From the NCBI RefSeq assembly GCF_030295405.1, contig NZ_AP027080.1:3022001-3086000 (forward strand): a stretch of DNA of 64,000 nt, given 5' to 3'. The notes under the pieces were generated by a model. That model was not told the DNA's origin and did no database searches. It worked only from the letters and a program-made list of their open reading frames with translations. The position numbers and the translations under genes are program-made. How positions within the stretch are numbered: position 1 is the first letter of the stretch; each line of letters opens with the position of its first letter. This stretch comes from Mesoterricola silvestris (lineage in GTDB: Bacteria > Acidobacteriota > Holophagae > Holophagales > Holophagaceae). Positions 1 through 64,000 of this stretch are shown piece by piece.

Positions 1-120
1 GGCGTCAAGGTCACCGGCAGGGACAAGGACGGCCCCGTGAAGATGCGCTACCAGGGCCGGGACGAGAACGGCAAGGAGCTCACCGTCTGGCTCACCCGCA
101 CCCGGTGGGAGCGGGGGTAG
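1..120 (+). CDS. C-terminal end of an unidentified protein (5' cut by window edge)
   Basis: An open frame runs from base 1 to a TAG at 118-120 and encodes the last 39 residues of a protein that begins outside the window. The tail is charged and hydrophilic, with a VKMRYQGRDENGKELTVWL stretch and ending in RTRWERG. I do not recognise a family from so little sequence. It converges tail to tail with the M13 peptidase gene, whose stop lies only 4 bases away, so no terminator fits between them. The call rests only on the open frame and its ordinary codon use. Confidence 0.5.
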   Translation, partial: GVKVTGRDKDGPVKMRYQGRDENGKELTVWLTRTRWERG

Positions 121-124
121 CCGG

Positions 125-2143
125 CTACCAGATCCGGACCCGGTCCCGGGGTTCCAGGGCGAGCTTCTGGCCCGGCTTGACCCCGAAGGCCGGGTACCAG
201 GCGTCCTGGTTGCGCACCGAATCCGCCCGGTACTCCTCCGGCGCGTGGCCGTCGGTGAGTATCTGCTGGCGCCGGGCCGGCTCGCGGGCCTTCCCGCGCC
301 AGGACTGGGCGTAGCTCAGGAAGAACTGCTGGTCGCCGGTGAACCCCTGGCGCACCGCGTCGGGCCTGCCGCCCAGGGACAGGTGGTAGGCGTCGTAGGA
401 GGCCGCGAGGCCCGCCACGTCGGCGATGTTCTCGCTTAGGGTCAGGGCGCCGTTCACCGCCAGGTCCGGGAAGGGGCGGTAGGCGTCGAACTGCCTGGCC
501 AGCCGGGCCCCGGAAGCCTTGAAGTGGGCGAAGTCGTTGGGGGTCCACCAGTTGCTCAGGCGCCCCTGGGCATCGAAGAGGGCGCCGGTGTCGTCGAAGC
601 TGTGGCTGATCTCGTGGCCCATGGTGGCGCCGGCGGCGCCGTAGTCCAGGACCGCGGCCCGCCTGGGATCGAAGAAGGGCGGCTGGAGGATGGCGGCGGG
701 GAAATTGAGGGCGTTCATGGCCGGAAGGTTCACGGCGTTCACGGTCTGGGGGGTCATGACCCACTCCCCCCGGTCCACGGGCCCGCCGAGCTTGGCGACA
801 TTGCGCCGGTAGTCGAAGAGCTCGGCCCGCTCCGCGTTGCCGAAGGCGTCCCCGGGCACCACCCGGAGGCCGCCGTAGGAGATCCACCGGTCCGGGTAGC
901 CCACGCCCACCTTCAGGACGGCGAGCTTGGCCTTGGCCTTGGCCTTGGTCTCCGGGGCCATCCATTCCAGGGCGTCGATGCGCGCCGCGAAGGCCTTGAT
1001 GAGGTTGCGCACCATGGCCTGGGCCCGGGCCTTTTCGGCGGCCGGGAAGTGGCGCTTCACGTAAAGCTTGCCCACCGCGTCGCCCAGCGCGGCGTTGGTG
1101 GCGTCCACGCCCCGCTTCCACCGGGCCCGCAGTTGCGGCGTGCCCTGGAGCACCCCGCCGTGGAAGGCGAAGGAGGCCTCCACGAAGGCCCTGGAAAGGG
1201 TCGGCGCGGCCTTCTCCACGGCGTGGAAGACCATCCAGTCCTTCCAGGTCTCCAGGGATTCCGCCCCGGCCAGCGCCGCCAGGCCGATGAGGGCCGAAGG
1301 CTGCCAGACCACGAAGGTCTTCTGCCCTCCGAGCCCCGCGGCCCCGAAGAAGGCCTCCCAGTCCAGGCCCGGGGCCCGGGCGGGGAAGGCTTCGCGGTTC
1401 CAGTGGTTGTTGCCCTTCTGCACGTCGAAGGTGTCGAGGTTGCCGGCATGGACCTTGGCGATGCGCCCTTCCAGGTCCAGGATGCGCCCGGCCCGGGCCG
1501 CGGCGTCCTCCACCCCCGCCAGCCTCAGCATCGTCCCGATGTGGGCCAGATATTTCGCGCGGATCCCCTTCATGGCCTCCGAATCCGACAGGTAGTACTC
1601 CCGGTCGGGCATGCCCAGGCCGCCCTGGAGCAGGAAGGGGGAATAGCGGGACGGATCGTCCAGGTCCTGGGCCACCCAGAGCCCCAGGAAGTTCGGCGTC
1701 GCGGGCGACGTGTTGTTGAGCACGTCCACGTCCGCGCGCAGGGTGCGCCCCAGGGCCTCGGCCAGGGCCCGGCGGTCCCCCACGGCCCGGATGCGGGCCA
1801 GGACCGGCTGGAGGGGCTTCGCGCCCAGGGCCTCGATGGCCGCCTCGTCCATGAAGCTGGCGAAATAGTCCCCGGTCTTGCGGGCCTCGGAGCCGGGCCG
1901 GGCCCCGAGGGCGGCCTTGAGGATGGCCGCGGTGCGCGCCGCGGTGACCTCCACCAGCTGGGATCCCGCCCCCACGGCGCTGCGGTCCGGCGGGATGGGG
2001 GTGGCGCGCAGCCAGGAGCCGTTGGCGTAGGCGAAGAAATCGTCCCCGGGGGCCACCGCCCGGTCCATGCCCTTGAGGTCGAGACCCTGGGGCCCGGCGA
2101 AGGCCACCAGGGCCGGAAGCGCGGCGAGGACGAGGCGGCGCAT
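125..2143 (-). CDS. M13 family zinc metallopeptidase (neprilysin/PepO-like), exported
   Basis: A 672-residue M13 peptidase, close to the family's usual length. Such enzymes cleave oligopeptides outside the cytoplasm with one zinc ion. A hydrophobic N-terminus (MRRLVLAALPALVAFAG) looks like a signal peptide. The NALNFPAAILQPPFFDP stretch is family-typical and precedes the zinc motif HEISH (MGHEISHSFDD), which fits HExxH. The downstream glutamate motif is ENIADVAGL. The C-terminus ends RVRIW, as in many M13 enzymes. The start lies 4 bases after the stop of the upstream carbamate kinase gene, so the two are probably co-transcribed; a shared role in using peptides and amino acids is an inference. 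No key residue appears to be missing. Confidence 0.93.
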   Translation of the reverse strand: MRRLVLAALPALVAFAGPQGLDLKGMDRAVAPGDDFFAYANGSWLRATPIPPDRSAVGAGSQLVEVTAARTAAILKAALGARPGSEARKTGDYFASFMDEAAIEALGAKPLQPVLARIRAVGDRRALAEALGRTLRADVDVLNNTSPATPNFLGLWVAQDLDDPSRYSPFLLQGGLGMPDREYYLSDSEAMKGIRAKYLAHIGTMLRLAGVEDAAARAGRILDLEGRIAKVHAGNLDTFDVQKGNNHWNREAFPARAPGLDWEAFFGAAGLGGQKTFVVWQPSALIGLAALAGAESLETWKDWMVFHAVEKAAPTLSRAFVEASFAFHGGVLQGTPQLRARWKRGVDATNAALGDAVGKLYVKRHFPAAEKARAQAMVRNLIKAFAARIDALEWMAPETKAKAKAKLAVLKVGVGYPDRWISYGGLRVVPGDAFGNAERAELFDYRRNVAKLGGPVDRGEWVMTPQTVNAVNLPAMNALNFPAAILQPPFFDPRRAAVLDYGAAGATMGHEISHSFDDTGALFDAQGRLSNWWTPNDFAHFKASGARLARQFDAYRPFPDLAVNGALTLSENIADVAGLAASYDAYHLSLGGRPDAVRQGFTGDQQFFLSYAQSWRGKAREPARRQQILTDGHAPEEYRADSVRNQDAWYPAFGVKPGQKLALEPRDRVRIW

Positions 2144-2147
2144 GGCG

Positions 2148-3101
2148 TCAGTCCCGCACGATCCGGGTGCCGACGGTGGCGTAGTCCTCCCGCTCCAGGG
2201 CCTCGGGGCTGGTGATGAGGACCTCGTGGCCGCCGGAGGCCAGGAAGGCCAGGGCGCTTTCGATCTTGGGCCCCATGGAGCCCGCCGGGAACTGGCCGTC
2301 GGCCAAATGCTTCGCCGCCTCCGTGGCCGTGAGGCGGTCCACCCAGCGCTGGGTGGGCTTGCCGAAGTCCAGGGCCACCTTGGGCACCCCCGTGAGGATG
2401 ACGTAGGTGTCGGCCTTGAGCTTCTCGGCCAGCAGGGAGGAAAGGCGGTCCTTGTCGATGACGGCCTCCACGCCCACCAGCAGGCCCGAGGCGTCCCGGA
2501 TCACGGGGATGCCGCCCCCGCCGCCGGCGATGACGCAGTGGCCGGCCTCCAGCAGGAGCTTGACGGCGTCAAGCTGGACGATCTCCACGGGCTTGGGGCT
2601 GGGGACGACCTTGCGCCAGCCGCGGCCGGAGTCCTCCTTCATGTGCCAGCGCTTCTGGGCCTGCAGCTCCTGGGCGCGGTGCTCGCGGTAGAAGGGCCCC
2701 ACGGGCTTGGTGGGGTTCTGGAAGCCCGGGTCGTCCTTGTCCACCACGACCTCGGTGAGGATGGTGGTGACGGGCACCTGGAGCTTCTGGAAGGCCAGGC
2801 GGTTGATGAGGGTGCGCTCGATCATGTAGCCCATGGAGCCCTGGGTCATGGCGTCGCAGATGTCCAGGGTGTAGGGGGGGATGCGGTTGGCGGCCTCCTC
2901 CTGCTGGATGAGGATGTTGCCCACCTGGGGGCCGTTGCCGTGGACCACGCAGAGGGAGTAGCCGGCCTTGATGACGTTTCCGAACATCTCGGCGGTCTGC
3001 CTCGCGTTCTCCAGCTGCTCCTCCTGCACCCCGAGCTGCTTTTCCTGCAGGAGCGCGTTGCCGCCGATGGCGATGAGTGCGATTTTGCGGGTCATGGTCA
3101 T
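2148..3101 (-). CDS. arcC: Carbamate kinase
   Basis: Carbamate kinase reversibly transfers phosphate between carbamoyl phosphate and ADP, giving ATP in the last step of arginine, citrulline or purine fermentation. The 317 residues match the family length. Visible motifs are the N-terminal IGGNALL, VVHGNGPQVG, the CDAMTQGSMGYMIE segment, and the glycine loop AGGGGGIPVI. The frame stays open far upstream, antisense to glyQ, but homology begins at MTMTRKIALIAIGGNALL, so I chose the ATG at 3101; an ATG at 3095 is equally possible. It is divergent from glyQ across about 140 bases and lies 4 bases before the M13 peptidase start. No other arc genes (deiminase, transcarbamylase) are in the window. 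Confidence 0.95.
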   Translation of the reverse strand: MTMTRKIALIAIGGNALLQEKQLGVQEEQLENARQTAEMFGNVIKAGYSLCVVHGNGPQVGNILIQQEEAANRIPPYTLDICDAMTQGSMGYMIERTLINRLAFQKLQVPVTTILTEVVVDKDDPGFQNPTKPVGPFYREHRAQELQAQKRWHMKEDSGRGWRKVVPSPKPVEIVQLDAVKLLLEAGHCVIAGGGGGIPVIRDASGLLVGVEAVIDKDRLSSLLAEKLKADTYVILTGVPKVALDFGKPTQRWVDRLTATEAAKHLADGQFPAGSMGPKIESALAFLASGGHEVLITSPEALEREDYATVGTRIVRD

Positions 3102-3239
3102 CCCAATGAAAACGTTGATTCTACTTAGGCCTTCGCAGGAAGCAAGGACCTTGGGCACAACCTCCCCGCCGCCCCCGGGACATTCGACCCAGACGGATCG
3201 CCCGATCCAGGGTAAAATCCAGGTTTTCTGCGGGTCCCC

Positions 3240-4126
<887 letters not shown>

Positions 4127-4130
<4 letters not shown>

Positions 4131-6181
4131 GAGAGCTCCTTCTGGAAATCCACTGCGAGGAGATCCCCGCGCGCTTCCTCTCCCCCCTCTCCACCGAATT
4201 CGCCGAGGGCCTCCAGGCCTGGATCCGGGAAAACCTCAGGGTCGAGCTCCCCGTGGAGCGGTTCTACTCCCCCCGCAAGCTGGCCTGGCGCGTGTTCGAG
4301 GTGCCCGAGCTCCAGCCCGACCAGAGCGACGTTCAGGTCGGCCCGCCCCAGCGCATGTGCCTGGACGCCGAGGGCCGGCCCACCCAGACCGGCCTCAAGT
4401 TCGCCGAGAAGTGGGGCGTGGACTTCGCCCAGGTGAAGTTCGAGCAGCCCGCGGGCAAGAAGGAGCCCGTGGCCGTGGTCACCCTGGTCAAGCGGGGCCG
4501 GCCCACCATGGATCTCCTGGCGGAGGTCCTGCCCCGCCTCGTCACGGGCCTCCACGTGCCCCGGGCCATGCGCTGGGGCTCCTCCGAATTCGAATTCGTG
4601 CGGCCCATCCGCAGCGTCGTGGCCCTGTACGGGCAGGACGTCGTGCACTTCGAACTGGACGGGGTCAAGTCGGGCTTCTCCACCTGGGGCCACCGGCTCT
4701 TCCACCTGGACCATCCCGGCAAGGTGACCGTGGGCTGGCCCCGGGCCTACGAGGCCGCCCTGGAGGAGGCCGGCGTCGTCGTGGCCTTCCAGGAGCGCCG
4801 CGACCGCATGGCCGCGCAGATCGACGAGCTGGCCCGGGAGGCCGGGGGCCGCGTGGTGGCCGACGAGGAGCTGCTCTCCACCCTGGCGGAGATCGTGGAG
4901 TACCCCCGCATCGTCGCGGGCCGCTTCCCCACGGATTTCCTGGACCTGCCCAAGGAGGTGCTGGTGGTCTCCCTCAAGGAGCACCAGAAGGCCTTCTGCG
5001 TGGAGGACGCCTCCGGGGCCCTGCTGCCCAGCTTCCTCACCGCCGCCAACCGCCCCGACGATCCCGACGGCTTCATCCGCAGCGGCAACGAATGGGTGCT
5101 CCGCGCCCGGCTCTACGACGCCCGCTTCTTCTTCTCCGAGGACCGCAAGACGCCCCTGCGCGACCGCATGGAGCGGCTGCGGCACCTCACCTTCCAGCGG
5201 GAGCTGGGCAGCTACTTCGACAAGACCCAGCGCATCGCGGCCCTCAGTTCGGCCATCGCCTCCGCCCTGGGCCTGGACGGCACCGACGGCCGCCTCGTGG
5301 CCGAGAGCTGCAAGTGCGACCTGGTGACCCTCATGGTCGGGGAGTTCCCCGAGCTCCAGGGCATCATGGGCGGCGAGTACCTCAAGCGCGAGAACGCCCA
5401 CCCCAAGGTGTGGCAGGCCGTGAAGGAGCACTACCAGCCCCTTTCCGCCGACTCCCCCATCCCCGCCTCCGACCTGGGCGGCGTGCTGGCCGTGGCCGAC
5501 AAGCTGGACACGGTGGCCGGGTGCTTCTCCATCGGCATCATCCCCACCGGCTCCAAGGACCCCCTGGCCCTGCGCCGCGCGGGCCAGGGCATCGTCCGCA
5601 TCCTGTTCGAGAAGGGCTGGAACCTGAACCCCGTGCGCGCCGCCGCCCTGGCCCTGGACGAGGTGGGCGCCAAGGCCACCCGGCCCCGGGCCGAGACCCT
5701 GGAGGCCCTGGAGGGCTTCTTCCGGGACCGGGTCGCCTTCCAGCTGGAGCAGGCCGGCTACCCCGGCCCCGTGCGCCGCTCCGCCCTGGCCGCCGGCTGG
5801 ACGGATCTGGTGGATCTCAAGGGCCGCTGCGAGGCCCTGGCCGCCTTCGGCGACGACCCCCGCTTCGCCAGCCTGGCCCAGAGCGCCAAGCGAATCGGCA
5901 ATATCCTCAAGGACGAGCAGCCCAGCGATTCCCTGGACGCCGCCCTCCTGAACCAGCCCGAGGAGCAGGCCCTGGCCGCCCAGCTCCCCACCCTGGAGGC
6001 CAATGCCGACCCCGCCAGCCTCCTGGCCAGCCTTGCCGACCTGGCCGGACCCCTGGAAGCCTTCTTCAACGCCGTGATGGTGAAGTGCGAGGACCCCGCC
6101 CTGCGGGCCGCCCGCCTTTCCCTCCTCCATCGCCTGCGCAGGGTCTTCCTGCGGGTGGCGGACTTCAGCCTCTGGCAGTAG
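4127..6181 (+). CDS. glyS: Glycine--tRNA ligase beta subunit
   Basis: The beta subunit of glycyl-tRNA synthetase binds and positions tRNA(Gly). The 684 residues are close to the usual ~690. The N-terminus [18 protein letters not shown] is diagnostic, and the [11 protein letters not shown] and [16 protein letters not shown] segments follow. An HD-like region ([20 protein letters not shown]) lies mid-protein, and the anticodon-binding C-terminal domain is rich in Ala and Leu. The ATG overlaps the glyQ stop by 4 bases. The gene ends 8 bases before the convergent dnaX stop, so there is no separate terminator region. Confidence 0.98.
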
Positions 6182-6189
6182 CCCGGATC

Positions 6190-8046
6190 TCAGTCCTCCC
6201 GGCGGATCTCCACGATCTCCCCGCTGGTTTCCGCCAGGAGGCGCTGGAACGAAGGATCGGCCCTGAGCACCTCGTCGGGCCGCTCCCGGTTCTCCGTCTC
6301 GAAGGTGATGACGGTGCGCACGAGCCCCGGCAGAACCCCCCGCAGGGCCTCCAGGAGGTACGGATTGCCCAGCTCCCGTTCCAGGTCCTGGACGGTGTTG
6401 CGCACATTGGGGGGAAAGAGCCAATGGAGGGTCCGGTCCTGGAACGTGAGCCCCGTGGCCATGTGGGGCAGCGACCCCAGGGAGCGCGGCAGCCCCCCCG
6501 GCGCCTGCCTCAGGGCCTCCCCCACCCCCTTGCGCAGCTGCTCGAGGTTGCCCGGATCCCGGATGGGGGCCACCCCGGGGGCCTCGGCGGATGGTTGGGC
6601 GGAGGGTTGGGCGGAGGGTTGGGCGGGCGTGTTACCGGCCATGTTACCGGCCATGTTACCGGCCGAATTACCGGCCAAACTAGCGGACGCGCTCCCAGCG
6701 GGAGGGTCAACCTGCCTACCGGACGTCGGGGCGGGGGACGGAAGGGACGACGGAGCATCCGGCCGCGTTCCGGGCTGGGAGCTCGACGGAGCGGAGGGCG
6801 CGGCGGCCGGTGAACCCGCCGAGGCTGGAGACCCGGCGGCACGTGGGGCGGGCGGTGGCGGGCCGGCGGGTCTGGCGGGGGGCTGCGCCATGGGGGCCGC
6901 GGCCATGGCCGTTCCGGTCACGGGCAGGGGCCGGCCTCCGCCCGGACGGGGGGCGGGAGCGGGCTGGCCCTTCACCAGGGCGTCCAGGGGGGCCAGGTAG
7001 GGGAGCTGGGCGGCGGTGAGGAGGGCCAGCTCCACGACGACGTCCGGAAGGCTGGTGTCCCGCAGGTCCCGTTCCCGGGACAGCAGGAGCTGGAGCATGC
7101 GGGCCCACCGCAGGAGGTCCTGGGGGCCGGCGCCCTGGCGCACATCGGCCTCCATGCGGTCCCGGAAGGCCATCATGAGCTCGCGCCAGAAGCTGATCCA
7201 GTCGGTGCCCAGCTCGGCCAGGGCCCGGCAGTTGTCCAGCACGGCGCCGCTGTCGGCCGCCAGGAGCGCCTCCAGCACGGCCTGGACCCGCACGGCGGGC
7301 ACGATGCCCAGCTGGTCGCGCACCATGGCCTCGCCCACGTGCCCTTCCCCGGCGGAAATGACCCGGTCCAGGGTGGTGAGGGCGTCGCGCATGGAGCCCT
7401 GCCCCGCCTCGGCCAGGAGCCGCAGGGATCCCTCCTCCCAGGTCACCCCCTCCTGCTCGCAGACCCACCGCAGGCGGGCCTCCACCATGCCCACCGGGAT
7501 CAGCCGGAAGGGAAATATCTGCACCCGGCTCTTGATGGTGTCGGGCACGTCCTGCAGCTCGGTGGTGGCCAGGACGAACACCGCGTGCGGGGGCGGCTCC
7601 TCCAGGATCTTCAGGAGCGCGTCGAAGGCGCTGCGGCTCATCATGTGCACTTCGTCGATGATGTACACCCGGTAGCGGCAGAAGGCCGGGCGGGTCTGCA
7701 CCTGCTCCCGCAGGGCCCGGGCGTCCTCCACGGAGGACCGGGAGGCCGCGTCGATCTCCACGATGTCCAGGTTCTGGTCCGGCTGCTCCGACGCCTTGCA
7801 GGAATCGCAGACGCCGCAGGGCTCGGCGGTGGGACCCTCCATGCAATTGAGGGCACGGGCCAGGATGCGGGCGGTGGAGGTCTTCCCGGTGCCGCGCACG
7901 CCGGCGAAGAGGAAGGCCTGGTGGTGGATGGCCCCTCCGCTCGCCTTGGCCTTCTTCAGGGCATTGGCGAGGGCGCGAACGCTGGCCTCCTGCCCCACCA
8001 GGTCGGAAAGAATGCGGGGACGGTATTTGAGGGCGAGTGTGATCAT
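6190..8046 (-). CDS. dnaX: DNA polymerase III gamma/tau subunit
   Basis: The clamp-loader ATPase of the replicative polymerase, 618 residues. The N-terminal AAA+ domain has Walker A GVRGTGKTSTARIL, the zinc-binding CGVCDSCK loop, the DExH-type IIDEVHMMS and the sensor/arginine-finger region following VFVLATTELQDVP. Domain III ends near residue 370. A long Pro/Ala/Ser linker (about residues 370-495) then leads to a C-terminal domain typical of tau. The linker contains two in-frame tandem repeats, annotated separately. I saw no slippery A-run of the kind that produces gamma in E. coli. It lies downstream of the radical SAM gene on the same strand, with a 39-base gap. Confidence 0.96.
   Translation of the reverse strand: MITLALKYRPRILSDLVGQEASVRALANALKKAKASGGAIHHQAFLFAGVRGTGKTSTARILARALNCMEGPTAEPCGVCDSCKASEQPDQNLDIVEIDAASRSSVEDARALREQVQTRPAFCRYRVYIIDEVHMMSRSAFDALLKILEEPPPHAVFVLATTELQDVPDTIKSRVQIFPFRLIPVGMVEARLRWVCEQEGVTWEEGSLRLLAEAGQGSMRDALTTLDRVISAGEGHVGEAMVRDQLGIVPAVRVQAVLEALLAADSGAVLDNCRALAELGTDWISFWRELMMAFRDRMEADVRQGAGPQDLLRWARMLQLLLSRERDLRDTSLPDVVVELALLTAAQLPYLAPLDALVKGQPAPAPRPGGGRPLPVTGTAMAAAPMAQPPARPAGPPPPAPRAAGSPASAGSPAAAPSAPSSSQPGTRPDAPSSLPSPAPTSGRQVDPPAGSASASLAGNSAGNMAGNMAGNTPAQPSAQPSAQPSAEAPGVAPIRDPGNLEQLRKGVGEALRQAPGGLPRSLGSLPHMATGLTFQDRTLHWLFPPNVRNTVQDLERELGNPYLLEALRGVLPGLVRTVITFETENRERPDEVLRADPSFQRLLAETSGEIVEIRRED
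6593..6678. repeat. Two adjacent 12-bp tandem repeats inside the dnaX linker
   Basis: Three copies of a 12-base unit (GGTTGGGCGGAG and near variants) span 6593-6628. Four copies of a second 12-base unit (GTTACCGGCCAT and variants) span 6631-6678. Both unit lengths are multiples of three, so copy changes keep the dnaX frame. They encode short repeats of the AQPS and AGNM type in the flexible linker of tau. Confidence 0.85.
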
Positions 8047-8085
8047 GGAACCGTCATTCTCCCATGATCCCGCGCCGCGCCGACA

Positions 8086-8997
8086 TCACATCCCCTCGAA
8101 AAGGCCGCGCTGGGCCGGAACCAGGGGGTGGCGCGGGGGCACGGCCCGGGTTTCCTGGGCTTCCCGCCGCCGGGCCCGGGGGAAGGCCTCCCGCAGGACC
8201 CCCGCCACCTGTTCCTGGTACTCGGCATCCAGGATGAACAGCCAGTCGTTGCGGGCCAGGACATCGTAGAAGGGATCGTCCTTGAGCAGGCGCAGGCCGC
8301 CCACCCAGGCCCCGGAGGCCCCGCTGTCCTTGGCCCGCCGGGCGAAGGCCACGGGGTTGTGCACCGGCATGAGCGGCGCCACGGCCAGGTTCACCTCGAT
8401 GCCGGCCTGGGCCAGGCGCTCCATGGCCGCCCACCGGGAGGGCACGGGCGGGGACCGGGGTTCCACCACCTGGCGCACGGTGTCGTCGTCCGTGGGGATG
8501 GAGAGCCCCACCCTCACCCGGGGCCCGAAGGCCCGGAGCAGCTCCAGGTCCTGGAGCACCAGGGGGGAGCGGGTGTGCACCAGCACCCGGGTGGTGGGGC
8601 ACTTCAGGAGCACCTCCAGGCAGGCCCGGGTGAGGCGGAATTCCCGCTCCAGGGGCTGGTAGGGGTCCGTGGCGGAGGCCAGGAAGACCGTCTGCCCATG
8701 CAACCGGTGGCGCTGGTTCCAGAGGAGCTCGGGGGCGTTGAGCTTGGGCACGGCCCAGGTGCCCCACAGGGACCGGTCCACGGGCTTCCCCTTTTCGCCG
8801 GGGAGGGCCTGGGGGTAGTCCCGCACGTAGCAGTAGCGGCAGCCGTGCTCGCAGCCCCGGTAGGGGCTCAGGGCGAACCCGAAGCCGTAGCGGTCGTCCT
8901 TCTGGGGCCGCAGGATGCTCCGGGCGTCCTCGGGCTCCACCTGGAGGTCGTGGAACAGCTCCCTGGGATGCGCGAGGCTTAGGAGTGGCGGCGTCAT
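8086..8997 (-). CDS. Radical SAM protein of the Rv2578c/PA0069 (spore-photolyase-like) type
   Basis: A 303-residue radical SAM protein. The iron-sulfur site is C49-x3-C53-x2-C56 in the segment YRGCEHGCRYCYVRDY, inside a sequence (YGFGFALSPYRGCEHGC) characteristic of the PA0069/Rv2578c group. Later segments such as FLASATDPYQPLE and VLVHTRSPLVLQDLELL are also group-typical. No substrate is established for this group; resemblance to spore photoproduct lyase has been noted, but repair activity should not be assumed. It lies upstream of dnaX on the same strand. The start is immediately after a T-rich stretch, and no strong ribosome site was seen. Confidence 0.85.
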   Translation of the reverse strand: MTPPLLSLAHPRELFHDLQVEPEDARSILRPQKDDRYGFGFALSPYRGCEHGCRYCYVRDYPQALPGEKGKPVDRSLWGTWAVPKLNAPELLWNQRHRLHGQTVFLASATDPYQPLEREFRLTRACLEVLLKCPTTRVLVHTRSPLVLQDLELLRAFGPRVRVGLSIPTDDDTVRQVVEPRSPPVPSRWAAMERLAQAGIEVNLAVAPLMPVHNPVAFARRAKDSGASGAWVGGLRLLKDDPFYDVLARNDWLFILDAEYQEQVAGVLREAFPRARRREAQETRAVPPRHPLVPAQRGLFEGM

Positions 8998-9064
8998 ACC
9001 TGTATGATTCGCCTTTTTTTCGTGGAGTCAAGGGTGCAATCCGTCACGACCTCGGCCCCGCCCG

Positions 9065-9095
9065 TTGACGGGTCCCCCACGATGCAGCCTAGACT
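9065..9095 (+). promoter_or_regulatory. Possible sigma70-type promoter for the PFK gene
   Basis: TTGACG at 9065-9070 and TAGACT at 9090-9095 are separated by 19 bases, slightly longer than ideal. They lie 45 bases upstream of the PFK start, in the only intergenic space serving it. Confidence 0.3.
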
Positions 9096-9139
9096 TCCTT
9101 AAATCGTTATCCAGTTTGCAATTACCTGAAAGGTTGCCC

Positions 9140-10357
9140 ATGCGTCAACTCAAAGGCAAGGCCGTGGTCGCCCAGGGGGGCGGCCCCACCGCCGTCATCA
9201 ACCAGAGCCTCGTGGGCCTGGTGATCGAGGCGCGGAAGTGGCGCTACATCACCAACGTGTACGGCGCGCGCTTCGGGGTGAGCGGCATCATCAACGAGGA
9301 TTTCCTCGACCTCTCCCAGACCACCACCCACAACCTGGAGATGGTGGCCGCCAGTCCCTCCTCGGCCCTGGGCTCCACCCGCGTCAAGCCCGACGAGGCC
9401 TACTGCGCGCGCATGGTGGAGGTGTTCCAGAAGCACGGCGTGCGGTACTTCTTCTACATCGGCGGCAACGATTCCGCCGAGACCTGCCGCATCGTGGCCT
9501 CCTACGCCCGGCTCGTGAACTACGAGCTGCGGGTGATCCACATCCCCAAGACCATCGACAACGACCTGGCGGTGACCGACCACTGCCCCGGCTTCGGATC
9601 CGCGGCGCGCTTCGTGACCTCGGCCTTCGCCTGCCTCGACCTGGACAACTTCGCCATCCCCGGCGTCTTCCTGGGCGTGGTGATGGGGCGCCACGCGGGC
9701 TGGCTCACGGCGAGCTCGGTCATGGCGCGCCGGGACCCCAAGGACGGGCCGCACCTCATCTACGTCCCCGAGCGGGTCTTCGACACGGACCGCTTCCTGG
9801 ACGACGTGGAGCGCGTCCACTCCGCCAACGGCCGCTGCGTGGTGGCGCTGTCCGAGGGCATCGTGGGCGCCGACCACCGCCCCGTCCTCACCCACCTGCA
9901 GCCCGAATCCGAATTCGACGCCTTCGGCAACGTGCAGCTCTCGGGCCGCGGCACCCTGGGTGACGCCCTCAGCGACGCCATCAAGCAGCGCCTGGGCATC
10001 AAGCGCGTGCGGTGCGACACCTTCGGCTACCTGCAGCGCTCCTTCCTGGGCGTCATCTCCGATTCCGATTCCAGCGAGGCCCGGGACGTGGGGGAGACCG
10101 CCGTGCATTTCGCCTTCAACCGCCAGATGAACGGCTCCGTGGCCATCCGCCGCACCGGGGACTACTCCGTGGACTACTTCCTGACCCCCCTGGAGACCGT
10201 GGCCGCCCACACCAAGCTCCTCCCCCCCGAATACCTAAAGGGCGACAGCGACATCGACGAATCCTTCCGCGACTACGCCCGCCCCCTCATCGGCACCATC
10301 CCGCATTTCGACCGGATCATCGCGCCTCGGGTGGATCCCGCGGCCGTGGAACCCTGA
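9140..10357 (+). CDS. pfp: PPi-dependent 6-phosphofructokinase
   Basis: This enzyme phosphorylates fructose 6-phosphate, probably using pyrophosphate, which makes the glycolytic step reversible. The 405-residue chain begins with the nucleotide/PPi loop GGGPTAVIN (residues 13-21). Position 108-112 reads GGNDS where ATP enzymes have GGDGS; the Asp after Asn is the residue that blocks ATP in PPi enzymes. PKTIDND (136-142) carries the Lys that marks the PPi type, in place of the ATP-type PGTIDND. MGRHAGWL and a PER motif follow. The frame is open from 9065, but I chose ATG 9140 because GAAAGG lies at 9128-9133 and homology begins there. It converges with tnaA across a repeat element. Confidence 0.93.
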   Translation: MRQLKGKAVVAQGGGPTAVINQSLVGLVIEARKWRYITNVYGARFGVSGIINEDFLDLSQTTTHNLEMVAASPSSALGSTRVKPDEAYCARMVEVFQKHGVRYFFYIGGNDSAETCRIVASYARLVNYELRVIHIPKTIDNDLAVTDHCPGFGSAARFVTSAFACLDLDNFAIPGVFLGVVMGRHAGWLTASSVMARRDPKDGPHLIYVPERVFDTDRFLDDVERVHSANGRCVVALSEGIVGADHRPVLTHLQPESEFDAFGNVQLSGRGTLGDALSDAIKQRLGIKRVRCDTFGYLQRSFLGVISDSDSSEARDVGETAVHFAFNRQMNGSVAIRRTGDYSVDYFLTPLETVAAHTKLLPPEYLKGDSDIDESFRDYARPLIGTIPHFDRIIAPRVDPAAVEP

Positions 10358-10373
10358 AGGAGATGGGCCAGGG

Positions 10374-10527
10374 TCATCCCCTTCATCCCCTTCATCGGCG
10401 TCCATCCCCGTTCCGCAGGGCCAGAACTGGGATGGTTCGGCGCCCCAGGCAATGGCCGCGCCTCCCCACCCCATCGCCGGCCCTGCTGGACAGGGATGGA
10501 CGCCGATTCAGGGGATGAAAGGGGATC
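10374..10527. repeat. Large inverted-repeat element, copy 1
   Basis: Left arm 10374-10422 and right arm 10479-10527 are imperfect reverse complements of about 50 bases each, separated by a loop of about 56 bases. The arms carry the word ATCCCCTTCATCCCC and a CCGTTCCGCAGGGCC end. The same architecture, arm words and a C-rich loop word (CCCCACCCC) recur at 50486-50650. It lies between convergent genes (PFK and tryptophanase). It encodes no convincing protein. Confidence 0.85.
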
Positions 10528-10573
10528 TGTCTTCTCCCGCGTTTTCAATCCCCCATCCGCATTGGACAACGGC

Positions 10574-10605
10574 AAGCGCGGGCAGCGGGGATGCTGCCCG
10601 CGCTT
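10574..10605 (-). terminator. Strong hairpin after tnaA
   Basis: A perfect 13-bp stem (AAGCGCGGGCAGC at 10574-10586 with its complement at 10593-10605) and a 6-base loop lie 9 bases beyond the tnaA stop. No long T-run follows on either strand, so it may act as a bidirectional or RNA-stabilising hairpin rather than a textbook intrinsic terminator. Confidence 0.6.
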
Positions 10606-10614
10606 CCCGGAACC

Positions 10615-11985
10615 TCAGGCCCAGTTCATCTCCGCCGTGAAGTGGCGCAGGTACTTCGTCTGCTTCGCGATGCGCACGCCGCGCACCAGATGGGCCTTGG
10701 CCTTGAGCTCGCAGATCACTTCGGCCGCGAAGTCGAAGTGGCTCTGGGTGTAGACCCGGCGGGGGAAGGCCAGGCGCACCAGTTCCATGGGACCGTAGTG
10801 CTCCACGCCGTCGTCGTCGCGCCGGCCGAACATCACCGAGCCGATCTCCACGCCCCGGATGCCGCCTTCCAGGTAGAGGGCGTTGGCCAGGGACCAGGCG
10901 GGATAGTCCTGGGGGCCCAGGTGGGGCAGGAATTCCTTGGCGTCGATGTAGACGGCGTGGCCGCCGGTGGGCTCCACGATGGCGACGCCCCCGGCCAGGA
11001 GCTTCTCGCCCATGTACTCGGCGGTGCGCAGGCGGTAGCGGAGGTAGTCCTCGTGGAGGACCTCCTCCAGGCCCACCGCCAGGGCCTCCAGGTCGCGGCC
11101 CGCGAGGCCGCCGTAGGTGGGGAAGCCCTCGGTGAGGATGAGGTTGTTGCGCGCGGCCTCCACCCAGGTTTCGTCCTTGAGGGCGATGAAGCCGCCGATG
11201 TTGACCATGCCGTCCTTCTTGGCGCTCATGGTGCAGCCGTCGGCGAGGCGGAACATCTCCTGGGCGATGCTTTCGATGGTGCGGTCCTGCATGCCCTCTT
11301 CGCGCAGCTTGATGAACATGGCGTTCTCGGCGAAGCGGCACACGTCCAGGATCAGGGGCTTGCCGTAGCGCTTGAGGAGTTCGCTGTAGGCCCGGATATT
11401 GGCCATGGACACGGGCTGGCCGCCCCCGGAGTTGTTGGTGATCGTGAGCATGCCGAAGGGCACGCGGTCCCCCTTGGTCTTCAGGAGGTCCTCCACCTTG
11501 CCCAGGTCGATGTTGCCCTTGAAGGGGTGGATGGTGCGGGGCTGGGTGCCCTCGGGGATCACCAGGTCCGCGGCCTCGACGCCGTCGAATTCCAGGTTGG
11601 CCCGGGTGGTGTCGAAGTGGGTGTTGTTGGGGACGATGTCGCCGCGCTTGGTGGCCACCCCGAAGAAGATGCGCTCCGCGGCGCGCCCCTGGTGGGTGGG
11701 GATGATGTGGGGGTAGCCGGTGAGCTTCTGCAGCACGGACTGGAGGCGGAAGAAGCTGCGCGCCCCGGCGTAGCTCTCGTCGCCCTCCATGATGGCGCCC
11801 CACTGCTTGGCGCTCATGGCGCCGGTGCCGGAGTCGGTGAGGAAGTCGAGGATGACATCCTCGGCGCGGAGCTTGAAGACGTTGAGTTTCGCGTCTTCCA
11901 GGAGCCGCTCGCGCTCGGCGCGGGTGGTCATGCGGATGGGTTCGACGCTCTTGATGCGGAAGGGTTCGATCATGGTCTTGGGCAT
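10615..11985 (-). CDS. tnaA: Tryptophanase (beta-eliminating lyase, PLP)
   Basis: A PLP enzyme splitting tryptophan into indole, pyruvate and ammonia; 456 residues, within the family range. The PLP lysine lies in MSAKKDGMVNIGGF. TDSGTGAMS, IPTHQGRAAE and DVCRFAENAMFIK are shared family motifs. The paralogous tyrosine phenol-lyase has Met-Glu-Arg where tryptophanases have Val-Glu-Ile at the substrate ring; here the text is GVEIGSVMFGR, which supports tryptophanase. Other parts (EPFRIKSVEPI, AGRDLEALAVGL, VEPTGGHAVYIDA) resemble tyrosine phenol-lyase more. GAGG at the usual distance supports ATG 11985. No tnaC-like leader with a Trp codon and no tnaB permease is nearby. Confidence 0.88.
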   Translation of the reverse strand: MPKTMIEPFRIKSVEPIRMTTRAERERLLEDAKLNVFKLRAEDVILDFLTDSGTGAMSAKQWGAIMEGDESYAGARSFFRLQSVLQKLTGYPHIIPTHQGRAAERIFFGVATKRGDIVPNNTHFDTTRANLEFDGVEAADLVIPEGTQPRTIHPFKGNIDLGKVEDLLKTKGDRVPFGMLTITNNSGGGQPVSMANIRAYSELLKRYGKPLILDVCRFAENAMFIKLREEGMQDRTIESIAQEMFRLADGCTMSAKKDGMVNIGGFIALKDETWVEAARNNLILTEGFPTYGGLAGRDLEALAVGLEEVLHEDYLRYRLRTAEYMGEKLLAGGVAIVEPTGGHAVYIDAKEFLPHLGPQDYPAWSLANALYLEGGIRGVEIGSVMFGRRDDDGVEHYGPMELVRLAFPRRVYTQSHFDFAAEVICELKAKAHLVRGVRIAKQTKYLRHFTAEMNWA

Positions 11986-12050
11986 GGGATACCTCGGAAG
12001 GGGTTTCGTGGAAGGAATAGGGACGCGCGGGATCAGAGCGCCCTATCCTC

Positions 12051-12072
12051 GCACGAGGAGCGGGCCTCGTGC
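12051..12072 (-). other. GC-rich hairpin between the acyl-CoA synthetase gene and tnaA
   Basis: GCACGAGG at 12051-12058 and CCTCGTGC at 12065-12072 form a perfect 8-bp stem with a 6-base loop, 66 bases upstream of the tnaA start and 39 bases past the upstream gene's stop. No T-run follows. It could separate the two transcripts or act in the tnaA leader. Confidence 0.45.
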
Positions 12073-12110
12073 TCCGCCCTCCGCTTCTTGCTCCGGCACC
12101 CGGGGACCAT

Positions 12111-14249
12111 TCAGGCCTCCGCCAGGATCCGGAGGCCCTGGAGGGCCTTTTCCATGGTGAGGAAGACCGGCAGGCCGGCCTTGGCCAGGGCCTCCCGGTA
12201 GGGCCCGTAGAGGGCCCCGCCCTCCACCGCGACGCCCACCCGCTTGCCGGAATCCCGGGCGATGGCCGCGAGATCCCCGGCGAAGGCGTCCATGGCCGCG
12301 GGATCCGTGGTGTCCAGGCGGCGGGTGAAGGGCACCAGGCCGATCACCAGGGTGTCGGCGGCGGTGGCCGCGATGAGGCGGGCCGAATCCAGGTACGCCG
12401 CCCCGTCGGCCATGGGCGTCACGTCCAGGGGGAGCCGGGGGTTCACCAGCTCCGTGAGCTTGTGGGTCTCCAGCAGCGCCTTCAGGGAGGCCACGTCCTT
12501 ATCCGCCAGCACGTGGCCGGCCACGGCCCCCTCCAGCAGGTCGGCGCTCACCACGCTCTCGTAGCCGGCGTTGCTGATCACCGCCACCCGGGAGGGCTTG
12601 CCCGCGGGGAAGGCCGAAACCCAGGCCAGGGCCGCGTCGAAGACCCCCATGCTCTCGCACACGATGATTCCGGCGCGCTTGAGCAGGGCCTTCTGCAGCG
12701 CCCAGTCCCCGGCCAGGGCCCCGGTGTGGCTGCTGGCGGCCTTCTGGCCTTCGCTGCTGCGCCCGCCTTTGTAGAGCACCACCCACTTGCCCTTGGCGAT
12801 CACCTCCCGGGCCGCCTTGGCCGTGGCCAGGAGATCGCCGGGCTGGAAGCCCTCCACGTAGGTGGCGATGACCCGCGTCTGCGCGTCGTCCCCCAGGGCG
12901 GCGATGAAGTCCGAAAGGCGCACGTCGATCTGGTTGCCGATGGACACGGCGTAGCGCAGGGGCAGCTCCGGCGCCGAGGAGAGGCGGGAGATGAGGAAGG
13001 CCCCGCTCTGGCTCACCAGGGAAAGGGCGCCGCCCCGGGCCTCCACGGGCAGCTTCTCCTGGGGGATGAACAGGGTGTTCACCCGCCCCTCGCTGCTGAG
13101 GAAGCCCAGGCCGTTGGGTCCCACCAGGGCCGGGGTCCAGAGCCCCTGGGCCCGGCGCCGGGCCAGGAGATCGGTGAGGAAGGCGCCGCGGCCCTCGGTG
13201 TCCGCGCCGTCCCCCACGCCCCCGGGGACCAGGTACACCACCTGGGCGCCCCCGCCCTGTTCGCAGAGCTGCTGGATGGCGGCCACGGTCTGGGCCGCGG
13301 GAAGGCAGAGGATGAGCATGTCCACGGGCCGCGCCGCCAGGTCCTCCACGCCCCCCAGGCAGGGCAGGCCGTCGATTTCCGCGGTGCCCGGCTTGATGGG
13401 GATGATGGCGGCCCGGTCCAGGGTGGAGGTGAGGAGGTTGTCCAGGATCATGCGCCCGGGGGTGCCGGGCCGCGCGGAGATGCCGGCCAGGGCGATGGTG
13501 CGGGGCTTCACCAGGAGATCCAGGAGCTGGGAGGGCGCCAGGCCCTTGGGGGCCTCCGGCGCCGGGGCGCCCAGGCTCCCCACCCCGTCCAGGGCCACGG
13601 GCCGCCCTTCCGGATCCAGGACCACGGGGTTCATTTCCAGCAGTTCGGCCTTGCGGCTGTCCAGGAGGTCCGCCAGGGTCCACAGGCCGCGCAGGTAGGA
13701 GAGCACCGCGCCTTCGGTGGTGAGCGGCTTGCCCTGGCGCAGGGTGCCCAGCCACACCCGGCCCAGGTAGTGGGCCTTGAAATCGGCCAGGGCCTGCTCG
13801 GGGGTGACCAGGGACAGGGGCCACAGGCAGGGCCGGATCTCCTCGCCCCAGGCGTTGGTGTGGAGCCCGCCGATGCCCAGCACCACGGTCCACCCGGCCT
13901 CGGGGGTCCGGCGCAGGGCCACCAGGGCCTCGGTGGGCAGGCCCGCCACCTTGCGGAAATCCACCATCTCCACCACCAGCATGCCCACCCAGGGGCCGCC
14001 CGCGGTCTTCTCCATGTCCTGGGCGTGGGCCCACACGGCCTCGGCGTCGAAGGCCTCGAAGCGCACCAGGCCCACGTCGGACTTGTGCCACACGTCCTGG
14101 GCCACGCCCTTGAGCACCACCTTCTCCCCGGCCTTGAAGGGCAGCCGGTCCACGTCGGCGCGGCTTCGCACCAGGCCCCGGCGCAGCCCGGGAAGGCCCG
14201 CCAGTTCCAGCAGGTCGTAGGCTTCCAGCTCGTGGATGAAGGTGCTCAT
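12111..14249 (-). CDS. ADP-forming acyl-CoA synthetase (acetate--CoA ligase type), beta-alpha fused
   Basis: A 712-residue NDP-forming acyl-CoA synthetase, which makes ATP from an acyl-CoA and so suits fermentation of amino acids to acids. The N-terminal ~230 residues resemble the ATP-grasp (beta) domain (EKVVLKGVAQDVWHKSDVG, GMLVVEMVDF). The CoA-binding domain starts near residue 257 (PRTIALAGISARPGTPG). The succinyl-CoA-ligase-like part follows and contains the phosphohistidine motif SSHTGALAGDW. The order is ATP-grasp first, the reverse of the commoner alpha-beta fusion. It lies upstream of tnaA with a 125-base gap. The substrate (acetate, indole-acetate or another acid) cannot be told from sequence. 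Confidence 0.85.
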   Translation of the reverse strand: MSTFIHELEAYDLLELAGLPGLRRGLVRSRADVDRLPFKAGEKVVLKGVAQDVWHKSDVGLVRFEAFDAEAVWAHAQDMEKTAGGPWVGMLVVEMVDFRKVAGLPTEALVALRRTPEAGWTVVLGIGGLHTNAWGEEIRPCLWPLSLVTPEQALADFKAHYLGRVWLGTLRQGKPLTTEGAVLSYLRGLWTLADLLDSRKAELLEMNPVVLDPEGRPVALDGVGSLGAPAPEAPKGLAPSQLLDLLVKPRTIALAGISARPGTPGRMILDNLLTSTLDRAAIIPIKPGTAEIDGLPCLGGVEDLAARPVDMLILCLPAAQTVAAIQQLCEQGGGAQVVYLVPGGVGDGADTEGRGAFLTDLLARRRAQGLWTPALVGPNGLGFLSSEGRVNTLFIPQEKLPVEARGGALSLVSQSGAFLISRLSSAPELPLRYAVSIGNQIDVRLSDFIAALGDDAQTRVIATYVEGFQPGDLLATAKAAREVIAKGKWVVLYKGGRSSEGQKAASSHTGALAGDWALQKALLKRAGIIVCESMGVFDAALAWVSAFPAGKPSRVAVISNAGYESVVSADLLEGAVAGHVLADKDVASLKALLETHKLTELVNPRLPLDVTPMADGAAYLDSARLIAATAADTLVIGLVPFTRRLDTTDPAAMDAFAGDLAAIARDSGKRVGVAVEGGALYGPYREALAKAGLPVFLTMEKALQGLRILAEA

Positions 14250-14304
14250 GGGATCTCCGGACGACTCCCGGGATTATCCCTGGGCCGGCGAGTGCAGGGG
14301 GTCA

Positions 14305-15195
14305 CTAGCCGCCGGAGCTCACCCAGCCGGCCCGGCCCGGAATCTCCAGGCGGGTGAGTTCCCGCGCGGGAGGGTTGGCGGCCTTGAGCTCGGGCACCCA
14401 GTCCGCGTGGGTGCGCACCCGCACCTCCCGGTCCCGCAGGCCCCGCAGGAAGGCCTCGAAGGTGCCCGCCAGGGCCCCTCCCTCCACCTCCGTGTGCAGG
14501 GCGTAGACGTTGAGGGCGTCCTCCCGGAGCAGGGACCAGACCTTTTCGTTCACCTGGTCCGCGGTCATGCCGTCCAGGCCCAGGTACTCGTCCAGGGTGG
14601 GCAGCGTGGTGGGCACCTGGAGCGTGGAGAGGGTGCGGCCCTTCACGACGGGATAGAAGGGGGACAGGCCCCGGCAGTCCCCGGCGTAGTCCAGCTTGTA
14701 GGCCTCCTGGATCTCCAGGGTGGCGTCGTTGCAGCGCCAGGCGGGGCTCACCGCGCCCCGGGCGGCCTCCCCGAAGACCTCCTGGTAGGCGTTGTGCGCG
14801 TCCCGGAACCAGGCTTCCAGCCAGGGCCGGGACTTGCGGTCCAGCAGATCGTGGTACTGCACGTGGTCCCACCCGTGGATGGCCACCTCGTGGCCGGCCT
14901 CGCGGGCGCTGCGCATCTGGGCGGCGGCGCGCTTCCAGATGATGGGCGCCGGGAGCAGCACCCCGTACATCATGGTCTTGAACCCGTAGAGCCGGGCCGG
15001 CCCGGTGCGGCGCATCTTCTCCAGGAAGCCCTTCCGGAAGATCCGCCGCAGGGCCTTGCCGCTGTTGTCCGGACCGAAGCTGAAGTAGAAGCTGGCCTGC
15101 ATCTTCTGCTTGTCCAGCATCCGCAGGAGGGCCGGTATCCCCTTCAGGGAGCCCTCCAGGGTATCCACGTCCACGCGCAACGATATCGTCTTCAT
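14305..15195 (-). CDS. ArnD-like polysaccharide deacetylase/deformylase
   Basis: A 296-residue protein that tracks ArnD, the deformylase of undecaprenyl-phosphate 4-formamido-arabinose in lipid A modification. It matches in LRVDVDTLEGSLKGIPALL, the FGPDNSGKALRRIF segment, GHEVAIHGWDH, the metal-site SPAWRCND region, the YAGDCRGLSPFYP segment, and VPTTLPTLDEYLG. The catalytic Asp pair of family 4 carbohydrate esterases is seen as VDVDT. The frame is open further upstream, overlapping the HNH gene, but homology starts at MKTISLRVDVDT (ATG 15195). No other arn genes are in the window, so a role in envelope sugar processing is inferred. Confidence 0.82.
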   Translation of the reverse strand: MKTISLRVDVDTLEGSLKGIPALLRMLDKQKMQASFYFSFGPDNSGKALRRIFRKGFLEKMRRTGPARLYGFKTMMYGVLLPAPIIWKRAAAQMRSAREAGHEVAIHGWDHVQYHDLLDRKSRPWLEAWFRDAHNAYQEVFGEAARGAVSPAWRCNDATLEIQEAYKLDYAGDCRGLSPFYPVVKGRTLSTLQVPTTLPTLDEYLGLDGMTADQVNEKVWSLLREDALNVYALHTEVEGGALAGTFEAFLRGLRDREVRVRTHADWVPELKAANPPARELTRLEIPGRAGWVSSGG

Positions 15196-15205
15196 GGCTT
15201 CGATT

Positions 15206-15712
15206 CTACGCCGCCGAGCCGTCTTTGAGGATCTCTTCGAAGCGCCGGAACAGGTGGGCCCGGGGGCCTTCGGGCACCTTCTTGAGGCGCATGCCGGCCT
15301 GCTCCGGGGTGCGGCCGCCCTTGTGCTGGTTGCACAGGAGGCAGCAGGCCACCAGGTTCTGCCAGGTGGACCGGCCCCCCTGGCACAGGGGGATGATGTG
15401 GTCGATGGTGTCGGCGCGGTTGTGGCAGCCTTCGTACTGGCAGGTGTAGTGGTCCCTGCGCATGACCCGCCGGTCCAGGCGGCCCATGAGGAGCTTGCTT
15501 TCCGAGCAGGCCTGGGCGTGGGGGAAGATGATGAGGTAGATGGCGCCGCAGGGGTCCTCGGAGCGGTCCAGGTTGGCGGGATTGAGCACCTGGGCCCGGC
15601 CGGAGGCCACCGCGCGGATGGCCTTTCGGCGGGCAACCTCCATCATTGGCACATAGTTCCGGTCCACGGCGATGACCGAGATTCCAGGTGGTTTGTCCGC
15701 CTTGTGCGTCAT
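15206..15712 (-). CDS. HNH endonuclease family protein
   Basis: A 168-residue HNH protein. The fold is visible as paired zinc cysteines (YTCQYEGC), then DTIDHIIPLCQGG carrying the DH and the following histidine-metal region, then LVACCLLCNQHKGGRT. An N-terminal segment (GISVIAVDRNYVPMMEVARRKAIRAV) is characteristic of the small stand-alone HNH group often found near housekeeping genes, whose role is unknown. I chose ATG 15712 rather than an upstream codon because GAGGGG precedes it at normal spacing. It ends 10 bases before the arnD-like start, so the two may be co-transcribed. There is no sign of an intron, phage or restriction context. Confidence 0.85.
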   Translation of the reverse strand: MTHKADKPPGISVIAVDRNYVPMMEVARRKAIRAVASGRAQVLNPANLDRSEDPCGAIYLIIFPHAQACSESKLLMGRLDRRVMRRDHYTCQYEGCHNRADTIDHIIPLCQGGRSTWQNLVACCLLCNQHKGGRTPEQAGMRLKKVPEGPRAHLFRRFEEILKDGSAA

Positions 15713-15796
15713 GGCGCCCCTCGCTGCGCTGGGGTCACCTCCATTGTGCGGGGAAAGACCCCCGTCCCACAAGGGCATGCCGGAAATCCGGGTGAT

Positions 15797-16225
15797 TTAA
15801 AGGGCTTCGGGCAGCCGCCAGGTGGCGGTACGCTCGTCCCCTTCCCCCTCCAGTTCCAGTTCGGCCACCCATGGGGTGGGCCAGGGACCGGGGCCCCCGG
15901 CCCATTCCACCACCAGGTAGTCGGCGGACGTGACCGTCTCCTCCAGCCCCAAGGTCCAGGCGCCGGCCTCGCCCAGGCGGTAGAGGTCCAGGTGGTGGAT
16001 CCGGGCGGCGGGGCAACTGTAGCGGTGGAGCACGGCGTAGGTGGGGGAGGCCACCTGGTCGGGGTCCCCCCCCAGGCCGGCCACGAAGCCGCGGGTCCAG
16101 GTGGTCTTGCCCGCCCCCAGGGGGCCGCGCAGGAGCCAGGTCCCCCCGGGGGGGGTCAGGCGGGCCAGTTCGGCCCCCAGGGCCTCGGTGGCCCCTTCCT
16201 CCCGCAGGAGGCGTGTTTCAGGCAT
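15797..16225 (-). CDS. tsaE: tRNA threonylcarbamoyladenosine biosynthesis ATPase TsaE
   Basis: TsaE is the ATPase partner of TsaB/TsaD that makes the t6A modification of ANN-decoding tRNAs. The 142 residues are normal. The Walker A loop is LRGPLGAGKTTWTRGF. SPTYAVLHRY and HHLDLYRLGEA (the switch/metal HxDxYR) are diagnostic, and DYLVVEWAGG follows. The gene overlaps the end of the upstream NAD(P)HX repair gene by 8 bases. That nnr-tsaE order is common in bacteria and implies one transcript. Confidence 0.95.
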   Translation of the reverse strand: MPETRLLREEGATEALGAELARLTPPGGTWLLRGPLGAGKTTWTRGFVAGLGGDPDQVASPTYAVLHRYSCPAARIHHLDLYRLGEAGAWTLGLEETVTSADYLVVEWAGGPGPWPTPWVAELELEGEGDERTATWRLPEAL

Positions 16226-17633
16226 GGTGGTCCTCCGAATGGATGTCCCTGAGCAGGGCGGCCAGGGACGGGCCCAGGTCGCGGATGAGGATGGGCCCGG
16301 GGCCCAGGCGGTCCGCGGCGGCCCCGTGGAGCCACACCGCGGCGGCCGCGGCCTCCCGCAGGGTGCGCCCGGCGGGATTCCGGCGCCAGCCCGCGGCGGC
16401 GGCGGCCACCATGCCGGCCAGGAAATCCCCGGACCCGCCCGTGGCCAGGCCCGGGTGCCCCGTGGGGTTCGCCCATATCTCGGCCAGCCCGCCCCCGGCC
16501 ACCAGGGTCTGGGCGCCCTTGAGCACCAGGACCCCGGGCCCCGTGGCCACGGCCCGGGCCCGGACCGTCCGGTCCCCGTCCCCGGGACCGAAGAGCCGCA
16601 GGAATTCGCCGGGATGGGGGGTGATGACGGTGTCCGCGCGTTCCATCCACCGGGGGCCCTCCCCCTCCCGGAGGGCGGAAGCGTCCACCACCAGCGGGCC
16701 CTCCCAGCCGGGCACCTCCGTGACCCCGCCGGGCCCCGCCAGCACCGCGTCGACGCCCGCGGGCACGGCGCCCTCCCAGGCCCGCACCATGGCCTCGGGC
16801 ACCTGGCCGGCCACCTCGGCCCGCACCGAGGCGTCCGTGAGCACCGTCACCAGGCCCGCCCCCATGCGCAGGGCGCCCAGGGCCGCCAGCACCGCGGCGC
16901 CGGACATGCCCGGGGATCCCGCGCGGATGGCCACGTGGCCGAAGTCGCCCTTGTGGGCGTCCCACCCCCCCGGGCGGGGCCGGGGCCGCTCCAGGAGGCG
17001 CATGGCGGCCCCGGGGGCGCCCTGCAGGGGGATGGGCACGAGGGTGATCTCCCCGCAGAAGTCCCGGGCCGGTCGCAGGCCGTGGCAGATCTTCAGGTGC
17101 CCGAAGGCGGCGGTGCGCGAGGCCCGCACGGCGGGGCCGGCGGGTTCGGGGGAGCCGGGGTCCAGCCCCGAGGGCAGGTCCAGGGCCAGCACCCGCGCCC
17201 CCTCCAGGGCCTCCACCCAGGCCAGGGCGGCGCCGCCCAGCGGCAGGCGCGTGCCCAGGCCGAAGAGGCCGTCCACCACCCACCCCCGGAAGCCCGCGGC
17301 GGCCCCCCGGGGATCGGCCGCGAACCGGAAGGTCCCGCCCAGGCCCGTCCACAGCCGGGCCTGCAGGGCCGCGTCGCCCTTCCAGGCGGGTTCGGGGTCC
17401 AGGGTCCACACCTCCACGTCCCGGCCCCGGAGCCGCGCCAGCCGCGCCAGGGCGAGGGCGTCGCCCCCGTTGTTCCCGGGGCCCGCCAGCACGTGCAGGG
17501 GCCCCTCCCCTGGCAGCAGGGCCAGCGCGCCCAGGGCGGCATGCTCCTGGAGCACCAGGGAGGGGATGCCCCAGCCCTGGATGGCCCTGTGTTCCAGGTC
17601 CCTCATTTCCCGGGCGGTGAGAAGCGGAATCAT
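16218..17633 (-). CDS. nnr: Bifunctional NAD(P)HX epimerase/dehydratase
   Basis: A two-domain metabolite-repair enzyme of 471 residues. The N-terminal ~200 residues are the YjeF_N epimerase (TAREMRDLEHRAIQGWGIPS, VLAGPGNNGGDALALAR, VVDGLFGLG). The C-terminal half is the ADP-dependent dehydratase with AHKGDFGHVAIRAGSPGMSGAA, VITPHPGEFLRL and the nucleotide motif ATGGSGDFLAGM. Together they restore hydrated NADH and NADPH. It overlaps tsaE by 8 bases. It is divergent from the cyclophilin gene, with only about 40 bases between starts, so the two promoters must overlap. Confidence 0.95.
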   Translation of the reverse strand: MIPLLTAREMRDLEHRAIQGWGIPSLVLQEHAALGALALLPGEGPLHVLAGPGNNGGDALALARLARLRGRDVEVWTLDPEPAWKGDAALQARLWTGLGGTFRFAADPRGAAAGFRGWVVDGLFGLGTRLPLGGAALAWVEALEGARVLALDLPSGLDPGSPEPAGPAVRASRTAAFGHLKICHGLRPARDFCGEITLVPIPLQGAPGAAMRLLERPRPRPGGWDAHKGDFGHVAIRAGSPGMSGAAVLAALGALRMGAGLVTVLTDASVRAEVAGQVPEAMVRAWEGAVPAGVDAVLAGPGGVTEVPGWEGPLVVDASALREGEGPRWMERADTVITPHPGEFLRLFGPGDGDRTVRARAVATGPGVLVLKGAQTLVAGGGLAEIWANPTGHPGLATGGSGDFLAGMVAAAAAGWRRNPAGRTLREAAAAAVWLHGAAADRLGPGPILIRDLGPSLAALLRDIHSEDHHA

Positions 17634-17672
17634 GCGGGTCTCCAGGATGAGCTAGGATAGAACCACAATCCC

Positions 17673-18254
17673 ATGGAGACCAGCGTGCGAAAAGTCCTGA
17701 CCGTCCTCCTCCTGAGCCTGCCCCTCCTGGCCGCCAAGCCCAGGGTGGAGATCACCACCACCGCCGGGGCCTTCACGGTGGAACTGGAACCCGACGCCAC
17801 GCCCGTCACCGTGGCCAATTTCATGAACTACGTGAAGAAGGGCTTCTACCCCGGCACCATCTTCCACCGGGTGAAGAAGTCCGCCCCCGCCATCATCCAG
17901 GGCGGCGGCCACACCCCCGACCTGGCCAAGAAGCCCACCGACGCCTCCATCAAGTGCGAGGCGGACCTGGCCAAGGCCAAGGGCCTCAGCAACGTGCGGG
18001 GCACCATCGCCATGGCCCGGGAGAGCCTGCCCGACAGCGCCAAGGCCCAGTTCTACATCAACGTGAAGGACAACAAGGCCCTGGATTTCAAGGCCCGGAA
18101 CCTCGCCGATTTCGGCTACTGCGTGTTCGGCAAGGTCATCAAGGGCATGAACGTGGTGGACAAGATCGCCGCCGCCAAGACCGGCACCCAGAAGGGCATG
18201 GCCGACGTTCCCGTGAGCCCCGTGACCATCACGGCGGTCAAGGAAGTGAAGTAA
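17673..18254 (+). CDS. Cyclophilin-type peptidyl-prolyl isomerase, exported
   Basis: A cyclophilin that catalyses cis-trans isomerisation of prolyl bonds, probably outside the cytoplasm. Up to 193 residues, with a signal-peptide-like start ([18 protein letters not shown]). The core shows [30 protein letters not shown] with the catalytic Arg, [10 protein letters not shown] and [23 protein letters not shown] at 17685 may be the true start: GGAGA at 17675-17679 is correctly spaced for it and the result begins directly with the signal peptide, whereas ATG 17673 has no clear ribosome site. The difference is 4 residues. Confidence 0.92.
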
Positions 18255-18302
18255 TCCGTCACAAGTGGCGCGCCCGCGATCCCCGGGGACCCGGGTGTGC
18301 TC

Positions 18303-18308
18303 TATAAT
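18303..18308 (+). promoter_or_regulatory. TATAAT -10 box upstream of the B12-binding gene
   Basis: A perfect TATAAT lies 22 bases before the start codon, with no convincing -35 partner 16-18 bases upstream. A GGAG ribosome site sits at 18322-18325. Confidence 0.45.
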
Positions 18309-18330
18309 CCATGCCTACGTTGGAGTTGAA

Positions 18331-18726
18331 ATGTCCACTACCCCCATCCGCGTGATCATCGCCAAGCCGGGCCTCGACGGGCACGACCGCGGGGCCAAGG
18401 TCGTGGCGCGGGCCCTGCGCGACGCGGGCATGGAAGTGATCTACACCGGCCTGAGGCAGACCCCCGCCCAGATCGTGGCCGCGGTGGAGCAGGAGGACGC
18501 GCAGGTCCTGGGCATGAGCATCCTCAGCGGCGCCCACAACCAGATCTTCCCCGAGGTCATGCGGCTCCTGAAGGAGAAGGGCATCGACGACGTGCTGGTG
18601 TTCGCCGGCGGCATCATCCCCGACGAGGACATCCCCGCGCTCAAGGAAGCCGGCATCAGGGCCATCTTCCAGCCCGGCACCAACACCGACGACGTGGTGA
18701 CCTTCATTCACGCGACCCTGGGGTAG
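18331..18726 (+). CDS. Cobalamin-binding domain protein (methylmalonyl-CoA mutase C-terminal type)
   Basis: A 131-residue stand-alone B12-binding domain like the C-terminal domain of methylmalonyl-CoA mutase. The cobalamin motif DGHDRG (DxHxxG) lies in [17 protein letters not shown], followed by [16 protein letters not shown] (SxL) and [11 protein letters not shown] (GG). Such single-domain proteins pair with a separately encoded mutase catalytic subunit, which is not in this window. ATG 18331 was chosen because of GGAG at 18322-18325; the frame remains open upstream. Its 3' end overlaps the convergent LolA-like gene by 23 bases. Confidence 0.93.
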
Positions 18727-19309
18727 CGATCCACCGGGTTCCCGCGGGGGCCTTGAAGGCGAAGGTGTCCGCGGCGAAGGGCGCGGGCACGTGGGGCGAC
18801 AGGAATTCCAGCACCTGCCGGGCGCCGGTGGGATCCACCCAGCTGATGCGCAGGGGCATGCCCCCCTTCCCTTCCAGGCTCACCTTGGGCAGGCCGGCCT
18901 TGCGGGGTTCCAGGGTGAAGGCGTCGGGCCCGGCGCCGGGCTTGACGGCGAACACCTTGTCCAGGGCGGCGGGATCCAGCAGGACCCACAGGAGCGGCGC
19001 GTCCTTGGAGGCGCTGCGCAGGTCCACCTTCTGGGCGGTGCGGGCCTCGGCGTCGTACTGGACCAGCTTGCGGCCGTCGGCCACCAGCAGGAGCCCCTTC
19101 TGGTACTCCACCCGCAGGCGCCCGCCCTTGGCCAGGCGGAGGATGCCGGTGCGCTTGAGCTTGCCGAACACGGCGCTGTCGGATTCCTGGATGAAGCCCG
19201 CCGCCATGCGGGGGGCGGCGGTGAAGGCCTTCCACCAGGCGGGAGGTTCCGCCGCCGCAAGGACCTGGGCCCCCAGGAGGGCCGTCGCGAGAACCACCGT
19301 CTGACGCAT
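18704..19309 (-). CDS. LolA-like outer-membrane lipoprotein carrier
   Basis: A 201-residue exported protein with a signal peptide ([21 protein letters not shown]). The layout is LolA-like: an N-terminal strand with a [20 protein letters not shown] segment (compare the F.Q....G.L.......FRW pattern of LolA), [24 protein letters not shown], and a C-terminal half with [15 protein letters not shown]. LolA carries lipoproteins across the periplasm. Overall likeness is moderate, so a related substrate carrier is possible. It starts 1 base after the stop of the MglA-like gene (TGAAATG) and is surely co-transcribed with it. Confidence 0.75.
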
Positions 19310-19310
19310 T

Positions 19311-20429
19311 TCAGGACCTCTTGATTTCCACGGAGAGCGCTCCGGAGGCGCCCCAGGCGGGGGTCGGGCGATGCAGGGTCGCCGTGCCGATTTCCGCGCC
19401 GTTCTGGCGGACCGTCACCACCACTTCCATGTCGCCGTCCAGGGCGAAGGGGGAGAGGGTCAGGTGCAGATCCGGGTGGGGCCGGGCCTGGGGCACCCGG
19501 GGAAGCGCCATGGGCACGGGGGCCGGGAGCGCCAGGGGCCGGGGCACCACGGGGAGCGGCGGAGGCTTCAGGTGCACCTTGGGCACCGCGGGCGCCCCCT
19601 TGCCCCCGGCGGGGGAGAGCTTGACGTGGAGGGGGGCCATCACCTGCACGGGCGCGGCGGGGGCCGTCCCGGCGCCGCCGGAGGTCTCCTCCTCGCCCAG
19701 TAGGTCCCGGGAGTGGGACAGGTCCAGGGTGCTGAGCGCCTCGGGGGGCGCCCCGGAGTCCCGGAACCCGGGGGTGTGCAGGGCCGTGGGCGCCGGGGCC
19801 TTGGCCCCCGCGGCGTCCACCATGTGGAGGGCCTTGATGTTGGCCAGGGCGAGCTTCGTGATGCCCCGCAGGGTCTCGAAGACCCCCGTGCCGTCGGAGG
19901 CGATGGACTGGAAGCTGGTATGGCCGGAGGGATTGAGCTCCCGCTCCAGCACGTCCACGGGGATGATGCTCTTGAGGTCGCGCTTGTTCCACTGGAAGAC
20001 CAGGGGGATGTCCTTGAGGTCCAGCCCCAGTTCCCGGAGGTTGTCCCGCAGGTTCTGGAAGCTCTCCTTGTTGGCGTCCAGCATGGCTGTTTGACTGTCC
20101 GCCACGAACACCACGCCGTCCACGCCCTTGAGCACGAGCTTTCGGGTGGAGTTGTAGAACACCTGGCCGGGCACCGTGTAGAGCTGCAGCTTGCTCTTGA
20201 AACCGCCCACCATGCCCACGTCCATGGGCAGCAGATCGAAGAACAGGGTGCGGTCCGTTTCCGTGTTCAGGGAGACCATCTCGCCCCGGGCCTTCTGGGA
20301 CGTGCGGCCGTAGATCGTGTTGAGATTGGTGGTTTTCCCGCACAGGCCGGGGCCGTAGTACACAATCTTCGTCGTCATTTGACGCGTGGCGTGGTTGAAA
20401 AACACCATTTGCGGGCGCTCCGGGCTCAA
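19311..20429 (-). CDS. MglA-like Ras-family GTPase with a long Pro/Ala-rich C-terminal extension
   Basis: A 372-residue protein. Residues ~1-200 are a bacterial Ras-like GTPase of the MglA group, which sets cell polarity for gliding or type IV pili. It has the P-loop GPGLCGKTTN, the switch region ETDRTLFFDLLP, TVPGQVFYNSTRKLVL, the guanine motif NKRD and SIASDGTGV. MglA itself is about 195 residues; here a further ~170 residues follow, rich in Pro, Ala and Leu. The last ~60 (PDLHLTLSPFALDGDMEVVVTVRQ) look like a small beta-rich domain. No MglB (roadblock) gene is adjacent; a LolA-like gene follows after 1 base. Confidence 0.85.
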   Translation of the reverse strand: MSPERPQMVFFNHATRQMTTKIVYYGPGLCGKTTNLNTIYGRTSQKARGEMVSLNTETDRTLFFDLLPMDVGMVGGFKSKLQLYTVPGQVFYNSTRKLVLKGVDGVVFVADSQTAMLDANKESFQNLRDNLRELGLDLKDIPLVFQWNKRDLKSIIPVDVLERELNPSGHTSFQSIASDGTGVFETLRGITKLALANIKALHMVDAAGAKAPAPTALHTPGFRDSGAPPEALSTLDLSHSRDLLGEEETSGGAGTAPAAPVQVMAPLHVKLSPAGGKGAPAVPKVHLKPPPLPVVPRPLALPAPVPMALPRVPQARPHPDLHLTLSPFALDGDMEVVVTVRQNGAEIGTATLHRPTPAWGASGALSVEIKRS

Positions 20430-20533
20430 TGCTGAGTGTAGCGAGAACCCTTGCCCCCCTTCAATATTTTAGGAAAATAGACGGGAACGCCCGCCCCCGG
20501 CGCACGGGGGCTGGCGTCGGGCCACCCGGGACC

Positions 20534-21193
20534 TCAGCAGCTGCGCATGACGCCCACCAGGACGCCCTGGATGGCGATGCGGTCGGGGGCGAAGCATTTC
20601 GGCGAGAGATCCGGGTTGTGGGGAATGAGCCACACGCCCTGGGGGTCCTTGCGGAACTCCTTGAGGGTCGCCTCCTCCCCGTCGATGAGGGCCACCACCC
20701 GGTCCCCGTTGCGGTAGTCCCCGCGGCGCTGGAGCACCACCAGGTCCCCGTCCAGGATGGAATCCTCCACCATGGAATCCCCCCGCACCCGCAGGACGAA
20801 CAGCTCCTGCCGGTCCCGGTGGATGCAGGTGGGCACCTCCAGGGGGATGGCCCGGGATTCGGGCAGCAGAGGCTGGCCGGCGGCCACGTCGCCGCAGAAC
20901 GGCACGGACCGGGCCCGCTTGCCATCCTCGTGGCCCCATTCGCTGGAGGCCAGCTCCCGGGGCGCCGCGGCCGGCTCCTGGGCGAGGACGATGTTGTTGC
21001 CCTTCCCGTGGCTGCGGTCCAGGAACCCCTTGTCCATGAGGTGCTGCACGTGTTTATGAATGGTGCTTACGGCACTGGAGCCGACCCCCTCGGCAATTTC
21101 CTTCAGGGTGGGGCTCCGCTCTTCGGTTTCGAGAAACTTCCGAATGAACTGCAGCACCGCAAGCTGGCGTTTCGTAAGGTCCATTGGCTTCAT
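20534..21193 (-). CDS. lexA: LexA repressor
   Basis: LexA represses SOS genes and self-cleaves when RecA is activated. The 219-residue protein has an N-terminal winged helix (TKRQLAVLQFIRKFLETEERSPTLKEIAE). The cleavage bond is Ala-Gly in GDVAAGQPLLPE, the catalytic Ser is in VRGDSMVED, and the general-base Lys is in EATLKEFRKD. I chose ATG 21193 (MKPMDLTK); ATG 21184 is the other candidate. Neither has a strong ribosome site. The longer open frame extends into AT-rich upstream DNA and is not needed. It is divergent from the korA-type gene across about 195 bases. The imuB-dnaE2 pair in this window is a likely target by family precedent. Confidence 0.96.
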   Translation of the reverse strand: MKPMDLTKRQLAVLQFIRKFLETEERSPTLKEIAEGVGSSAVSTIHKHVQHLMDKGFLDRSHGKGNNIVLAQEPAAAPRELASSEWGHEDGKRARSVPFCGDVAAGQPLLPESRAIPLEVPTCIHRDRQELFVLRVRGDSMVEDSILDGDLVVLQRRGDYRNGDRVVALIDGEEATLKEFRKDPQGVWLIPHNPDLSPKCFAPDRIAIQGVLVGVMRSC

Positions 21194-21304
21194 AACCCAT
21201 AAGATAGACGAAACCGGGACCCCCGTCAATCCCTTTTTTTTCGCCTCGATGTTCAAAAAAATTCCCGTGCGGCCTTTCATCTAATCCGACCAATCTGGTA
21301 GTAT

Positions 21305-21338
21305 TTACCCAGGCGCCACCCTGTAATTACCCAGGCGC
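21305..21338. promoter_or_regulatory. 12-bp direct repeat with 22-bp period between lexA and korA
   Basis: TTACCCAGGCGC occurs exactly twice, at 21305-21316 and 21327-21338. The period of 22 bases is two helical turns, so both copies face the same side of the DNA. They lie 51 bases before the korA start and about 110 before lexA. This arrangement suits tandem binding of a regulator; which gene it controls is unknown. Confidence 0.55.
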
Positions 21339-21388
21339 GCGCCAAGGCACGAGCGTCACAATACCGAATCCCTGGGGGAGGTCGAACC

Positions 21389-23209
21389 ATGCTCACGCAA
21401 TCCGCCACTGTTGAAGCCGTCGACGGGGGAACCCTGGTCAACGATTTCTCGATCGAGGTGGCCACCGTCAATGGATCCGGCTCCCAGACCGCGAACATCG
21501 TGCTCATGCGCACGATCTTCCAGATGGGCGTGCCCGTTTCCGGGAAGAACCTCTTCCCGTCGAACATCGCCGGCCTGCCCACCTGGTTCCAGATCCGGGC
21601 CAACCACAAGGGCTACAAGGCCCGCAAGGCTGGCATCGATCTGATGATCTGCATGAACCCCGAAACCGCCAAGGAGGACGTGGCCAAGGTCCGGCCGGGC
21701 ACCCTGCTCATCTACGACGAGCCGCTGAAGCTGGACGCCCTGCGCTCCGACCTGCACTTCTGCGCCGTGCCCTTCCAGAAGCTGGTGGCCGCCGCCTGCC
21801 CCGAGCCCAAGCTCCACAAGCTGGTGAAGAACATGATCTACGTGGGCGTGGCCGCGCAGATGCTGGACCTGGACATGGACGAGGTGAAGGCCGCCATCGC
21901 CAAGCAGCTGGACGGCAAGCAGAAGGCCATCGATCTGAACCAGGGGGCGGTGCAGGCCGGCTTCGACTGGGCCGCCGCCGAGGCGCCCCGGCAGAACCGC
22001 CTGAAGATCGTCCGCGACGACAAGACCCAGGGCCAGATCATCGTCGACGGCAACACCGCCTGCGCCCTGGGCGCCATGTTCGCGGGGGTCACGGTGGTGG
22101 CCTGGTATCCCATCACCCCCAGCTCCTCGGCCATCGAGAACCTCATCGATTACGCCAAGGTCTACCGCAAGGATCCCGTCACCGGCAAGCTGAACGTCGC
22201 CATCGTCCAGATGGAGGACGAGATCGCGTCGGCCGGCGTGGTGGTGGGCGCGGGCTGGGCCGGGGCGCGGGCCATGACGGCCACCTCGGGTCCGGGCATC
22301 TCCCTCATGAGCGAGTTCATCGGGCTGGGCTACTTCGCCGAATGCCCCGGGGTCTTCCTGGACGTCACGCGCATGGGCCCCTCCACGGGCCTGCCCACCC
22401 GCACCAGCCAGGGCGACGTGGAGCTCTGCGCCAAGTGCAGCCACGGGGATACCCTCCACATCTGCCTCTACCCCGGCAGCATGGAGGAGTGCTTCCAGTT
22501 CACGTACCAGGCCTTCGACCTGGCCGAACGGTACCAGACCCCGGTCTTCGTGGTGTCCGACCTGGACCTGGGGATGCAGAACTGGGCCTCCCAGCCCTTC
22601 GCCTACCCCGAGGGCGACTTCGACCGGGGCAAGGTCCTGGGCGAGGAGGAGCTCAAGGTCATCCAGGACTGGGGCCGCTACAAGGACGTGGACGGCGACG
22701 GGGTCTGCCAGCGCACCCTGCCCGGCACCCCCGGCGGAAAGGGCGCCTACTTCGCCCGGGGCACCGGCCACAATCCCTACGCCCTCTACTCCGAGAAGCC
22801 CGAGGAGTTCCTGGCCACCGTGGACCGCCTGAAGAAGAAATTCCTCACCGCCCGCGCCTCGGTGCCCGGGCCGCTTCTCACCGGCCCCGGGGTGCAGCGG
22901 GGCATCCTGGCCTACGGGTCCAGCGACCCCGCCGTGGTGGAGGCCCGGGACCTGCTCTCGGAAAAGCACGGCAAGGACACCGACTACCTGCGGGTGCGGG
23001 CCCTGCCCTTCACGGACGCCGTGGAGGAATTCATCGCGTCCCACGACGTGGTCTACGTCGTGGAGCAGAACCGCGACGGCCAGATGACGAACCTGCTGCG
23101 GGAGTTCTTCCCCCAGCACTCCATGCGGATGAAGAAGGTCCTGCACTACGATTCCACCGCCATCACCGCCCAGACCATCGTCGATCAGATCAACGCCGCC
23201 GAGAACTGA
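21389..23209 (+). CDS. korA: 2-oxoacid:acceptor oxidoreductase, fused gamma-alpha subunit
   Basis: The larger subunit of a CoA-dependent 2-oxoacid:ferredoxin oxidoreductase, probably the 2-oxoglutarate type. It has 606 residues. The gamma domain comes first (VNGSGSQTANIVLMRTIF, NIAGLPTWFQIRANHKGY), then the alpha domain from about residue 225 with WYPITPSSS (thiamine pyrophosphate/substrate region), QMEDEIAS, ATSGPGISLMSE and MGPSTGLPTRTSQGD. GGGGGAGG at 21374-21381 gives a strong ribosome site. The beta subunit follows after 10 bases. A distinctive DVDGDGVCQRTLPGT insert lies mid-protein. In anaerobes this pair links the oxidative TCA branch to ferredoxin reduction. Confidence 0.93.
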   Translation: MLTQSATVEAVDGGTLVNDFSIEVATVNGSGSQTANIVLMRTIFQMGVPVSGKNLFPSNIAGLPTWFQIRANHKGYKARKAGIDLMICMNPETAKEDVAKVRPGTLLIYDEPLKLDALRSDLHFCAVPFQKLVAAACPEPKLHKLVKNMIYVGVAAQMLDLDMDEVKAAIAKQLDGKQKAIDLNQGAVQAGFDWAAAEAPRQNRLKIVRDDKTQGQIIVDGNTACALGAMFAGVTVVAWYPITPSSSAIENLIDYAKVYRKDPVTGKLNVAIVQMEDEIASAGVVVGAGWAGARAMTATSGPGISLMSEFIGLGYFAECPGVFLDVTRMGPSTGLPTRTSQGDVELCAKCSHGDTLHICLYPGSMEECFQFTYQAFDLAERYQTPVFVVSDLDLGMQNWASQPFAYPEGDFDRGKVLGEEELKVIQDWGRYKDVDGDGVCQRTLPGTPGGKGAYFARGTGHNPYALYSEKPEEFLATVDRLKKKFLTARASVPGPLLTGPGVQRGILAYGSSDPAVVEARDLLSEKHGKDTDYLRVRALPFTDAVEEFIASHDVVYVVEQNRDGQMTNLLREFFPQHSMRMKKVLHYDSTAITAQTIVDQINAAEN

Positions 23210-23219
23210 GGATCCGACC

Positions 23220-24254
23220 ATGACCGCCACCGCCACCGTCCCCACCAACAAGATCGGCCTCACCAAGCAGGACTACGTGGGCGCCAAGTCCACCCTGTGT
23301 CCCGGCTGCGGCCACGACGCCATCACCTCCCAGGTGATCCAGGCCGCCTGGGAGATGAACCTCGAGCCCCACCGCGTCGCCAAGCTCAGCGGCATCGGGT
23401 GCTCCAGCAAGACCCCCACCTACTTCATGAGCCAGGCCTGGGGCTTCAACTCCGTGCACGGCCGCGCCGCCGCGGTGTGCACCGGCGCCGCCCTGGCCAA
23501 CCGCAGCCTCATCAACCTCCTGGCCAGCGGCGACGGCGACTCCATGTCCATCGGCATGGGCCAGCTGGTGCACATGATCCGGCGCAACGTCCCCGTGGTC
23601 TACATCCTGGAGGACAACGGCGTCTACGGCCTCACCAAGGGCCAGTTCAGCGCCACCGCCGACGTGGGCTCCACCCTCAAGCACGGCGACGTGAACGAGA
23701 TCACCCCCATCGATCCCTGCACCCTGGCCATGGAGCTGGGCTGCGGCTTCGTGGCGCGCAGCTTCAGCGGCAACCCCAAGCAGCTGGGCACGATCCTCAA
23801 GGCCGCCCTGGCCTACGAAGGCACCGCCCTCATCGACGTCATCAGCCCCTGCGTGACCTTCAACAACCACGACAGCTCCACCAAGTCCTACAAGAACGCC
23901 AAGGACCGGGAGATGCCCCTGCAGGAGCTGGGCTTCGTGCCCTACTACGACGCCGAGGAAGTGGATATCGAGGCCGGCGAGGCCATGGAGGTGGGCCTCC
24001 CCGACGGCTCCCGCCTCACCTTCCGGGCCATCGACAAGGACTTCGACCCCACGGACCGCTTCGCGGCCATGAAGGCCGTGCACGAGGCCCACGACCGGGG
24101 CGAATTCCTCACCGGCATCCTCCACATCAAGACCGGCAAGCCCATCCTCCACGACTTCACCCACACCGTGGACGAGGTCCTGGCCACGATCCCCCAGGCC
24201 AAGGTCAAGCCCGGCCCCGAGGTGCTGGCCGAGTGCATGCGCGAATTGATGTAG
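23220..24254 (+). CDS. korB: 2-oxoacid:acceptor oxidoreductase, beta subunit
   Basis: The thiamine-pyrophosphate-binding partner of the preceding gene; 344 residues. CPGCGHDAI near the N-terminus, the GIGCSSKTPTYF segment, VHGRAAAVCTGAALAN, the TPP motif GDGDSMSIGMGQ and ILEDNGVYGLTKGQFS are family marks. I see only the cysteines of CPGCGH and GIGC and no 4Fe-4S ferredoxin domain, so the cluster ligands must come from these, as usual in two-subunit KorAB enzymes. GAGGA lies 6 bases before the ATG. No separate ferredoxin subunit gene follows. Confidence 0.94.
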   Translation: MTATATVPTNKIGLTKQDYVGAKSTLCPGCGHDAITSQVIQAAWEMNLEPHRVAKLSGIGCSSKTPTYFMSQAWGFNSVHGRAAAVCTGAALANRSLINLLASGDGDSMSIGMGQLVHMIRRNVPVVYILEDNGVYGLTKGQFSATADVGSTLKHGDVNEITPIDPCTLAMELGCGFVARSFSGNPKQLGTILKAALAYEGTALIDVISPCVTFNNHDSSTKSYKNAKDREMPLQELGFVPYYDAEEVDIEAGEAMEVGLPDGSRLTFRAIDKDFDPTDRFAAMKAVHEAHDRGEFLTGILHIKTGKPILHDFTHTVDEVLATIPQAKVKPGPEVLAECMRELM

Positions 24255-24257
24255 CCC

Positions 24258-24743
24258 TCAGCGGCGCCGCGGTTCGGCGCTGATCGTGATCGTGGACCGG
24301 CTGTTGACCCCGATGTGGATGCCGGCCCGGGCCAGCTCGGGATCGTCCACCCTCCGGAAGCCGTTGTAGAAGACGCTCGGCACGGAGGGCGGACGCACGT
24401 CCGAGGCCGTCATGGTCATGAACTCCCCCAGCTGCTGGGAGGTGGCGCTGCTGTTGGTGCCCAGGACGTAGGCCCGGGACAGCGAAGGCGTCAGGTCCAT
24501 GCGGAACAGCCGCAACCGCTCCTCGAGCGTATCGCCCCACACCTCCACCCGCGCCGCCCCGGCCAGCCGGGGCTGCCGCAGGCCCTTCACCGCCGCGGCG
24601 CGTTTCACCGGAGGCCCCGGCATTTCCAGGAACCAGGGGGTCAACCGGATGTGCGTGTAACTCGGCGGCCCCTCCGCCAGCACCTGGAAAAACCCGCCGG
24701 CGGCCGCAAGGACGAACAGGAACGTGAAAGGTGCGTTTTTCAT
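24258..24743 (-). CDS. Exported protein of unknown function
   Basis: A 161-residue protein with a clear signal peptide (MKNAPFTFLFVLAAAGGFFQVLA). The rest has no motif I recognise: a run of short polar segments, no conserved Cys, and a basic end (SAEPRRR). It converges with korB, with the two stops 3 bases apart, and its start is about 80 bases from the tRNA promoter on the other strand. Codon use resembles that of its neighbours, so it is probably a real gene, though family and role are unknown. Confidence 0.6.
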   Translation of the reverse strand: MKNAPFTFLFVLAAAGGFFQVLAEGPPSYTHIRLTPWFLEMPGPPVKRAAAVKGLRQPRLAGAARVEVWGDTLEERLRLFRMDLTPSLSRAYVLGTNSSATSQQLGEFMTMTASDVRPPSVPSVFYNGFRRVDDPELARAGIHIGVNSRSTITISAEPRRR

Positions 24744-24821
24744 GATCCAAGTGTCCGTTCCCGGCCGGGCGAGGGCAAGCCCAACCTTGGGCGATTCTTG
24801 TCCTCCCCAGCCCCGCCCCCA

Positions 24822-24849
24822 TTGACGAACCCCGCGCCCCCGGTAGAAT
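24822..24849 (+). promoter_or_regulatory. Promoter of tRNA-Ala
   Basis: TTGACG at 24822-24827 and TAGAAT at 24844-24849 have a 16-base spacer. The -10 box ends 11 bases before the mature tRNA 5' end, so transcription would start almost at the tRNA. This is one of the clearest promoters in the window. Confidence 0.75.
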
Positions 24850-24859
24850 GGAAGCTCCT

Positions 24860-24935
24860 GGGGCTGTAGCTCAGCTGGGAGAGCGCCTCGTTCGCAATGA
24901 GGAGGTCGACAGTTCGATCCTGTTCAGCTCCACCA
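24860..24935 (+). tRNA. tRNA-Ala (anticodon CGC)
   Basis: A 76-base cloverleaf with CCA encoded. Acceptor GGGGCTG pairs with CAGCTCC and contains the G3:U70 wobble pair that identifies alanine tRNAs. The D arm is GCTC-AGCTGGGA-GAGC. The anticodon loop TTCGCAA gives CGC, reading GCG codons, and the T arm carries TTCGATC. The gene has its own promoter and terminator and stands alone. Its 3' side is the start of a region of mixed composition with a toxin-antitoxin pair. Confidence 0.97.
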
Positions 24936-24938
24936 AAC

Positions 24939-24971
24939 AAACCGCCTGAAGTCAAAAACTTCAGGCGGTTT
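24939..24971 (+). terminator. Terminator-like hairpin after tRNA-Ala
   Basis: A perfect 13-bp stem (24939-24951 with 24959-24971; core ACCGCCTGAAG) and a 7-base A-rich loop begin 4 bases after the tRNA 3' end. The descending arm ends in TTT. It could serve as a terminator for the convergent gene at 25016 as well. Confidence 0.8.
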
Positions 24972-25015
24972 CGATAAGAGCGCGGTCCTGCCCCATCTAG
25001 GTTTGGGGAAAAGAC

Positions 25016-26074
25016 TCACTCCCGGGACGGGGCCTTCCTCCATTCGATCTGGAACTCGCTGGGGCCTTGCCCATGCTTCCAGAATCCGGGCCCGGATCCA
25101 TTGGCCGGTGTGGGTCCAGCGAAGGTTGCACCGATCACGAAATGGCTCGCGTCCAGGATGCGATACAGGTAGGGCTCGTGGGTCTCCGGATCCTCCATGG
25201 CGCGGATGTAGGTTAAAGGATCTCCGTTGCAGTCGGCCAGGGTTGCCGGCAGCTTCCCGTGGGTTTCGGCATAGCTGGAAATGCCCTCCTGGATGTTTTG
25301 CAGATCCTGGACCCTGCGCGCATCCAGGTTCTGGAGCCTCACCCGGCTGGGGCTGCCAACGTTCCAGAAAGCCACCGCCAGAACCAGCACCACGCAGCCT
25401 GCCAGGAGGAGCTGGCCTGGTGTACGAACACCCATGTCCGCACTGGGGTCAAGTTCATCCTTACGAAGCTGGAGGAAGTAGTGGCCGAGTGCAGCCCCAG
25501 CCAATACAGCGACCACAAGGGTTTTGAGGATGAACCGCGAGGTCATTTCTCCTTCCAGGAACGTGTGGGCCAGCACGATGAGGTCGGTGACCAGGGCGAC
25601 GGATGCGAGTAGCAATGTCAAATACGTGGACCATCGCCGGATCGGAGAGATCCGCTGCCCAGGATTGCGCCGGGCCGCCGCAGTGACCAGGTGGTTCAGG
25701 ACCATGAATAGGGGAAAGGCCACAAGCACGGATGAGATCTGCGTCCTTAGGCTTCTGATGTGGTGGCTGGCCATTTCATACTCGCCTGGTTGCGGCATCC
25801 AGAGGTTCAGAAGATCGAAAAGGATCGATCCGAGCGAGAATGACCAGGTCACCAGGGACGAAAAGAGAAGGAGGAACTGAAAGGCCTCCTTGGGCGAGCT
25901 GGAAACGGCCTTTCGTGGAACGGGAAGCCCGAGGCCGGCGTCGACATATCCATGGAGCGCACTTTTAATCTCTTCCGTGCTCCAGCCGGCTTCCTCAAGA
26001 GCCAGGGCAATGGCCTCCCGCGGGTGGCCCGAGGAAAGGGCTTTATATACAAAGGATTGGAGTTCCGCGTTCAT
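25016..26074 (-). CDS. DUF5671 multi-spanning membrane protein
   Basis: A 352-residue protein. Residues 1-50 form a small helical domain (LQSFVYKALSSGHPREAIALALEEAGWSTEEI) of the kind found ahead of DUF5671. About five membrane segments follow (near residues 67-90, 115-130, 150-170, 185-205 and 225-243, by hydrophobicity). The C-terminal ~110 residues are soluble (LQNLDARRVQDLQNIQEGISSYAETHGKLPATL), resembling a pilin-like or secretion-associated tail. The function of DUF5671 proteins is unknown. Codon use is less GC-biased than in the housekeeping genes. A hairpin and a direct repeat lie just upstream. Confidence 0.75.
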   Translation of the reverse strand: MNAELQSFVYKALSSGHPREAIALALEEAGWSTEEIKSALHGYVDAGLGLPVPRKAVSSSPKEAFQFLLLFSSLVTWSFSLGSILFDLLNLWMPQPGEYEMASHHIRSLRTQISSVLVAFPLFMVLNHLVTAAARRNPGQRISPIRRWSTYLTLLLASVALVTDLIVLAHTFLEGEMTSRFILKTLVVAVLAGAALGHYFLQLRKDELDPSADMGVRTPGQLLLAGCVVLVLAVAFWNVGSPSRVRLQNLDARRVQDLQNIQEGISSYAETHGKLPATLADCNGDPLTYIRAMEDPETHEPYLYRILDASHFVIGATFAGPTPANGSGPGFWKHGQGPSEFQIEWRKAPSRE

Positions 26075-26100
26075 GGGGCGCCGTCCTGTTAGGGGGAAGT

Positions 26101-26140
26101 GGCATTATCGCATTATCGGGGGCACTCATTGGGTGTCCCC
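26101..26140. other. Direct repeat and hairpin upstream of the DUF5671 gene
   Basis: GCATTATC is repeated head to tail at about 26102-26117. A hairpin follows with stem GGGGCAC (26119-26125) and GTGTCCC (26133-26139), including one G-T pair. Both lie about 30-65 bases upstream of the start at 26074. The rest of 26075-26349 holds nothing I can identify. Confidence 0.35.
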
Positions 26141-26349
26141 ATTCCCAGCGAACCTCCAACGGGGATAAACAGGGTCCAGGGAAAAGCAGGATAAAGAACG
26201 TCATGTCAAAGCTGGAGCCAGATCACCGCGTTCAACTTAGCGATTCATGACCTAGGTTTTGCCGGCACGCAGGAATGGAGCGCCGAGGCATTCCCACGAG
26301 TCTCCGAATCCACCAAAAAGGAACAGCAACATTTGGCCTGTCTTTCCAT

Positions 26350-27606
26350 TTAGCCTTCCCGTAGGGACCAGGCGATCCCTTTTCCCCATTCCCTGAGCAT
26401 CGCCCCTCCGATCTCGCTGAATTCCGGATGTTGCTGGATATAGGATTGGACCTCCTTCGAAGTGTCGCGCATGGCTTGTTCGATCTTCTGGAACACGTGC
26501 CGGGCTCGCGCCGGGGTGCAACCGGCCCGGGTCTCGCCCAGGCGAAGGAGTTCCTTGGCCGTCGGCCATCGCGTGGACCCGTTCAGGGTGAGCGCCATGG
26601 TGTCCTTTGGCAGGTATACGGATGTCGTCACCAGGTCGTACACCGGGGCTAGCCGCACCTCCCCCAGCGGGTCATCGTAGATCACCCCGAAATTCTTCAA
26701 GTGGGCGTCACCGTTGCGGAGCGCGCAATTGAGGACGATCAGGACGAAGAGTCTTTCCAGGTCCGCATGAATATGGGTCGCGGTTGAAAACTGCTGGAAG
26801 CGTTTCAGGATTGACGTCTCGTAGGAGCCCCGATATTTCTCCTCGGTTCGACGGGCGTTGAGCACACAGAGATCCTCAAAGCCCCGGTAGCTGCCATCCA
26901 TGCGAAGGTCGAAACGATCGATGACCAGGGCCGCACCATCCTCAGCCAGCCTGAAGGCAGGCACCTCGAGCCCGCACTGAAGAGCCACCCTCAGGCAGAA
27001 GAATTCATTGGCTGCCAGCTGGGGATACTCGCCCGGTTCCCATAGCTTGACGATATGGGTCGCCCCACGAAAGCTCTGGGAAAGGCGCTGGCCTGCGCCC
27101 TCCCTGGGCGTGAAAGCCTGCTCATCGCGGAAGAGAAGTTTGGGCTGAACGCCGCTGATGCCTGAATAGGCGGCAAACTTTTCCAACAGGTACTGGAACA
27201 GGCCCCCATCGCGCCGGCGCTGGAGGATCTCGTCCACGGATTGGAACGGGACTTCGTCCGCAAGGTCGGCCATGTCCCCCGTGAAGCGGATCCGGCCGAT
27301 CTGGGAACGCCCCACGACCGCAAGCAGGTCGAACTCGTCGAACTTCCCGGTCGCCTTGGCGAAGGCGAGGCGAAGCCGTTCTCGCAGAGCGCCCTCGGGC
27401 AGGTTCATTTCGAAGATGGGGAGCAGGCCGAAGGGAGCGGTCCACGACTCCAACCGCACCTCCATGCTCAGGGAGACGGCCCTCACCGCCGCCACGCCCG
27501 GAAGGTAGACAAAGGTGCTCCCACGCTCGCCGTGCCGGTCAAGCCGTCCAGCTTCAGTGGCGTCCGTCCAAATCTTGATCAAGGCGGTTCTCCTCCAGCA
27601 GTGCAT
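26350..27606 (-). CDS. hipA: HipA-family serine/threonine kinase toxin
   Basis: HipA toxins phosphorylate a tRNA synthetase (GltX in E. coli) and slow growth until antitoxin HipB neutralises them. The 418-residue protein has an N-terminal HipA_N part, the glycine-rich loop GISGVQPKLLF, AANEFFCLRVA, VIDRFD, the catalytic segment NGDAHLKNFGVIYDD and the metal Asp in LAPVYDLVTT. The start is uncertain: ATG 27606 overlaps the end of hipB by 53 bases, and a TTG at 27582 (MIKIWTDATEAG) is a plausible alternative. Either way it is coupled to hipB. Lower GC than the surrounding core suggests acquisition. Confidence 0.9.
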   Translation of the reverse strand: MHCWRRTALIKIWTDATEAGRLDRHGERGSTFVYLPGVAAVRAVSLSMEVRLESWTAPFGLLPIFEMNLPEGALRERLRLAFAKATGKFDEFDLLAVVGRSQIGRIRFTGDMADLADEVPFQSVDEILQRRRDGGLFQYLLEKFAAYSGISGVQPKLLFRDEQAFTPREGAGQRLSQSFRGATHIVKLWEPGEYPQLAANEFFCLRVALQCGLEVPAFRLAEDGAALVIDRFDLRMDGSYRGFEDLCVLNARRTEEKYRGSYETSILKRFQQFSTATHIHADLERLFVLIVLNCALRNGDAHLKNFGVIYDDPLGEVRLAPVYDLVTTSVYLPKDTMALTLNGSTRWPTAKELLRLGETRAGCTPARARHVFQKIEQAMRDTSKEVQSYIQQHPEFSEIGGAMLREWGKGIAWSLREG

Positions 27607-27832
27607 CCAGGGTAGGTCTGCTTGAACCGAGTTCCTGGAGCTTCAGGTGCAGGCCCAGAACCGCCAGGATGCGGGCTACTTTCACGAAGCCCAGTTCACC
27701 CAGCCGGGCGTTTTCCAGGGCATCCAGCGTGGAACGGCCAACACCCGCTTTACCTGCGAGCATCGTCTGGCTGAGGCCCAAGGCCTTGCGTCGTTTGGCA
27801 ATCGCTTCGCCGAGATCGGGGAGGGTGACCAT
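27554..27832 (-). CDS. hipB: HipB-type antitoxin, helix-turn-helix repressor
   Basis: A 92-residue XRE-type helix-turn-helix protein (LGEAIAKRRKALGLSQTMLAGKAGVGRSTLDALE) with a short C-terminal tail (LDALLEENRLDQDLDG), preceding and overlapping hipA. It should bind HipA and repress the operon. The frame allows a GTG at 27838, but the -10 box ends at 27839, so the transcript would begin near the ATG at 27832. I therefore chose 27832, which implies a leaderless message. The candidate operator flanks the -35 box. Confidence 0.9.
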   Translation of the reverse strand: MVTLPDLGEAIAKRRKALGLSQTMLAGKAGVGRSTLDALENARLGELGFVKVARILAVLGLHLKLQELGSSRPTLDALLEENRLDQDLDGRH

Positions 27833-27838
27833 ATGCAC

Positions 27839-27879
27839 AATATACTAGGCATCTATTCTAATTTCAAGTATTTTGCCTA
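27839..27879 (-). promoter_or_regulatory. hipBA promoter with inverted-repeat operator
   Basis: On the minus strand, TTGAAA (27862-27867) and TATATT (27839-27844) are exactly 17 bases apart. An inverted repeat, TAGGCA at 27846-27851 and TGCCTA at 27874-27879, has one half in the spacer and the other just upstream of the -35. HipB bound here would block RNA polymerase. Confidence 0.65.
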
Positions 27880-28201
27880 ACATACAAGTCATCCAAAAGA
27901 AGGGTCATGAGATTGGGCCCCACCTTCCACCTATGAAGGTCCCCGCACCACGGCTTGGTGCCTTGAATGGAGACGGCCCGCCGCCCCACTCCTTCCCCAT
28001 CCCCAGCCATGGCCGCCTGGCTGGCCCATCCCTGGGACGAACCGTCCCGGTCGTGGGATGCCCTTCCGGGAAGGAATTTTACAAACATTGATATTACATT
28101 AATTATACAGTGGAATGCGTTTTGCTCATTTGTCGTCCGCCTGCCTGTAGCGGACGTCCAAGGCGCCTGCGCTGCCGGATCCACCTCCTTCCGGAGTTTC
28201 C
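27880..28201. other. Intergenic region between hipB and the ADOP permease gene
   Basis: No gene is supported in these 322 bases. Their right half is AT-rich, with a possible plus-strand promoter (TTTACA at 28078-28083, AATTAT at 28101-28106, spacer 17) that could serve the permease. A minus-strand open frame here (27864-28223) has no ribosome site, no recognisable motifs and abrupt composition changes, so I left it out. Confidence 0.4.
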
Positions 28202-30601
28202 ATGCCGTCCTTCGCTTGCCCAACGTTCCTGGCCGACCTTTCGCGGAGTTTTTCCCGCCGACCGGTCTCTTCGCTGGTGGCGGTGCTGATGCTCGCCATG
28301 GGCATCGGCGCCAGCACCGCGGTCTTTTCGCTCATGGCGCCGGTGCTCCTGGGATCCTCGGGGCTCACGGGGAAGGTGGTGGAGGTGAGCCGGCGCACCG
28401 AAGGGAATCAGGGGGAGGTCCGGTTCTCCTTCGAGAACGGCCTGTCCCTGGAGGAAATGCAAGTTCAACAGGCGGGCAATCCCGCCATCGCGGCCCTGGC
28501 CCAGGGCAGCCAGGAGCGCTTCGTGGTGCGCGGCGAAGGGGCGGAGGCGCGGTATCTGCGGGCTTCCTTCATAACCTCCGCCTATTTCCAGGTCATGGGC
28601 GTGGCACCCTGGCTGGGACGGGGCTTCACCCCGCAGGAGGACAGGCTGGCGGAACCCCAGGCGATCCTCAGTTTCGGATTGTGGCACAGCCTTTTTGGCG
28701 GAGATCGCAAGGCCCTGGGCCGGGTGCTGCAGGTGAACGGCCATTCCTGCAGGGTGGCCGGGGTTCTGCCCCGGGGCTTCTCGGGACACCTCGTGGGTCA
28801 GCGCATGGACCTCTGGCTGCCCTTGGGGGCGCGCGCCGCCCTGGCCGAAGCGCCCGAGGCCGGGACCCTGACCTCCAGCGACCCCACCCTCGCCCGGCTC
28901 CGCCCGGGTTTCACTCTGGCCCAGGCGGAGCAGGCCTTCCGGACCCTGGGGGCGGGCTTCCAGGGCCCTGCTCCGCTTCCGGGGACCCGGGTCGGGCCCC
29001 TTACCCTGGCGCCCTTCGCCGCCAACCGGGACCTTGTGTTGGAGGAGCGTCTGCCCGCGCCCTGGTTGTTGCTGGCGGCGGCGGGGAGCCTCCTGCTCCT
29101 GGCCTGTGCCAATGTGGCCAACCTGCAGCTGGCCCAGCTGGAGGCGCGGCGGCAGGAATTCGCCATCCGCCTTTCCTTGGGGGCTCGCCGGGGCGCCGTC
29201 ATCCGGGCGGTCCTCCAGGAGCACCTGGCCCTCAGCGCCCTGGCCGGCGGGCTGGGGCTGGTGCTGGCCTGGCCCTTCCTGCGGGGCCTGGATGCCATCC
29301 GGGACGTGAAGATCTATGAGGTGCCCACGCCGGTTTCCCTCAGCCCCGCGGCCCTGCTGTTCGCCCTGGCCCTGGTCCTGGCCACGGCCCTGGCGGTGGG
29401 CATCCTGCCCGCGTACCGGGCCTCCCGGGCGGACCTGGCCCAGGTCCTCAAGGATCTGGCGAGCACCCACGTCCGTGGCACCCGGCTCCAGGACGGCCTG
29501 GTGATCGTGCAGGTGGCCTTGGCCCTCGCCCTGATCGCGGGGGGCGCCCTGGTGGCCCGGGGGCTGGCCCGGGCGCGCAGCACGGCCCTGGGTTTCCGGG
29601 AGGCGGGCGTGGCCGGCCTGCGCCTGGAATTCCCCCAGGCCTGGACGGAGCAGCGCCGGGCCGATGCCCGGCAGGCCCTGGAGGCCCGCATCGCGGCCCT
29701 GCCCGGCGTGAAGGCGGTGAGCTGGGCCGAGCGCCTTCCCATGGAGGAGGGCATCCTCACGATCACCTCCCTGCCGGGCAAGGCATACGCCCAGGTGCAG
29801 GGGATCGGCCCCGGCTACTTCGCCACCCTCGGCCTCACCCTGCTCCAAGGCCGGGACTTCGCCCGCGCCGACCAGCCCGAGGGCGGCCGGATCATCAACC
29901 AGACCTTGGCCCACCAGCTTTGGCCCGGTCAGGACCCCCTGGGCCGGGACCTGAAGGGGCACCCGGTGATCGGGGTGGTGATGGACCATGGCCTTTCCAC
30001 CGAGAAGAGCGTGCATGTCCCGGCGATCTTCAGCCCCCTCCGCCCCTCGGGCGGCCGCAATCACTGCGCCTGTCTGCTCTTTCGCACCGAGGGCGAACCC
30101 GAGGCGCTGTTCGCCTCTGCCCAGCAGGTGCTCAGGGCCGTCGACCCCGATCTACCGCTGCTCAAGCTCGCCACCCTTTCCTCCCACCTGGACGGCCTGC
30201 ACCACCATTTGCGGGTGGCGTCCTGGCTCCTGGGCTTCTGCGGCCTGATGGCGCTGCTCATGGCGGCCATGGGGGTGCAGGCCCTCCTGGTGTTCCGGAT
30301 CGAGCGCCAGACGCGGGAGATCGGCTTGCGCATGGCCCTGGGCGCGCCCCGGGGACGCATCCTGCGGGAGGTCATCCAGCGCGGCATGCGCAGCGTCGGG
30401 GTGGGCCTGGCCCTGGGGGCGCTGGGCGCCTACGCCCTGGGCCGCATCTGCCACCACGCCTTCAAGGGCGTGGAGCCCCTGGAAGCCCCGAGCCTCCTGG
30501 AGGCGCTGGGCACCCTGCTGGGGGTTTCCCTCCTGGCCTGCCTCCTGCCCGCCCTGAGGGCCGCGGCCCTGGACCCCGCCCGGGCCATGCGCCAGGATTG
30601 A
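28202..30601 (+). CDS. ADOP-type (acidobacterial duplicated orphan permease) MacB/FtsX-family permease
   Basis: A 799-residue permease with two FtsX domains and no ATPase partner nearby, the hallmark of the ADOP family that is strongly expanded in Acidobacteriota. TM1 is near residues 20-45. A MacB-like periplasmic domain follows (VMGVAPWLGRGFTPQED, FGLWHSLFGGD). The first FtsX block is at about 283-405 with CANVANLQLAQLEARRQEFAIRLSLGA, a middle TM is at about 430-455, then comes a second periplasmic domain, and the last three TMs are at about 672-790 with TREIGLRMALGAPRG. Substrates of ADOP proteins are unknown. Its stop is followed at once by a relic of another gene's 3' end. Confidence 0.9.
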   Translation: MPSFACPTFLADLSRSFSRRPVSSLVAVLMLAMGIGASTAVFSLMAPVLLGSSGLTGKVVEVSRRTEGNQGEVRFSFENGLSLEEMQVQQAGNPAIAALAQGSQERFVVRGEGAEARYLRASFITSAYFQVMGVAPWLGRGFTPQEDRLAEPQAILSFGLWHSLFGGDRKALGRVLQVNGHSCRVAGVLPRGFSGHLVGQRMDLWLPLGARAALAEAPEAGTLTSSDPTLARLRPGFTLAQAEQAFRTLGAGFQGPAPLPGTRVGPLTLAPFAANRDLVLEERLPAPWLLLAAAGSLLLLACANVANLQLAQLEARRQEFAIRLSLGARRGAVIRAVLQEHLALSALAGGLGLVLAWPFLRGLDAIRDVKIYEVPTPVSLSPAALLFALALVLATALAVGILPAYRASRADLAQVLKDLASTHVRGTRLQDGLVIVQVALALALIAGGALVARGLARARSTALGFREAGVAGLRLEFPQAWTEQRRADARQALEARIAALPGVKAVSWAERLPMEEGILTITSLPGKAYAQVQGIGPGYFATLGLTLLQGRDFARADQPEGGRIINQTLAHQLWPGQDPLGRDLKGHPVIGVVMDHGLSTEKSVHVPAIFSPLRPSGGRNHCACLLFRTEGEPEALFASAQQVLRAVDPDLPLLKLATLSSHLDGLHHHLRVASWLLGFCGLMALLMAAMGVQALLVFRIERQTREIGLRMALGAPRGRILREVIQRGMRSVGVGLALGALGAYALGRICHHAFKGVEPLEAPSLLEALGTLLGVSLLACLLPALRAAALDPARAMRQD

Positions 30602-30610
30602 GCGCCGTCC

Positions 30611-30697
30611 TCAGAAGGTGCCGCTGGCCCTGGGTTCCAGGTCCCGGTTCACCAAGGACGTGGGCCGCCTGGCGGGGGGTGCATCCAGGATGGGGAC
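30611..30697 (-). pseudogene. Relic of the 3' end of a DUF58 gene
   Basis: The minus strand reads, in one frame ending in TGA at 30611-30613, ILDAPPARRPTSLVNR then DLEPRASGTF. The intact DUF58 protein at 35648 ends ILDVTPAKLPTSLVNR then YLELKASGAF. By eye about 64 of 82 aligned bases agree, and the bases just outside both stops (GCGC, CCTCAG) agree too. Nothing upstream continues the gene. It is a diverged partial duplicate lying between the ADOP gene and ntdB. Confidence 0.8.
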
Positions 30698-30714
30698 AGC
30701 TCCAGGCGTTGACC

Positions 30715-31701
30715 TCAAAAGGCCGCTTCCAGGACCTGCAAGATGCCACCTGCATAGGGTTCCCCGGTCACCTGATCATGGAGGGCCTTGGCCTCCTCCG
30801 TGGCGTTGGCCACCAGGAAGCCATGCCTCACGACTTTGAGCATGGGGATGTCATTGCCGCTTTCGCCGAAGGCGTACGCGTCCTCGGCCGCCAAGCCGTT
30901 TTGGGACAGGAGGTACTGGACCACCCGCTCTTTTCCCGAAGGGACGGGAATGAAGTCGATGTCGTAGCTTCCCTCTGGATCGCCAGCCTTTGGATTGCAT
31001 CTGGAGATGTTCAACCCCAGCGCATTAGCGGCGGCCAACTCGCGGATTAGGCTTAGGGCTTTCTGGTCGCCCTCCGGGTCGCGGCCTTCCAGGAAATAAC
31101 TCTTCTTGTACGCCGCAACCCGAAGCTCCGGCTGGGGCTTCAGATCCACCCCCTTGAGCCGCAGGGCTTCGACCATGCGTCTTACGGCTTCTTTGCTGAA
31201 CCCACTGGAGGCCATGCGGTCCCGCCAAGTCCAGTCCGGACGGCAGGTAACGTTCTGGTCGAAATAGGTGATCTCCGTGCCCAGATCACTGGCGATGAAA
31301 TGGGGAAGGAGCGTCATTTGTGATCCCCCCATCTGCTGAAGCACCTCCTCAAGGCTGCTGCCGGTGACCAGGCCAAACAGAATGCCTGTGGAAGGACAAG
31401 TGGCGGTCAGATAGTCCTCCAGACGGACCTTGGCTTTCCAATTTTGTGCGGATCGATCGTGGGCAAAGTAGGTTTCGTCGAAATCGCAAAACACTATCCA
31501 CCGAGGTTTGGGCATACCGGGCAGCAGGCGGAACCGGGCGTCGATCCGGGCCTCGCACAGGGTTGCTGAGGAGCTTGAAAGCATTTCCACCTTCCCTTTC
31601 CCTATGGGCACAAGGATGCCTGACAACAGTAGTGAGATGCCAACCACACAGATTCCGGTTTTCCAGCGCAAACCGAGCCGGAAAGAGGAAGAGTCGCTCA
31701 T
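30715..31701 (-). CDS. ntdB: Kanosamine-6-phosphate phosphatase (NtdB-like, HAD-IIB)
   Basis: A HAD phosphatase matching Bacillus subtilis NtdB, which dephosphorylates kanosamine 6-phosphate. Shared stretches include IVFCDFDETYF (nucleophile Asp), LVTGSS, HFIASDLGTEITYF, NISRCNPKAGDPE, SYDIDFIPV and FGESGNDIPML. ATG 31701 overlaps the ntdC stop by 4 bases, giving 328 residues. The first ~39 include a hydrophobic, likely membrane-spanning segment (GICVVGISLLLSGILVPIG) absent from the B. subtilis protein. The alternative ATG 31584 is preceded by a good ribosome site (GGAAGGTGG) and gives 289 residues, close to NtdB's length. Last gene of the operon; GC is clearly lower than in the flanks. Confidence 0.9.
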   Translation of the reverse strand: MSDSSSFRLGLRWKTGICVVGISLLLSGILVPIGKGKVEMLSSSSATLCEARIDARFRLLPGMPKPRWIVFCDFDETYFAHDRSAQNWKAKVRLEDYLTATCPSTGILFGLVTGSSLEEVLQQMGGSQMTLLPHFIASDLGTEITYFDQNVTCRPDWTWRDRMASSGFSKEAVRRMVEALRLKGVDLKPQPELRVAAYKKSYFLEGRDPEGDQKALSLIRELAAANALGLNISRCNPKAGDPEGSYDIDFIPVPSGKERVVQYLLSQNGLAAEDAYAFGESGNDIPMLKVVRHGFLVANATEEAKALHDQVTGEPYAGGILQVLEAAF

Positions 31702-32762
31702 TCCAGGCGAGAGAGGAAGACGCGGTGGGCGGCACCGGTTTTCTGCAGGATTCCCTCGAGGATTCGCTGGGCCTGGAGTCCATCCTTGAATGAGGCCAAG
31801 GTGCGCAGCTCACCGTTCGGACTGCCCTGAATCAAGTCCAGCCACTGCCAAGCCTGTCCCGTGAAGGAATCGGCCCATCCGAAGACCTCCTCCGGTGGAT
31901 CGAACAGATCCTGGACGGTCGGAAGCTCTCGCCATTCCCAGTCCGCCTGTTCCTTAACCTGGTAGAGGCTCTTGTGCATGGAGGCGTAACGCAATTCCAA
32001 GTTTTCTCCCACCACCTCCACATGCAATCCAAGGTCGTTAGGCTCAGCCGTTTTGGAGGCTGCCAAGGAGACGAAGCAACCTTTTGCCGATCGCAGGCAT
32101 GTGAAGGCGTCGTCATCCACGCGCACTGGCTGGTTCTCCCGGCTCGCCACGTGGGTGGTTAACTTGGCACTGATGCTGTCAGGGTCCAACGCGTCCTCAA
32201 AACAGAAGTGGAACAGGTCAATGAGGTGGACGCCCAAGTCGCCCATCGCTCCGCTGGTGCCTAACGTCTGCTCGCCGTCTCGCCAGGTAAAAGTCTTCTT
32301 GGTGAAGGCGCTACGTTTCTTCAAAGCCATTCGCACCGCCAACACCCGGCCGAATGCCCCGTTCGACAAACAGTGCTTGATCATCTTAGCGATGGGCAAA
32401 TATCGGTAATTGAAGCCTACGGCAGCGACCTGGCGGGTGCCCGCGAGAGAATCTACTAGGCGGAAGGCATCCTCCAGGCGGGTGACCAGGGGTTTTTCGC
32501 ACAAGACATGGCAGCCCTGCCCAATGGCTTGGGTCACATGGGTCACATGGAAGGCATTGGGGGACGCGACGATCACCGCCTCGACATCCTCCAACAAACG
32601 CTCCGCAGTGACATAGGGTTGGCAATGATGCCTGTCGGCAAATGCTACCGCTTGGGACGGGTTGCAATCATACACTCCGCAGATGCCGGGGCCATGGACT
32701 CTCGCCAGGGCCGTTGCGTGCATGGCTGCGATCCTCCCTCCACCAATAATTCCAAGTTTCAT
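31698..32762 (-). CDS. ntdC: Glucose-6-phosphate 3-dehydrogenase (NtdC-like)
   Basis: A 354-residue Gfo/Idh/MocA oxidoreductase. NtdC oxidises glucose 6-phosphate at C3 with NAD, the first step of kanosamine synthesis. The Rossmann motif is GIIGGGRIAAMHATAL, followed by CEKPLVTRLEDA with the catalytic Lys of EKP. Stretches shared specifically with B. subtilis NtdC are GFNYRYL, KKTFTWRD, TSGAMGDLGVHLIDL, the VRVDDDAF segment, VEVVGENLELRY and the DPPEEVFGWADSF segment. It overlaps ntdA and ntdB by 4 bases each (ATGA). The HLID His and the nearby Asp fit the active-site pattern of this oxidoreductase family. Confidence 0.92.
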   Translation of the reverse strand: MKLGIIGGGRIAAMHATALARVHGPGICGVYDCNPSQAVAFADRHHCQPYVTAERLLEDVEAVIVASPNAFHVTHVTQAIGQGCHVLCEKPLVTRLEDAFRLVDSLAGTRQVAAVGFNYRYLPIAKMIKHCLSNGAFGRVLAVRMALKKRSAFTKKTFTWRDGEQTLGTSGAMGDLGVHLIDLFHFCFEDALDPDSISAKLTTHVASRENQPVRVDDDAFTCLRSAKGCFVSLAASKTAEPNDLGLHVEVVGENLELRYASMHKSLYQVKEQADWEWRELPTVQDLFDPPEEVFGWADSFTGQAWQWLDLIQGSPNGELRTLASFKDGLQAQRILEGILQKTGAAHRVFLSRLE

Positions 32763-34165
32763 GATGACCTAGCTTTCTCTCGGTTAGGCGCCGGTTTGGC
32801 AAGCACCATCTCCATGGCCTCCACCACCCGGTCTTGCTCGCCCAGAGTCATGCCCGGGTAGAGGGGAAGATTCATCAGCCTCTGGTGAAGTTTTTCGGTT
32901 ACGGGACAGCGGGTGTCGGAATAATACGTTTTTTGGAGTGGAGTGTCCTGCTGGTGTGTCAGGCGCGGGTAGTAGATCTCCGTCTCCACGTGATGCCTTT
33001 CGAGCAGGTCCCGGCGTACCTGATCCCGGTCCCGGTCGAGGATTTGGACGGGGAAAAGGTGCCACACGTGCCTGTCTACCATGGATGGCGCCAGGATCTT
33101 TCCAGAGCGAACCAAGTCCTTCAGGAGTATTAAGTATCGCCAAGCCAGGAAGAGCCTTCGAAAATTGTTCAACGCCAGATATGGAAGTTTCGCCCACCCG
33201 ATGGCGGCCTGGAGATCATCGATCCGAGCATTGAACCCGAAGCCTTCCGTCTTGATGTTCTTCTTGCCCAGTTCGAAGCCGTGATAGCTGATCATCCGAC
33301 ACCTGGTCTCGAGGGCCGGATCCTGGGTGACAATGGCCCTGGCCTTGCCACAGAAGCCTAGGTTTTTGAATGGGTTGAAGCTCAGGACGGCTGCGTCCGA
33401 ATGGCGACCCATTCCGGTGGCGCCCAGGCTCTGGCAAGCGTCTTCTAGCAACCGCACCCCAAGAGAATCGGAAACTCTTCTTATTTTCGGCATGTCCGCC
33501 AGTTGGCCGTACAGATGCACCGGCAGGATGAGGCGAGTCCGGGCCGTAACGACCCGCTCCAGCTTGGAAGCATCTAGCAGGAAGGTGGCTTCCTCCACAT
33601 CGCCAAGCACAGGCACCGCACCCACCGCTAGAATCGCGTTCTCGGTGGCTGCGAAACTGTTGCCCGGGATGATCACCTCGTCACCCGAGCCAATACCTAG
33701 GGCATGCAGGACAACGATCAGGGCATCGGTGCCGCTGCTGCATAGGATGGTAGCTCGGCAACCCAGAAATTCGCATAAGGCCTCTTCCAGCCGTGGAGCG
33801 TGCGGACCGCTGGTGAACTGGCCAGAGTCGGCCACCAGGGCGAAGGCCTCTTGACAGGCCTTGGTCTCTTCGGCGCCCATTAAGCGATGCATGGGAAGGA
33901 AGGGCACCTGGTCGGTGGGTGGTGTCTGGGCGAAAAGCACCTGGGCCAAGTCCATGTCCCGCCGGAGTCTTCCTCCAGAAAGCAGCGTCTCCGCAAGCTT
34001 GATCATTGCCCGGTTTGGGTCGATGGAGACCTCTCCTTCCGTCCCCTCTAGGAGCATTTCCAGAAGCCTGACATTGTCGACGCTGTCACCACGGAGGTGG
34101 AATTTGGTTTCGCCCTCCCTGATAGTCTTGGCTCCGGGCTGTTGAAGGTTCCGACAATTGATCAT
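32759..34165 (-). CDS. ntdA: 3-oxo-glucose-6-phosphate:glutamate aminotransferase (NtdA-like)
   Basis: A 468-residue DegT/DnrJ-fold PLP aminotransferase. NtdA transfers an amino group from glutamate to 3-oxo-glucose 6-phosphate to give kanosamine 6-phosphate. It follows B. subtilis NtdA closely: VPFLPMHRL, SGQFTSGPHAPRLE, GNSFAATENAILA, ILPVHLYGQLADM, LSFNPFKNLGFCGKA (PLP Lys in NPFK), YHGFE, FGFNARIDDLQAAIG, LALNNFRRLFLAWRY, HVWHLFPV and LPLYPGMTLGEQDRVVEAM. The N-terminal ~85 residues (KFHLRGDSVDNVRLLEMLLEG) match the extra N-terminal part of NtdA rather than ordinary DegT enzymes. GAGGTAG precedes ATG 34165. It is the first gene of the operon ntdA-ntdC-ntdB. Confidence 0.93.
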   Translation of the reverse strand: MINCRNLQQPGAKTIREGETKFHLRGDSVDNVRLLEMLLEGTEGEVSIDPNRAMIKLAETLLSGGRLRRDMDLAQVLFAQTPPTDQVPFLPMHRLMGAEETKACQEAFALVADSGQFTSGPHAPRLEEALCEFLGCRATILCSSGTDALIVVLHALGIGSGDEVIIPGNSFAATENAILAVGAVPVLGDVEEATFLLDASKLERVVTARTRLILPVHLYGQLADMPKIRRVSDSLGVRLLEDACQSLGATGMGRHSDAAVLSFNPFKNLGFCGKARAIVTQDPALETRCRMISYHGFELGKKNIKTEGFGFNARIDDLQAAIGWAKLPYLALNNFRRLFLAWRYLILLKDLVRSGKILAPSMVDRHVWHLFPVQILDRDRDQVRRDLLERHHVETEIYYPRLTHQQDTPLQKTYYSDTRCPVTEKLHQRLMNLPLYPGMTLGEQDRVVEAMEMVLAKPAPNREKARSS

Positions 34166-34713
34166 GCGACTACCTCACTCAGCTGGTGAGTAATGCAATA
34201 AATAAGTTCCAAAAAAATGTTATTAAATCGTTATTAGTGTATGTATTAATTGAGTTTAATACTACATTGGAGCGCTGTGGTGATAAATTTATGGTGCTTA
34301 TAATTATTCTAGATTTATAAGCGGTTTGGAACCCTGTGAGGTCCAGCGAAGCAGGCGAAAAATCGTGAAGCCATAGCGACCAATGGCAAAAGGAGCCACT
34401 CAGAATGCCGCAAACATTTTGAATGGGAAGCCTCCCCATCCTGCACTCCTCAAAACCTGCTTCGAAGGAGGGCAAGCTAGGTCAAGCAGGAAGGAGGCTC
34501 AATGGAATGGAAGCACGGTTCCGCTAGCCTGCATTCCCTGGCAATACGGTTTCCGGGTGGCTTATTCATTACGCACTTGGGGATCATCAAGCAGGCCTTC
34601 CGGAGATTGGGATTTGCCGTGGCAGGGCCTGCGGGTCCAAAATCGTGGCCCGGCCCCGGGGAGGGTGCCGGAAACAGTCCCCCGTTCATCACCCCCTGGA
34701 AAGGATCCGTGCC
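34166..34713. other. AT-rich intergenic region upstream of ntdA
   Basis: 548 bases with no supported gene. 34180-34330 is strikingly AT-rich and holds the likely ntdA promoter (not assignable with confidence), a GTTATT-AAATC-GTTATT direct repeat near 34219, and the inverted repeat listed next. The part from about 34380 to 34700 returns to ordinary composition, and I see nothing in it. A 98-codon minus-strand frame at 34179-34475 lacks any support. Confidence 0.6.
34296..34322. promoter_or_regulatory. Inverted repeat, possible operator of the ntd operon
   Basis: GCTTATAA (34296-34303) and TTATAAGC (34315-34322) are perfect 8-base complements separated by 11 bases, about 130 bases upstream of ntdA. 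The B. subtilis ntd operon is controlled by the LacI-type regulator NtdR; no such gene is in this window, so the binder is unknown. Confidence 0.45.
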
Positions 34714-35160
34714 ATGTCCACCCAGACCATCCGATTCCACCGCGTGCTCCGGGCCAGCCCGGAGCGCGTTCATCGCGCCTTCCTGGACGGGGACGCCATG
34801 GCCAAGTGGCTGCCGCCCTTCGGGTTCATCTGCAAAGTCCACCACATGGACGCCCGGGTGGGCGGCACCTACCGCATGGCGTTCACGAATTTCGGCACGG
34901 GGCGTACCGAAACCTTCGGGGGCACGTTCCTGGAGCTGGTGCCCGGGGAACGGATCCGGCATACGGATGTCTTCGAGGACGCGAACCTGCCGGGGGAGAT
35001 GGTGACGACGGTCTCCCTGAAGGCCGTGTCCTGCGGCACGGAGCTGACCATCGTGCAGGAGGGGGTGCCCGAGGCCATCCCGGCCGAGATGTGCTACCTG
35101 GGCTGGCAGGAATCCCTGGCGCAGCTCGCCCACTTGGTTGAACCCCAGATCCCGGACTGA
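34714..35160 (+). CDS. SRPBCC (AHSA1/START-like) family protein
   Basis: A 148-residue protein of the SRPBCC superfamily (IRFHRVLRASPERVHRAFLDGDAMAKWLPP, then ARVGGTYRMAFTNFGTG and GTFLELVPGERIRHTDVFE), close to the AHSA1-type YndB/CalC group. These small hydrophobic-pocket proteins bind diverse ligands and the role here is unknown. ATG 34714 is preceded by GGAAAGGA at 34698-34705, and a longer open frame upstream lacks homology. GC is back to the high core value, so it marks the return to core sequence beyond the ntd operon. The end contains CYLGWQESLAQLAHLVEP, usual for the family. Confidence 0.9.
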   Translation: MSTQTIRFHRVLRASPERVHRAFLDGDAMAKWLPPFGFICKVHHMDARVGGTYRMAFTNFGTGRTETFGGTFLELVPGERIRHTDVFEDANLPGEMVTTVSLKAVSCGTELTIVQEGVPEAIPAEMCYLGWQESLAQLAHLVEPQIPD

Positions 35161-35261
35161 GGGACCCGTCATCGCAAACCTGGCGCCCGCCCCCGGGAGG
35201 GCCTTCCTGCGGTATCCTTTCCGAAACCAACGGAACTCACCCACGTCCCCCGGGAGGCCCC

Positions 35262-35639
35262 ATGTCCGAGAACCCCTATGCCGCGCCGAAGGCTTCGGTC
35301 CTGGACGGCGCTGATCCCGCCGACAAGGTCAAGGACGTGGCCAAGGCGCAGAGGCACCTCATCTACGCCATCCTGGCAAGCCTGGTGGGGAACGGCCTGA
35401 TGAATGCCAATGCGGGCCTCGGGCTCCTGGTGATCCCCCTCGCCCTGTGCATCGCCGGCTTTACCATCTGGTGCGTTTTCAACCTGTGCAAGGCCCTGGT
35501 CCTGGGGCCGGCGCTGTGGATCGTCGCGATGTTCATCCCCCTGGTCAACCTGATCTGCCTGGTGGTCCTCAACCAGAAGGCCACCACGTACCTGAAGGGC
35601 CAGGGCGTGCGCGTGGGCTTCCTGGGCGCCAGGGACTGA
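35262..35639 (+). CDS. Small membrane protein with N-terminal NPYAAP tag
   Basis: A 125-residue protein beginning MSENPYAAPKASV. Three hydrophobic segments follow (about residues 32-48, 50-70 and 82-103), with the text LIYAILASLVGN, LGLLVIPLALCIAGFTIWCVF and ALWIVAMFIPLVNLICLVVL. No catalytic motif is visible and the function is unknown. The NPYAAP start is shared with the RDD protein at 42471, on the other side of the MoxR operon. It converges with the DUF58 gene, with an 8-base gap. GGGAGG precedes the ATG. Confidence 0.8.
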   Translation: MSENPYAAPKASVLDGADPADKVKDVAKAQRHLIYAILASLVGNGLMNANAGLGLLVIPLALCIAGFTIWCVFNLCKALVLGPALWIVAMFIPLVNLICLVVLNQKATTYLKGQGVRVGFLGARD

Positions 35640-35647
35640 GCGCGCCC

Positions 35648-36967
35648 TCAGAACGCGCCGCTGGCTTTGAGTTCCAGGTACCGGTTCACCAGGGAGGTGG
35701 GCAGTTTGGCGGGCGTCACGTCCAGGATGTGGGTGCCCCCGTGGGCGATCCTCCGGAACACCACCTGGCGCCGGGCCTGGTAGTCCAGGGCCCCGGCGTG
35801 TTCCAGGGCGTCCTCGAAGCCGTGCACGGGGCGGGCGAGGATGGACTCCAGGATCCCCTCCTTCAGGTTCGCCAGCATCACCAGGTGCCGGCCCCGGAGC
35901 AGATCGAGGGCGGGCAGCAGGGTCTCGTCCTCCTCGTCGCGCAGGTTGGTGAGCAGGATCACGAGGCTGCGCTTGCGGAACCGCTTGAGGAAGGCCTCCG
36001 CGGTGGCCAGGTAGTCCGGGGCGTGCAGGGTGGGCTGCACATCGAAGAGGTGCTGGAAGAGCTGCTGCAGGGTGGCCAGGCCCTTGTGGGGGGCCACGGT
36101 GCGGGGCGCGTCCTCGGCGAAGGTGGCCACGCCCACGGCGTCGCCCTGCTTGAGGGCCACGTAGGCGAGCAGGAACAGGGCGTTGAGGGCCTGGTCGAAA
36201 TGCCCCACCGGGTCGCCGTCCACGGCGTCCAGGGCCTTCATGCGCCGGCCGCAGTCCAGGAGGAAGACCACCTGCTGGTCCCGCTCGTCCTGGTACTCCC
36301 GGCTGATCAGCTTGCGGTTCCGGGCGCTGGCCTTCCAATCCACCTGCCGTAGGGCGTCCCCTTCCCGGAATTCCCGGAGCTGGTGGAAGTCCAGCCCCTC
36401 GCCCCGGCGGGGCCGCTTGAGGATGCCCAGCAGGGAGAGGCGCTGATCGGTGGCCAGCAGGGCATAGTGGGCCACGGCCGCGAAATCCGGGAACACCCGC
36501 ACCGGGAAGGGGGCTCCGGGCCGCAGGGACCGGCACCAAAGGCCGAGGCCCGAGGCCGCGCGCACGTGGATCCGCCCGAAGGCGCGGGGTCCCCGGGCCA
36601 GGGGCCGCACCTGGTAGGACAGTTCCAGGAACCCCCGGGCGGGCAGGCGATGGCGGGCCGGCAGGCCCCGGCTTTCGAAATCGGCGGGATGTTCGTCGAA
36701 GACCTCCACGTCCAGGGGAAAGGGCGAGGGGTTCCGGAGCCGCAGGACCACCTCGCGCCACTGGCCCAGGGGCAGGGTGGCGGGCACCGTCCTCGAGCCC
36801 TCGAGGCCCTTGGGCCAGAATCCCAGAAGAACGTCCACCAGGAGGGCGGCGCCCAGGAGCCAGGCCCCTCCCCGCCAGTACGGCAGGAGGCGCGGCCACA
36901 CGGCGGCCCCCAGCCCCAGCAGGGTCCAGGCGCCCAGGAGGCGCAGGAGGCGAAGGGTGGGAATCAT
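35648..36967 (-). CDS. DUF58 domain protein (MoxR-operon partner)
   Basis: A 439-residue protein with two N-terminal membrane segments (LLGAWTLLGLGAAVWPRLLPY, then GGAWLLGAALLVDVLLGFW) and a DUF58 domain with the signature GEGLDFHQLREFREGDALRQVDWKASARN, followed by a von Willebrand-like fold (QQVVFLLDCGRRM). DUF58 proteins are expected substrates or partners of MoxR ATPases in assembly of metal or envelope complexes; the exact role is unknown. ATG 36967 overlaps the moxR stop by 4 bases. It is the last gene of a six-gene operon. A relic of its final ~28 codons is found at 30611-30697. Confidence 0.9.
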   Translation of the reverse strand: MIPTLRLLRLLGAWTLLGLGAAVWPRLLPYWRGGAWLLGAALLVDVLLGFWPKGLEGSRTVPATLPLGQWREVVLRLRNPSPFPLDVEVFDEHPADFESRGLPARHRLPARGFLELSYQVRPLARGPRAFGRIHVRAASGLGLWCRSLRPGAPFPVRVFPDFAAVAHYALLATDQRLSLLGILKRPRRGEGLDFHQLREFREGDALRQVDWKASARNRKLISREYQDERDQQVVFLLDCGRRMKALDAVDGDPVGHFDQALNALFLLAYVALKQGDAVGVATFAEDAPRTVAPHKGLATLQQLFQHLFDVQPTLHAPDYLATAEAFLKRFRKRSLVILLTNLRDEEDETLLPALDLLRGRHLVMLANLKEGILESILARPVHGFEDALEHAGALDYQARRQVVFRRIAHGGTHILDVTPAKLPTSLVNRYLELKASGAF

Positions 36968-37953
36968 GCCCGGGGCGCGGGCTCTTTGGCCAGGATGGCC
37001 TGGATGAGATCGTCCGGCCCGAGGCCCTCGATCTCCGTTTCGGGGCTGCGCTGCAGGCGGTGGCGCAGCGCGGGCAGGGCAAGTGCCTTCACGTCGTCGG
37101 GGGTGGCGAAGTCCCGGCCGTCCAGGAGCGCGTGGGCCCGGGTGGCCCGCACCAGGGCGATGGCCCCCCGGGGGCCGGCCCCCAGGGCGATCCCCGGCCA
37201 CCGCCGGGTGGCCCTCACGATGCGCACGGCGTAGTCCAGGACGGCGTCGTCCAGGCGCACGGAGGCCGCCAGGGCCTGCATGGCCAGGACATCGCCGCCG
37301 GCCAGGATGGGGCGCACGGCGCTCACCACCAGGGCGTCGCCCACGGTGCCCGCCGTGACCTGGCGGACCATGGCCACCTCCTCGGCGGCCTGCGGGTACC
37401 CCATGAGCACCTTCAGCAGGAAGCGGTCCAGTTGGGCCTCGGGCAGGGGATAGGTGCCCTCCTGCTCGATGGGGTTCTGGGTGGCCAGGACCATGAAGGG
37501 CGCCTCCACCGTGAGGGTGCGGCCCTCCAGGCTCACCTGGCGCTCCTGCATGACCTCCAGGAGGGCGGCCTGGGTCTTGGCGGGGGAGCGGTTCACCTCG
37601 TCGGCCAGGAGGAGGTTGGTGAACACCGGCCCCCGGCGGAGCTGGAAGGCCTCGCTCTTCAGGTCCCACACCGCGTGGCCCATGACATCGCTGGGCATGA
37701 GATCGGGGGTGAACTGGATGCGGGCGAAGGCGCCGTGGAAGGTGGCGGCCAGGGCCCGCACCAGCAGCGTCTTGCCCAGGCCGGGCACCCCCTCCAGGAG
37801 GACGTGGCCTCCCGCCAGGAAGGCGGTGAGCACCTGGTCCACCACCGCTTCCTGGCCCACCAGGGCCCGGTGGATCTCGCCCCGGAGGGTCTCGGCCTGT
37901 TCGGCGGCCCAGCGGAACCGCAGGGGGTCGGGGGAATCGGGGGCAAGGTTCAT
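36964..37953 (-). CDS. moxR: MoxR-family AAA+ ATPase
   Basis: A 329-residue MoxR ATPase with Walker A GVPGLGKTLLVRAL, Walker B LLADEVNRSPAKTQAALLE, the QFTPDLMPSDVMG loop and ATQNPIEQEGTYPLPEAQ with sensor 1. The C-terminal lid contains ATPDDVKALALPALRHRL. These act as chaperones for metal insertion or complex assembly, together with vWA proteins. The frame extends far upstream, but homology starts at MNLAPDSPDP (ATG 37953). It overlaps both neighbours by 4 bases. Confidence 0.95.
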   Translation of the reverse strand: MNLAPDSPDPLRFRWAAEQAETLRGEIHRALVGQEAVVDQVLTAFLAGGHVLLEGVPGLGKTLLVRALAATFHGAFARIQFTPDLMPSDVMGHAVWDLKSEAFQLRRGPVFTNLLLADEVNRSPAKTQAALLEVMQERQVSLEGRTLTVEAPFMVLATQNPIEQEGTYPLPEAQLDRFLLKVLMGYPQAAEEVAMVRQVTAGTVGDALVVSAVRPILAGGDVLAMQALAASVRLDDAVLDYAVRIVRATRRWPGIALGAGPRGAIALVRATRAHALLDGRDFATPDDVKALALPALRHRLQRSPETEIEGLGPDDLIQAILAKEPAPRA

Positions 37954-39137
37954 GGCGCGTCCTGGGAAGGGGATGACGGGGGGGGCTTCAGCCGCTGCCG
38001 GGCCCGCTCGAGAACGAGGAGGTCCTGGGCCAGGGCCTGGGGGGACCGGCCCGGACGATCGTCCAGGGCGGTGAAAAGGGCGTCCGGGTTGCCGCCGGAG
38101 GCCAGGGCCAGCCAGTCGGCCCTGGGTCCGGGAGCCAGGGCCGGGTAGGCCGGGTTGAGGCGGGCCGCCCGCGCTTCCAGGGCTTCCCGGGCGCGGCGGA
38201 CCAGGTGGGCCCCGGAGCCCCCGTGCCACATGAACCGGGCCGAGGCGATGAGATGCTCCCGCAGGGAGCGGCGCCGGGAAGGCGGATCGGCCAGGGGCGG
38301 ACCGAAGCGGCCCCACCCCCGCCACACCCAGGCCCCCAGGAGGGCCGCCAGGGACAGGACCAGGGCCCGGGCATGGGCCCAAAGCCAGGGGAACAGGGAG
38401 AGATCCACGGGACGGGACCAGACCACCACGGGGTTCCCGTCCGGGCGGAAATTCAGCAGGCGCGCCAGGTAGGCGGCGTTGTCGTCCTGGGTCAGGTGCT
38501 GGCCGTACACGAAGCGCAGGTCCGGCGTGAGGGTGAGGCGGCCCTCCCCTTCCGGGCGGGTGAGGAAGACGAATTTCCCGTCGCTGCCCATGCGGTAGGC
38601 CCAGTCGTCCTCCCGGTCCGGGACGAGCCTCCACCGGTCGTCTCCGTCCACCCGGTAGGGCGGGTTGTCCCCCTTGAAGGTGCAGGTCATGGGCGCCGGA
38701 TCCTTCACCGCGCGGCCCTCGTGGCGATCCACCACCCGGACCCCGAGGGCCGCGTGGAGCGGGGCGAGGCTCCGCCCGTCCTCGAAGGGCGTGGCGGTGC
38801 CGTCCGTGAGGAGGTGGCCGCCCCGGCGCACCCAGGCCAGGAGGCTTTCGGTCTCCGCCACCGTGAGGGGTTGGCTCAGGTGCAGCAGGATCAGGGTTCC
38901 GTGGTCCGGAAGGGCCGCGCCCTTGAGCTCGCCGCCCCCGCGGGTGGCGGGCCTGCCTCCGGCCTCCAGCCATTTCTGCAGGAGCAGGGTGCGGTTCTCC
39001 AGGGCCTCGCCCCGGTAGCCCTCCTCCACGTCCTGGGACTGCCGCGTGAAGGACTCCCGGCTCATCCAGGCCAGCGCCAACACGGCGGCGGCCAGGAGCA
39101 GGAGCCCCCCCGCCAGGATGCGGCGGCCGGCGGTCAT
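37950..39137 (-). CDS. DUF4350 membrane protein
   Basis: A 395-residue protein with an N-terminal membrane segment (ILAGGLLLLAAAVLALAWM) followed by a DUF4350-type domain (ENRTLLLQKWLEAGGRPATR, GTLILLHLSQPLT, ESLLAWVRRGGHLLTDG). A second membrane segment is near residue 252 (LFPWLWAHARALVLSLAALLGAWVW), and a basic C-terminal tail follows. DUF4350 genes regularly sit in MoxR/DUF58/DUF4129 operons; the function is unknown. The ATG overlaps the end of the upstream DUF4129 gene by 4 bases and its stop overlaps moxR by 4. Confidence 0.85.
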   Translation of the reverse strand: MTAGRRILAGGLLLLAAAVLALAWMSRESFTRQSQDVEEGYRGEALENRTLLLQKWLEAGGRPATRGGGELKGAALPDHGTLILLHLSQPLTVAETESLLAWVRRGGHLLTDGTATPFEDGRSLAPLHAALGVRVVDRHEGRAVKDPAPMTCTFKGDNPPYRVDGDDRWRLVPDREDDWAYRMGSDGKFVFLTRPEGEGRLTLTPDLRFVYGQHLTQDDNAAYLARLLNFRPDGNPVVVWSRPVDLSLFPWLWAHARALVLSLAALLGAWVWRGWGRFGPPLADPPSRRRSLREHLIASARFMWHGGSGAHLVRRAREALEARAARLNPAYPALAPGPRADWLALASGGNPDALFTALDDRPGRSPQALAQDLLVLERARQRLKPPPSSPSQDAP

Positions 39138-40657
39138 GGCCGCCCCCCGAAGGCGCCGGGCCAGGCCGCGCAGAGTTCATCGAAGACCTGGGGGCCGGGC
39201 GCCTCCCCGTTGTACGCGAGGCGCTGCCAGGTCCCCGTGAGGGTCCGGAAGGTGGTGGCGGGGCCCGGATCCAGGCGGCCCTGGGCGGCCCGGAGGCAGT
39301 CCCCCTCCGTGGCGCTGGGGGGGATGTCCAGGCCCCTGCGGTGCACCAGTTCCGCCAGGGCGCCCCGGTACAGCAGGGCCAAGGCCGCCCGGGCCTGCCC
39401 TTCCCCGAAAAGGGCCCGGGCCGCGCCGGGCACATCGCCCGGCAGGCTTTCGGGCCGGATATCCAGGCCGGCCAGGGCGGAGGGGCCCCGCCACGCTTCG
39501 TCCGCCACGGCGGGTTCGGCCAGCCGGTTGTGCAGGGCGTATACCAGCCAGACCACCAGGGTGAGCAGCCCCCCCACCAGGGCGATCTTTCCGGCGAGGG
39601 CGATCCAGCCCGCCCACCCTTCCGGCAGCCGCGGCTGCCACCGGCCTTCGCGGGGGGCCGGGCTTTCCCCGAAAAGCTCATCCAGCAGGGCCCGGAGCCA
39701 GCGGGGTTCCCGCCCCGTGGGCCGGTAGCGCAGGGCCCGCACCTGCCGGGTGTGCCGGAACGCGGGGTCCTCCCGCGCAATCCGCTCCGCCCGCGCCCGG
39801 GCCTCCTCCTGGGGCCGGAGGGGGCCCTCCTCGGGCAGGCTGGAAGCCTGTCCCGGGGGGGACGGGGCTGGGGGCTCCTGGGAACGCAGGGGAAGGGCGG
39901 AAAGCAGGACCAGCAGGAGCGGAGCCAAACGCGCGGCCAAACGCCGGAAGCTCTGTTCCAGGTCCCAGCCCTCCAGTTGCGTGCGCCGCTGGAGGTAGAG
40001 GCCGAACCCCGCGGCCACGAAGAGCGGTTCCGTGAGGGTGAGGGCCAGGAGGCCCACGCCCAGCAGGAACCAGTGGAAGCCCACGGGCATGGAATCGAAG
40101 CGGTCCCACAGCTGCACGTGGGATCCCGGGGGCATCATCAGCTGGGCCAGGCCGATGCTGCCGAAGAAGGTGAGCAGGGTGAGGATCACCATGGCCAGGG
40201 TGAGCAGGAACCCCGTCCCTCCGCCCTGGCGGGCCAGCACCTGGGCCCGGGCGCGGTAGGCCTTCCCCCGGAAGCCCTCCAACTGGAACACCGGCAGCAG
40301 GAAGCTCCGGGCGGGGGAGAAGCGCCGCCACAGGAGGCCCGCGGCGGCGCCGCGGCGGTAGGCCCGCGGGCCCTCCCGCAGGAAGTCCCACACGGTGGCC
40401 GGCTGGCCGAAAACCGCGCGGCTGAGCACGAAGAGCGGCCCCCGGTCCAGCCAGGGCTTCAGCCACCAGAGCGCCAGGAGGATCCACAGGGGCGCCCGCC
40501 ACAGGAAGGGCAGGAGCAGCGCCAGGACAAGGCCCAGTTCCAGCGCCCAGACCCCCGCCACCGCGCCCGCGTGGGCCTGGAGCAGGCCGAGGCCCAGGTC
40601 CAGGGCCTCCAGGGCCCGGCGGGGGCGCGGCACGAAGCCCAGGGAGCCCGGGCTCAC
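39134..40657 (-). CDS. DUF4129 (transglutaminase-operon type) membrane protein
   Basis: A 507-residue protein. The N-terminal half has several membrane segments (LELGLVLALLLPFLWRAPLWI, FLLTLAMVILTLLTFFGSIGL, HWFLLGVGLLALTLTEPLFVAAGFGLYL). After a Pro-rich loop and another TM (IALVGGLLTLVVWLVYALHN) comes the DUF4129 tail (QARAALALLYRGALAELVHRRGLDIPPSATEGDCLR). I set the start at GTG 40657 because it overlaps the upstream stop by 4 bases (GTGA), as at every other junction of this operon; the open frame continues another 300 codons upstream as a shadow of the next gene. Confidence 0.85.
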   Translation of the reverse strand: MSPGSLGFVPRPRRALEALDLGLGLLQAHAGAVAGVWALELGLVLALLLPFLWRAPLWILLALWWLKPWLDRGPLFVLSRAVFGQPATVWDFLREGPRAYRRGAAAGLLWRRFSPARSFLLPVFQLEGFRGKAYRARAQVLARQGGGTGFLLTLAMVILTLLTFFGSIGLAQLMMPPGSHVQLWDRFDSMPVGFHWFLLGVGLLALTLTEPLFVAAGFGLYLQRRTQLEGWDLEQSFRRLAARLAPLLLVLLSALPLRSQEPPAPSPPGQASSLPEEGPLRPQEEARARAERIAREDPAFRHTRQVRALRYRPTGREPRWLRALLDELFGESPAPREGRWQPRLPEGWAGWIALAGKIALVGGLLTLVVWLVYALHNRLAEPAVADEAWRGPSALAGLDIRPESLPGDVPGAARALFGEGQARAALALLYRGALAELVHRRGLDIPPSATEGDCLRAAQGRLDPGPATTFRTLTGTWQRLAYNGEAPGPQVFDELCAAWPGAFGGRP

Positions 40658-41601
40658 GCCCGCCTCCTGCCCACCAGGGCCAGCCACAGCCCCAGGGCCG
40701 CCCAGAACGTGATCCCCACGGCCACCTTCACCTTCCAGGGCACCAGGGTGTTGGCCGACCAGAAGCCTTCGAAGCAGGCCGCGATGAAGGTGAGGAGGGC
40801 CGCCCCGAACAGGAGGCTCCCCCCCTGGCGGGCGCCTTCCCGGAGGGCCTCCAGGCGGGATCTCCGCCCGGGCCGCAGGAGGCCCAGGCCCATGCGCAGC
40901 CCCCCCGCCCCGCTGAGGACCGCGCCGAGGAGCTCGAAGGAGCTGTGCCCGCTCACGAAGCCGTAGAAGGGGGCCGTGAGGCCCTGGTTGGTGAGGTGGG
41001 CCATCACCGCCCCGCCGTGAAGGCCGTTGAAGGGCAGGAAGAACAGGGGCCCCACCCCCGCCAGCAGGCCCGAGGCGAAGATCTGGAAATCGATGCCGAT
41101 GTTGTTGAGGATGTAGAAGCCGAACATCAGGACGTCCCGGCTGGCGCCCGTCCTGCCCATCGTCGCCACCTTGGGATCGTACATCTGGACCATCCTGGCC
41201 GCCTCCTCGGGGCTGAGCATCAGGTGCACGAGGCTGGGGTGGGCCCGGACGATGGCGAAGATCGCCAGGCAAGGCCCGAAGAAGAGAAGGGCCGAGAAGA
41301 CCACCAATCGCCATTCCGCCCGCACCTGCCGGGGCAGCCCCTCCCACAGGAAGCGCACCGGGGCGGAGAGCCCTTCCCCGCCCGCGCCGTAGATGCGCTG
41401 GTGCAGGTCCAGGGCGAGCTGCTGCAGCCGTTCCACCAGGACCGGGGTGTACTGCCGCTCCCGGGCCAGGGCGAGGTGGTGGCACACCTTCCGGTACGCG
41501 GGGGGCACGCCCTCCGGGTCCAGGGTCGGCTGCCCCTCCAGCCACCCCCGCAGGGCCGTCCAAAGGGGCTCGTATTCCGCCTCGAAGGTCTGCTGCCTCA
41601 T
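40654..41601 (-). CDS. Stage II sporulation protein M-like (SpoIIM family) membrane protein
   Basis: A 315-residue SpoIIM-family protein. The N-terminal ~85 residues are soluble and helical (VCHHLALARERQYTPVLVERLQQLALDLHQRIYG). Five or so membrane segments follow. Family marks are FGFYILNNIGIDFQIFASGLL and GHSSFELLGAVLSGAGGLRMGLGLL. In non-sporulating bacteria these proteins occur next to RDD and MoxR genes with unknown function. ATG 41601 overlaps the RDD stop by 4 bases (ATGA). An upstream in-frame ATG at 41703 lies within the RDD gene and is not needed. Confidence 0.88.
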   Translation of the reverse strand: MRQQTFEAEYEPLWTALRGWLEGQPTLDPEGVPPAYRKVCHHLALARERQYTPVLVERLQQLALDLHQRIYGAGGEGLSAPVRFLWEGLPRQVRAEWRLVVFSALLFFGPCLAIFAIVRAHPSLVHLMLSPEEAARMVQMYDPKVATMGRTGASRDVLMFGFYILNNIGIDFQIFASGLLAGVGPLFFLPFNGLHGGAVMAHLTNQGLTAPFYGFVSGHSSFELLGAVLSGAGGLRMGLGLLRPGRRSRLEALREGARQGGSLLFGAALLTFIAACFEGFWSANTLVPWKVKVAVGITFWAALGLWLALVGRRRA

Positions 41602-42284
41602 GGACCGCCCCACAGGTAGCGGGCCATGGCCAGCACCTCCCGGAAACCCTCCGGTCCCGTGCGGCCCGTGAGGGGCTTGAGCAGATCCGTCAGTTCCTCG
41701 CACCGGGTGGGGGTGAGGCCGGGACTCCGCTCCGCGAAGGCCAGGAGGGCCGCCTGGTCCTCGAAGGCGAGGGGCCGCGGGGGCACCCGGGGCTCCATGT
41801 CGGGCAGCGTGGGGGCCGGGACCGGAACCGGGTCATGGACCACCAGGGTTCCGGCCACCAGGTCCCCGATCCGCTGGAAATCCCGGGTGACGAGCATGGA
41901 GATGAACCCCACCGTGTACGAGCCGGGCAGGATGTCCACCACCCGGAGGAGGTTCCGGATCAGGCTGGCCATCCAGCCCACGGGTCTGCCGTCCGCCATG
42001 AGGACCCGCAGGCCCAGCCAGCGTTTGCCCAGGGTCCGCCCCCCGGCAAGCGTTTCGCAGAAGACCGGGTAGAGCCACTGGAGGAAGAACACCAGGATGA
42101 ACCAGAGCCCCAGCCCCAGCGGACCGAGGACGTTCAGGGCCAGGGCGGAGAAGATGGCCGCCAGGCCCAGCAGGACCTGGTCCACCAGGAAGGCCAGGAG
42201 CCGGGACACAGGGCCCGCCGGCCGCAATAGCAACTCCACGCCCTCAGGCGTTTCGGCGGACCGGACCGTATCGACGGGGCGCAA
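41598..42284 (-). CDS. RDD family membrane protein, first gene of the MoxR operon
   Basis: A 228-residue RDD protein. The defining residues are in SRLLAFLVDQVLLG (R and D), TLGKRWLGLRVL, and RIGDLVAGTLVV (the third D). Two to three membrane segments precede a soluble C-terminal ~80 residues. It starts the operon RDD, SpoIIM-like, DUF4129, DUF4350, moxR, DUF58. It is divergent from a second RDD gene at 42471, with 186 bases between starts that must hold both promoters; I could not assign boxes with confidence. Confidence 0.9.
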   Translation of the reverse strand: MRPVDTVRSAETPEGVELLLRPAGPVSRLLAFLVDQVLLGLAAIFSALALNVLGPLGLGLWFILVFFLQWLYPVFCETLAGGRTLGKRWLGLRVLMADGRPVGWMASLIRNLLRVVDILPGSYTVGFISMLVTRDFQRIGDLVAGTLVVHDPVPVPAPTLPDMEPRVPPRPLAFEDQAALLAFAERSPGLTPTRCEELTDLLKPLTGRTGPEGFREVLAMARYLWGGP

Positions 42285-42470
42285 GACTAGGGAACCGCGG
42301 GGAGGTCGGTGGGTTGGAAAACTTGCATGCGTTCATCTCGGGAGGGAAGCCCCATCGTAGCCGAGGCCTGCGCCCGGCCGGGAAAAAAGTGGGGGTGGCG
42401 GGGACGGATCGCCGGGGCAGAATGATACCCTGGGGGCCACCCCGAACAAGCCCCACCTCCAGGAGCGCCC

Positions 42471-43019
42471 ATGAGCGACTTCAACCCCTATGCCGCTCCC
42501 GCGGCGGATCTGCTGGTGCCCGAGACGGATCCCGCGTCGGCCCTTGTCTACGCGGACCGGGGAACCCGGCTGGGCGCCGCCATCCTGGACGCCATCATCC
42601 TGGGCATTCCCGCCTCGCTTCTCGTGTGGGGCTTCTACGCCTACCAGGGCCTGAAGTTCTGGGTGCCCGTGCCCGGGACGCGGGGCATCGTCCTGGGGGG
42701 GGTCGCGACCCTGCTCGCCTCCGCCGTGGATCTGGCCATCAACGGCCACCTGCTGGCACGGCACGGACAGACGGTGGGCAAGTACGTCTGCAAGATCCGC
42801 ATCGTGAAGCAGGACGGGTCCCTGCCCACCCTGGTGGATTCCTTTTTCAAGCGGAGGTTCCTCTTCAACCTCGCCGGGCGGATCCCCGTGATCGGCGGGG
42901 TCCTGGGACTGGTGGACATCCTGCTGATCTTCAGGTCGAGCCACCGCTGCCTCCATGACGATGTGGCGGGAACGCTGGTCGTCAAGCAGTCCGTCCCGGG
43001 CCGCGAACCGGCGGCATGA
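42471..43019 (+). CDS. RDD family membrane protein with N-terminal NPYAAP tag
   Basis: A 182-residue RDD protein beginning MSDFNPYAAPAADLL. RDD marks are ADRGTRLGAAILDAIILG, QTVGKYVCKIRIV and CLHDDVAGTLVV. Membrane segments are near residues 35-60, 75-95 and 135-155. The tag is shared with the small protein at 35262. AGGAG at 42460-42464 supports the start. It is divergent from the MoxR operon, whose first gene is also RDD. The role (often ion homeostasis in tested RDD proteins) is not certain. Confidence 0.88.
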   Translation: MSDFNPYAAPAADLLVPETDPASALVYADRGTRLGAAILDAIILGIPASLLVWGFYAYQGLKFWVPVPGTRGIVLGGVATLLASAVDLAINGHLLARHGQTVGKYVCKIRIVKQDGSLPTLVDSFFKRRFLFNLAGRIPVIGGVLGLVDILLIFRSSHRCLHDDVAGTLVVKQSVPGREPAA

Positions 43020-43055
43020 ATCCTCGAGGACTTGCACGGACTGGGATTTGGAAAT

Positions 43056-43078
43056 ATATTGAGACTCAATCTCATAAC
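43056..43078 (+). promoter_or_regulatory. Fur-box-like palindrome
   Basis: TGAGACT (43060-43066), one base, then AATCTCA (43068-43074) form a 7-1-7 inverted repeat in AT-rich surroundings, the shape of a Fur box with the common TGAGA half. It sits 25 bases upstream of a short open frame with a good ribosome site. Confidence 0.45.
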
Positions 43079-43098
43079 TTCCTTCCCCTGAGGTTTCC

Positions 43099-43239
43099 AT
43101 GATCCGCGTCCGCCTTCCCCTTCCCACCGCCCTGCCCCTCTTCCATGGCTGGTCCCAGGGCTCCGCCCCGGAGGCGCCATCCCGGCCGGCCGGAGCCCCG
43201 CGGGACGGTTCGGCCCCCGAGCCCCGCACGGGCCGGTGA
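43099..43239 (+). pseudogene. 46-codon open frame behind the Fur-like box; possible receptor remnant
   Basis: GAGG precedes ATG 43099 by 6 bases. The frame encodes MIRVRLPLPTALPLF, then about 30 residues rich in Pro, Ala and Gly (GSAPEAPSRPAG, PEPRTGR), and stops at 43237-43239. The start resembles a signal peptide but is Pro-rich and short. With an iron-type operator ahead of it, a decayed TonB-dependent receptor or exporter gene is a reasonable guess; a real small protein cannot be excluded. The remaining bases up to 43322 hold nothing recognisable. Confidence 0.3.
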
Positions 43240-43322
43240 AGGTTCGGCGTTGGTGGGAGGGGCGAAAGGGGATTATCGTCTAGGTCTGGACCGAAAGCCC
43301 CCATGCGCCCGCACTTTGCCCC

Positions 43323-45122
43323 ATGAGCGACCCGGACGACCCCTTTCTCAGGCGGGCCCTGGACGGTCTGCGGACGGCGGTGGCGGTGCTGGATCGCGCG
43401 GGGGTCATCGTTTTCGTGAACCGCGCCTGGGAGGCCTTTGCGCGCGACCATGGGGCGCCGGGCACCGGGGAGCCCTATGGACCCGCGGATCCGGGCATCC
43501 AGGAGGTGCTGGAGGGGAGGTCGCCCAGCTTCTCCCGGGACTACGCCAGCCGCGGACCTGACCGCGGGCGCTGGTTCAGGCTCATGGCCTCGCCCATGGA
43601 CGGGTGGGAGGGCTGCCTGCTCCAGCAGGTGGACATCACCGATCTGAAGGTGGCCGAGGAGCGGGCCAAGGGAAGGGAGGATCTCTTCCAGCAGGCCTTC
43701 GACCGGAACGTCGATCCGTCCACCCTCTCCACCTTCCCCGAGGGGTGGATCGTGGAGGCGAACCGGGCCTGGTGCGCCCTCACCGGCGTTACCCGGGAAC
43801 AGGCCCTGGGCCGGACCCCCGCGGAACTGGGCCTCTGGACCAACCCCCAGGACCGCACCGCCATCCTGGAGGAGCTGGGCCGCACGGGGACCTTCCCGGG
43901 GCGGCAGGTGGAAATGCGCCTCCTGACGGGGGAGATCATCCAGATGCAGATGTCGGCCTCGGCCCTGGTGCTCGAGGAGGGAACCCGGGTCCTGCTCACC
44001 GGGCGGGACGTCACCCGGGAAGCGGCCCTGAAGCGGACCCTGCTGGCGACGGAGGAGCGCTTCCGGGTGATCACCAGCTCGCTCAAGGACTACATCCTCA
44101 TCCTCGACCCGGACGGAACCATCGCCTACATCAACCGCACCCCCGTGGGCATCCCCCTGGAGGCGGCGCTGGGGATGCCCTTCCCGTCGGGGATGGGCAC
44201 CGAGGCCCAGGTGCTCGGCGAAGCCGCCTTCCGGGCCTGCCTGGAGACCCTCGCGGGCGTCAACTACAGCGCCCCGGGAATCCGCCTGGACGGCTCCTGG
44301 GGCTGGTTCGATATCCGGCTGGAACCCTTCCTGGCCCAGGGCGAACTGCAGTTCGTGGTGGTCCTGGCCTTCGACCGCTCCGACGCCAGACAGGCCGAGG
44401 AGACGGAGCTCCGCGCCCGCAAGGCCGAGAGCCTGGTCCTCATGGCCGGAAGCATCGCCCACGATTTCAACAACCTCTTCGCGGCCATCCAGGCCAGCCT
44501 GGATATCCTCGCCATCCAGATCGGCGAAAAACCGGAGCTCGTGGCGACCCTGGCCACCACCCAGGAGGTGCTCCACCGGGCCATCACCCTCTCCTGGAAG
44601 ATGAACGATTTTTCCGGTCGCGCCGTCACCCACCGGGTCCCCACGAACCTCGGGGAGGTGGTCTCCGCCTGGGCCGCCCGGCAGAAGCCGGCCCCGGGGC
44701 GGGCCTTGACCCTGGACCTGGGGGGGGTGCCCACCATCCTGGCGGACGCCGACCGCCTGCGCATCGTGCTGGACGCGCTCCTGGAGAACGCCTGGGAGGC
44801 CATGGACGAGGCCGGCCGCGGGGGCACGGTGGCCCTGCGGCTCTTCCGGGACCTCAGCGGGGAGGCGCCGCCGGGGGATTGGGCCGCGCCCCGGCCCCCG
44901 GTGCCCGAAACGGTGTGCCTGGAAATGGCCAACGACGGCCCCTGCCCCGCCCCGGAAGTGCTGGCCAGGATGTTCGATCCCTTCTTCACGACGCGCTTCG
45001 TGGGGCGGGGCCTGGGCCTGGCCTCCGTCCTGGGCCTGCTGCAGGTGCACGGCGCGGGCATCCAGGTGGTGCCCGGGGAAGGCCTGGCCTTCCGCATCCA
45101 TTTCCCGCCCCTGAATCCCTAG
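43323..45122 (+). CDS. PAS-domain sensor histidine kinase (NtrB-like)
   Basis: A 599-residue soluble histidine kinase. Three PAS-like regions are visible: residues ~10-110 ([19 protein letters not shown]), ~125-240 ([32 protein letters not shown]) and ~245-355 ([18 protein letters not shown]). The phosphoacceptor is the His of [14 protein letters not shown]. The ATPase part has [13 protein letters not shown] (N box) and [20 protein letters not shown] (F and G boxes). There is no receiver domain or adjacent response regulator, so its partner is encoded elsewhere. No membrane segments were seen. Confidence 0.9.
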
Positions 45123-45157
45123 CGTATGCTCAGGGAAACACCGTGAAGGGACGCGCC

Positions 45158-45457
45158 ATGGACTTCGATGGAACCTGGGATATCACCGTCAACTCCCCCA
45201 TGGGCGGCAAGCGGTTCCGCATCACCGTCGCCACGGAAGGGGGCGCGGTGGCCGGCACCATCTCCTCGGACGGCATGTCCGCGCCCCTCCTGGACCCCGT
45301 GGTGGCCGACGGCCACTTCCGCTGGTCCATCAAGCTGCCCCGCCCCATGAACATCCTCCTGGAGATGGACCTCACCCGGGACGGGGACGCGCTCTCGGGC
45401 GTCGCCAAGGCCGGGCACATGGCCCTGCCCGGGGTGACCGGGGTGCGGGTCGGCTAA
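45158..45457 (+). CDS. Small conserved beta-rich protein of unknown function
   Basis: A 99-residue protein: [20 protein letters not shown], a [12 protein letters not shown] turn, [28 protein letters not shown], and an end VTGVRVG. The alternating pattern of short strands and glycine turns suggests a small beta barrel, as in short proteins found near acyl-CoA enzymes; I do not assign a function. GAAGGG at 45145-45150 precedes the ATG. It lies between the histidine kinase and hutU, 60 bases ahead of hutU, and may share its transcript. Confidence 0.7.
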
Positions 45458-45516
45458 CTTATGATCAAGGTCCGTCCCCCCCGTGGGAAAATGGGGGGAC
45501 TCAAAGGACCTCCGCC

Positions 45517-47178
<1,662 letters not shown>

Positions 47179-47180
47179 CC

Positions 47181-48034
47181 CTACTTCGTCAGCAGGAAGT
47201 GGTCCAGCACGGTCCCGTCCGCGGCGATCTGCTTGAAGTCCACCCTGTCGCCGGCGATGTCCAGCTGCGAGAAGCAGGTCTTCTGCCACACCAGGTGCAC
47301 GGGGTAGGGCTTGGGCGGCACCTGGCCGGGGTACCGGGGATGGCCGGGGGGATAGGGGTAGTTCTTGGGATTGGCGCCCCCGGCGCCCGTGACGATCTGG
47401 ATGACGCCGTCGGCCTTGGTGGCCCCGCCCTGACCCGTGAAGGCGGTGTCCTCCACAAGGTTGGCGGTGTCGCCGAAATGGGCCTCCTCGGTGTCCCCGG
47501 CGGGCCTGGGGTTGAACCGCAGGGGCCGGGAGCGCTGGTAGCTGTGCAGGTGGCCAGGTTCGAATCAAGGAAAGTCCAGTGCACGCCCCCGGAGTTGAAG
47601 GAGAAGTTGGCCATGGTGGGGAAGCGGTCCTTCGCCGCAGCCAGGAAGCCGTCGAAGTGGGACCGGGGGCTCAGCACGGGCGTCTGCATCGTGTGGGCAT
47701 GGGCCGGGTCGAAGTTGATCGCCGCCCCGGGCCCGTTCAGGGGCTGGCTGAAATAGTAGTAGTAGGCGAGGCCGTTGGGCTTGGGGGTGAAGGAGATGGT
47801 GTTGTTCCTGGACTCGAACACCCGGTCGGTGTCGTTGTTCCCGAGGCAGGCCGCCGTCACGGTGTGCCGCAGCACCGTTCCGCCGGCGGCAGCTCCGGGC
47901 TCGGCGTTGAGGTTGGGGAAGAAGAGCTCCCGGTACTGGTTGGCGTGGCCTTCCATGTTCACGATATCCCCGGGGACCACCAGGAGGTCCGGGCGCACCG
48001 CGCCCACGCGGCGCGCCAGGGCGCGGTTCAACAT
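47181..48034 (-). pseudogene. Decayed metallophosphoesterase
   Basis: Two frames on the minus strand carry parts of one calcineurin-like phosphoesterase. The first (from ATG 48034, open to a TTG at 48070) has VRPDLLVVPGDIVNMEGHAN, ACLGNNDTD and GGVHWTFLDSNLAT. It loses sense near 47560. The second frame resumes with LHSYQRSRPLRFNP, then AHFGDTANLVEDTAF and ends SQLDIAGDRVDFKQIAADG. In intact relatives about 80 residues, including the HHP and the first His of the last motif, lie between these blocks, so a frame-breaking deletion is likely. The N-terminal signal peptide and first DxH motif are missing too. It looks like a dead gene. Confidence 0.8.
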
Positions 48035-48200
48035 ATTAAATAATTTATATAATCCGATTCGGGGAGTCAATGCGTATTTCGGACATACACTTTAATTACA
48101 ATAATGATTTCAGCTTTACGCGCACCACTAATATATTAATAATTTAATATTTTCCGCATCGTTCATTCACCCCAGAATGAAGGGCATTCCCGGAGTCCCC
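48035..48200. other. AT-rich pocket between the broken gene and the next CDS
   Basis: An abrupt AT-rich stretch (words such as AATTTATATAAT and TAATATATTAATAATTTAAT) in an otherwise GC-rich chromosome. TATAAT at about 48047 is a possible -10 box, but no matching -35 is clear. It marks the broken 5' side of the phosphoesterase remnant. Confidence 0.5.
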
Positions 48201-48488
48201 ATGCTCTACCCCGACATCGACGACCTGGTCCTGGAGCACGACGACGAATCCGGCATCGAGGAACTGGGCCGGCGGGTGCTGGCCCGGGGGCCCTGGACGA
48301 CGGTGGCGTTCCTGGTGCGGACCCGGGCGCCCGGGGGCGCCTGGGAGGGGCCCCACCTGTGGCTCCACCGCTACCAGCGGGCCGCCCAGGGCTGGAAGCT
48401 GGTGAGCCGGTTCCGCACCACGGAACCGGAGCAGTTGGCCGCCCTGCTGGGGGCCCTGGGGGACTGGAAGGAATTCCTTCCGGGGTGA
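48201..48488 (+). CDS. Small acidic protein of unknown function
   Basis: A 95-residue protein (MLYPDIDDLVLEHDDESGIEELGRR at the start, then TTVAFLVRTRAPGG, HLWLHRYQRAAQGWKLVSRF and LLGALGDWKEFL). I do not recognise a family. ATG 48201 is preceded by GGAG at 48192-48195; an in-frame ATG at 48177 lacks a ribosome site. It runs 44 bases ahead of the ABC-F gene and is probably co-transcribed with it. Confidence 0.65.
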   Translation: MLYPDIDDLVLEHDDESGIEELGRRVLARGPWTTVAFLVRTRAPGGAWEGPHLWLHRYQRAAQGWKLVSRFRTTEPEQLAALLGALGDWKEFLPG

Positions 48489-48532
48489 AGGCCGCCCTTC
48501 TCCGTGAGATGCTGGAGGGTTCAGGAGTCTCC

Positions 48533-50452
<1,920 letters not shown>

Positions 50453-50485
50453 TTCTCGGACCATCGCCCGGGTTCATCCAGGTTC

Positions 50486-50650
50486 GGCCTTTATCCCCTT
50501 CATCCCCTTCATCGAATTCATCCCCGTTCCAGCAGGGCGATGGCCGGGATGGGTCGGGCCATGCGGATCAATCACGCGCCGCCCCACCCCGGTGCTGGCC
50601 CTGCTGGAACGGGGATGAACCTGATGAAGGGGATGAAGGGGATAACGGCC
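50486..50650. repeat. Large inverted-repeat element, copy 2
   Basis: Left arm 50486-50538 and right arm 50598-50650 are 53-base reverse complements with only about four mismatches, separated by a 59-base loop. The arms contain TATCCCCTTCATCCCC and CCGTTCCAGCAGGGC; the loop contains CCCCACCCC. Words and layout match the element at 10374-10527. It again lies between convergent genes (ABC-F and cysteine synthase). Confidence 0.9.
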
Positions 50651-50671
50651 TGGGTGGGTCGGAGAATGGGA

Positions 50672-51763
50672 TTAGCGCCCGCAGGGGCGTGCCGCGCCTT
50701 CGGGGACCACGTAGGCGCAGGCGTCCCCATCGCAGCAGGTCCTGCACACCCGCCTGCAGGCCTCGAAGCCCAGCAGTTCCACGCCGGTGGACAGGAAGCC
50801 CGCCTTCACGGGCTCCTCGCGCATGAGGTCGGTGCTCAGGTACTTCTTGTTGTCGTCCGAGAAGATCGTGACCACCACGGCGTCCGGGCCCAGCTCCTCC
50901 TGCACCTTGAGCGCGCCCAGGAAGTTGGCGCCGCTGGAGATGCCCACGCCCAGGCCCAGCTTCGAGGCCAGCATCTGGGCCATGAGGATGGAGTCGCCGT
51001 CGTCCACCCCCACCACCGGATCCAGCTCGTCCAGCTTGACGATGGAGGGGATGAACTCGTCGGAGATGCCCTGGATGCGGTGCTTGCCCACCTTGTGGCC
51101 CGTGGAGAGGGTGGGGGAGTTGGAGGGCTCCAGGGGGTGGAGCTTCACGGCGGGGTGCTGCGAGCGCAGGAACTTCCCCACCCCCATGATGGTTCCGCCC
51201 GTTCCCACCCCCGCCACGAAGGCGTCCGGGACGAGGCCCTGGAAGTGGAGCTGCCACCAGATCTCCGGCCCCGTGGATTCCATGTGGGCGGCGACGTTGT
51301 CCTCGTTGGAGAACTGGCAGGGCAGGAAGCATCCCGAAGTGGCCGCCAGTTCCTCCGAGAGGCGGATGCTGCCCAGGAAGCCCCCCTCCTCGCGGCTCAC
51401 CAGGCGGATCGTCGCGCCCAGGCTGCGGATGAGGTCCTTGCGCTCCTGGCTCATCCAGTCCGGCATGAAGATCGTCACCGGATGCCCCAGGGCCCGGCCC
51501 AGGGCCGAGAAGGCGATCCCCGTGTTCCCGCTGGTGGCCTCGGCCATGGGCATCCCCGGCCGGAGCGCCCCCACCTCGTAGGCCCGGCGCAGCACGTGGA
51601 GGGCCATGCGGTCCTTGATGCTGCCGGTCATGTTGAGATTCTCGGCCTTGGCGAAGATCCGGCGCTCCCGGCCCTTGTACGTGAAGTGCACGGCCAGGAG
51701 GGGGGTATTGCCCACCAGGTGGCCCAGGTCGTGGATGCGGCGGGGGATGTCGAGTGGGATCAC
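50672..51763 (-). CDS. Cysteine-synthase-family PLP enzyme with a Cys-rich C-terminal tail
   Basis: A 363-residue member of the cysteine synthase/cystathionine beta-synthase family. Landmarks are [25 protein letters not shown] with the PLP Lys, [31 protein letters not shown] and [12 protein letters not shown]. After the usual end, a tail with [17 protein letters not shown] carries five cysteines within 14 residues, which could bind metal or a cluster. I chose GTG 51763 (GAGG 6 bases upstream); ATG 51820 would add 19 residues without similarity. The reaction could be O-acetylserine sulfhydrylation or a related exchange. Confidence 0.88.
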
Positions 51764-51886
51764 GGGGTACCTCGTGGCACCAGGGTCCCAGGGAAACAAT
51801 CGGAATTGCCATGCACACAATCCGGGAAACCGTGTGTTGACGGGACCAAGATCGAAATTCCCAGTGCCATCAATGAATTAATGATT

Positions 51887-51892
51887 TATAAT
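51887..51892 (+). promoter_or_regulatory. TATAAT -10 box upstream of the lipoprotein gene
   Basis: A perfect TATAAT lies within an AT-rich island 34 bases before ATG 51926; no good -35 is found 16-18 bases upstream. GGAGA at 51916-51920 is the ribosome site. Confidence 0.45.
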
Positions 51893-51925
51893 TTCCATGG
51901 GAACGATCCCCTTCCGGAGAATGCA

Positions 51926-52684
51926 ATGTCCTCAAAACGTCTATTCCTGGGCTCCCTGGGAGCCGCCTGCTCCCTTCTCGCCCTGGCCCTGGCCTGCGGC
52001 GGCAAGGGCGGCAACAGCCCGGATCCCCGAGTGCCCGCCACCAGCCTCGGCGGCGCGTGGACGGCGACCGGGAGCGGCGGCGGCACCAGCTATACGCTGG
52101 TGATGCCCTCCGACGGAACCTTCCGCACCTTCAGCGCCAATGGCAGCAGCGTCCTTTCCGGCAAACTCCTGCTTTCCGGCCAGGACCTGAGCGGAAACCT
52201 CACCTTCTTCTTCCCGGAAGCCATGGGCATCACGGCGCTCCCCGCCACCCTCAGCGGCACCGGCTCGAAGACGGGCATCACGTTCACCCTCGCGGCCTCG
52301 GACCCGGACCTCAACAACCGGATGCTCACCTCCGCCCCCGACCCCCTGGCCAATGCGGGCGCCCAGCTCAAGCAGCTGGAGGGAACCTGGACCTCGGCCC
52401 CCTCCGGCAACGACACCAGCACGGCCCTGACCCTCACGGTCGACGCCGCGGGGAACGTCTCGGCCACTTCCCCCGCCGGCACCCTCCAGGGCACCTTCAT
52501 CCAGCCCACCGCCGGCGCGAACGCCTTCGTCGCGGCCTATGCCTACACGCCCACCGCGGGGGCCAATCCGGGCAAGGCCCAGAGTTTCTCGGGTTCCGCC
52601 TACCTGCGGGACAATGGCGGCCAGCTGATCCTCGCCGCGGACAACGGCAAGGGCGGAATGGGCGGCGTCTTCACCAAGCAGTAA
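51926..52684 (+). CDS. Lipoprotein of unknown function
   Basis: A 252-residue exported protein with a signal peptide and lipobox (LLALALACGG), so the mature form starts at the Cys and is lipid-anchored. The rest is rich in Thr, Ser and Gly with two similar beta-type blocks: GGAWTATGSGGGTSYTLVMP and EGTWTSAPSGNDTSTALTLT. Each is followed by a gain-of-signal motif (LSGNLTFFFP, LQGTFIQP), suggesting a duplicated lipocalin-like barrel. No enzyme motif. It lies upstream of imuB with a 58-base gap; any functional link is unproven. Confidence 0.8.
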   Translation: MSSKRLFLGSLGAACSLLALALACGGKGGNSPDPRVPATSLGGAWTATGSGGGTSYTLVMPSDGTFRTFSANGSSVLSGKLLLSGQDLSGNLTFFFPEAMGITALPATLSGTGSKTGITFTLAASDPDLNNRMLTSAPDPLANAGAQLKQLEGTWTSAPSGNDTSTALTLTVDAAGNVSATSPAGTLQGTFIQPTAGANAFVAAYAYTPTAGANPGKAQSFSGSAYLRDNGGQLILAADNGKGGMGGVFTKQ

Positions 52685-52742
52685 AATTTGCCGCTTTCTT
52701 TTCGCTTTTTTTGCGTCATATTTAAGCGCTCGGAGGTCGAGC

Positions 52743-53882
52743 GTGCTGGCGATGTGGGTTCCCGAAATGCCGTTCCAGATGGCCTGTCAGGTGGACGCGG
52801 GCCTGAAGGAGCGGCCTTTGGCCTTCCTGAGCCCCGGCGCCCAGCGCACCCCCTGCCTCTGGCTGGTGAACCGCCAGGCCCGGGCCGAGGGCGTGGCCCC
52901 CGGCGAACCCATGGACCAGGCCCTGCGGCGCCTGCCGGGCCTGCGGGTGCTGGACCCCGCCCCCCAGACCTGGTGGGAGGCCCAGGGCCAGCTGGGCGAG
53001 TTCCTGCAGCACTGGAGCCCCCAGGGCCTCCTGGGCCGCATGGGCGAGGCCCTGGTGGACCTGCACGGCACGGCCCGCCTCTACGGCGGGCCCCGGGACG
53101 CGGCCGCCCGCATGCAGCGGGACCTGGCCCAGTCCATGGGCTGGACCAGCCACGGGGGGCTTTCCCTGAGCGCCACCGCGGCGCGCCTGGCCACCCGCAC
53201 CCCGGAGCCCCTGGCGGAGGTGTGCGAGGGGGCCGAGGGGGTCTTCCTGGCCCCCCACCCCCTGGGCCGGCTCCCCGACCTCACCCCCCGGGTGCGCTAC
53301 CGGCTCCAGCGCCTGGGCCTGGCCCGTTTCGGGGATCTGCAGCCGGTGCCCCTGCCCACCCTCAGCCAGGTCATGCCCGAACCTGACGCTCGCCTGGCCC
53401 TTTCCCGGGCCCGGGGGGAGGACCGGCCCCGCCTGCCCATGCTGGCCGATCCCCTGGGCGAGTCCCGCCACCCCTGGCGCCTGGAGCCCCCCTGCCTTCC
53501 CGAGGAGGTGCCCCTGGCCTTCTGGTGCCTGGAGCGCTTCTGGAACGACGGCCGCTCCCCCCGGCAGCTCACCCTGCGCTGGTGGGACGTGGACGGCGTG
53601 GCCCACCGGTGGCGGGCCCCGGAAGAGGCCCTGGCCGAGCCCGCCATGGCCCTGGCCCGCCTCGTGGAGGCCGCCTTCCGCAAGGGCGCCGAGCGGCGCA
53701 TCCTCGTGCACCGCCTGGAGCTGCACATGGCCTGGGGCCTGGGACGGAGCCGGGGGCTCTTCGAGGCGCCGCTCACCCGCAAGCTGGGGGCCCTGGAGCA
53801 CACCCTGGCCCGGCTGCGCAAACGCTTCCCCGGCCAGCCCGTGCTGCCCGGCTGGGCCCGGGAGGAGGACGCGTCCGCATGA
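52743..53882 (+). CDS. imuB: ImuB-like Y-family polymerase paralogue (non-catalytic type)
   Basis: A 379-residue DinB-fold protein of the ImuB type, which works with DnaE2 in damage-induced mutagenesis. The N-terminus (MLAMWVPEMPFQMACQ) has no catalytic Asp where polymerases have DxD, and the second motif reads MGEALVDLHGTARLYGG instead of SxDEAFLD. It is therefore probably an adaptor rather than a polymerase, as in known ImuB. GTG 52743 follows GGAGG at 52732-52736. It overlaps dnaE2 by 4 bases. No imuA gene precedes it here. SOS control by LexA is expected from precedent; I could not identify a LexA site. Confidence 0.85.
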   Translation: MLAMWVPEMPFQMACQVDAGLKERPLAFLSPGAQRTPCLWLVNRQARAEGVAPGEPMDQALRRLPGLRVLDPAPQTWWEAQGQLGEFLQHWSPQGLLGRMGEALVDLHGTARLYGGPRDAAARMQRDLAQSMGWTSHGGLSLSATAARLATRTPEPLAEVCEGAEGVFLAPHPLGRLPDLTPRVRYRLQRLGLARFGDLQPVPLPTLSQVMPEPDARLALSRARGEDRPRLPMLADPLGESRHPWRLEPPCLPEEVPLAFWCLERFWNDGRSPRQLTLRWWDVDGVAHRWRAPEEALAEPAMALARLVEAAFRKGAERRILVHRLELHMAWGLGRSRGLFEAPLTRKLGALEHTLARLRKRFPGQPVLPGWAREEDASA

Positions 53883-56716
53883 CCTTCCTGCTGGCCGTGA
53901 CCGACTTCTCCACCGGGGAGGGCGTCTACCCCGCGTCCATGGCCGTGGCCCTGGCCCGGCGCCTGGGCTACGATTGCGTGGCCTCCTGGGACCAGGGCCT
54001 CCACGGGTGGCCGCGCCTGCGGGAGGAGGCCCTGGCCGCGGGCCTCACCCCCCTGCTGGCCAGCCGCTTCACGTGGCGGGGCATGGACTTCGGCGCCCTG
54101 CCCCACACCGACCGGGGCTACGCCGAGCTCTGCCGCCTCCTCACGGACCAGGCCCACGGCCGCGAGGGGGACCCCCCCCGGGACTGCGTGCTCCTCGCCG
54201 AGACCCTGGAGGGCCAGGAGTACCTGACCCGGGAGGGCTTCGCGCCGTACCTCCTGGCCCACGCCCGCAACCAGGTGGAGGCCATGGCCGGCGCCGCCCG
54301 GGGCCTCCCCGCCGCGGCCCCCCAGGTGCTGCGCTTCCGCCGGGAGGCCGGCCTGGAGCTGCACCGCCTCAAGCGCGCCATGGCCCTGCGCTCCACCGTC
54401 GCCCGGGTGGAGCCCCTGTGGGAGGCCCGGGACGCCGCCGTCACCCGGGCCTCCTGGGAGACCCGCTTTCCCGGGGCGGACCCCGCCATCACCCGGGCCA
54501 CGGAGGGCATCCTCGAAAAGGCGCGGGCCTGGCGCATGCACTGGGGCGACTGGGTCATGCCCCGGCCCGTGTGCGCCCGGGACCTGGACCTGGACGCCGA
54601 GCTCCAGTCCCGGCTCCGCCAGGGCATCCCGAAGCGCTACGCCGCGCCGCCCCCGGGGCTCGAGGCCCGCATCGAACTGGAGCTGGAGCTCATCCGGCGC
54701 AAGCGCTTCGCCGGGTACTTCCTGGCCGTGCACGACATCATCCGCGAGGCCCGGGCCACCCGCACCTGTGGGCGCGGCAGCGGCGCGGCCTCCATCGTCA
54801 GCTACCTGCTGGGCATCACCAACGTGGACCCCATCGCCACCAACCTCATGTTCGAGCGGTTCCTCTCCGACGCCCGGGTGGATCCGCCGGACCTGGACGT
54901 GGACTTCGCCTGGGACGAGCGGGACGAGGTGATCGCTTCCGTCTTCCGGCGCTACGGGCGGGAACGGGTGGCCATGGTCTCCAACCACGTGTACTTCAAG
55001 CCCAAGGGCGCCCTGCGGGACGTGGCCCTGGCCCACGGGCGCCCCGAGGCCGAGCTGAAGGTCCTGGCCCGCTTCATCCGGGGCTGGGACGAGGGCATGA
55101 AGGGCATCCAGGACAACCCCGCCTGGGCCCCCATCCTCGCCCAGGCCGAGGCCCTGCGGGGCCACTTCCACCAGCTCTCCGTGCACCCCGGGGGCACCGT
55201 CATCGCCCCCGGCGCCCTGTGGCACCATGTGCCCTTCCAGCCCGCCCCCGCCAAGGAGGGGGTCTCCATCACCCAGTGGGACAAGGACGGCGTGGAGGAC
55301 TACGGCCTGGTGAAGATCGATCTCCTGGGCAACCGCAGCCTGGCGGTGGTGCGCGACGCCCTGGGGGTGCTGGGGGACCGCGCCCCGGCGCCGCTGCACT
55401 GGAATCCCCGCCTGGACCCCGCCACCCAGGACCTGCTGGCCCGGGGCGACTCCATGGGGGTCTTCTACGTGGAGAGCCCCGCCACCCGCCAGCTGCAGCA
55501 GCGGGTGGGCAAGGGGGACTTCGAGACCCTGGTCATCCACAGCTCCCTCATCCGCCCCGCGGCCAACCGCTGGATCGACACCTACGTCAAGCGCAACCGC
55601 GGCGAGGAGACCTACGTCCCCAGCCACCCCGTGCTGGGCTCCCTGCTGTCGGACAGCTTCGGCGTGCTGGTGTACCAGGAGGACGTGGTGCGGGTGGGCA
55701 TGGCCATGGCCGGCTGGAGCCACGAGGAGGCCGACAAGCTCCGCAAGATCCTGGGCAAGGACGACTGCTCCGTGAAGCTGCCGCTGTTCGAGGCGCGGTT
55801 CCGGGAGGGCTGCGCCGGCCGGGGCATCCCCCCGGCCGTGGTGGACGAGGTGTGGGACATGGTGCGCACCTTCCGGGGCTACTCCTTCTGCAAGCCCCAC
55901 TCCGCCAGCTACGCCCAGGTGAGCTTCGAGAGCGCCTGGCTCAAGGCCCACCACCCGGCCACCTTCTTCGCGGCGGTGATCACCAACCAGGGCGGCTTCT
56001 ACGCGCCCATCGCCTACCTGGGCGACGCCCGGCGCCACAACCTGGTGGTGCGCGGTCCCGACGCCAACCAGTCGGAATGGGCCTTCGCCGCCGAGGGGGA
56101 CCGGGGCCTGCGGGTGGGCCTCATGGCCGTCAAGGGCGCCCAGCGCGACGAGGTGGAGGCCCTGCTGGAGGACCGGGGGCGCCGCGGCCCCTACGGGAGC
56201 CTGGAGGAGCTCCTGGAGCGGGTGCCCCTCTCCGTGCCCACCGCGGAGGCCCTGGGCTCCGGGGGCGCCTTCGACCGCTGGGCCCCCGACGGGGACCGCA
56301 CGCGCCTGCTGTGGACCCGCCTGGGCGGCATCCCCGAAGGCGTGCGCCCCCGCCCCACCGACCCCTTCGACCGGGCCGCCCTGGAACTGGAGCTCCTGGG
56401 CCTGACCCTGGAGATCCACCCCGCCGCTCTGCAGCGCGCCCGCCACGGCGGCGCCCCCCACCGCGCCGCCGACGTGGCCCGCCCCGGCCACCAGCTGCGC
56501 TTCTGGGCCCTGGTGGTGGCCGAGAAGACCGTGCGCACCGAGAAGGGCGACCTCATGCAGTTCGTCACCTTCGAGGACGAAACGGCCCTGTGCGAGGCCG
56601 TGGCCTTCCCCGACGCCTACCGCAAGCGCCGGCGCCCCTTCCGGGTGGGGGACATCCTCCCGGTGGCGGGGAAGAGCGTCCGCCAGGACGGGCTGGTGGT
56701 GCTGGAGGTGGCCTGA
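53879..56716 (+). CDS. dnaE2: Error-prone DNA polymerase DnaE2 with degenerate PHP domain
   Basis: A 945-residue C-family polymerase, shorter than typical DnaE2 (about 1,050 or more). The palm has PPDLDVDF near residues 335-343 (two catalytic Asp) and VKIDLLGNRSLAVV (third Asp). CGRGSGAASIVSYLLGIT, HPGGTVIAPG, YQEDVVRVGMAMAG and GYSFCKPHSASYAQ are conserved. The N-terminal PHP domain is altered: the usual ELHCHSxFSFLDG is absent (MTFLLAVTDFSTGEG instead) and the ALTDHDGLYG motif reads VASWDQGLHG, so its metal site is probably lost. A C-terminal OB-fold is present (DLMQFVTFEDETALCEAVAFP). It overlaps imuB by 4 bases. Confidence 0.92.
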   Translation: MTFLLAVTDFSTGEGVYPASMAVALARRLGYDCVASWDQGLHGWPRLREEALAAGLTPLLASRFTWRGMDFGALPHTDRGYAELCRLLTDQAHGREGDPPRDCVLLAETLEGQEYLTREGFAPYLLAHARNQVEAMAGAARGLPAAAPQVLRFRREAGLELHRLKRAMALRSTVARVEPLWEARDAAVTRASWETRFPGADPAITRATEGILEKARAWRMHWGDWVMPRPVCARDLDLDAELQSRLRQGIPKRYAAPPPGLEARIELELELIRRKRFAGYFLAVHDIIREARATRTCGRGSGAASIVSYLLGITNVDPIATNLMFERFLSDARVDPPDLDVDFAWDERDEVIASVFRRYGRERVAMVSNHVYFKPKGALRDVALAHGRPEAELKVLARFIRGWDEGMKGIQDNPAWAPILAQAEALRGHFHQLSVHPGGTVIAPGALWHHVPFQPAPAKEGVSITQWDKDGVEDYGLVKIDLLGNRSLAVVRDALGVLGDRAPAPLHWNPRLDPATQDLLARGDSMGVFYVESPATRQLQQRVGKGDFETLVIHSSLIRPAANRWIDTYVKRNRGEETYVPSHPVLGSLLSDSFGVLVYQEDVVRVGMAMAGWSHEEADKLRKILGKDDCSVKLPLFEARFREGCAGRGIPPAVVDEVWDMVRTFRGYSFCKPHSASYAQVSFESAWLKAHHPATFFAAVITNQGGFYAPIAYLGDARRHNLVVRGPDANQSEWAFAAEGDRGLRVGLMAVKGAQRDEVEALLEDRGRRGPYGSLEELLERVPLSVPTAEALGSGGAFDRWAPDGDRTRLLWTRLGGIPEGVRPRPTDPFDRAALELELLGLTLEIHPAALQRARHGGAPHRAADVARPGHQLRFWALVVAEKTVRTEKGDLMQFVTFEDETALCEAVAFPDAYRKRRRPFRVGDILPVAGKSVRQDGLVVLEVA

Positions 56717-56738
56717 GGGCCATCGGTTACCATGAAGC

Positions 56739-57158
56739 ATGCCCAACTCGCCCGCTCCCTATGAATTGACCCTGCACGTCCTGCCCGAGGACATCGACCA
56801 GCTGAATCACGTGAACAACGTCGTCTACCTGCGCTGGGTGCAGGAGGCCGCCATCGCCCACTGGACCTCCCAGGCCTCCCCGGAGGCCCAGGCCGATCTC
56901 TTCTGGGTGGTGGTCCGCCATGAGATCGACTACAAGCGTCCGGCCCTGGCCGGGGACGCCATCCTCGCCCGCACCTGGGTGGGCTCCACCCAGGGCCGGA
57001 CCTTTGAGCGCCACACCGAGCTCCTGCGCGCGGCCGACCGCATCCTCCTGGCCCGGGCCCGCACCCTCTGGTGCCCCATGGCGATGCGCACCGGGCGGCC
57101 GACCCAGGTGAGCGACGAGGTGCGCCGGGCCTTTTCCATGGATCCCCATAGCGTTTGA
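56739..57158 (+). CDS. Acyl-CoA thioesterase, 4-hydroxybenzoyl-CoA/YbgC hotdog family
   Basis: A 139-residue hotdog-fold protein. The active-site region is PEDIDQLNHVNNVVYLRWVQEAA, with the Asp of DxDxxxHxNN type, followed by VVVRHEIDYKRPALAGDAI and STQGRTFERHTELLR. The usual function is hydrolysis of an acyl- or aryl-CoA thioester; the substrate is not deducible. ATG 56739 lies 20 bases after the dnaE2 stop, so it may be a passenger on that transcript. Length is normal. Confidence 0.87.
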   Translation: MPNSPAPYELTLHVLPEDIDQLNHVNNVVYLRWVQEAAIAHWTSQASPEAQADLFWVVVRHEIDYKRPALAGDAILARTWVGSTQGRTFERHTELLRAADRILLARARTLWCPMAMRTGRPTQVSDEVRRAFSMDPHSV

Positions 57159-57222
57159 TCCCCCTGCCCGCAAAATGAAGGCCCTTCCAGGGGGCCGGCC
57201 GGCATCCAAGGAAAACCGGCGC

Positions 57223-57251
57223 TTGGTGCCCCGGCTGTTTTTGGACATACT
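57223..57251 (+). promoter_or_regulatory. Promoter of the marR-RND operon
   Basis: TTGGTG at 57223-57228 and CATACT at 57246-57251 have a 17-base spacer. The predicted start of transcription is at or very near the marR ATG (57260), which would make the message leaderless. Confidence 0.5.
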
Positions 57252-57252
57252 T

Positions 57253-57266
57253 GTTGCTTATGCAAC
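57253..57266. promoter_or_regulatory. MarR-type palindromic operator over the marR start codon
   Basis: GTTGCTTATGCAAC is an inverted repeat (GTTGC, four bases, GCAAC) and matches the TTGC-N4-GCAA shape of many MarR-family sites. It contains the marR ATG (57260-57262) and begins one base after the -10 box, well placed for autorepression. Confidence 0.65.
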
Positions 57267-57730
57267 TCCTCATCCCCTGGGAAGATGCCAGCCTGCCCCT
57301 CATGCTCACGGTCGTCCGGAGCCGCCTCCGGCAGGTGGCTTGGCATCTCCTGGCCCCCCACGGCTTGACCCCGCAGCAGTACCAGGTGCTGCGGGTGCTC
57401 TCCGATAGCCCGGGCCTCTGCCACGGCCAGTTGGCCGGGGCCCTGGGACTGGACAAGCCCACGGCCACCCGCATGGTCCAGGCCCTGGCGCGCAAGGGCT
57501 GGGTGGACGTGCTGCCCCACCCCACCCACGGGCGCAAGACCCGCCTGGAACTGAGCGAGGGGGGCCGCGCCAAGGTCGAGAGCCTGGTGGGGTTCCGCAA
57601 GGCCATCCGGGAGGGGCTCGAGGCGGGGCTGGACGGGGAAGAGCGCAAGGCCGTGCGGGCGCTCCTCCTCAAGCTCAAGACCAACCTGGACCACCTGGAC
57701 GGGACCCCGGTCCCGTCGGAACTGAGGTAA
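57260..57730 (+). CDS. MarR family transcriptional regulator
   Basis: A 156-residue winged-helix repressor. The MarR core is VVRSRLRQVAWHLLAPHGLTPQQYQVL, then GQLAGALGLDKPTATRMVQALARKGWV (recognition helix) and the wing PTHGRKTRLELSEGG. It is the first gene before an RND pump and adaptor, 7 bases ahead of the pump, and should repress them until a ligand binds. TTG codons upstream are in frame, but the ATG at 57260 matches the expected N-terminus. A palindrome covers this ATG. Confidence 0.92.
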   Translation: MQLLIPWEDASLPLMLTVVRSRLRQVAWHLLAPHGLTPQQYQVLRVLSDSPGLCHGQLAGALGLDKPTATRMVQALARKGWVDVLPHPTHGRKTRLELSEGGRAKVESLVGFRKAIREGLEAGLDGEERKAVRALLLKLKTNLDHLDGTPVPSELR

Positions 57731-57737
57731 CGCATTC

Positions 57738-60700
57738 ATGTGGATCGTCCGGCTCGCCCTGCGCCGCCCCTACACCATCGCCGTCATGTGCGTGCTCTTC
57801 CTGCTCATGGGCGCGCTCTCCATGCGGCGCATGCAGGTGGATATCTTCCCCAGCATCGATATCCCCGTGGTCACGGTGGTGTGGAGCTACAACGGCCTGA
57901 CCCCCGAGGAGATGGAGCGCCGGGTGGTGAACGTGACGGAACGGGCCATGTCCACCACCGTCAACGGCATCGAGCGCATCGAATCCCAGAGCATCCAGGG
58001 GGTGGCGATCCTGAGGGTGTACTTCCAGCCGGGCACGGACATCGGCGGGGCCATCGCCCAGATCGGTTCGGTGACCAACACCATCCTGCGCATCCTGCCC
58101 CCGGGCATGACGCCCCCGAACATCATCCAGTTCAACGCCAGCAACGTGCCTGTGGTGCAGATGACCGCGCGCAGCGAGACGCTCTCCGAGCAGCAGATCT
58201 ACGACTACTCCCTCAACTTCATCCGCATCCGGCTCTTCACGATCCCCGGTCTCTCCACGCCGGCGCCCTTCGGGGGCCGGGGCCGGCAGATCTCCGTGGA
58301 CATCGACCCCGCCAAGCTCGCCGCCCGGGGCCTGAGCCCGGCCGACGTGGTGACCGGGCTCTCCTCGGAGAACGTCATCGTTCCCGCGGGCACGGCCCGC
58401 CTGGGCTCCCGGGAAATGCCCATCCTCACCAATTCGAACCCCTCCAAGGTGGACGACCTGAAGGCCATCCCCCTCAAGCTGGTGAACGGTTCGCCGGTGT
58501 ACCTGCGGGACGTGGCCCAGGTGTACGACGGCTTCACGGACCAGACCAACATCGTGCGCATCAACGGCAACCGCGCCACCTACCTGGCCATCCTCAAGAA
58601 GGCCGACGCCAGCACCCTGGCGGTGGTGGATTCGGCCCGGGAGATGCTGCCCACCATCAAGGCCGCCGCGCCCAAGGGCCTGGAGCTGAACTTCGACTTC
58701 GACCAGAGCCAGTTCGTGCGCGGGGCCATCTCGGACGTGGTGAAGGAGGGCTTCGTGGCCTCCCTGCTGGTGTCGCTGATGATCCTGTTCTTCCTGGGGT
58801 CCTGGCGCTCCATGCTGCTGGTGTGCACCAGCATCCCCCTGGCCATCTTCGCGGGCATCATCGGCCTGAAGCTCTCGGGCCAGACCATGAACATCATGAC
58901 CCTGGGCGGCCTCTCCCTGGCCATCGGCATGCTGGTGGACGACGCCACGGTGGAGGTGGAGAACATCCACCGCAACCAGGCCATGGGCAAGCCGCTCACC
59001 GTGGCCATCCTGGACGGGGCCGGCCAGATCGCGGTGCCCGCCATCGTGGCCACCCTGGCCATCTGCATCGTGTTCTTCCCCGTGGTGCTGCTGGTGGGGC
59101 CGGCGAAGTACCTCTTCACGCCCCTGGCCATGGCGGTGGTGTACTCCATGCTGGCCTCGTACCTCCTCTCCCGCACCCTGGTGCCCACCCTGGCCCGCAT
59201 GCTCCTGGAGCACGACCACCACGCCCCGGAAAGCCGCCTGGGGCGGTTCAACGCCTGGCGGGAGCGGGGCTTCGCGCGCTTCCAGGACGCCTACGGGCGG
59301 CTCCTGGACCGGGTCCTGCACCACCGGGTCTTCGTCCTGGGCCTGGCCGTGGTGTTCGCCACCCTCAGCCTGGCGCTGCTGGGCGTCCTGGGGCGGGACT
59401 TCTTCCCGGCCGTGGACGTGGGCCTCATGAAGCTCCACGTGCGCACCCCCTCGGGCCTGCGCCTGGAGGAGACCGAACGCGTCGTCGCCCAGGTGGAGGG
59501 CGCCATCCGCGAGCTGGTGCCGGCCCGGGACCTGGCGACCATCAACAGCAATATCGGCGTGCCCAGTTCCTTCAACATGGCCTTCATCCCCTCCGACAAC
59601 GTCACCAGCCAGGACGCGGACGTCTCCATCTCCCTCAAGCACGAGCACCGGCCCACGGCGGGCTACATGAAGGCCCTGCGGGAGGAGCTCCCCCGGCGCT
59701 TTCCCGGGGTGGGCTTCTACTTCCAGTCCGCGGACATCGTGAGCCAGGTGCTCAACTTCGGCATCCCCGCGGCCATCGACGTGCAGATCGAGGGCCCCAA
59801 CCTCGCCGCCAGCGCCGAGGTGGCCCGGCGCCTGGAGGCCGGCATGCGCCGGGTGCCGGGGGCCGTGGACGTGCGGCTCAAGCAGGTGGTCAACGCCCCC
59901 GGGTACCGGGTGGAGGTGAACCGGGTGCGCGCCGCCCAGCTGGGCCTGAACCAGCAGGCCGTGGCCAACGGCCTCATGGTCTCCCTTTCGGGCAACGGCC
60001 AGCTGGCGCCGTCCTACTACCTGGACCCCGTCACGGGCGTGAACTACACCGTGGCCGTGAAGACCCCCCTGGCCCGCCTTTCCAGCCCCCGGGACCTCAT
60101 GGCCACCCCCTTCAGCCTCCCGGGCGGCGGGGCCCTGCTGCAGACCACCGCCTTCCAGTCCGCGGGCCCCGGGGCCCAGGCGCTTTCCGAGCCCCTGTCC
60201 AATTTCGCCACCCTCAACCGCATCAACGTCCCCAGCGAGATCAACCACTACACCGTGCAGCGGGTGCTGGACGTCATGGCGGGGGTGGAGGGCCGGGACC
60301 TGGGTGCGGTGGTGGCCGATATCCAGGCCCAGCTGCGCAACCTCGGGCCCCTGCCCCCCAACACCCGCATCCGCATCCGCGGCCAGTTCGAGGTGATGGT
60401 GGAGGCCTTCGTGAACCTCGCCGGGGGGCTGCTCATCGCCATCGCGCTGGTGTACCTCCTCATGGCCGTGCTGTACCAGAGCTGGCTGGACCCCTTCATC
60501 ATCCTCTTCGCCGTGCCCGGGGCCCTGGTGGGGATCCTGTGGATGCTGGCCCTCACGGGCACCACCCTGAACGTGGAATCCATGATGGGCGCCATCATGG
60601 CCGTGGGCATCGCCACCTCCAATTCCATCCTCCTGGTGAGCTTCGCCAACGACGTGCGGGTGGCCCACCCGGAGATGACCGCCCTGGAGGCGGCCTTCGC

Positions 60701-60962
60701 CGCCGGCAGGACCCGGCTGCGCCCGGTGCTCATGACCGCCCTGGCCATGATCCTGGGCATGATCCCCATGGCCCTGGCCCTGGGCGAGGCCGGCAGCCAG
60801 AACGCGCCCCTGGGCCGGGCCGTCATCGGGGGGCTCCTCATGGCCACGGTGGTCACGCTCTTCATCGTGCCCGTGGTCTACAGCCTCTTCCGCAAGAAGC
60901 CCCCCACCGCCCATCTCCTGGACGAGACGTTCCACATCGAGCAGCAAGGAAGTGAATCATGA
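57738..60962 (+). CDS. RND-family efflux transporter (AcrB/MexB-like inner-membrane pump)
   Basis: A 1,074-residue RND transporter. TM1 is IAVMCVLFLLMGALSM, followed by the pore-domain text VDIFPSIDIPVVTVVWSYNG. The periplasmic porter domain extends to about residue 330, followed by six TMs. The TM4 region GLSLAIGMLVDDATVEVENIHRN holds the proton-relay Asp pair, and the second repeat ends with six TMs (residues ~870-1,055). It drives proton-coupled export, probably of hydrophobic compounds. GAGGTAA precedes the ATG. It overlaps the adaptor gene by 4 bases. Pump before adaptor is the reverse of acrAB order, and no outer-membrane channel gene is present. Confidence 0.93.
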   Translation: MWIVRLALRRPYTIAVMCVLFLLMGALSMRRMQVDIFPSIDIPVVTVVWSYNGLTPEEMERRVVNVTERAMSTTVNGIERIESQSIQGVAILRVYFQPGTDIGGAIAQIGSVTNTILRILPPGMTPPNIIQFNASNVPVVQMTARSETLSEQQIYDYSLNFIRIRLFTIPGLSTPAPFGGRGRQISVDIDPAKLAARGLSPADVVTGLSSENVIVPAGTARLGSREMPILTNSNPSKVDDLKAIPLKLVNGSPVYLRDVAQVYDGFTDQTNIVRINGNRATYLAILKKADASTLAVVDSAREMLPTIKAAAPKGLELNFDFDQSQFVRGAISDVVKEGFVASLLVSLMILFFLGSWRSMLLVCTSIPLAIFAGIIGLKLSGQTMNIMTLGGLSLAIGMLVDDATVEVENIHRNQAMGKPLTVAILDGAGQIAVPAIVATLAICIVFFPVVLLVGPAKYLFTPLAMAVVYSMLASYLLSRTLVPTLARMLLEHDHHAPESRLGRFNAWRERGFARFQDAYGRLLDRVLHHRVFVLGLAVVFATLSLALLGVLGRDFFPAVDVGLMKLHVRTPSGLRLEETERVVAQVEGAIRELVPARDLATINSNIGVPSSFNMAFIPSDNVTSQDADVSISLKHEHRPTAGYMKALREELPRRFPGVGFYFQSADIVSQVLNFGIPAAIDVQIEGPNLAASAEVARRLEAGMRRVPGAVDVRLKQVVNAPGYRVEVNRVRAAQLGLNQQAVANGLMVSLSGNGQLAPSYYLDPVTGVNYTVAVKTPLARLSSPRDLMATPFSLPGGGALLQTTAFQSAGPGAQALSEPLSNFATLNRINVPSEINHYTVQRVLDVMAGVEGRDLGAVVADIQAQLRNLGPLPPNTRIRIRGQFEVMVEAFVNLAGGLLIAIALVYLLMAVLYQSWLDPFIILFAVPGALVGILWMLALTGTTLNVESMMGAIMAVGIATSNSILLVSFANDVRVAHPEMTALEAAFAAGRTRLRPVLMTALAMILGMIPMALALGEAGSQNAPLGRAVIGGLLMATVVTLFIVPVVYSLFRKKPPTAHLLDETFHIEQQGSES

Positions 60963-62077
60963 GCAGCGAGCAGACCTTCTCCCGCTTCCGCCTGGGCGGC
61001 ATCGCGATCCTGGTCGTGGGCGCCTCCACCATCGCCGCCCTGTGGGCCTCCCAGCGCGCCAGCGTCGGCCGCGAGGCCCGGCGCCTGACATCCGACCAGG
61101 AGGCCGGGCCCCGGGTGCGCACGGCCGTGGCCGGGCTGGATGCCGGGGCCCGGACCCTGGACCTGCCCGGGGAGGCCCTGCCCCACCTCTCCACCACCCT
61201 CTACGCCAAGGTGGCGGGATTCCTGCGCGAGATCCGCGTGGACAAGGGCTCGCCCGTGACCAAGGGCCAGGTGATCGCCGTGCTGGAATCCACCGAGGTG
61301 GACACGGATTTCCGGGCCCTCAAGGCCGACGCCCTGAACAAGCGCACCTACGCCCAGCGCCTGCGCCAGCTGGACGGCCAGGGCATCATCAGCGCCCGGG
61401 ACCTGGAGGACGCCGAAACCGCCGCCCGCATCGCCGAGGAGAAGCTGGCCAGCCAGGGCGCCCTGCGGGGCTACCGCAACGTCACCGCCCCCTTCGCCGG
61501 CGTGGTGACCCAGCGCTTCGCCGACCCGGGCGCCCTCATCCAGAACGCCGGCAACAGCCTTTCCAGCCAGCCCCTGGTCTCCCTGGCCCAGGTGGACCAC
61601 CTGCGGGTGACCTTCTACCTGGACCAGGCGGTGGCCTCCCGGGTGAAGGTGGGCCAGGCCCTCACCGTGCGTCCCTCGGACCGCCCCGACCTGGCCCGCC
61701 CCGGCAAGGTGGCGCGCCTTTCCGGCGCCCTGGACCCCCGCACCCGCACCCTCCTGGCCGAAGCGGACCTGGATAACCGGGACGGCGCCTTCGTGGCCGG
61801 CGGGGCCGTGCAGGTGAGCCTGGACCTGCCCCGGGAGGCCGGACGGCTGGAAATCCCCTCGGAGGCCGTGCTCCTCAAGGGCGACCGCACCCTGGCGGCG
61901 GTGGTGGGCGCCGACGGGAAGGTCCTCCTCCGGCCCCTGGTCCTGGGCGAGGACTCCGGGGCCCGGGTGCGGGTCATGGCCGGCCTTCAGGCCGGGGAAC
62001 GGGTGATCCTGAACCCCGCCATCACGCTCAAGGACGGGGACCGGGTGCAGGCCACGGATTCGCCAGGGCGTCCCTGA
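60959..62077 (+). CDS. RND efflux periplasmic adaptor subunit
   Basis: A 372-residue membrane-fusion protein. An N-terminal membrane anchor (LGGIAILVVGASTIAALWAS) is followed by a lipoyl half (LSTTLYAKVAGFLREIRVDKGSPVTKGQVIAVLES), an alpha-hairpin (ALKADALNKRTYAQRLRQLDG), the second lipoyl half with YRNVTAPFAGVVTQRFADPGAL, and a beta-barrel (VDHLRVTFYLDQAVASRVK) and membrane-proximal domain. It links the RND pump to an outer-membrane channel. No lipobox is seen. The 4-base overlap couples it to the pump. Its 3' end overlaps the convergent NifU-like gene by 50 bases. Confidence 0.93.
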   Translation: MSSEQTFSRFRLGGIAILVVGASTIAALWASQRASVGREARRLTSDQEAGPRVRTAVAGLDAGARTLDLPGEALPHLSTTLYAKVAGFLREIRVDKGSPVTKGQVIAVLESTEVDTDFRALKADALNKRTYAQRLRQLDGQGIISARDLEDAETAARIAEEKLASQGALRGYRNVTAPFAGVVTQRFADPGALIQNAGNSLSSQPLVSLAQVDHLRVTFYLDQAVASRVKVGQALTVRPSDRPDLARPGKVARLSGALDPRTRTLLAEADLDNRDGAFVAGGAVQVSLDLPREAGRLEIPSEAVLLKGDRTLAAVVGADGKVLLRPLVLGEDSGARVRVMAGLQAGERVILNPAITLKDGDRVQATDSPGRP

Positions 62078-62411
62078 GGGCATCCACCGCCAGTTCGGCG
62101 GAATGGTAGGACGCGTCGTCCCCGTCCCCCAGGGCCTCCAGGACGTCCTCCACGTCCATGGCGGCCGCCTCCTGGAGGGTCCGGCCCCGGACCAGATGGG
62201 CCACCAGACTGCCGCAGATGACGAAGGACTCGCAGCCGTCCGTGGTGTAGCTCCCCGCGGCCACCCGGCCATCCTCCACCTTCAGCCACAGATCCAGGGC
62301 GTGGCCGCAGCCGCCCTCCTGGGCCCGGCCGTGCAGGTCCGCCCCCTTCATGGGGGAGAAATTGCCGGGGACGAGCCGGAAGCCGATGGAGGAGGGGAGC
62401 ACCTTGCGCAT
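62028..62411 (-). CDS. NifU/IscU-like scaffold protein lacking the third cysteine
   Basis: A 127-residue protein resembling the N-terminal scaffold domain of NifU. Cys is present in EGGCGHALDLWL (first site) and TDGCESFVICGS (second site). The third site, normally HCxxLA, reads YHSAELAVDAL, with Ser instead of Cys. The C-terminal helix text VEDVLEALGD is as in NifU. It may hold a cluster differently or serve as a carrier. Its end overlaps the adaptor gene on the other strand by 50 bases. No iscS or nifS is nearby. Confidence 0.75.
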   Translation of the reverse strand: MRKVLPSSIGFRLVPGNFSPMKGADLHGRAQEGGCGHALDLWLKVEDGRVAAGSYTTDGCESFVICGSLVAHLVRGRTLQEAAAMDVEDVLEALGDGDDASYHSAELAVDALRDALANPWPAPGPRP

Positions 62412-62543
62412 CCCTCAATTGTGGGGGGAAACCGGGAATTTTCAGCAGCAAACCCGCCCGGGGCCCCCGGAATATGCCTATTTGAGCATTCAGTGCTTCC
62501 ATGCCAGAATGCCAAGGCCCGTGCATTTCCGTATGAGGATCCC

Positions 62544-64000
62544 ATGGAACAACCCAAGCGCATTGTCATCGTAGGTGGAGTCGCGGGGGGCGCCTCGGCG
62601 GCCGTCCGGGCCCGCCGGCTGTCCGAAGGGGCCGATATCGTCCTTTTCGAGCGGGGCCCCCACGTGTCCTTCGCCAACTGCGGCCTGCCCTACCACATCG
62701 GCGGCGTCATCCCCGAACGGGCCAGGCTGCTGGTGCAGACCCCCCAGAGCCTCATGGCCCGGTTCAACCTGGATGTGCGGGTGAATTCCGAGGTGCAGTC
62801 CATCGACCCGGGCGCCCGCACGGTGACCGTGCGCAATCTGAAGACGGGCCAGGTGCGGGAACAGCCCTACGACGCCCTGGTGCTGAGCCCCGGCGCCGAG
62901 CCCATCCGCCCGCCCCTGCCGGGCATCGGGGATCCGCGGATCCTCTCCCTGCGCAACCTGGACGACATGGACCGCATCCTCGCGGCCATGGCGGGCGCCA
63001 CCCGGGCCCTGGTGGTGGGGGCGGGCTACATCGGCCTGGAGATGGCCGAGGCCTTCCGGGAGCGGGGGCTGGAGGTGGTCCTGGTGGAGAAGCTGGACCA
63101 GGTCATGGCCGTGGCGGACGCGGACATGGTCGCGCCCCTGCACGGGGAGCTCCGGGCCCACGGGGTGGACCTGCGCCTGGGCCTGTCGGTGGAAGGCTTC
63201 GAGCCGGGCCCCGAGGGCCTGACGGCCAAGCTTTCCGACGGCTCCCAGGTGGTGTGCGGCCTGGCCGTGCTGGCCATCGGCGTGCGTCCGGAAACCGCCC
63301 TGGCCCGGGCCGCGGGCCTGGCCCTGGGATCCACGGGGGGCATCCTGGTGGACGAGTACATGCGCACCAGCGACCCCGCCATCTGGGCCGTGGGGGACGC
63401 CGTGGAGGTGAAGGACACGGTCCTGGACGGCCCCGCCCTCATCCCCCTGGCCGGCCCCGCCAACCGCCAGGGCCGCATCGCCGCCGACAACATCCTGGGC
63501 CGGAAGAGCGTCTACAAGGGCACCCAGGGCACGGCCATCTGCAAGGTCTTCGGCCTGGCCTTCGCCATCACCGGCCAGTCCGAGAAGGTCCTCAAGCGCA
63601 AGGGCGTGGCCCACCACAAGATCTACATCCACCCCGCGGACCACGCCACGTACTACCCCGGGGCCCAGCCCCTCACCCTCAAGCTGCTCTTCGACGGCGA
63701 GGGCCACATCCTGGGGGCCCAGGCCGTGGGGGCCGCGGGCGTGGACAAGCGCATCGACGTCATCGCCACCGCCATGCGCGGGGGGCTCACGGTCCACGAC
63801 CTGGAGGACGCGGAGCTCTGCTACGCGCCCCCCTACGGCAGCGCCAAGGACCCCGTGAACATGGCCGGCTTCGTGGCCTCCAACGTCCTGCGCGGGGACA
63901 CCGCCCTGTGGGAGCCCGAGGAACTGGAGGCCCTCCGCCCGGACCAGGTGCTGCTGGACGTGCGCACCCTCCAGGAATTCCAGGCCGGCACCATCCCCGG
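62544..64000 (+). CDS. CoA-disulfide reductase-type FAD/NAD(P) oxidoreductase, 3' cut by window edge
   Basis: At least 485 residues. The FAD motif is IVIVGGVAGGASAAVRAR. SFANCGLPYHIGG carries the single redox Cys of CoA-disulfide reductase and NADH oxidase enzymes. The NAD motif is ALVVGAGYIGLEMAEAF, followed by VWAVGDAVEV for the second FAD contact. The dimerisation domain (ICKVFGLAFAITG) is complete. The final bases (EALRPDQVLLDVRTLQEFQAG) begin a rhodanese-like domain, so the full protein is probably the CoA-disulfide reductase/rhodanese fusion that handles persulfides. ATG 62544 is preceded by GAGGA at 62535-62539. The preceding intergenic space holds no other clear feature. Confidence 0.93.
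   Translation, partial: MEQPKRIVIVGGVAGGASAAVRARRLSEGADIVLFERGPHVSFANCGLPYHIGGVIPERARLLVQTPQSLMARFNLDVRVNSEVQSIDPGARTVTVRNLKTGQVREQPYDALVLSPGAEPIRPPLPGIGDPRILSLRNLDDMDRILAAMAGATRALVVGAGYIGLEMAEAFRERGLEVVLVEKLDQVMAVADADMVAPLHGELRAHGVDLRLGLSVEGFEPGPEGLTAKLSDGSQVVCGLAVLAIGVRPETALARAAGLALGSTGGILVDEYMRTSDPAIWAVGDAVEVKDTVLDGPALIPLAGPANRQGRIAADNILGRKSVYKGTQGTAICKVFGLAFAITGQSEKVLKRKGVAHHKIYIHPADHATYYPGAQPLTLKLLFDGEGHILGAQAVGAAGVDKRIDVIATAMRGGLTVHDLEDAELCYAPPYGSAKDPVNMAGFVASNVLRGDTALWEPEELEALRPDQVLLDVRTLQEFQAGTIP

Follow-up and report, generated by a model that had tools for sequence, protein, structure and literature searches.

A predicted kanosamine operon with the gene order A-C-B and a probable horizontal origin in the acidobacterium Mesoterricola silvestris

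As seen in the window, the whole stretch of 64,000 nucleotides analysed here, three adjacent minus-strand genes of Mesoterricola silvestris are very probably a kanosamine operon that is intact and was acquired horizontally. It likely makes kanosamine from glucose 6-phosphate, with the reactions assigned by orthology to the characterised NtdABC and KabABC enzymes. Both the pathway with its enzymes and its occurrence outside Bacillus were known already; the new elements are the host, the A-C-B gene order and a notable residue change in the phosphatase.

Layout of the operon and gene starts

All three open reading frames are intact in the window and follow each other on the minus strand in the order A-C-B. 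The first gene, A (32759..34165, 468 aa), is the homologue of ntdA/kabA. Gene C (31698..32762, 354 aa), the homologue of ntdC/kabC, has a Gfo/Idh/MocA fold and is a predicted NAD-dependent glucose-6-phosphate 3-dehydrogenase. Gene B, the homologue of ntdB/kabB and a predicted HAD-IIB kanosamine-6-phosphate phosphatase, occupies 30715..31701 (328 aa) as the longest open reading frame from the ATG at 31701, and 30715..31584 from its likely start, the ATG at 31584.

Both junctions had been described in the initial annotation as 4-base ATGA overlaps. For A and C the overlap is a true one, TCATCATGAAA. In the DNA, ATGA also links C to the longest form of B, but it is probably not where B starts. 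No Shine-Dalgarno motif was seen in the start context of ATG 31701, whereas the Shine-Dalgarno-like run AGGGAAAGGGAAGG stands ahead of the internal ATG at 31584, from which the product would have the length of an NtdB. In the model of the long form, residues 1-47 have a pLDDT below 50 while the remainder is mostly above 90, and homology to other NtdB proteins begins only at about residue 55. The C/B overlap is therefore probably not functional; translation of B most likely begins at ATG 31584, leaving about 114 bp between C and B. On the minus strand, 31585..31701 is thus a probable intergenic spacer, and the N-terminal extension that it would encode from ATG 31701 is doubtful. A membrane-anchored NtdB with a hydrophobic N-terminus was considered and rejected in favour of the downstream start on the evidence of start contexts and pLDDT.

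Upstream of A, an AT-rich region (34166..34360, minus strand) is judged from GC composition to be the probable promoter and leader, and the GC content falls to 0.36 in 34201-34400. No consensus sigma-70 site was found upstream of the operon. The trio would presumably be expressed as a single unit.

The order A-C-B, given already in the initial annotation, is confirmed by the positions of the reading frames and is shared by none of the 40 other full-trio operons. In 38 of these the genes are contiguous as A-B-C, and two are interrupted. In Geomicrobium halophilum (locus L044), ntdB and ntdC are separated by an IS110-family transposase gene (8164-8988), and in Crocosphaera ntdC lies upstream with a MATE gene in between.

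Identity of the three enzymes and the predicted pathway

In phmmer searches of the PDB, the best match of A is KabA of Bacillus cereus (7kz3, E = 4.8e-118), with NtdA of B. subtilis (4k2i) at 6e-115 and the next family at only 3e-58. The identity of A is 44% to NtdA and 44% to KabA. A tree including out-group proteins from the same genome, from relatives and from other sources places A within the NtdA clade (SH-aLRT 100). It can be seen that A retains 63 of 66 clade-invariant residues, including the PLP-lysine region SFNPFKN, and 20 of 21 Ntd-specific columns; the out-group proteins shown retain 35-41 of the 66. No relative of A was found in viral contigs. Additionally, an aminotransferase of the NtdA clade, 48% identical over the matched part, was observed in a Desulfarculaceae MAG (locus L047, 5824-7179), next to a transporter-like reading frame and what looks like a HAD gene, but without NtdB or NtdC, and possibly represents a different 3-amino sugar route.

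For B, the NtdB structure 3gyg is both the best PDB match in phmmer (E = 1.7e-70; next, 2.8e-6) and the first-ranked Foldseek match of the predicted structure. B falls within the NtdB clade with an SH-aLRT of 99, and with 100/100 support in a more careful tree, few out-groups being included. It retains 33 of 36 clade-invariant residues, compared with 17-18 in the out-group proteins shown, and 17 of 19 Ntd-specific columns.

The PDB matches of C include only general Gfo/Idh proteins and no NtdC structure; therefore, other ntd operons, collected by their NtdA, supplied the C genes for comparison. Identities over most of the length are 33-39% to the closer of these genes (Bacillus, Paenibacillus, Streptomyces) and 28-31% to a gammaproteobacterial group. 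The value for B. spizizenii NtdC is 37.5%; an approximate B. subtilis NtdC sequence that served as an additional query is 96% identical to this B. spizizenii gene, and no result depends on it alone. The C genes of plasmid ntd operons score about 149 bits, as against at most 118 bits for other Gfo/Idh proteins among the matches listed. C lies within the NtdC clade (SH-aLRT 94) as a long branch in a tree with three out-group proteins. All 37 clade-invariant residues are retained (21-26 in the out-group proteins shown), as are all 11 Ntd-specific columns.

The match of the trio to NtdA, NtdC and NtdB, proposed in the initial annotation, is thus borne out by the PDB matches of A and B, by the C genes of ntd operons and by the clade residues. 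The opposing placement that it had named was not recovered in the trees, where A, B and C lie in the Ntd clades, apart from the ordinary DegT, HAD-IIB and Gfo/Idh families. That 40 other operons hold these three genes together was also counted in favour of a kanosamine operon.

The three-step route from glucose 6-phosphate to kanosamine has been established in B. subtilis and B. cereus (PMC8788734; PMC6522883). By analogy, NtdC would use NAD+ to oxidise glucose 6-phosphate at C3, yielding an unstable 3-oxo sugar. The PLP enzyme NtdA would transaminate this sugar with glutamate as the amino donor, and from the resulting kanosamine 6-phosphate NtdB would remove the phosphate to give kanosamine (3-amino-3-deoxy-glucose). 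The rifamycin-type route (RifL/RifK/RifM/RifN) likewise leads to kanosamine through a dehydrogenase, a PLP aminotransferase and a phosphatase, but it proceeds from UDP-glucose through UDP-sugar substrates and employs another aminotransferase family (PMC8788734). Such a UDP-kanosamine route with a RifK-family aminotransferase is ruled out by the PDB scores of A, 85 bits for AHBA synthase (1b9h) against 398 bits for KabA. The trio of the window belongs to the glucose-6-phosphate route.

Gene neighbourhood, the phosphatase and use of the product

Compared with ntdABC of B. subtilis, all three enzymes are 37-44% identical, belong to the same clades and have the same predicted pathway. However, the B. 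subtilis operon has the A-B-C order, is regulated by the LacI-type NtdR and carries an MFS gene, whereas the operon of the window is A-C-B, lacks both neighbours and resides in a high-GC Gram-negative host. The kabABC(D) and kabR genes of B. cereus UW85, the source of the best PDB match of A, are part of the zwittermicin cluster, together with a fourth gene and a LacI regulator (PMC9586298), unlike the operon described here. The plasmid operons of E. coli, Klebsiella and Rahnella contain the same trio (A 41-42%, B 36-37% and C 31% identical), but in the A-B-C order, with a SemiSWEET gene and on conjugative plasmids. In E. coli (NZ_CP129253.1) and Rahnella (NZ_CP093329.1) plasmids, ntdA-ntdB-ntdC is followed by the SemiSWEET gene, and NtdB has matches in about 58 plasmid records of Escherichia. 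Plasmid-borne ntdABC of E. coli has been noted before (PMC5320562). Any implied confinement of the pathway to Bacillus does not hold, since it also occurs in Streptomyces, Vibrio and Crocosphaera.

Most of the operons inspected carry a transporter. An MFS gene adjoins C in those of Bacillus, Paenibacillus, Virgibacillus, Geomicrobium and some Streptomyces, and a LacI-type regulator is present in several; Pfam confirmation of MFS and LacI covers the six operons tested. A few operons, such as those of Rodentibacter and Elizabethkingia, show neither a transporter nor a LacI neighbour. Beside the operon of the window, neither a transporter nor a LacI/NtdR-type regulator was found, in agreement with the initial annotation, and the host genome has no SemiSWEET, the only transporter type looked for genome-wide. 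The adjoining genes are a convergent MacB/FtsX-type permease gene of host-like GC downstream and a divergent AHSA1-domain gene upstream.

The initial annotation had taken these absences to mean that the product may be a building block, which overstates what missing neighbours can tell. That the trio makes a 3-amino-3-deoxyglucose unit for a glycan or another product, without release, is considered unlikely. The lack of an adjacent transporter or NtdR-type regulator, unlike most operons inspected, favours it, but the operon adjoins neither a biosynthetic cluster nor genes for a glycosyltransferase or for sugar activation, free kanosamine must be re-phosphorylated before activation, and export may rely on transporters encoded elsewhere in the genome. 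The main reading is that kanosamine would serve as an antimicrobial sugar, whether secreted or kept inside the cell.

The residue change lies in B, where motif IV reads GESGND (Asp280Glu) while the other alignment rows, out-groups included, have GDSGND; the nucleophile motif DFDET is kept. In HAD enzymes, the altered position is one that binds the metal ion. If the phosphatase step were weak or lost in this way, the operon would yield mainly kanosamine 6-phosphate for intracellular use or for dephosphorylation by another enzyme, and the lack of an adjacent exporter would fit. We regard this as rather improbable. The change from Asp to Glu is conservative, GESGND also occurs in stand-alone cyanobacterial NtdB and 33 of the 36 invariant residues are retained, so NtdB looks to be under selection. 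These stand-alone proteins, 44% identical to B, are found in genomes of the phylum of the Crocosphaera MAG (L129, L130, L131) with no ntdA or ntdC nearby. In the tree they are not the closest relatives of B; therefore, Asp280Glu may have arisen twice. Stand-alone NtdB-like HAD genes, 28% identical, were also observed outside ntd operons on a Staphylococcus epidermidis plasmid (L119) and in the phage SA 1306 Kay record OR844994.1.

Taken together, the deep branching of the operon, its A-C-B order, the altered metal site of its phosphatase and the lack of an exporter or regulator could suggest an internal role of kanosamine or kanosamine 6-phosphate, for example in the control of amino-sugar metabolism or as a cell-envelope unit, instead of a secreted antibiotic. 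This is offered as a speculation of low probability.

Origin and significance of the operon

Horizontal acquisition, suggested in the initial annotation from the low GC content, is well supported by composition and phyletic pattern and is the simplest reading. While the window has a GC content of about 0.70, that of the operon is 0.58-0.59. In most neighbours GC3 lies at 0.86-0.98; A, B and C have values of 0.69-0.71, and their codon fit to local usage is among the lowest in the window. A search for NtdB in 396 genomes sampled across the phylum detected it in 1, the genome to which the window belongs. Among 40 relatives, five of them of the same genus, no match at the level of NtdA was found; by score these are general DegT proteins, the best at 222 bits. 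In the Desulfobacterota-type phylum of genome G415, no NtdB was found in a search that had no positive control there.

In the trees, each of A, B and C is a deep branch nested within no donor group. This position would also suit an old inheritance of the host lineage that was lost by its relatives, with no transfer; we hold this to be very unlikely, as GC3 and codon use are foreign and the presence of NtdB in 1 of 396 genomes would require very many losses. It is extremely improbable that the trio are ordinary members of the DegT, Gfo/Idh and HAD families that act on another sugar and came together by chance. The general families score high in both Pfam and NCBIfam, and none of the NCBIfam equivalogs attains its cut-off, but A, B and C independently join the Ntd clades and retain clade-specific residues, and on these grounds an ordinary operon of this kind was rejected.

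Regarding the mode of acquisition, no insertion junction, flanking direct repeat or empty site in congeners was found, apart from short, chance-like repeat matches. Relatives of the flanking MacB and AHSA1 genes do occur in congeners, but they sit in other surroundings and are not collinear, which excluded them as an empty site. The only RNA family match in the window is the tRNA, and insertion at tRNA-Ala (24860-24935) was rejected as no copy of its 3' end lies elsewhere in the window. A second stretch of low GC3 (0.63-0.77) begins directly after this tRNA, at 25016-28223, and encodes a DUF5671 protein and a HipA kinase, together with the HipB-like HTH partner of the kinase; it also contains a small reading frame. 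It is parted from the ntd operon by the host-like MacB gene.

Titles and abstracts on kanosamine and Acidobacteri- describe no kanosamine operon, in line with the initial annotation, which knew of no description of the pathway in this lineage. The understanding of the pathway itself is unchanged by the locus. As a very probable kanosamine operon, it would extend the glucose-6-phosphate route to a phylum in which it is absent from the 395 other genomes sampled, and it would illustrate the movement of the cassette between distant bacteria. It also offers enzymology a deep-branching trio with a natural Asp-to-Glu change in motif IV of NtdB.
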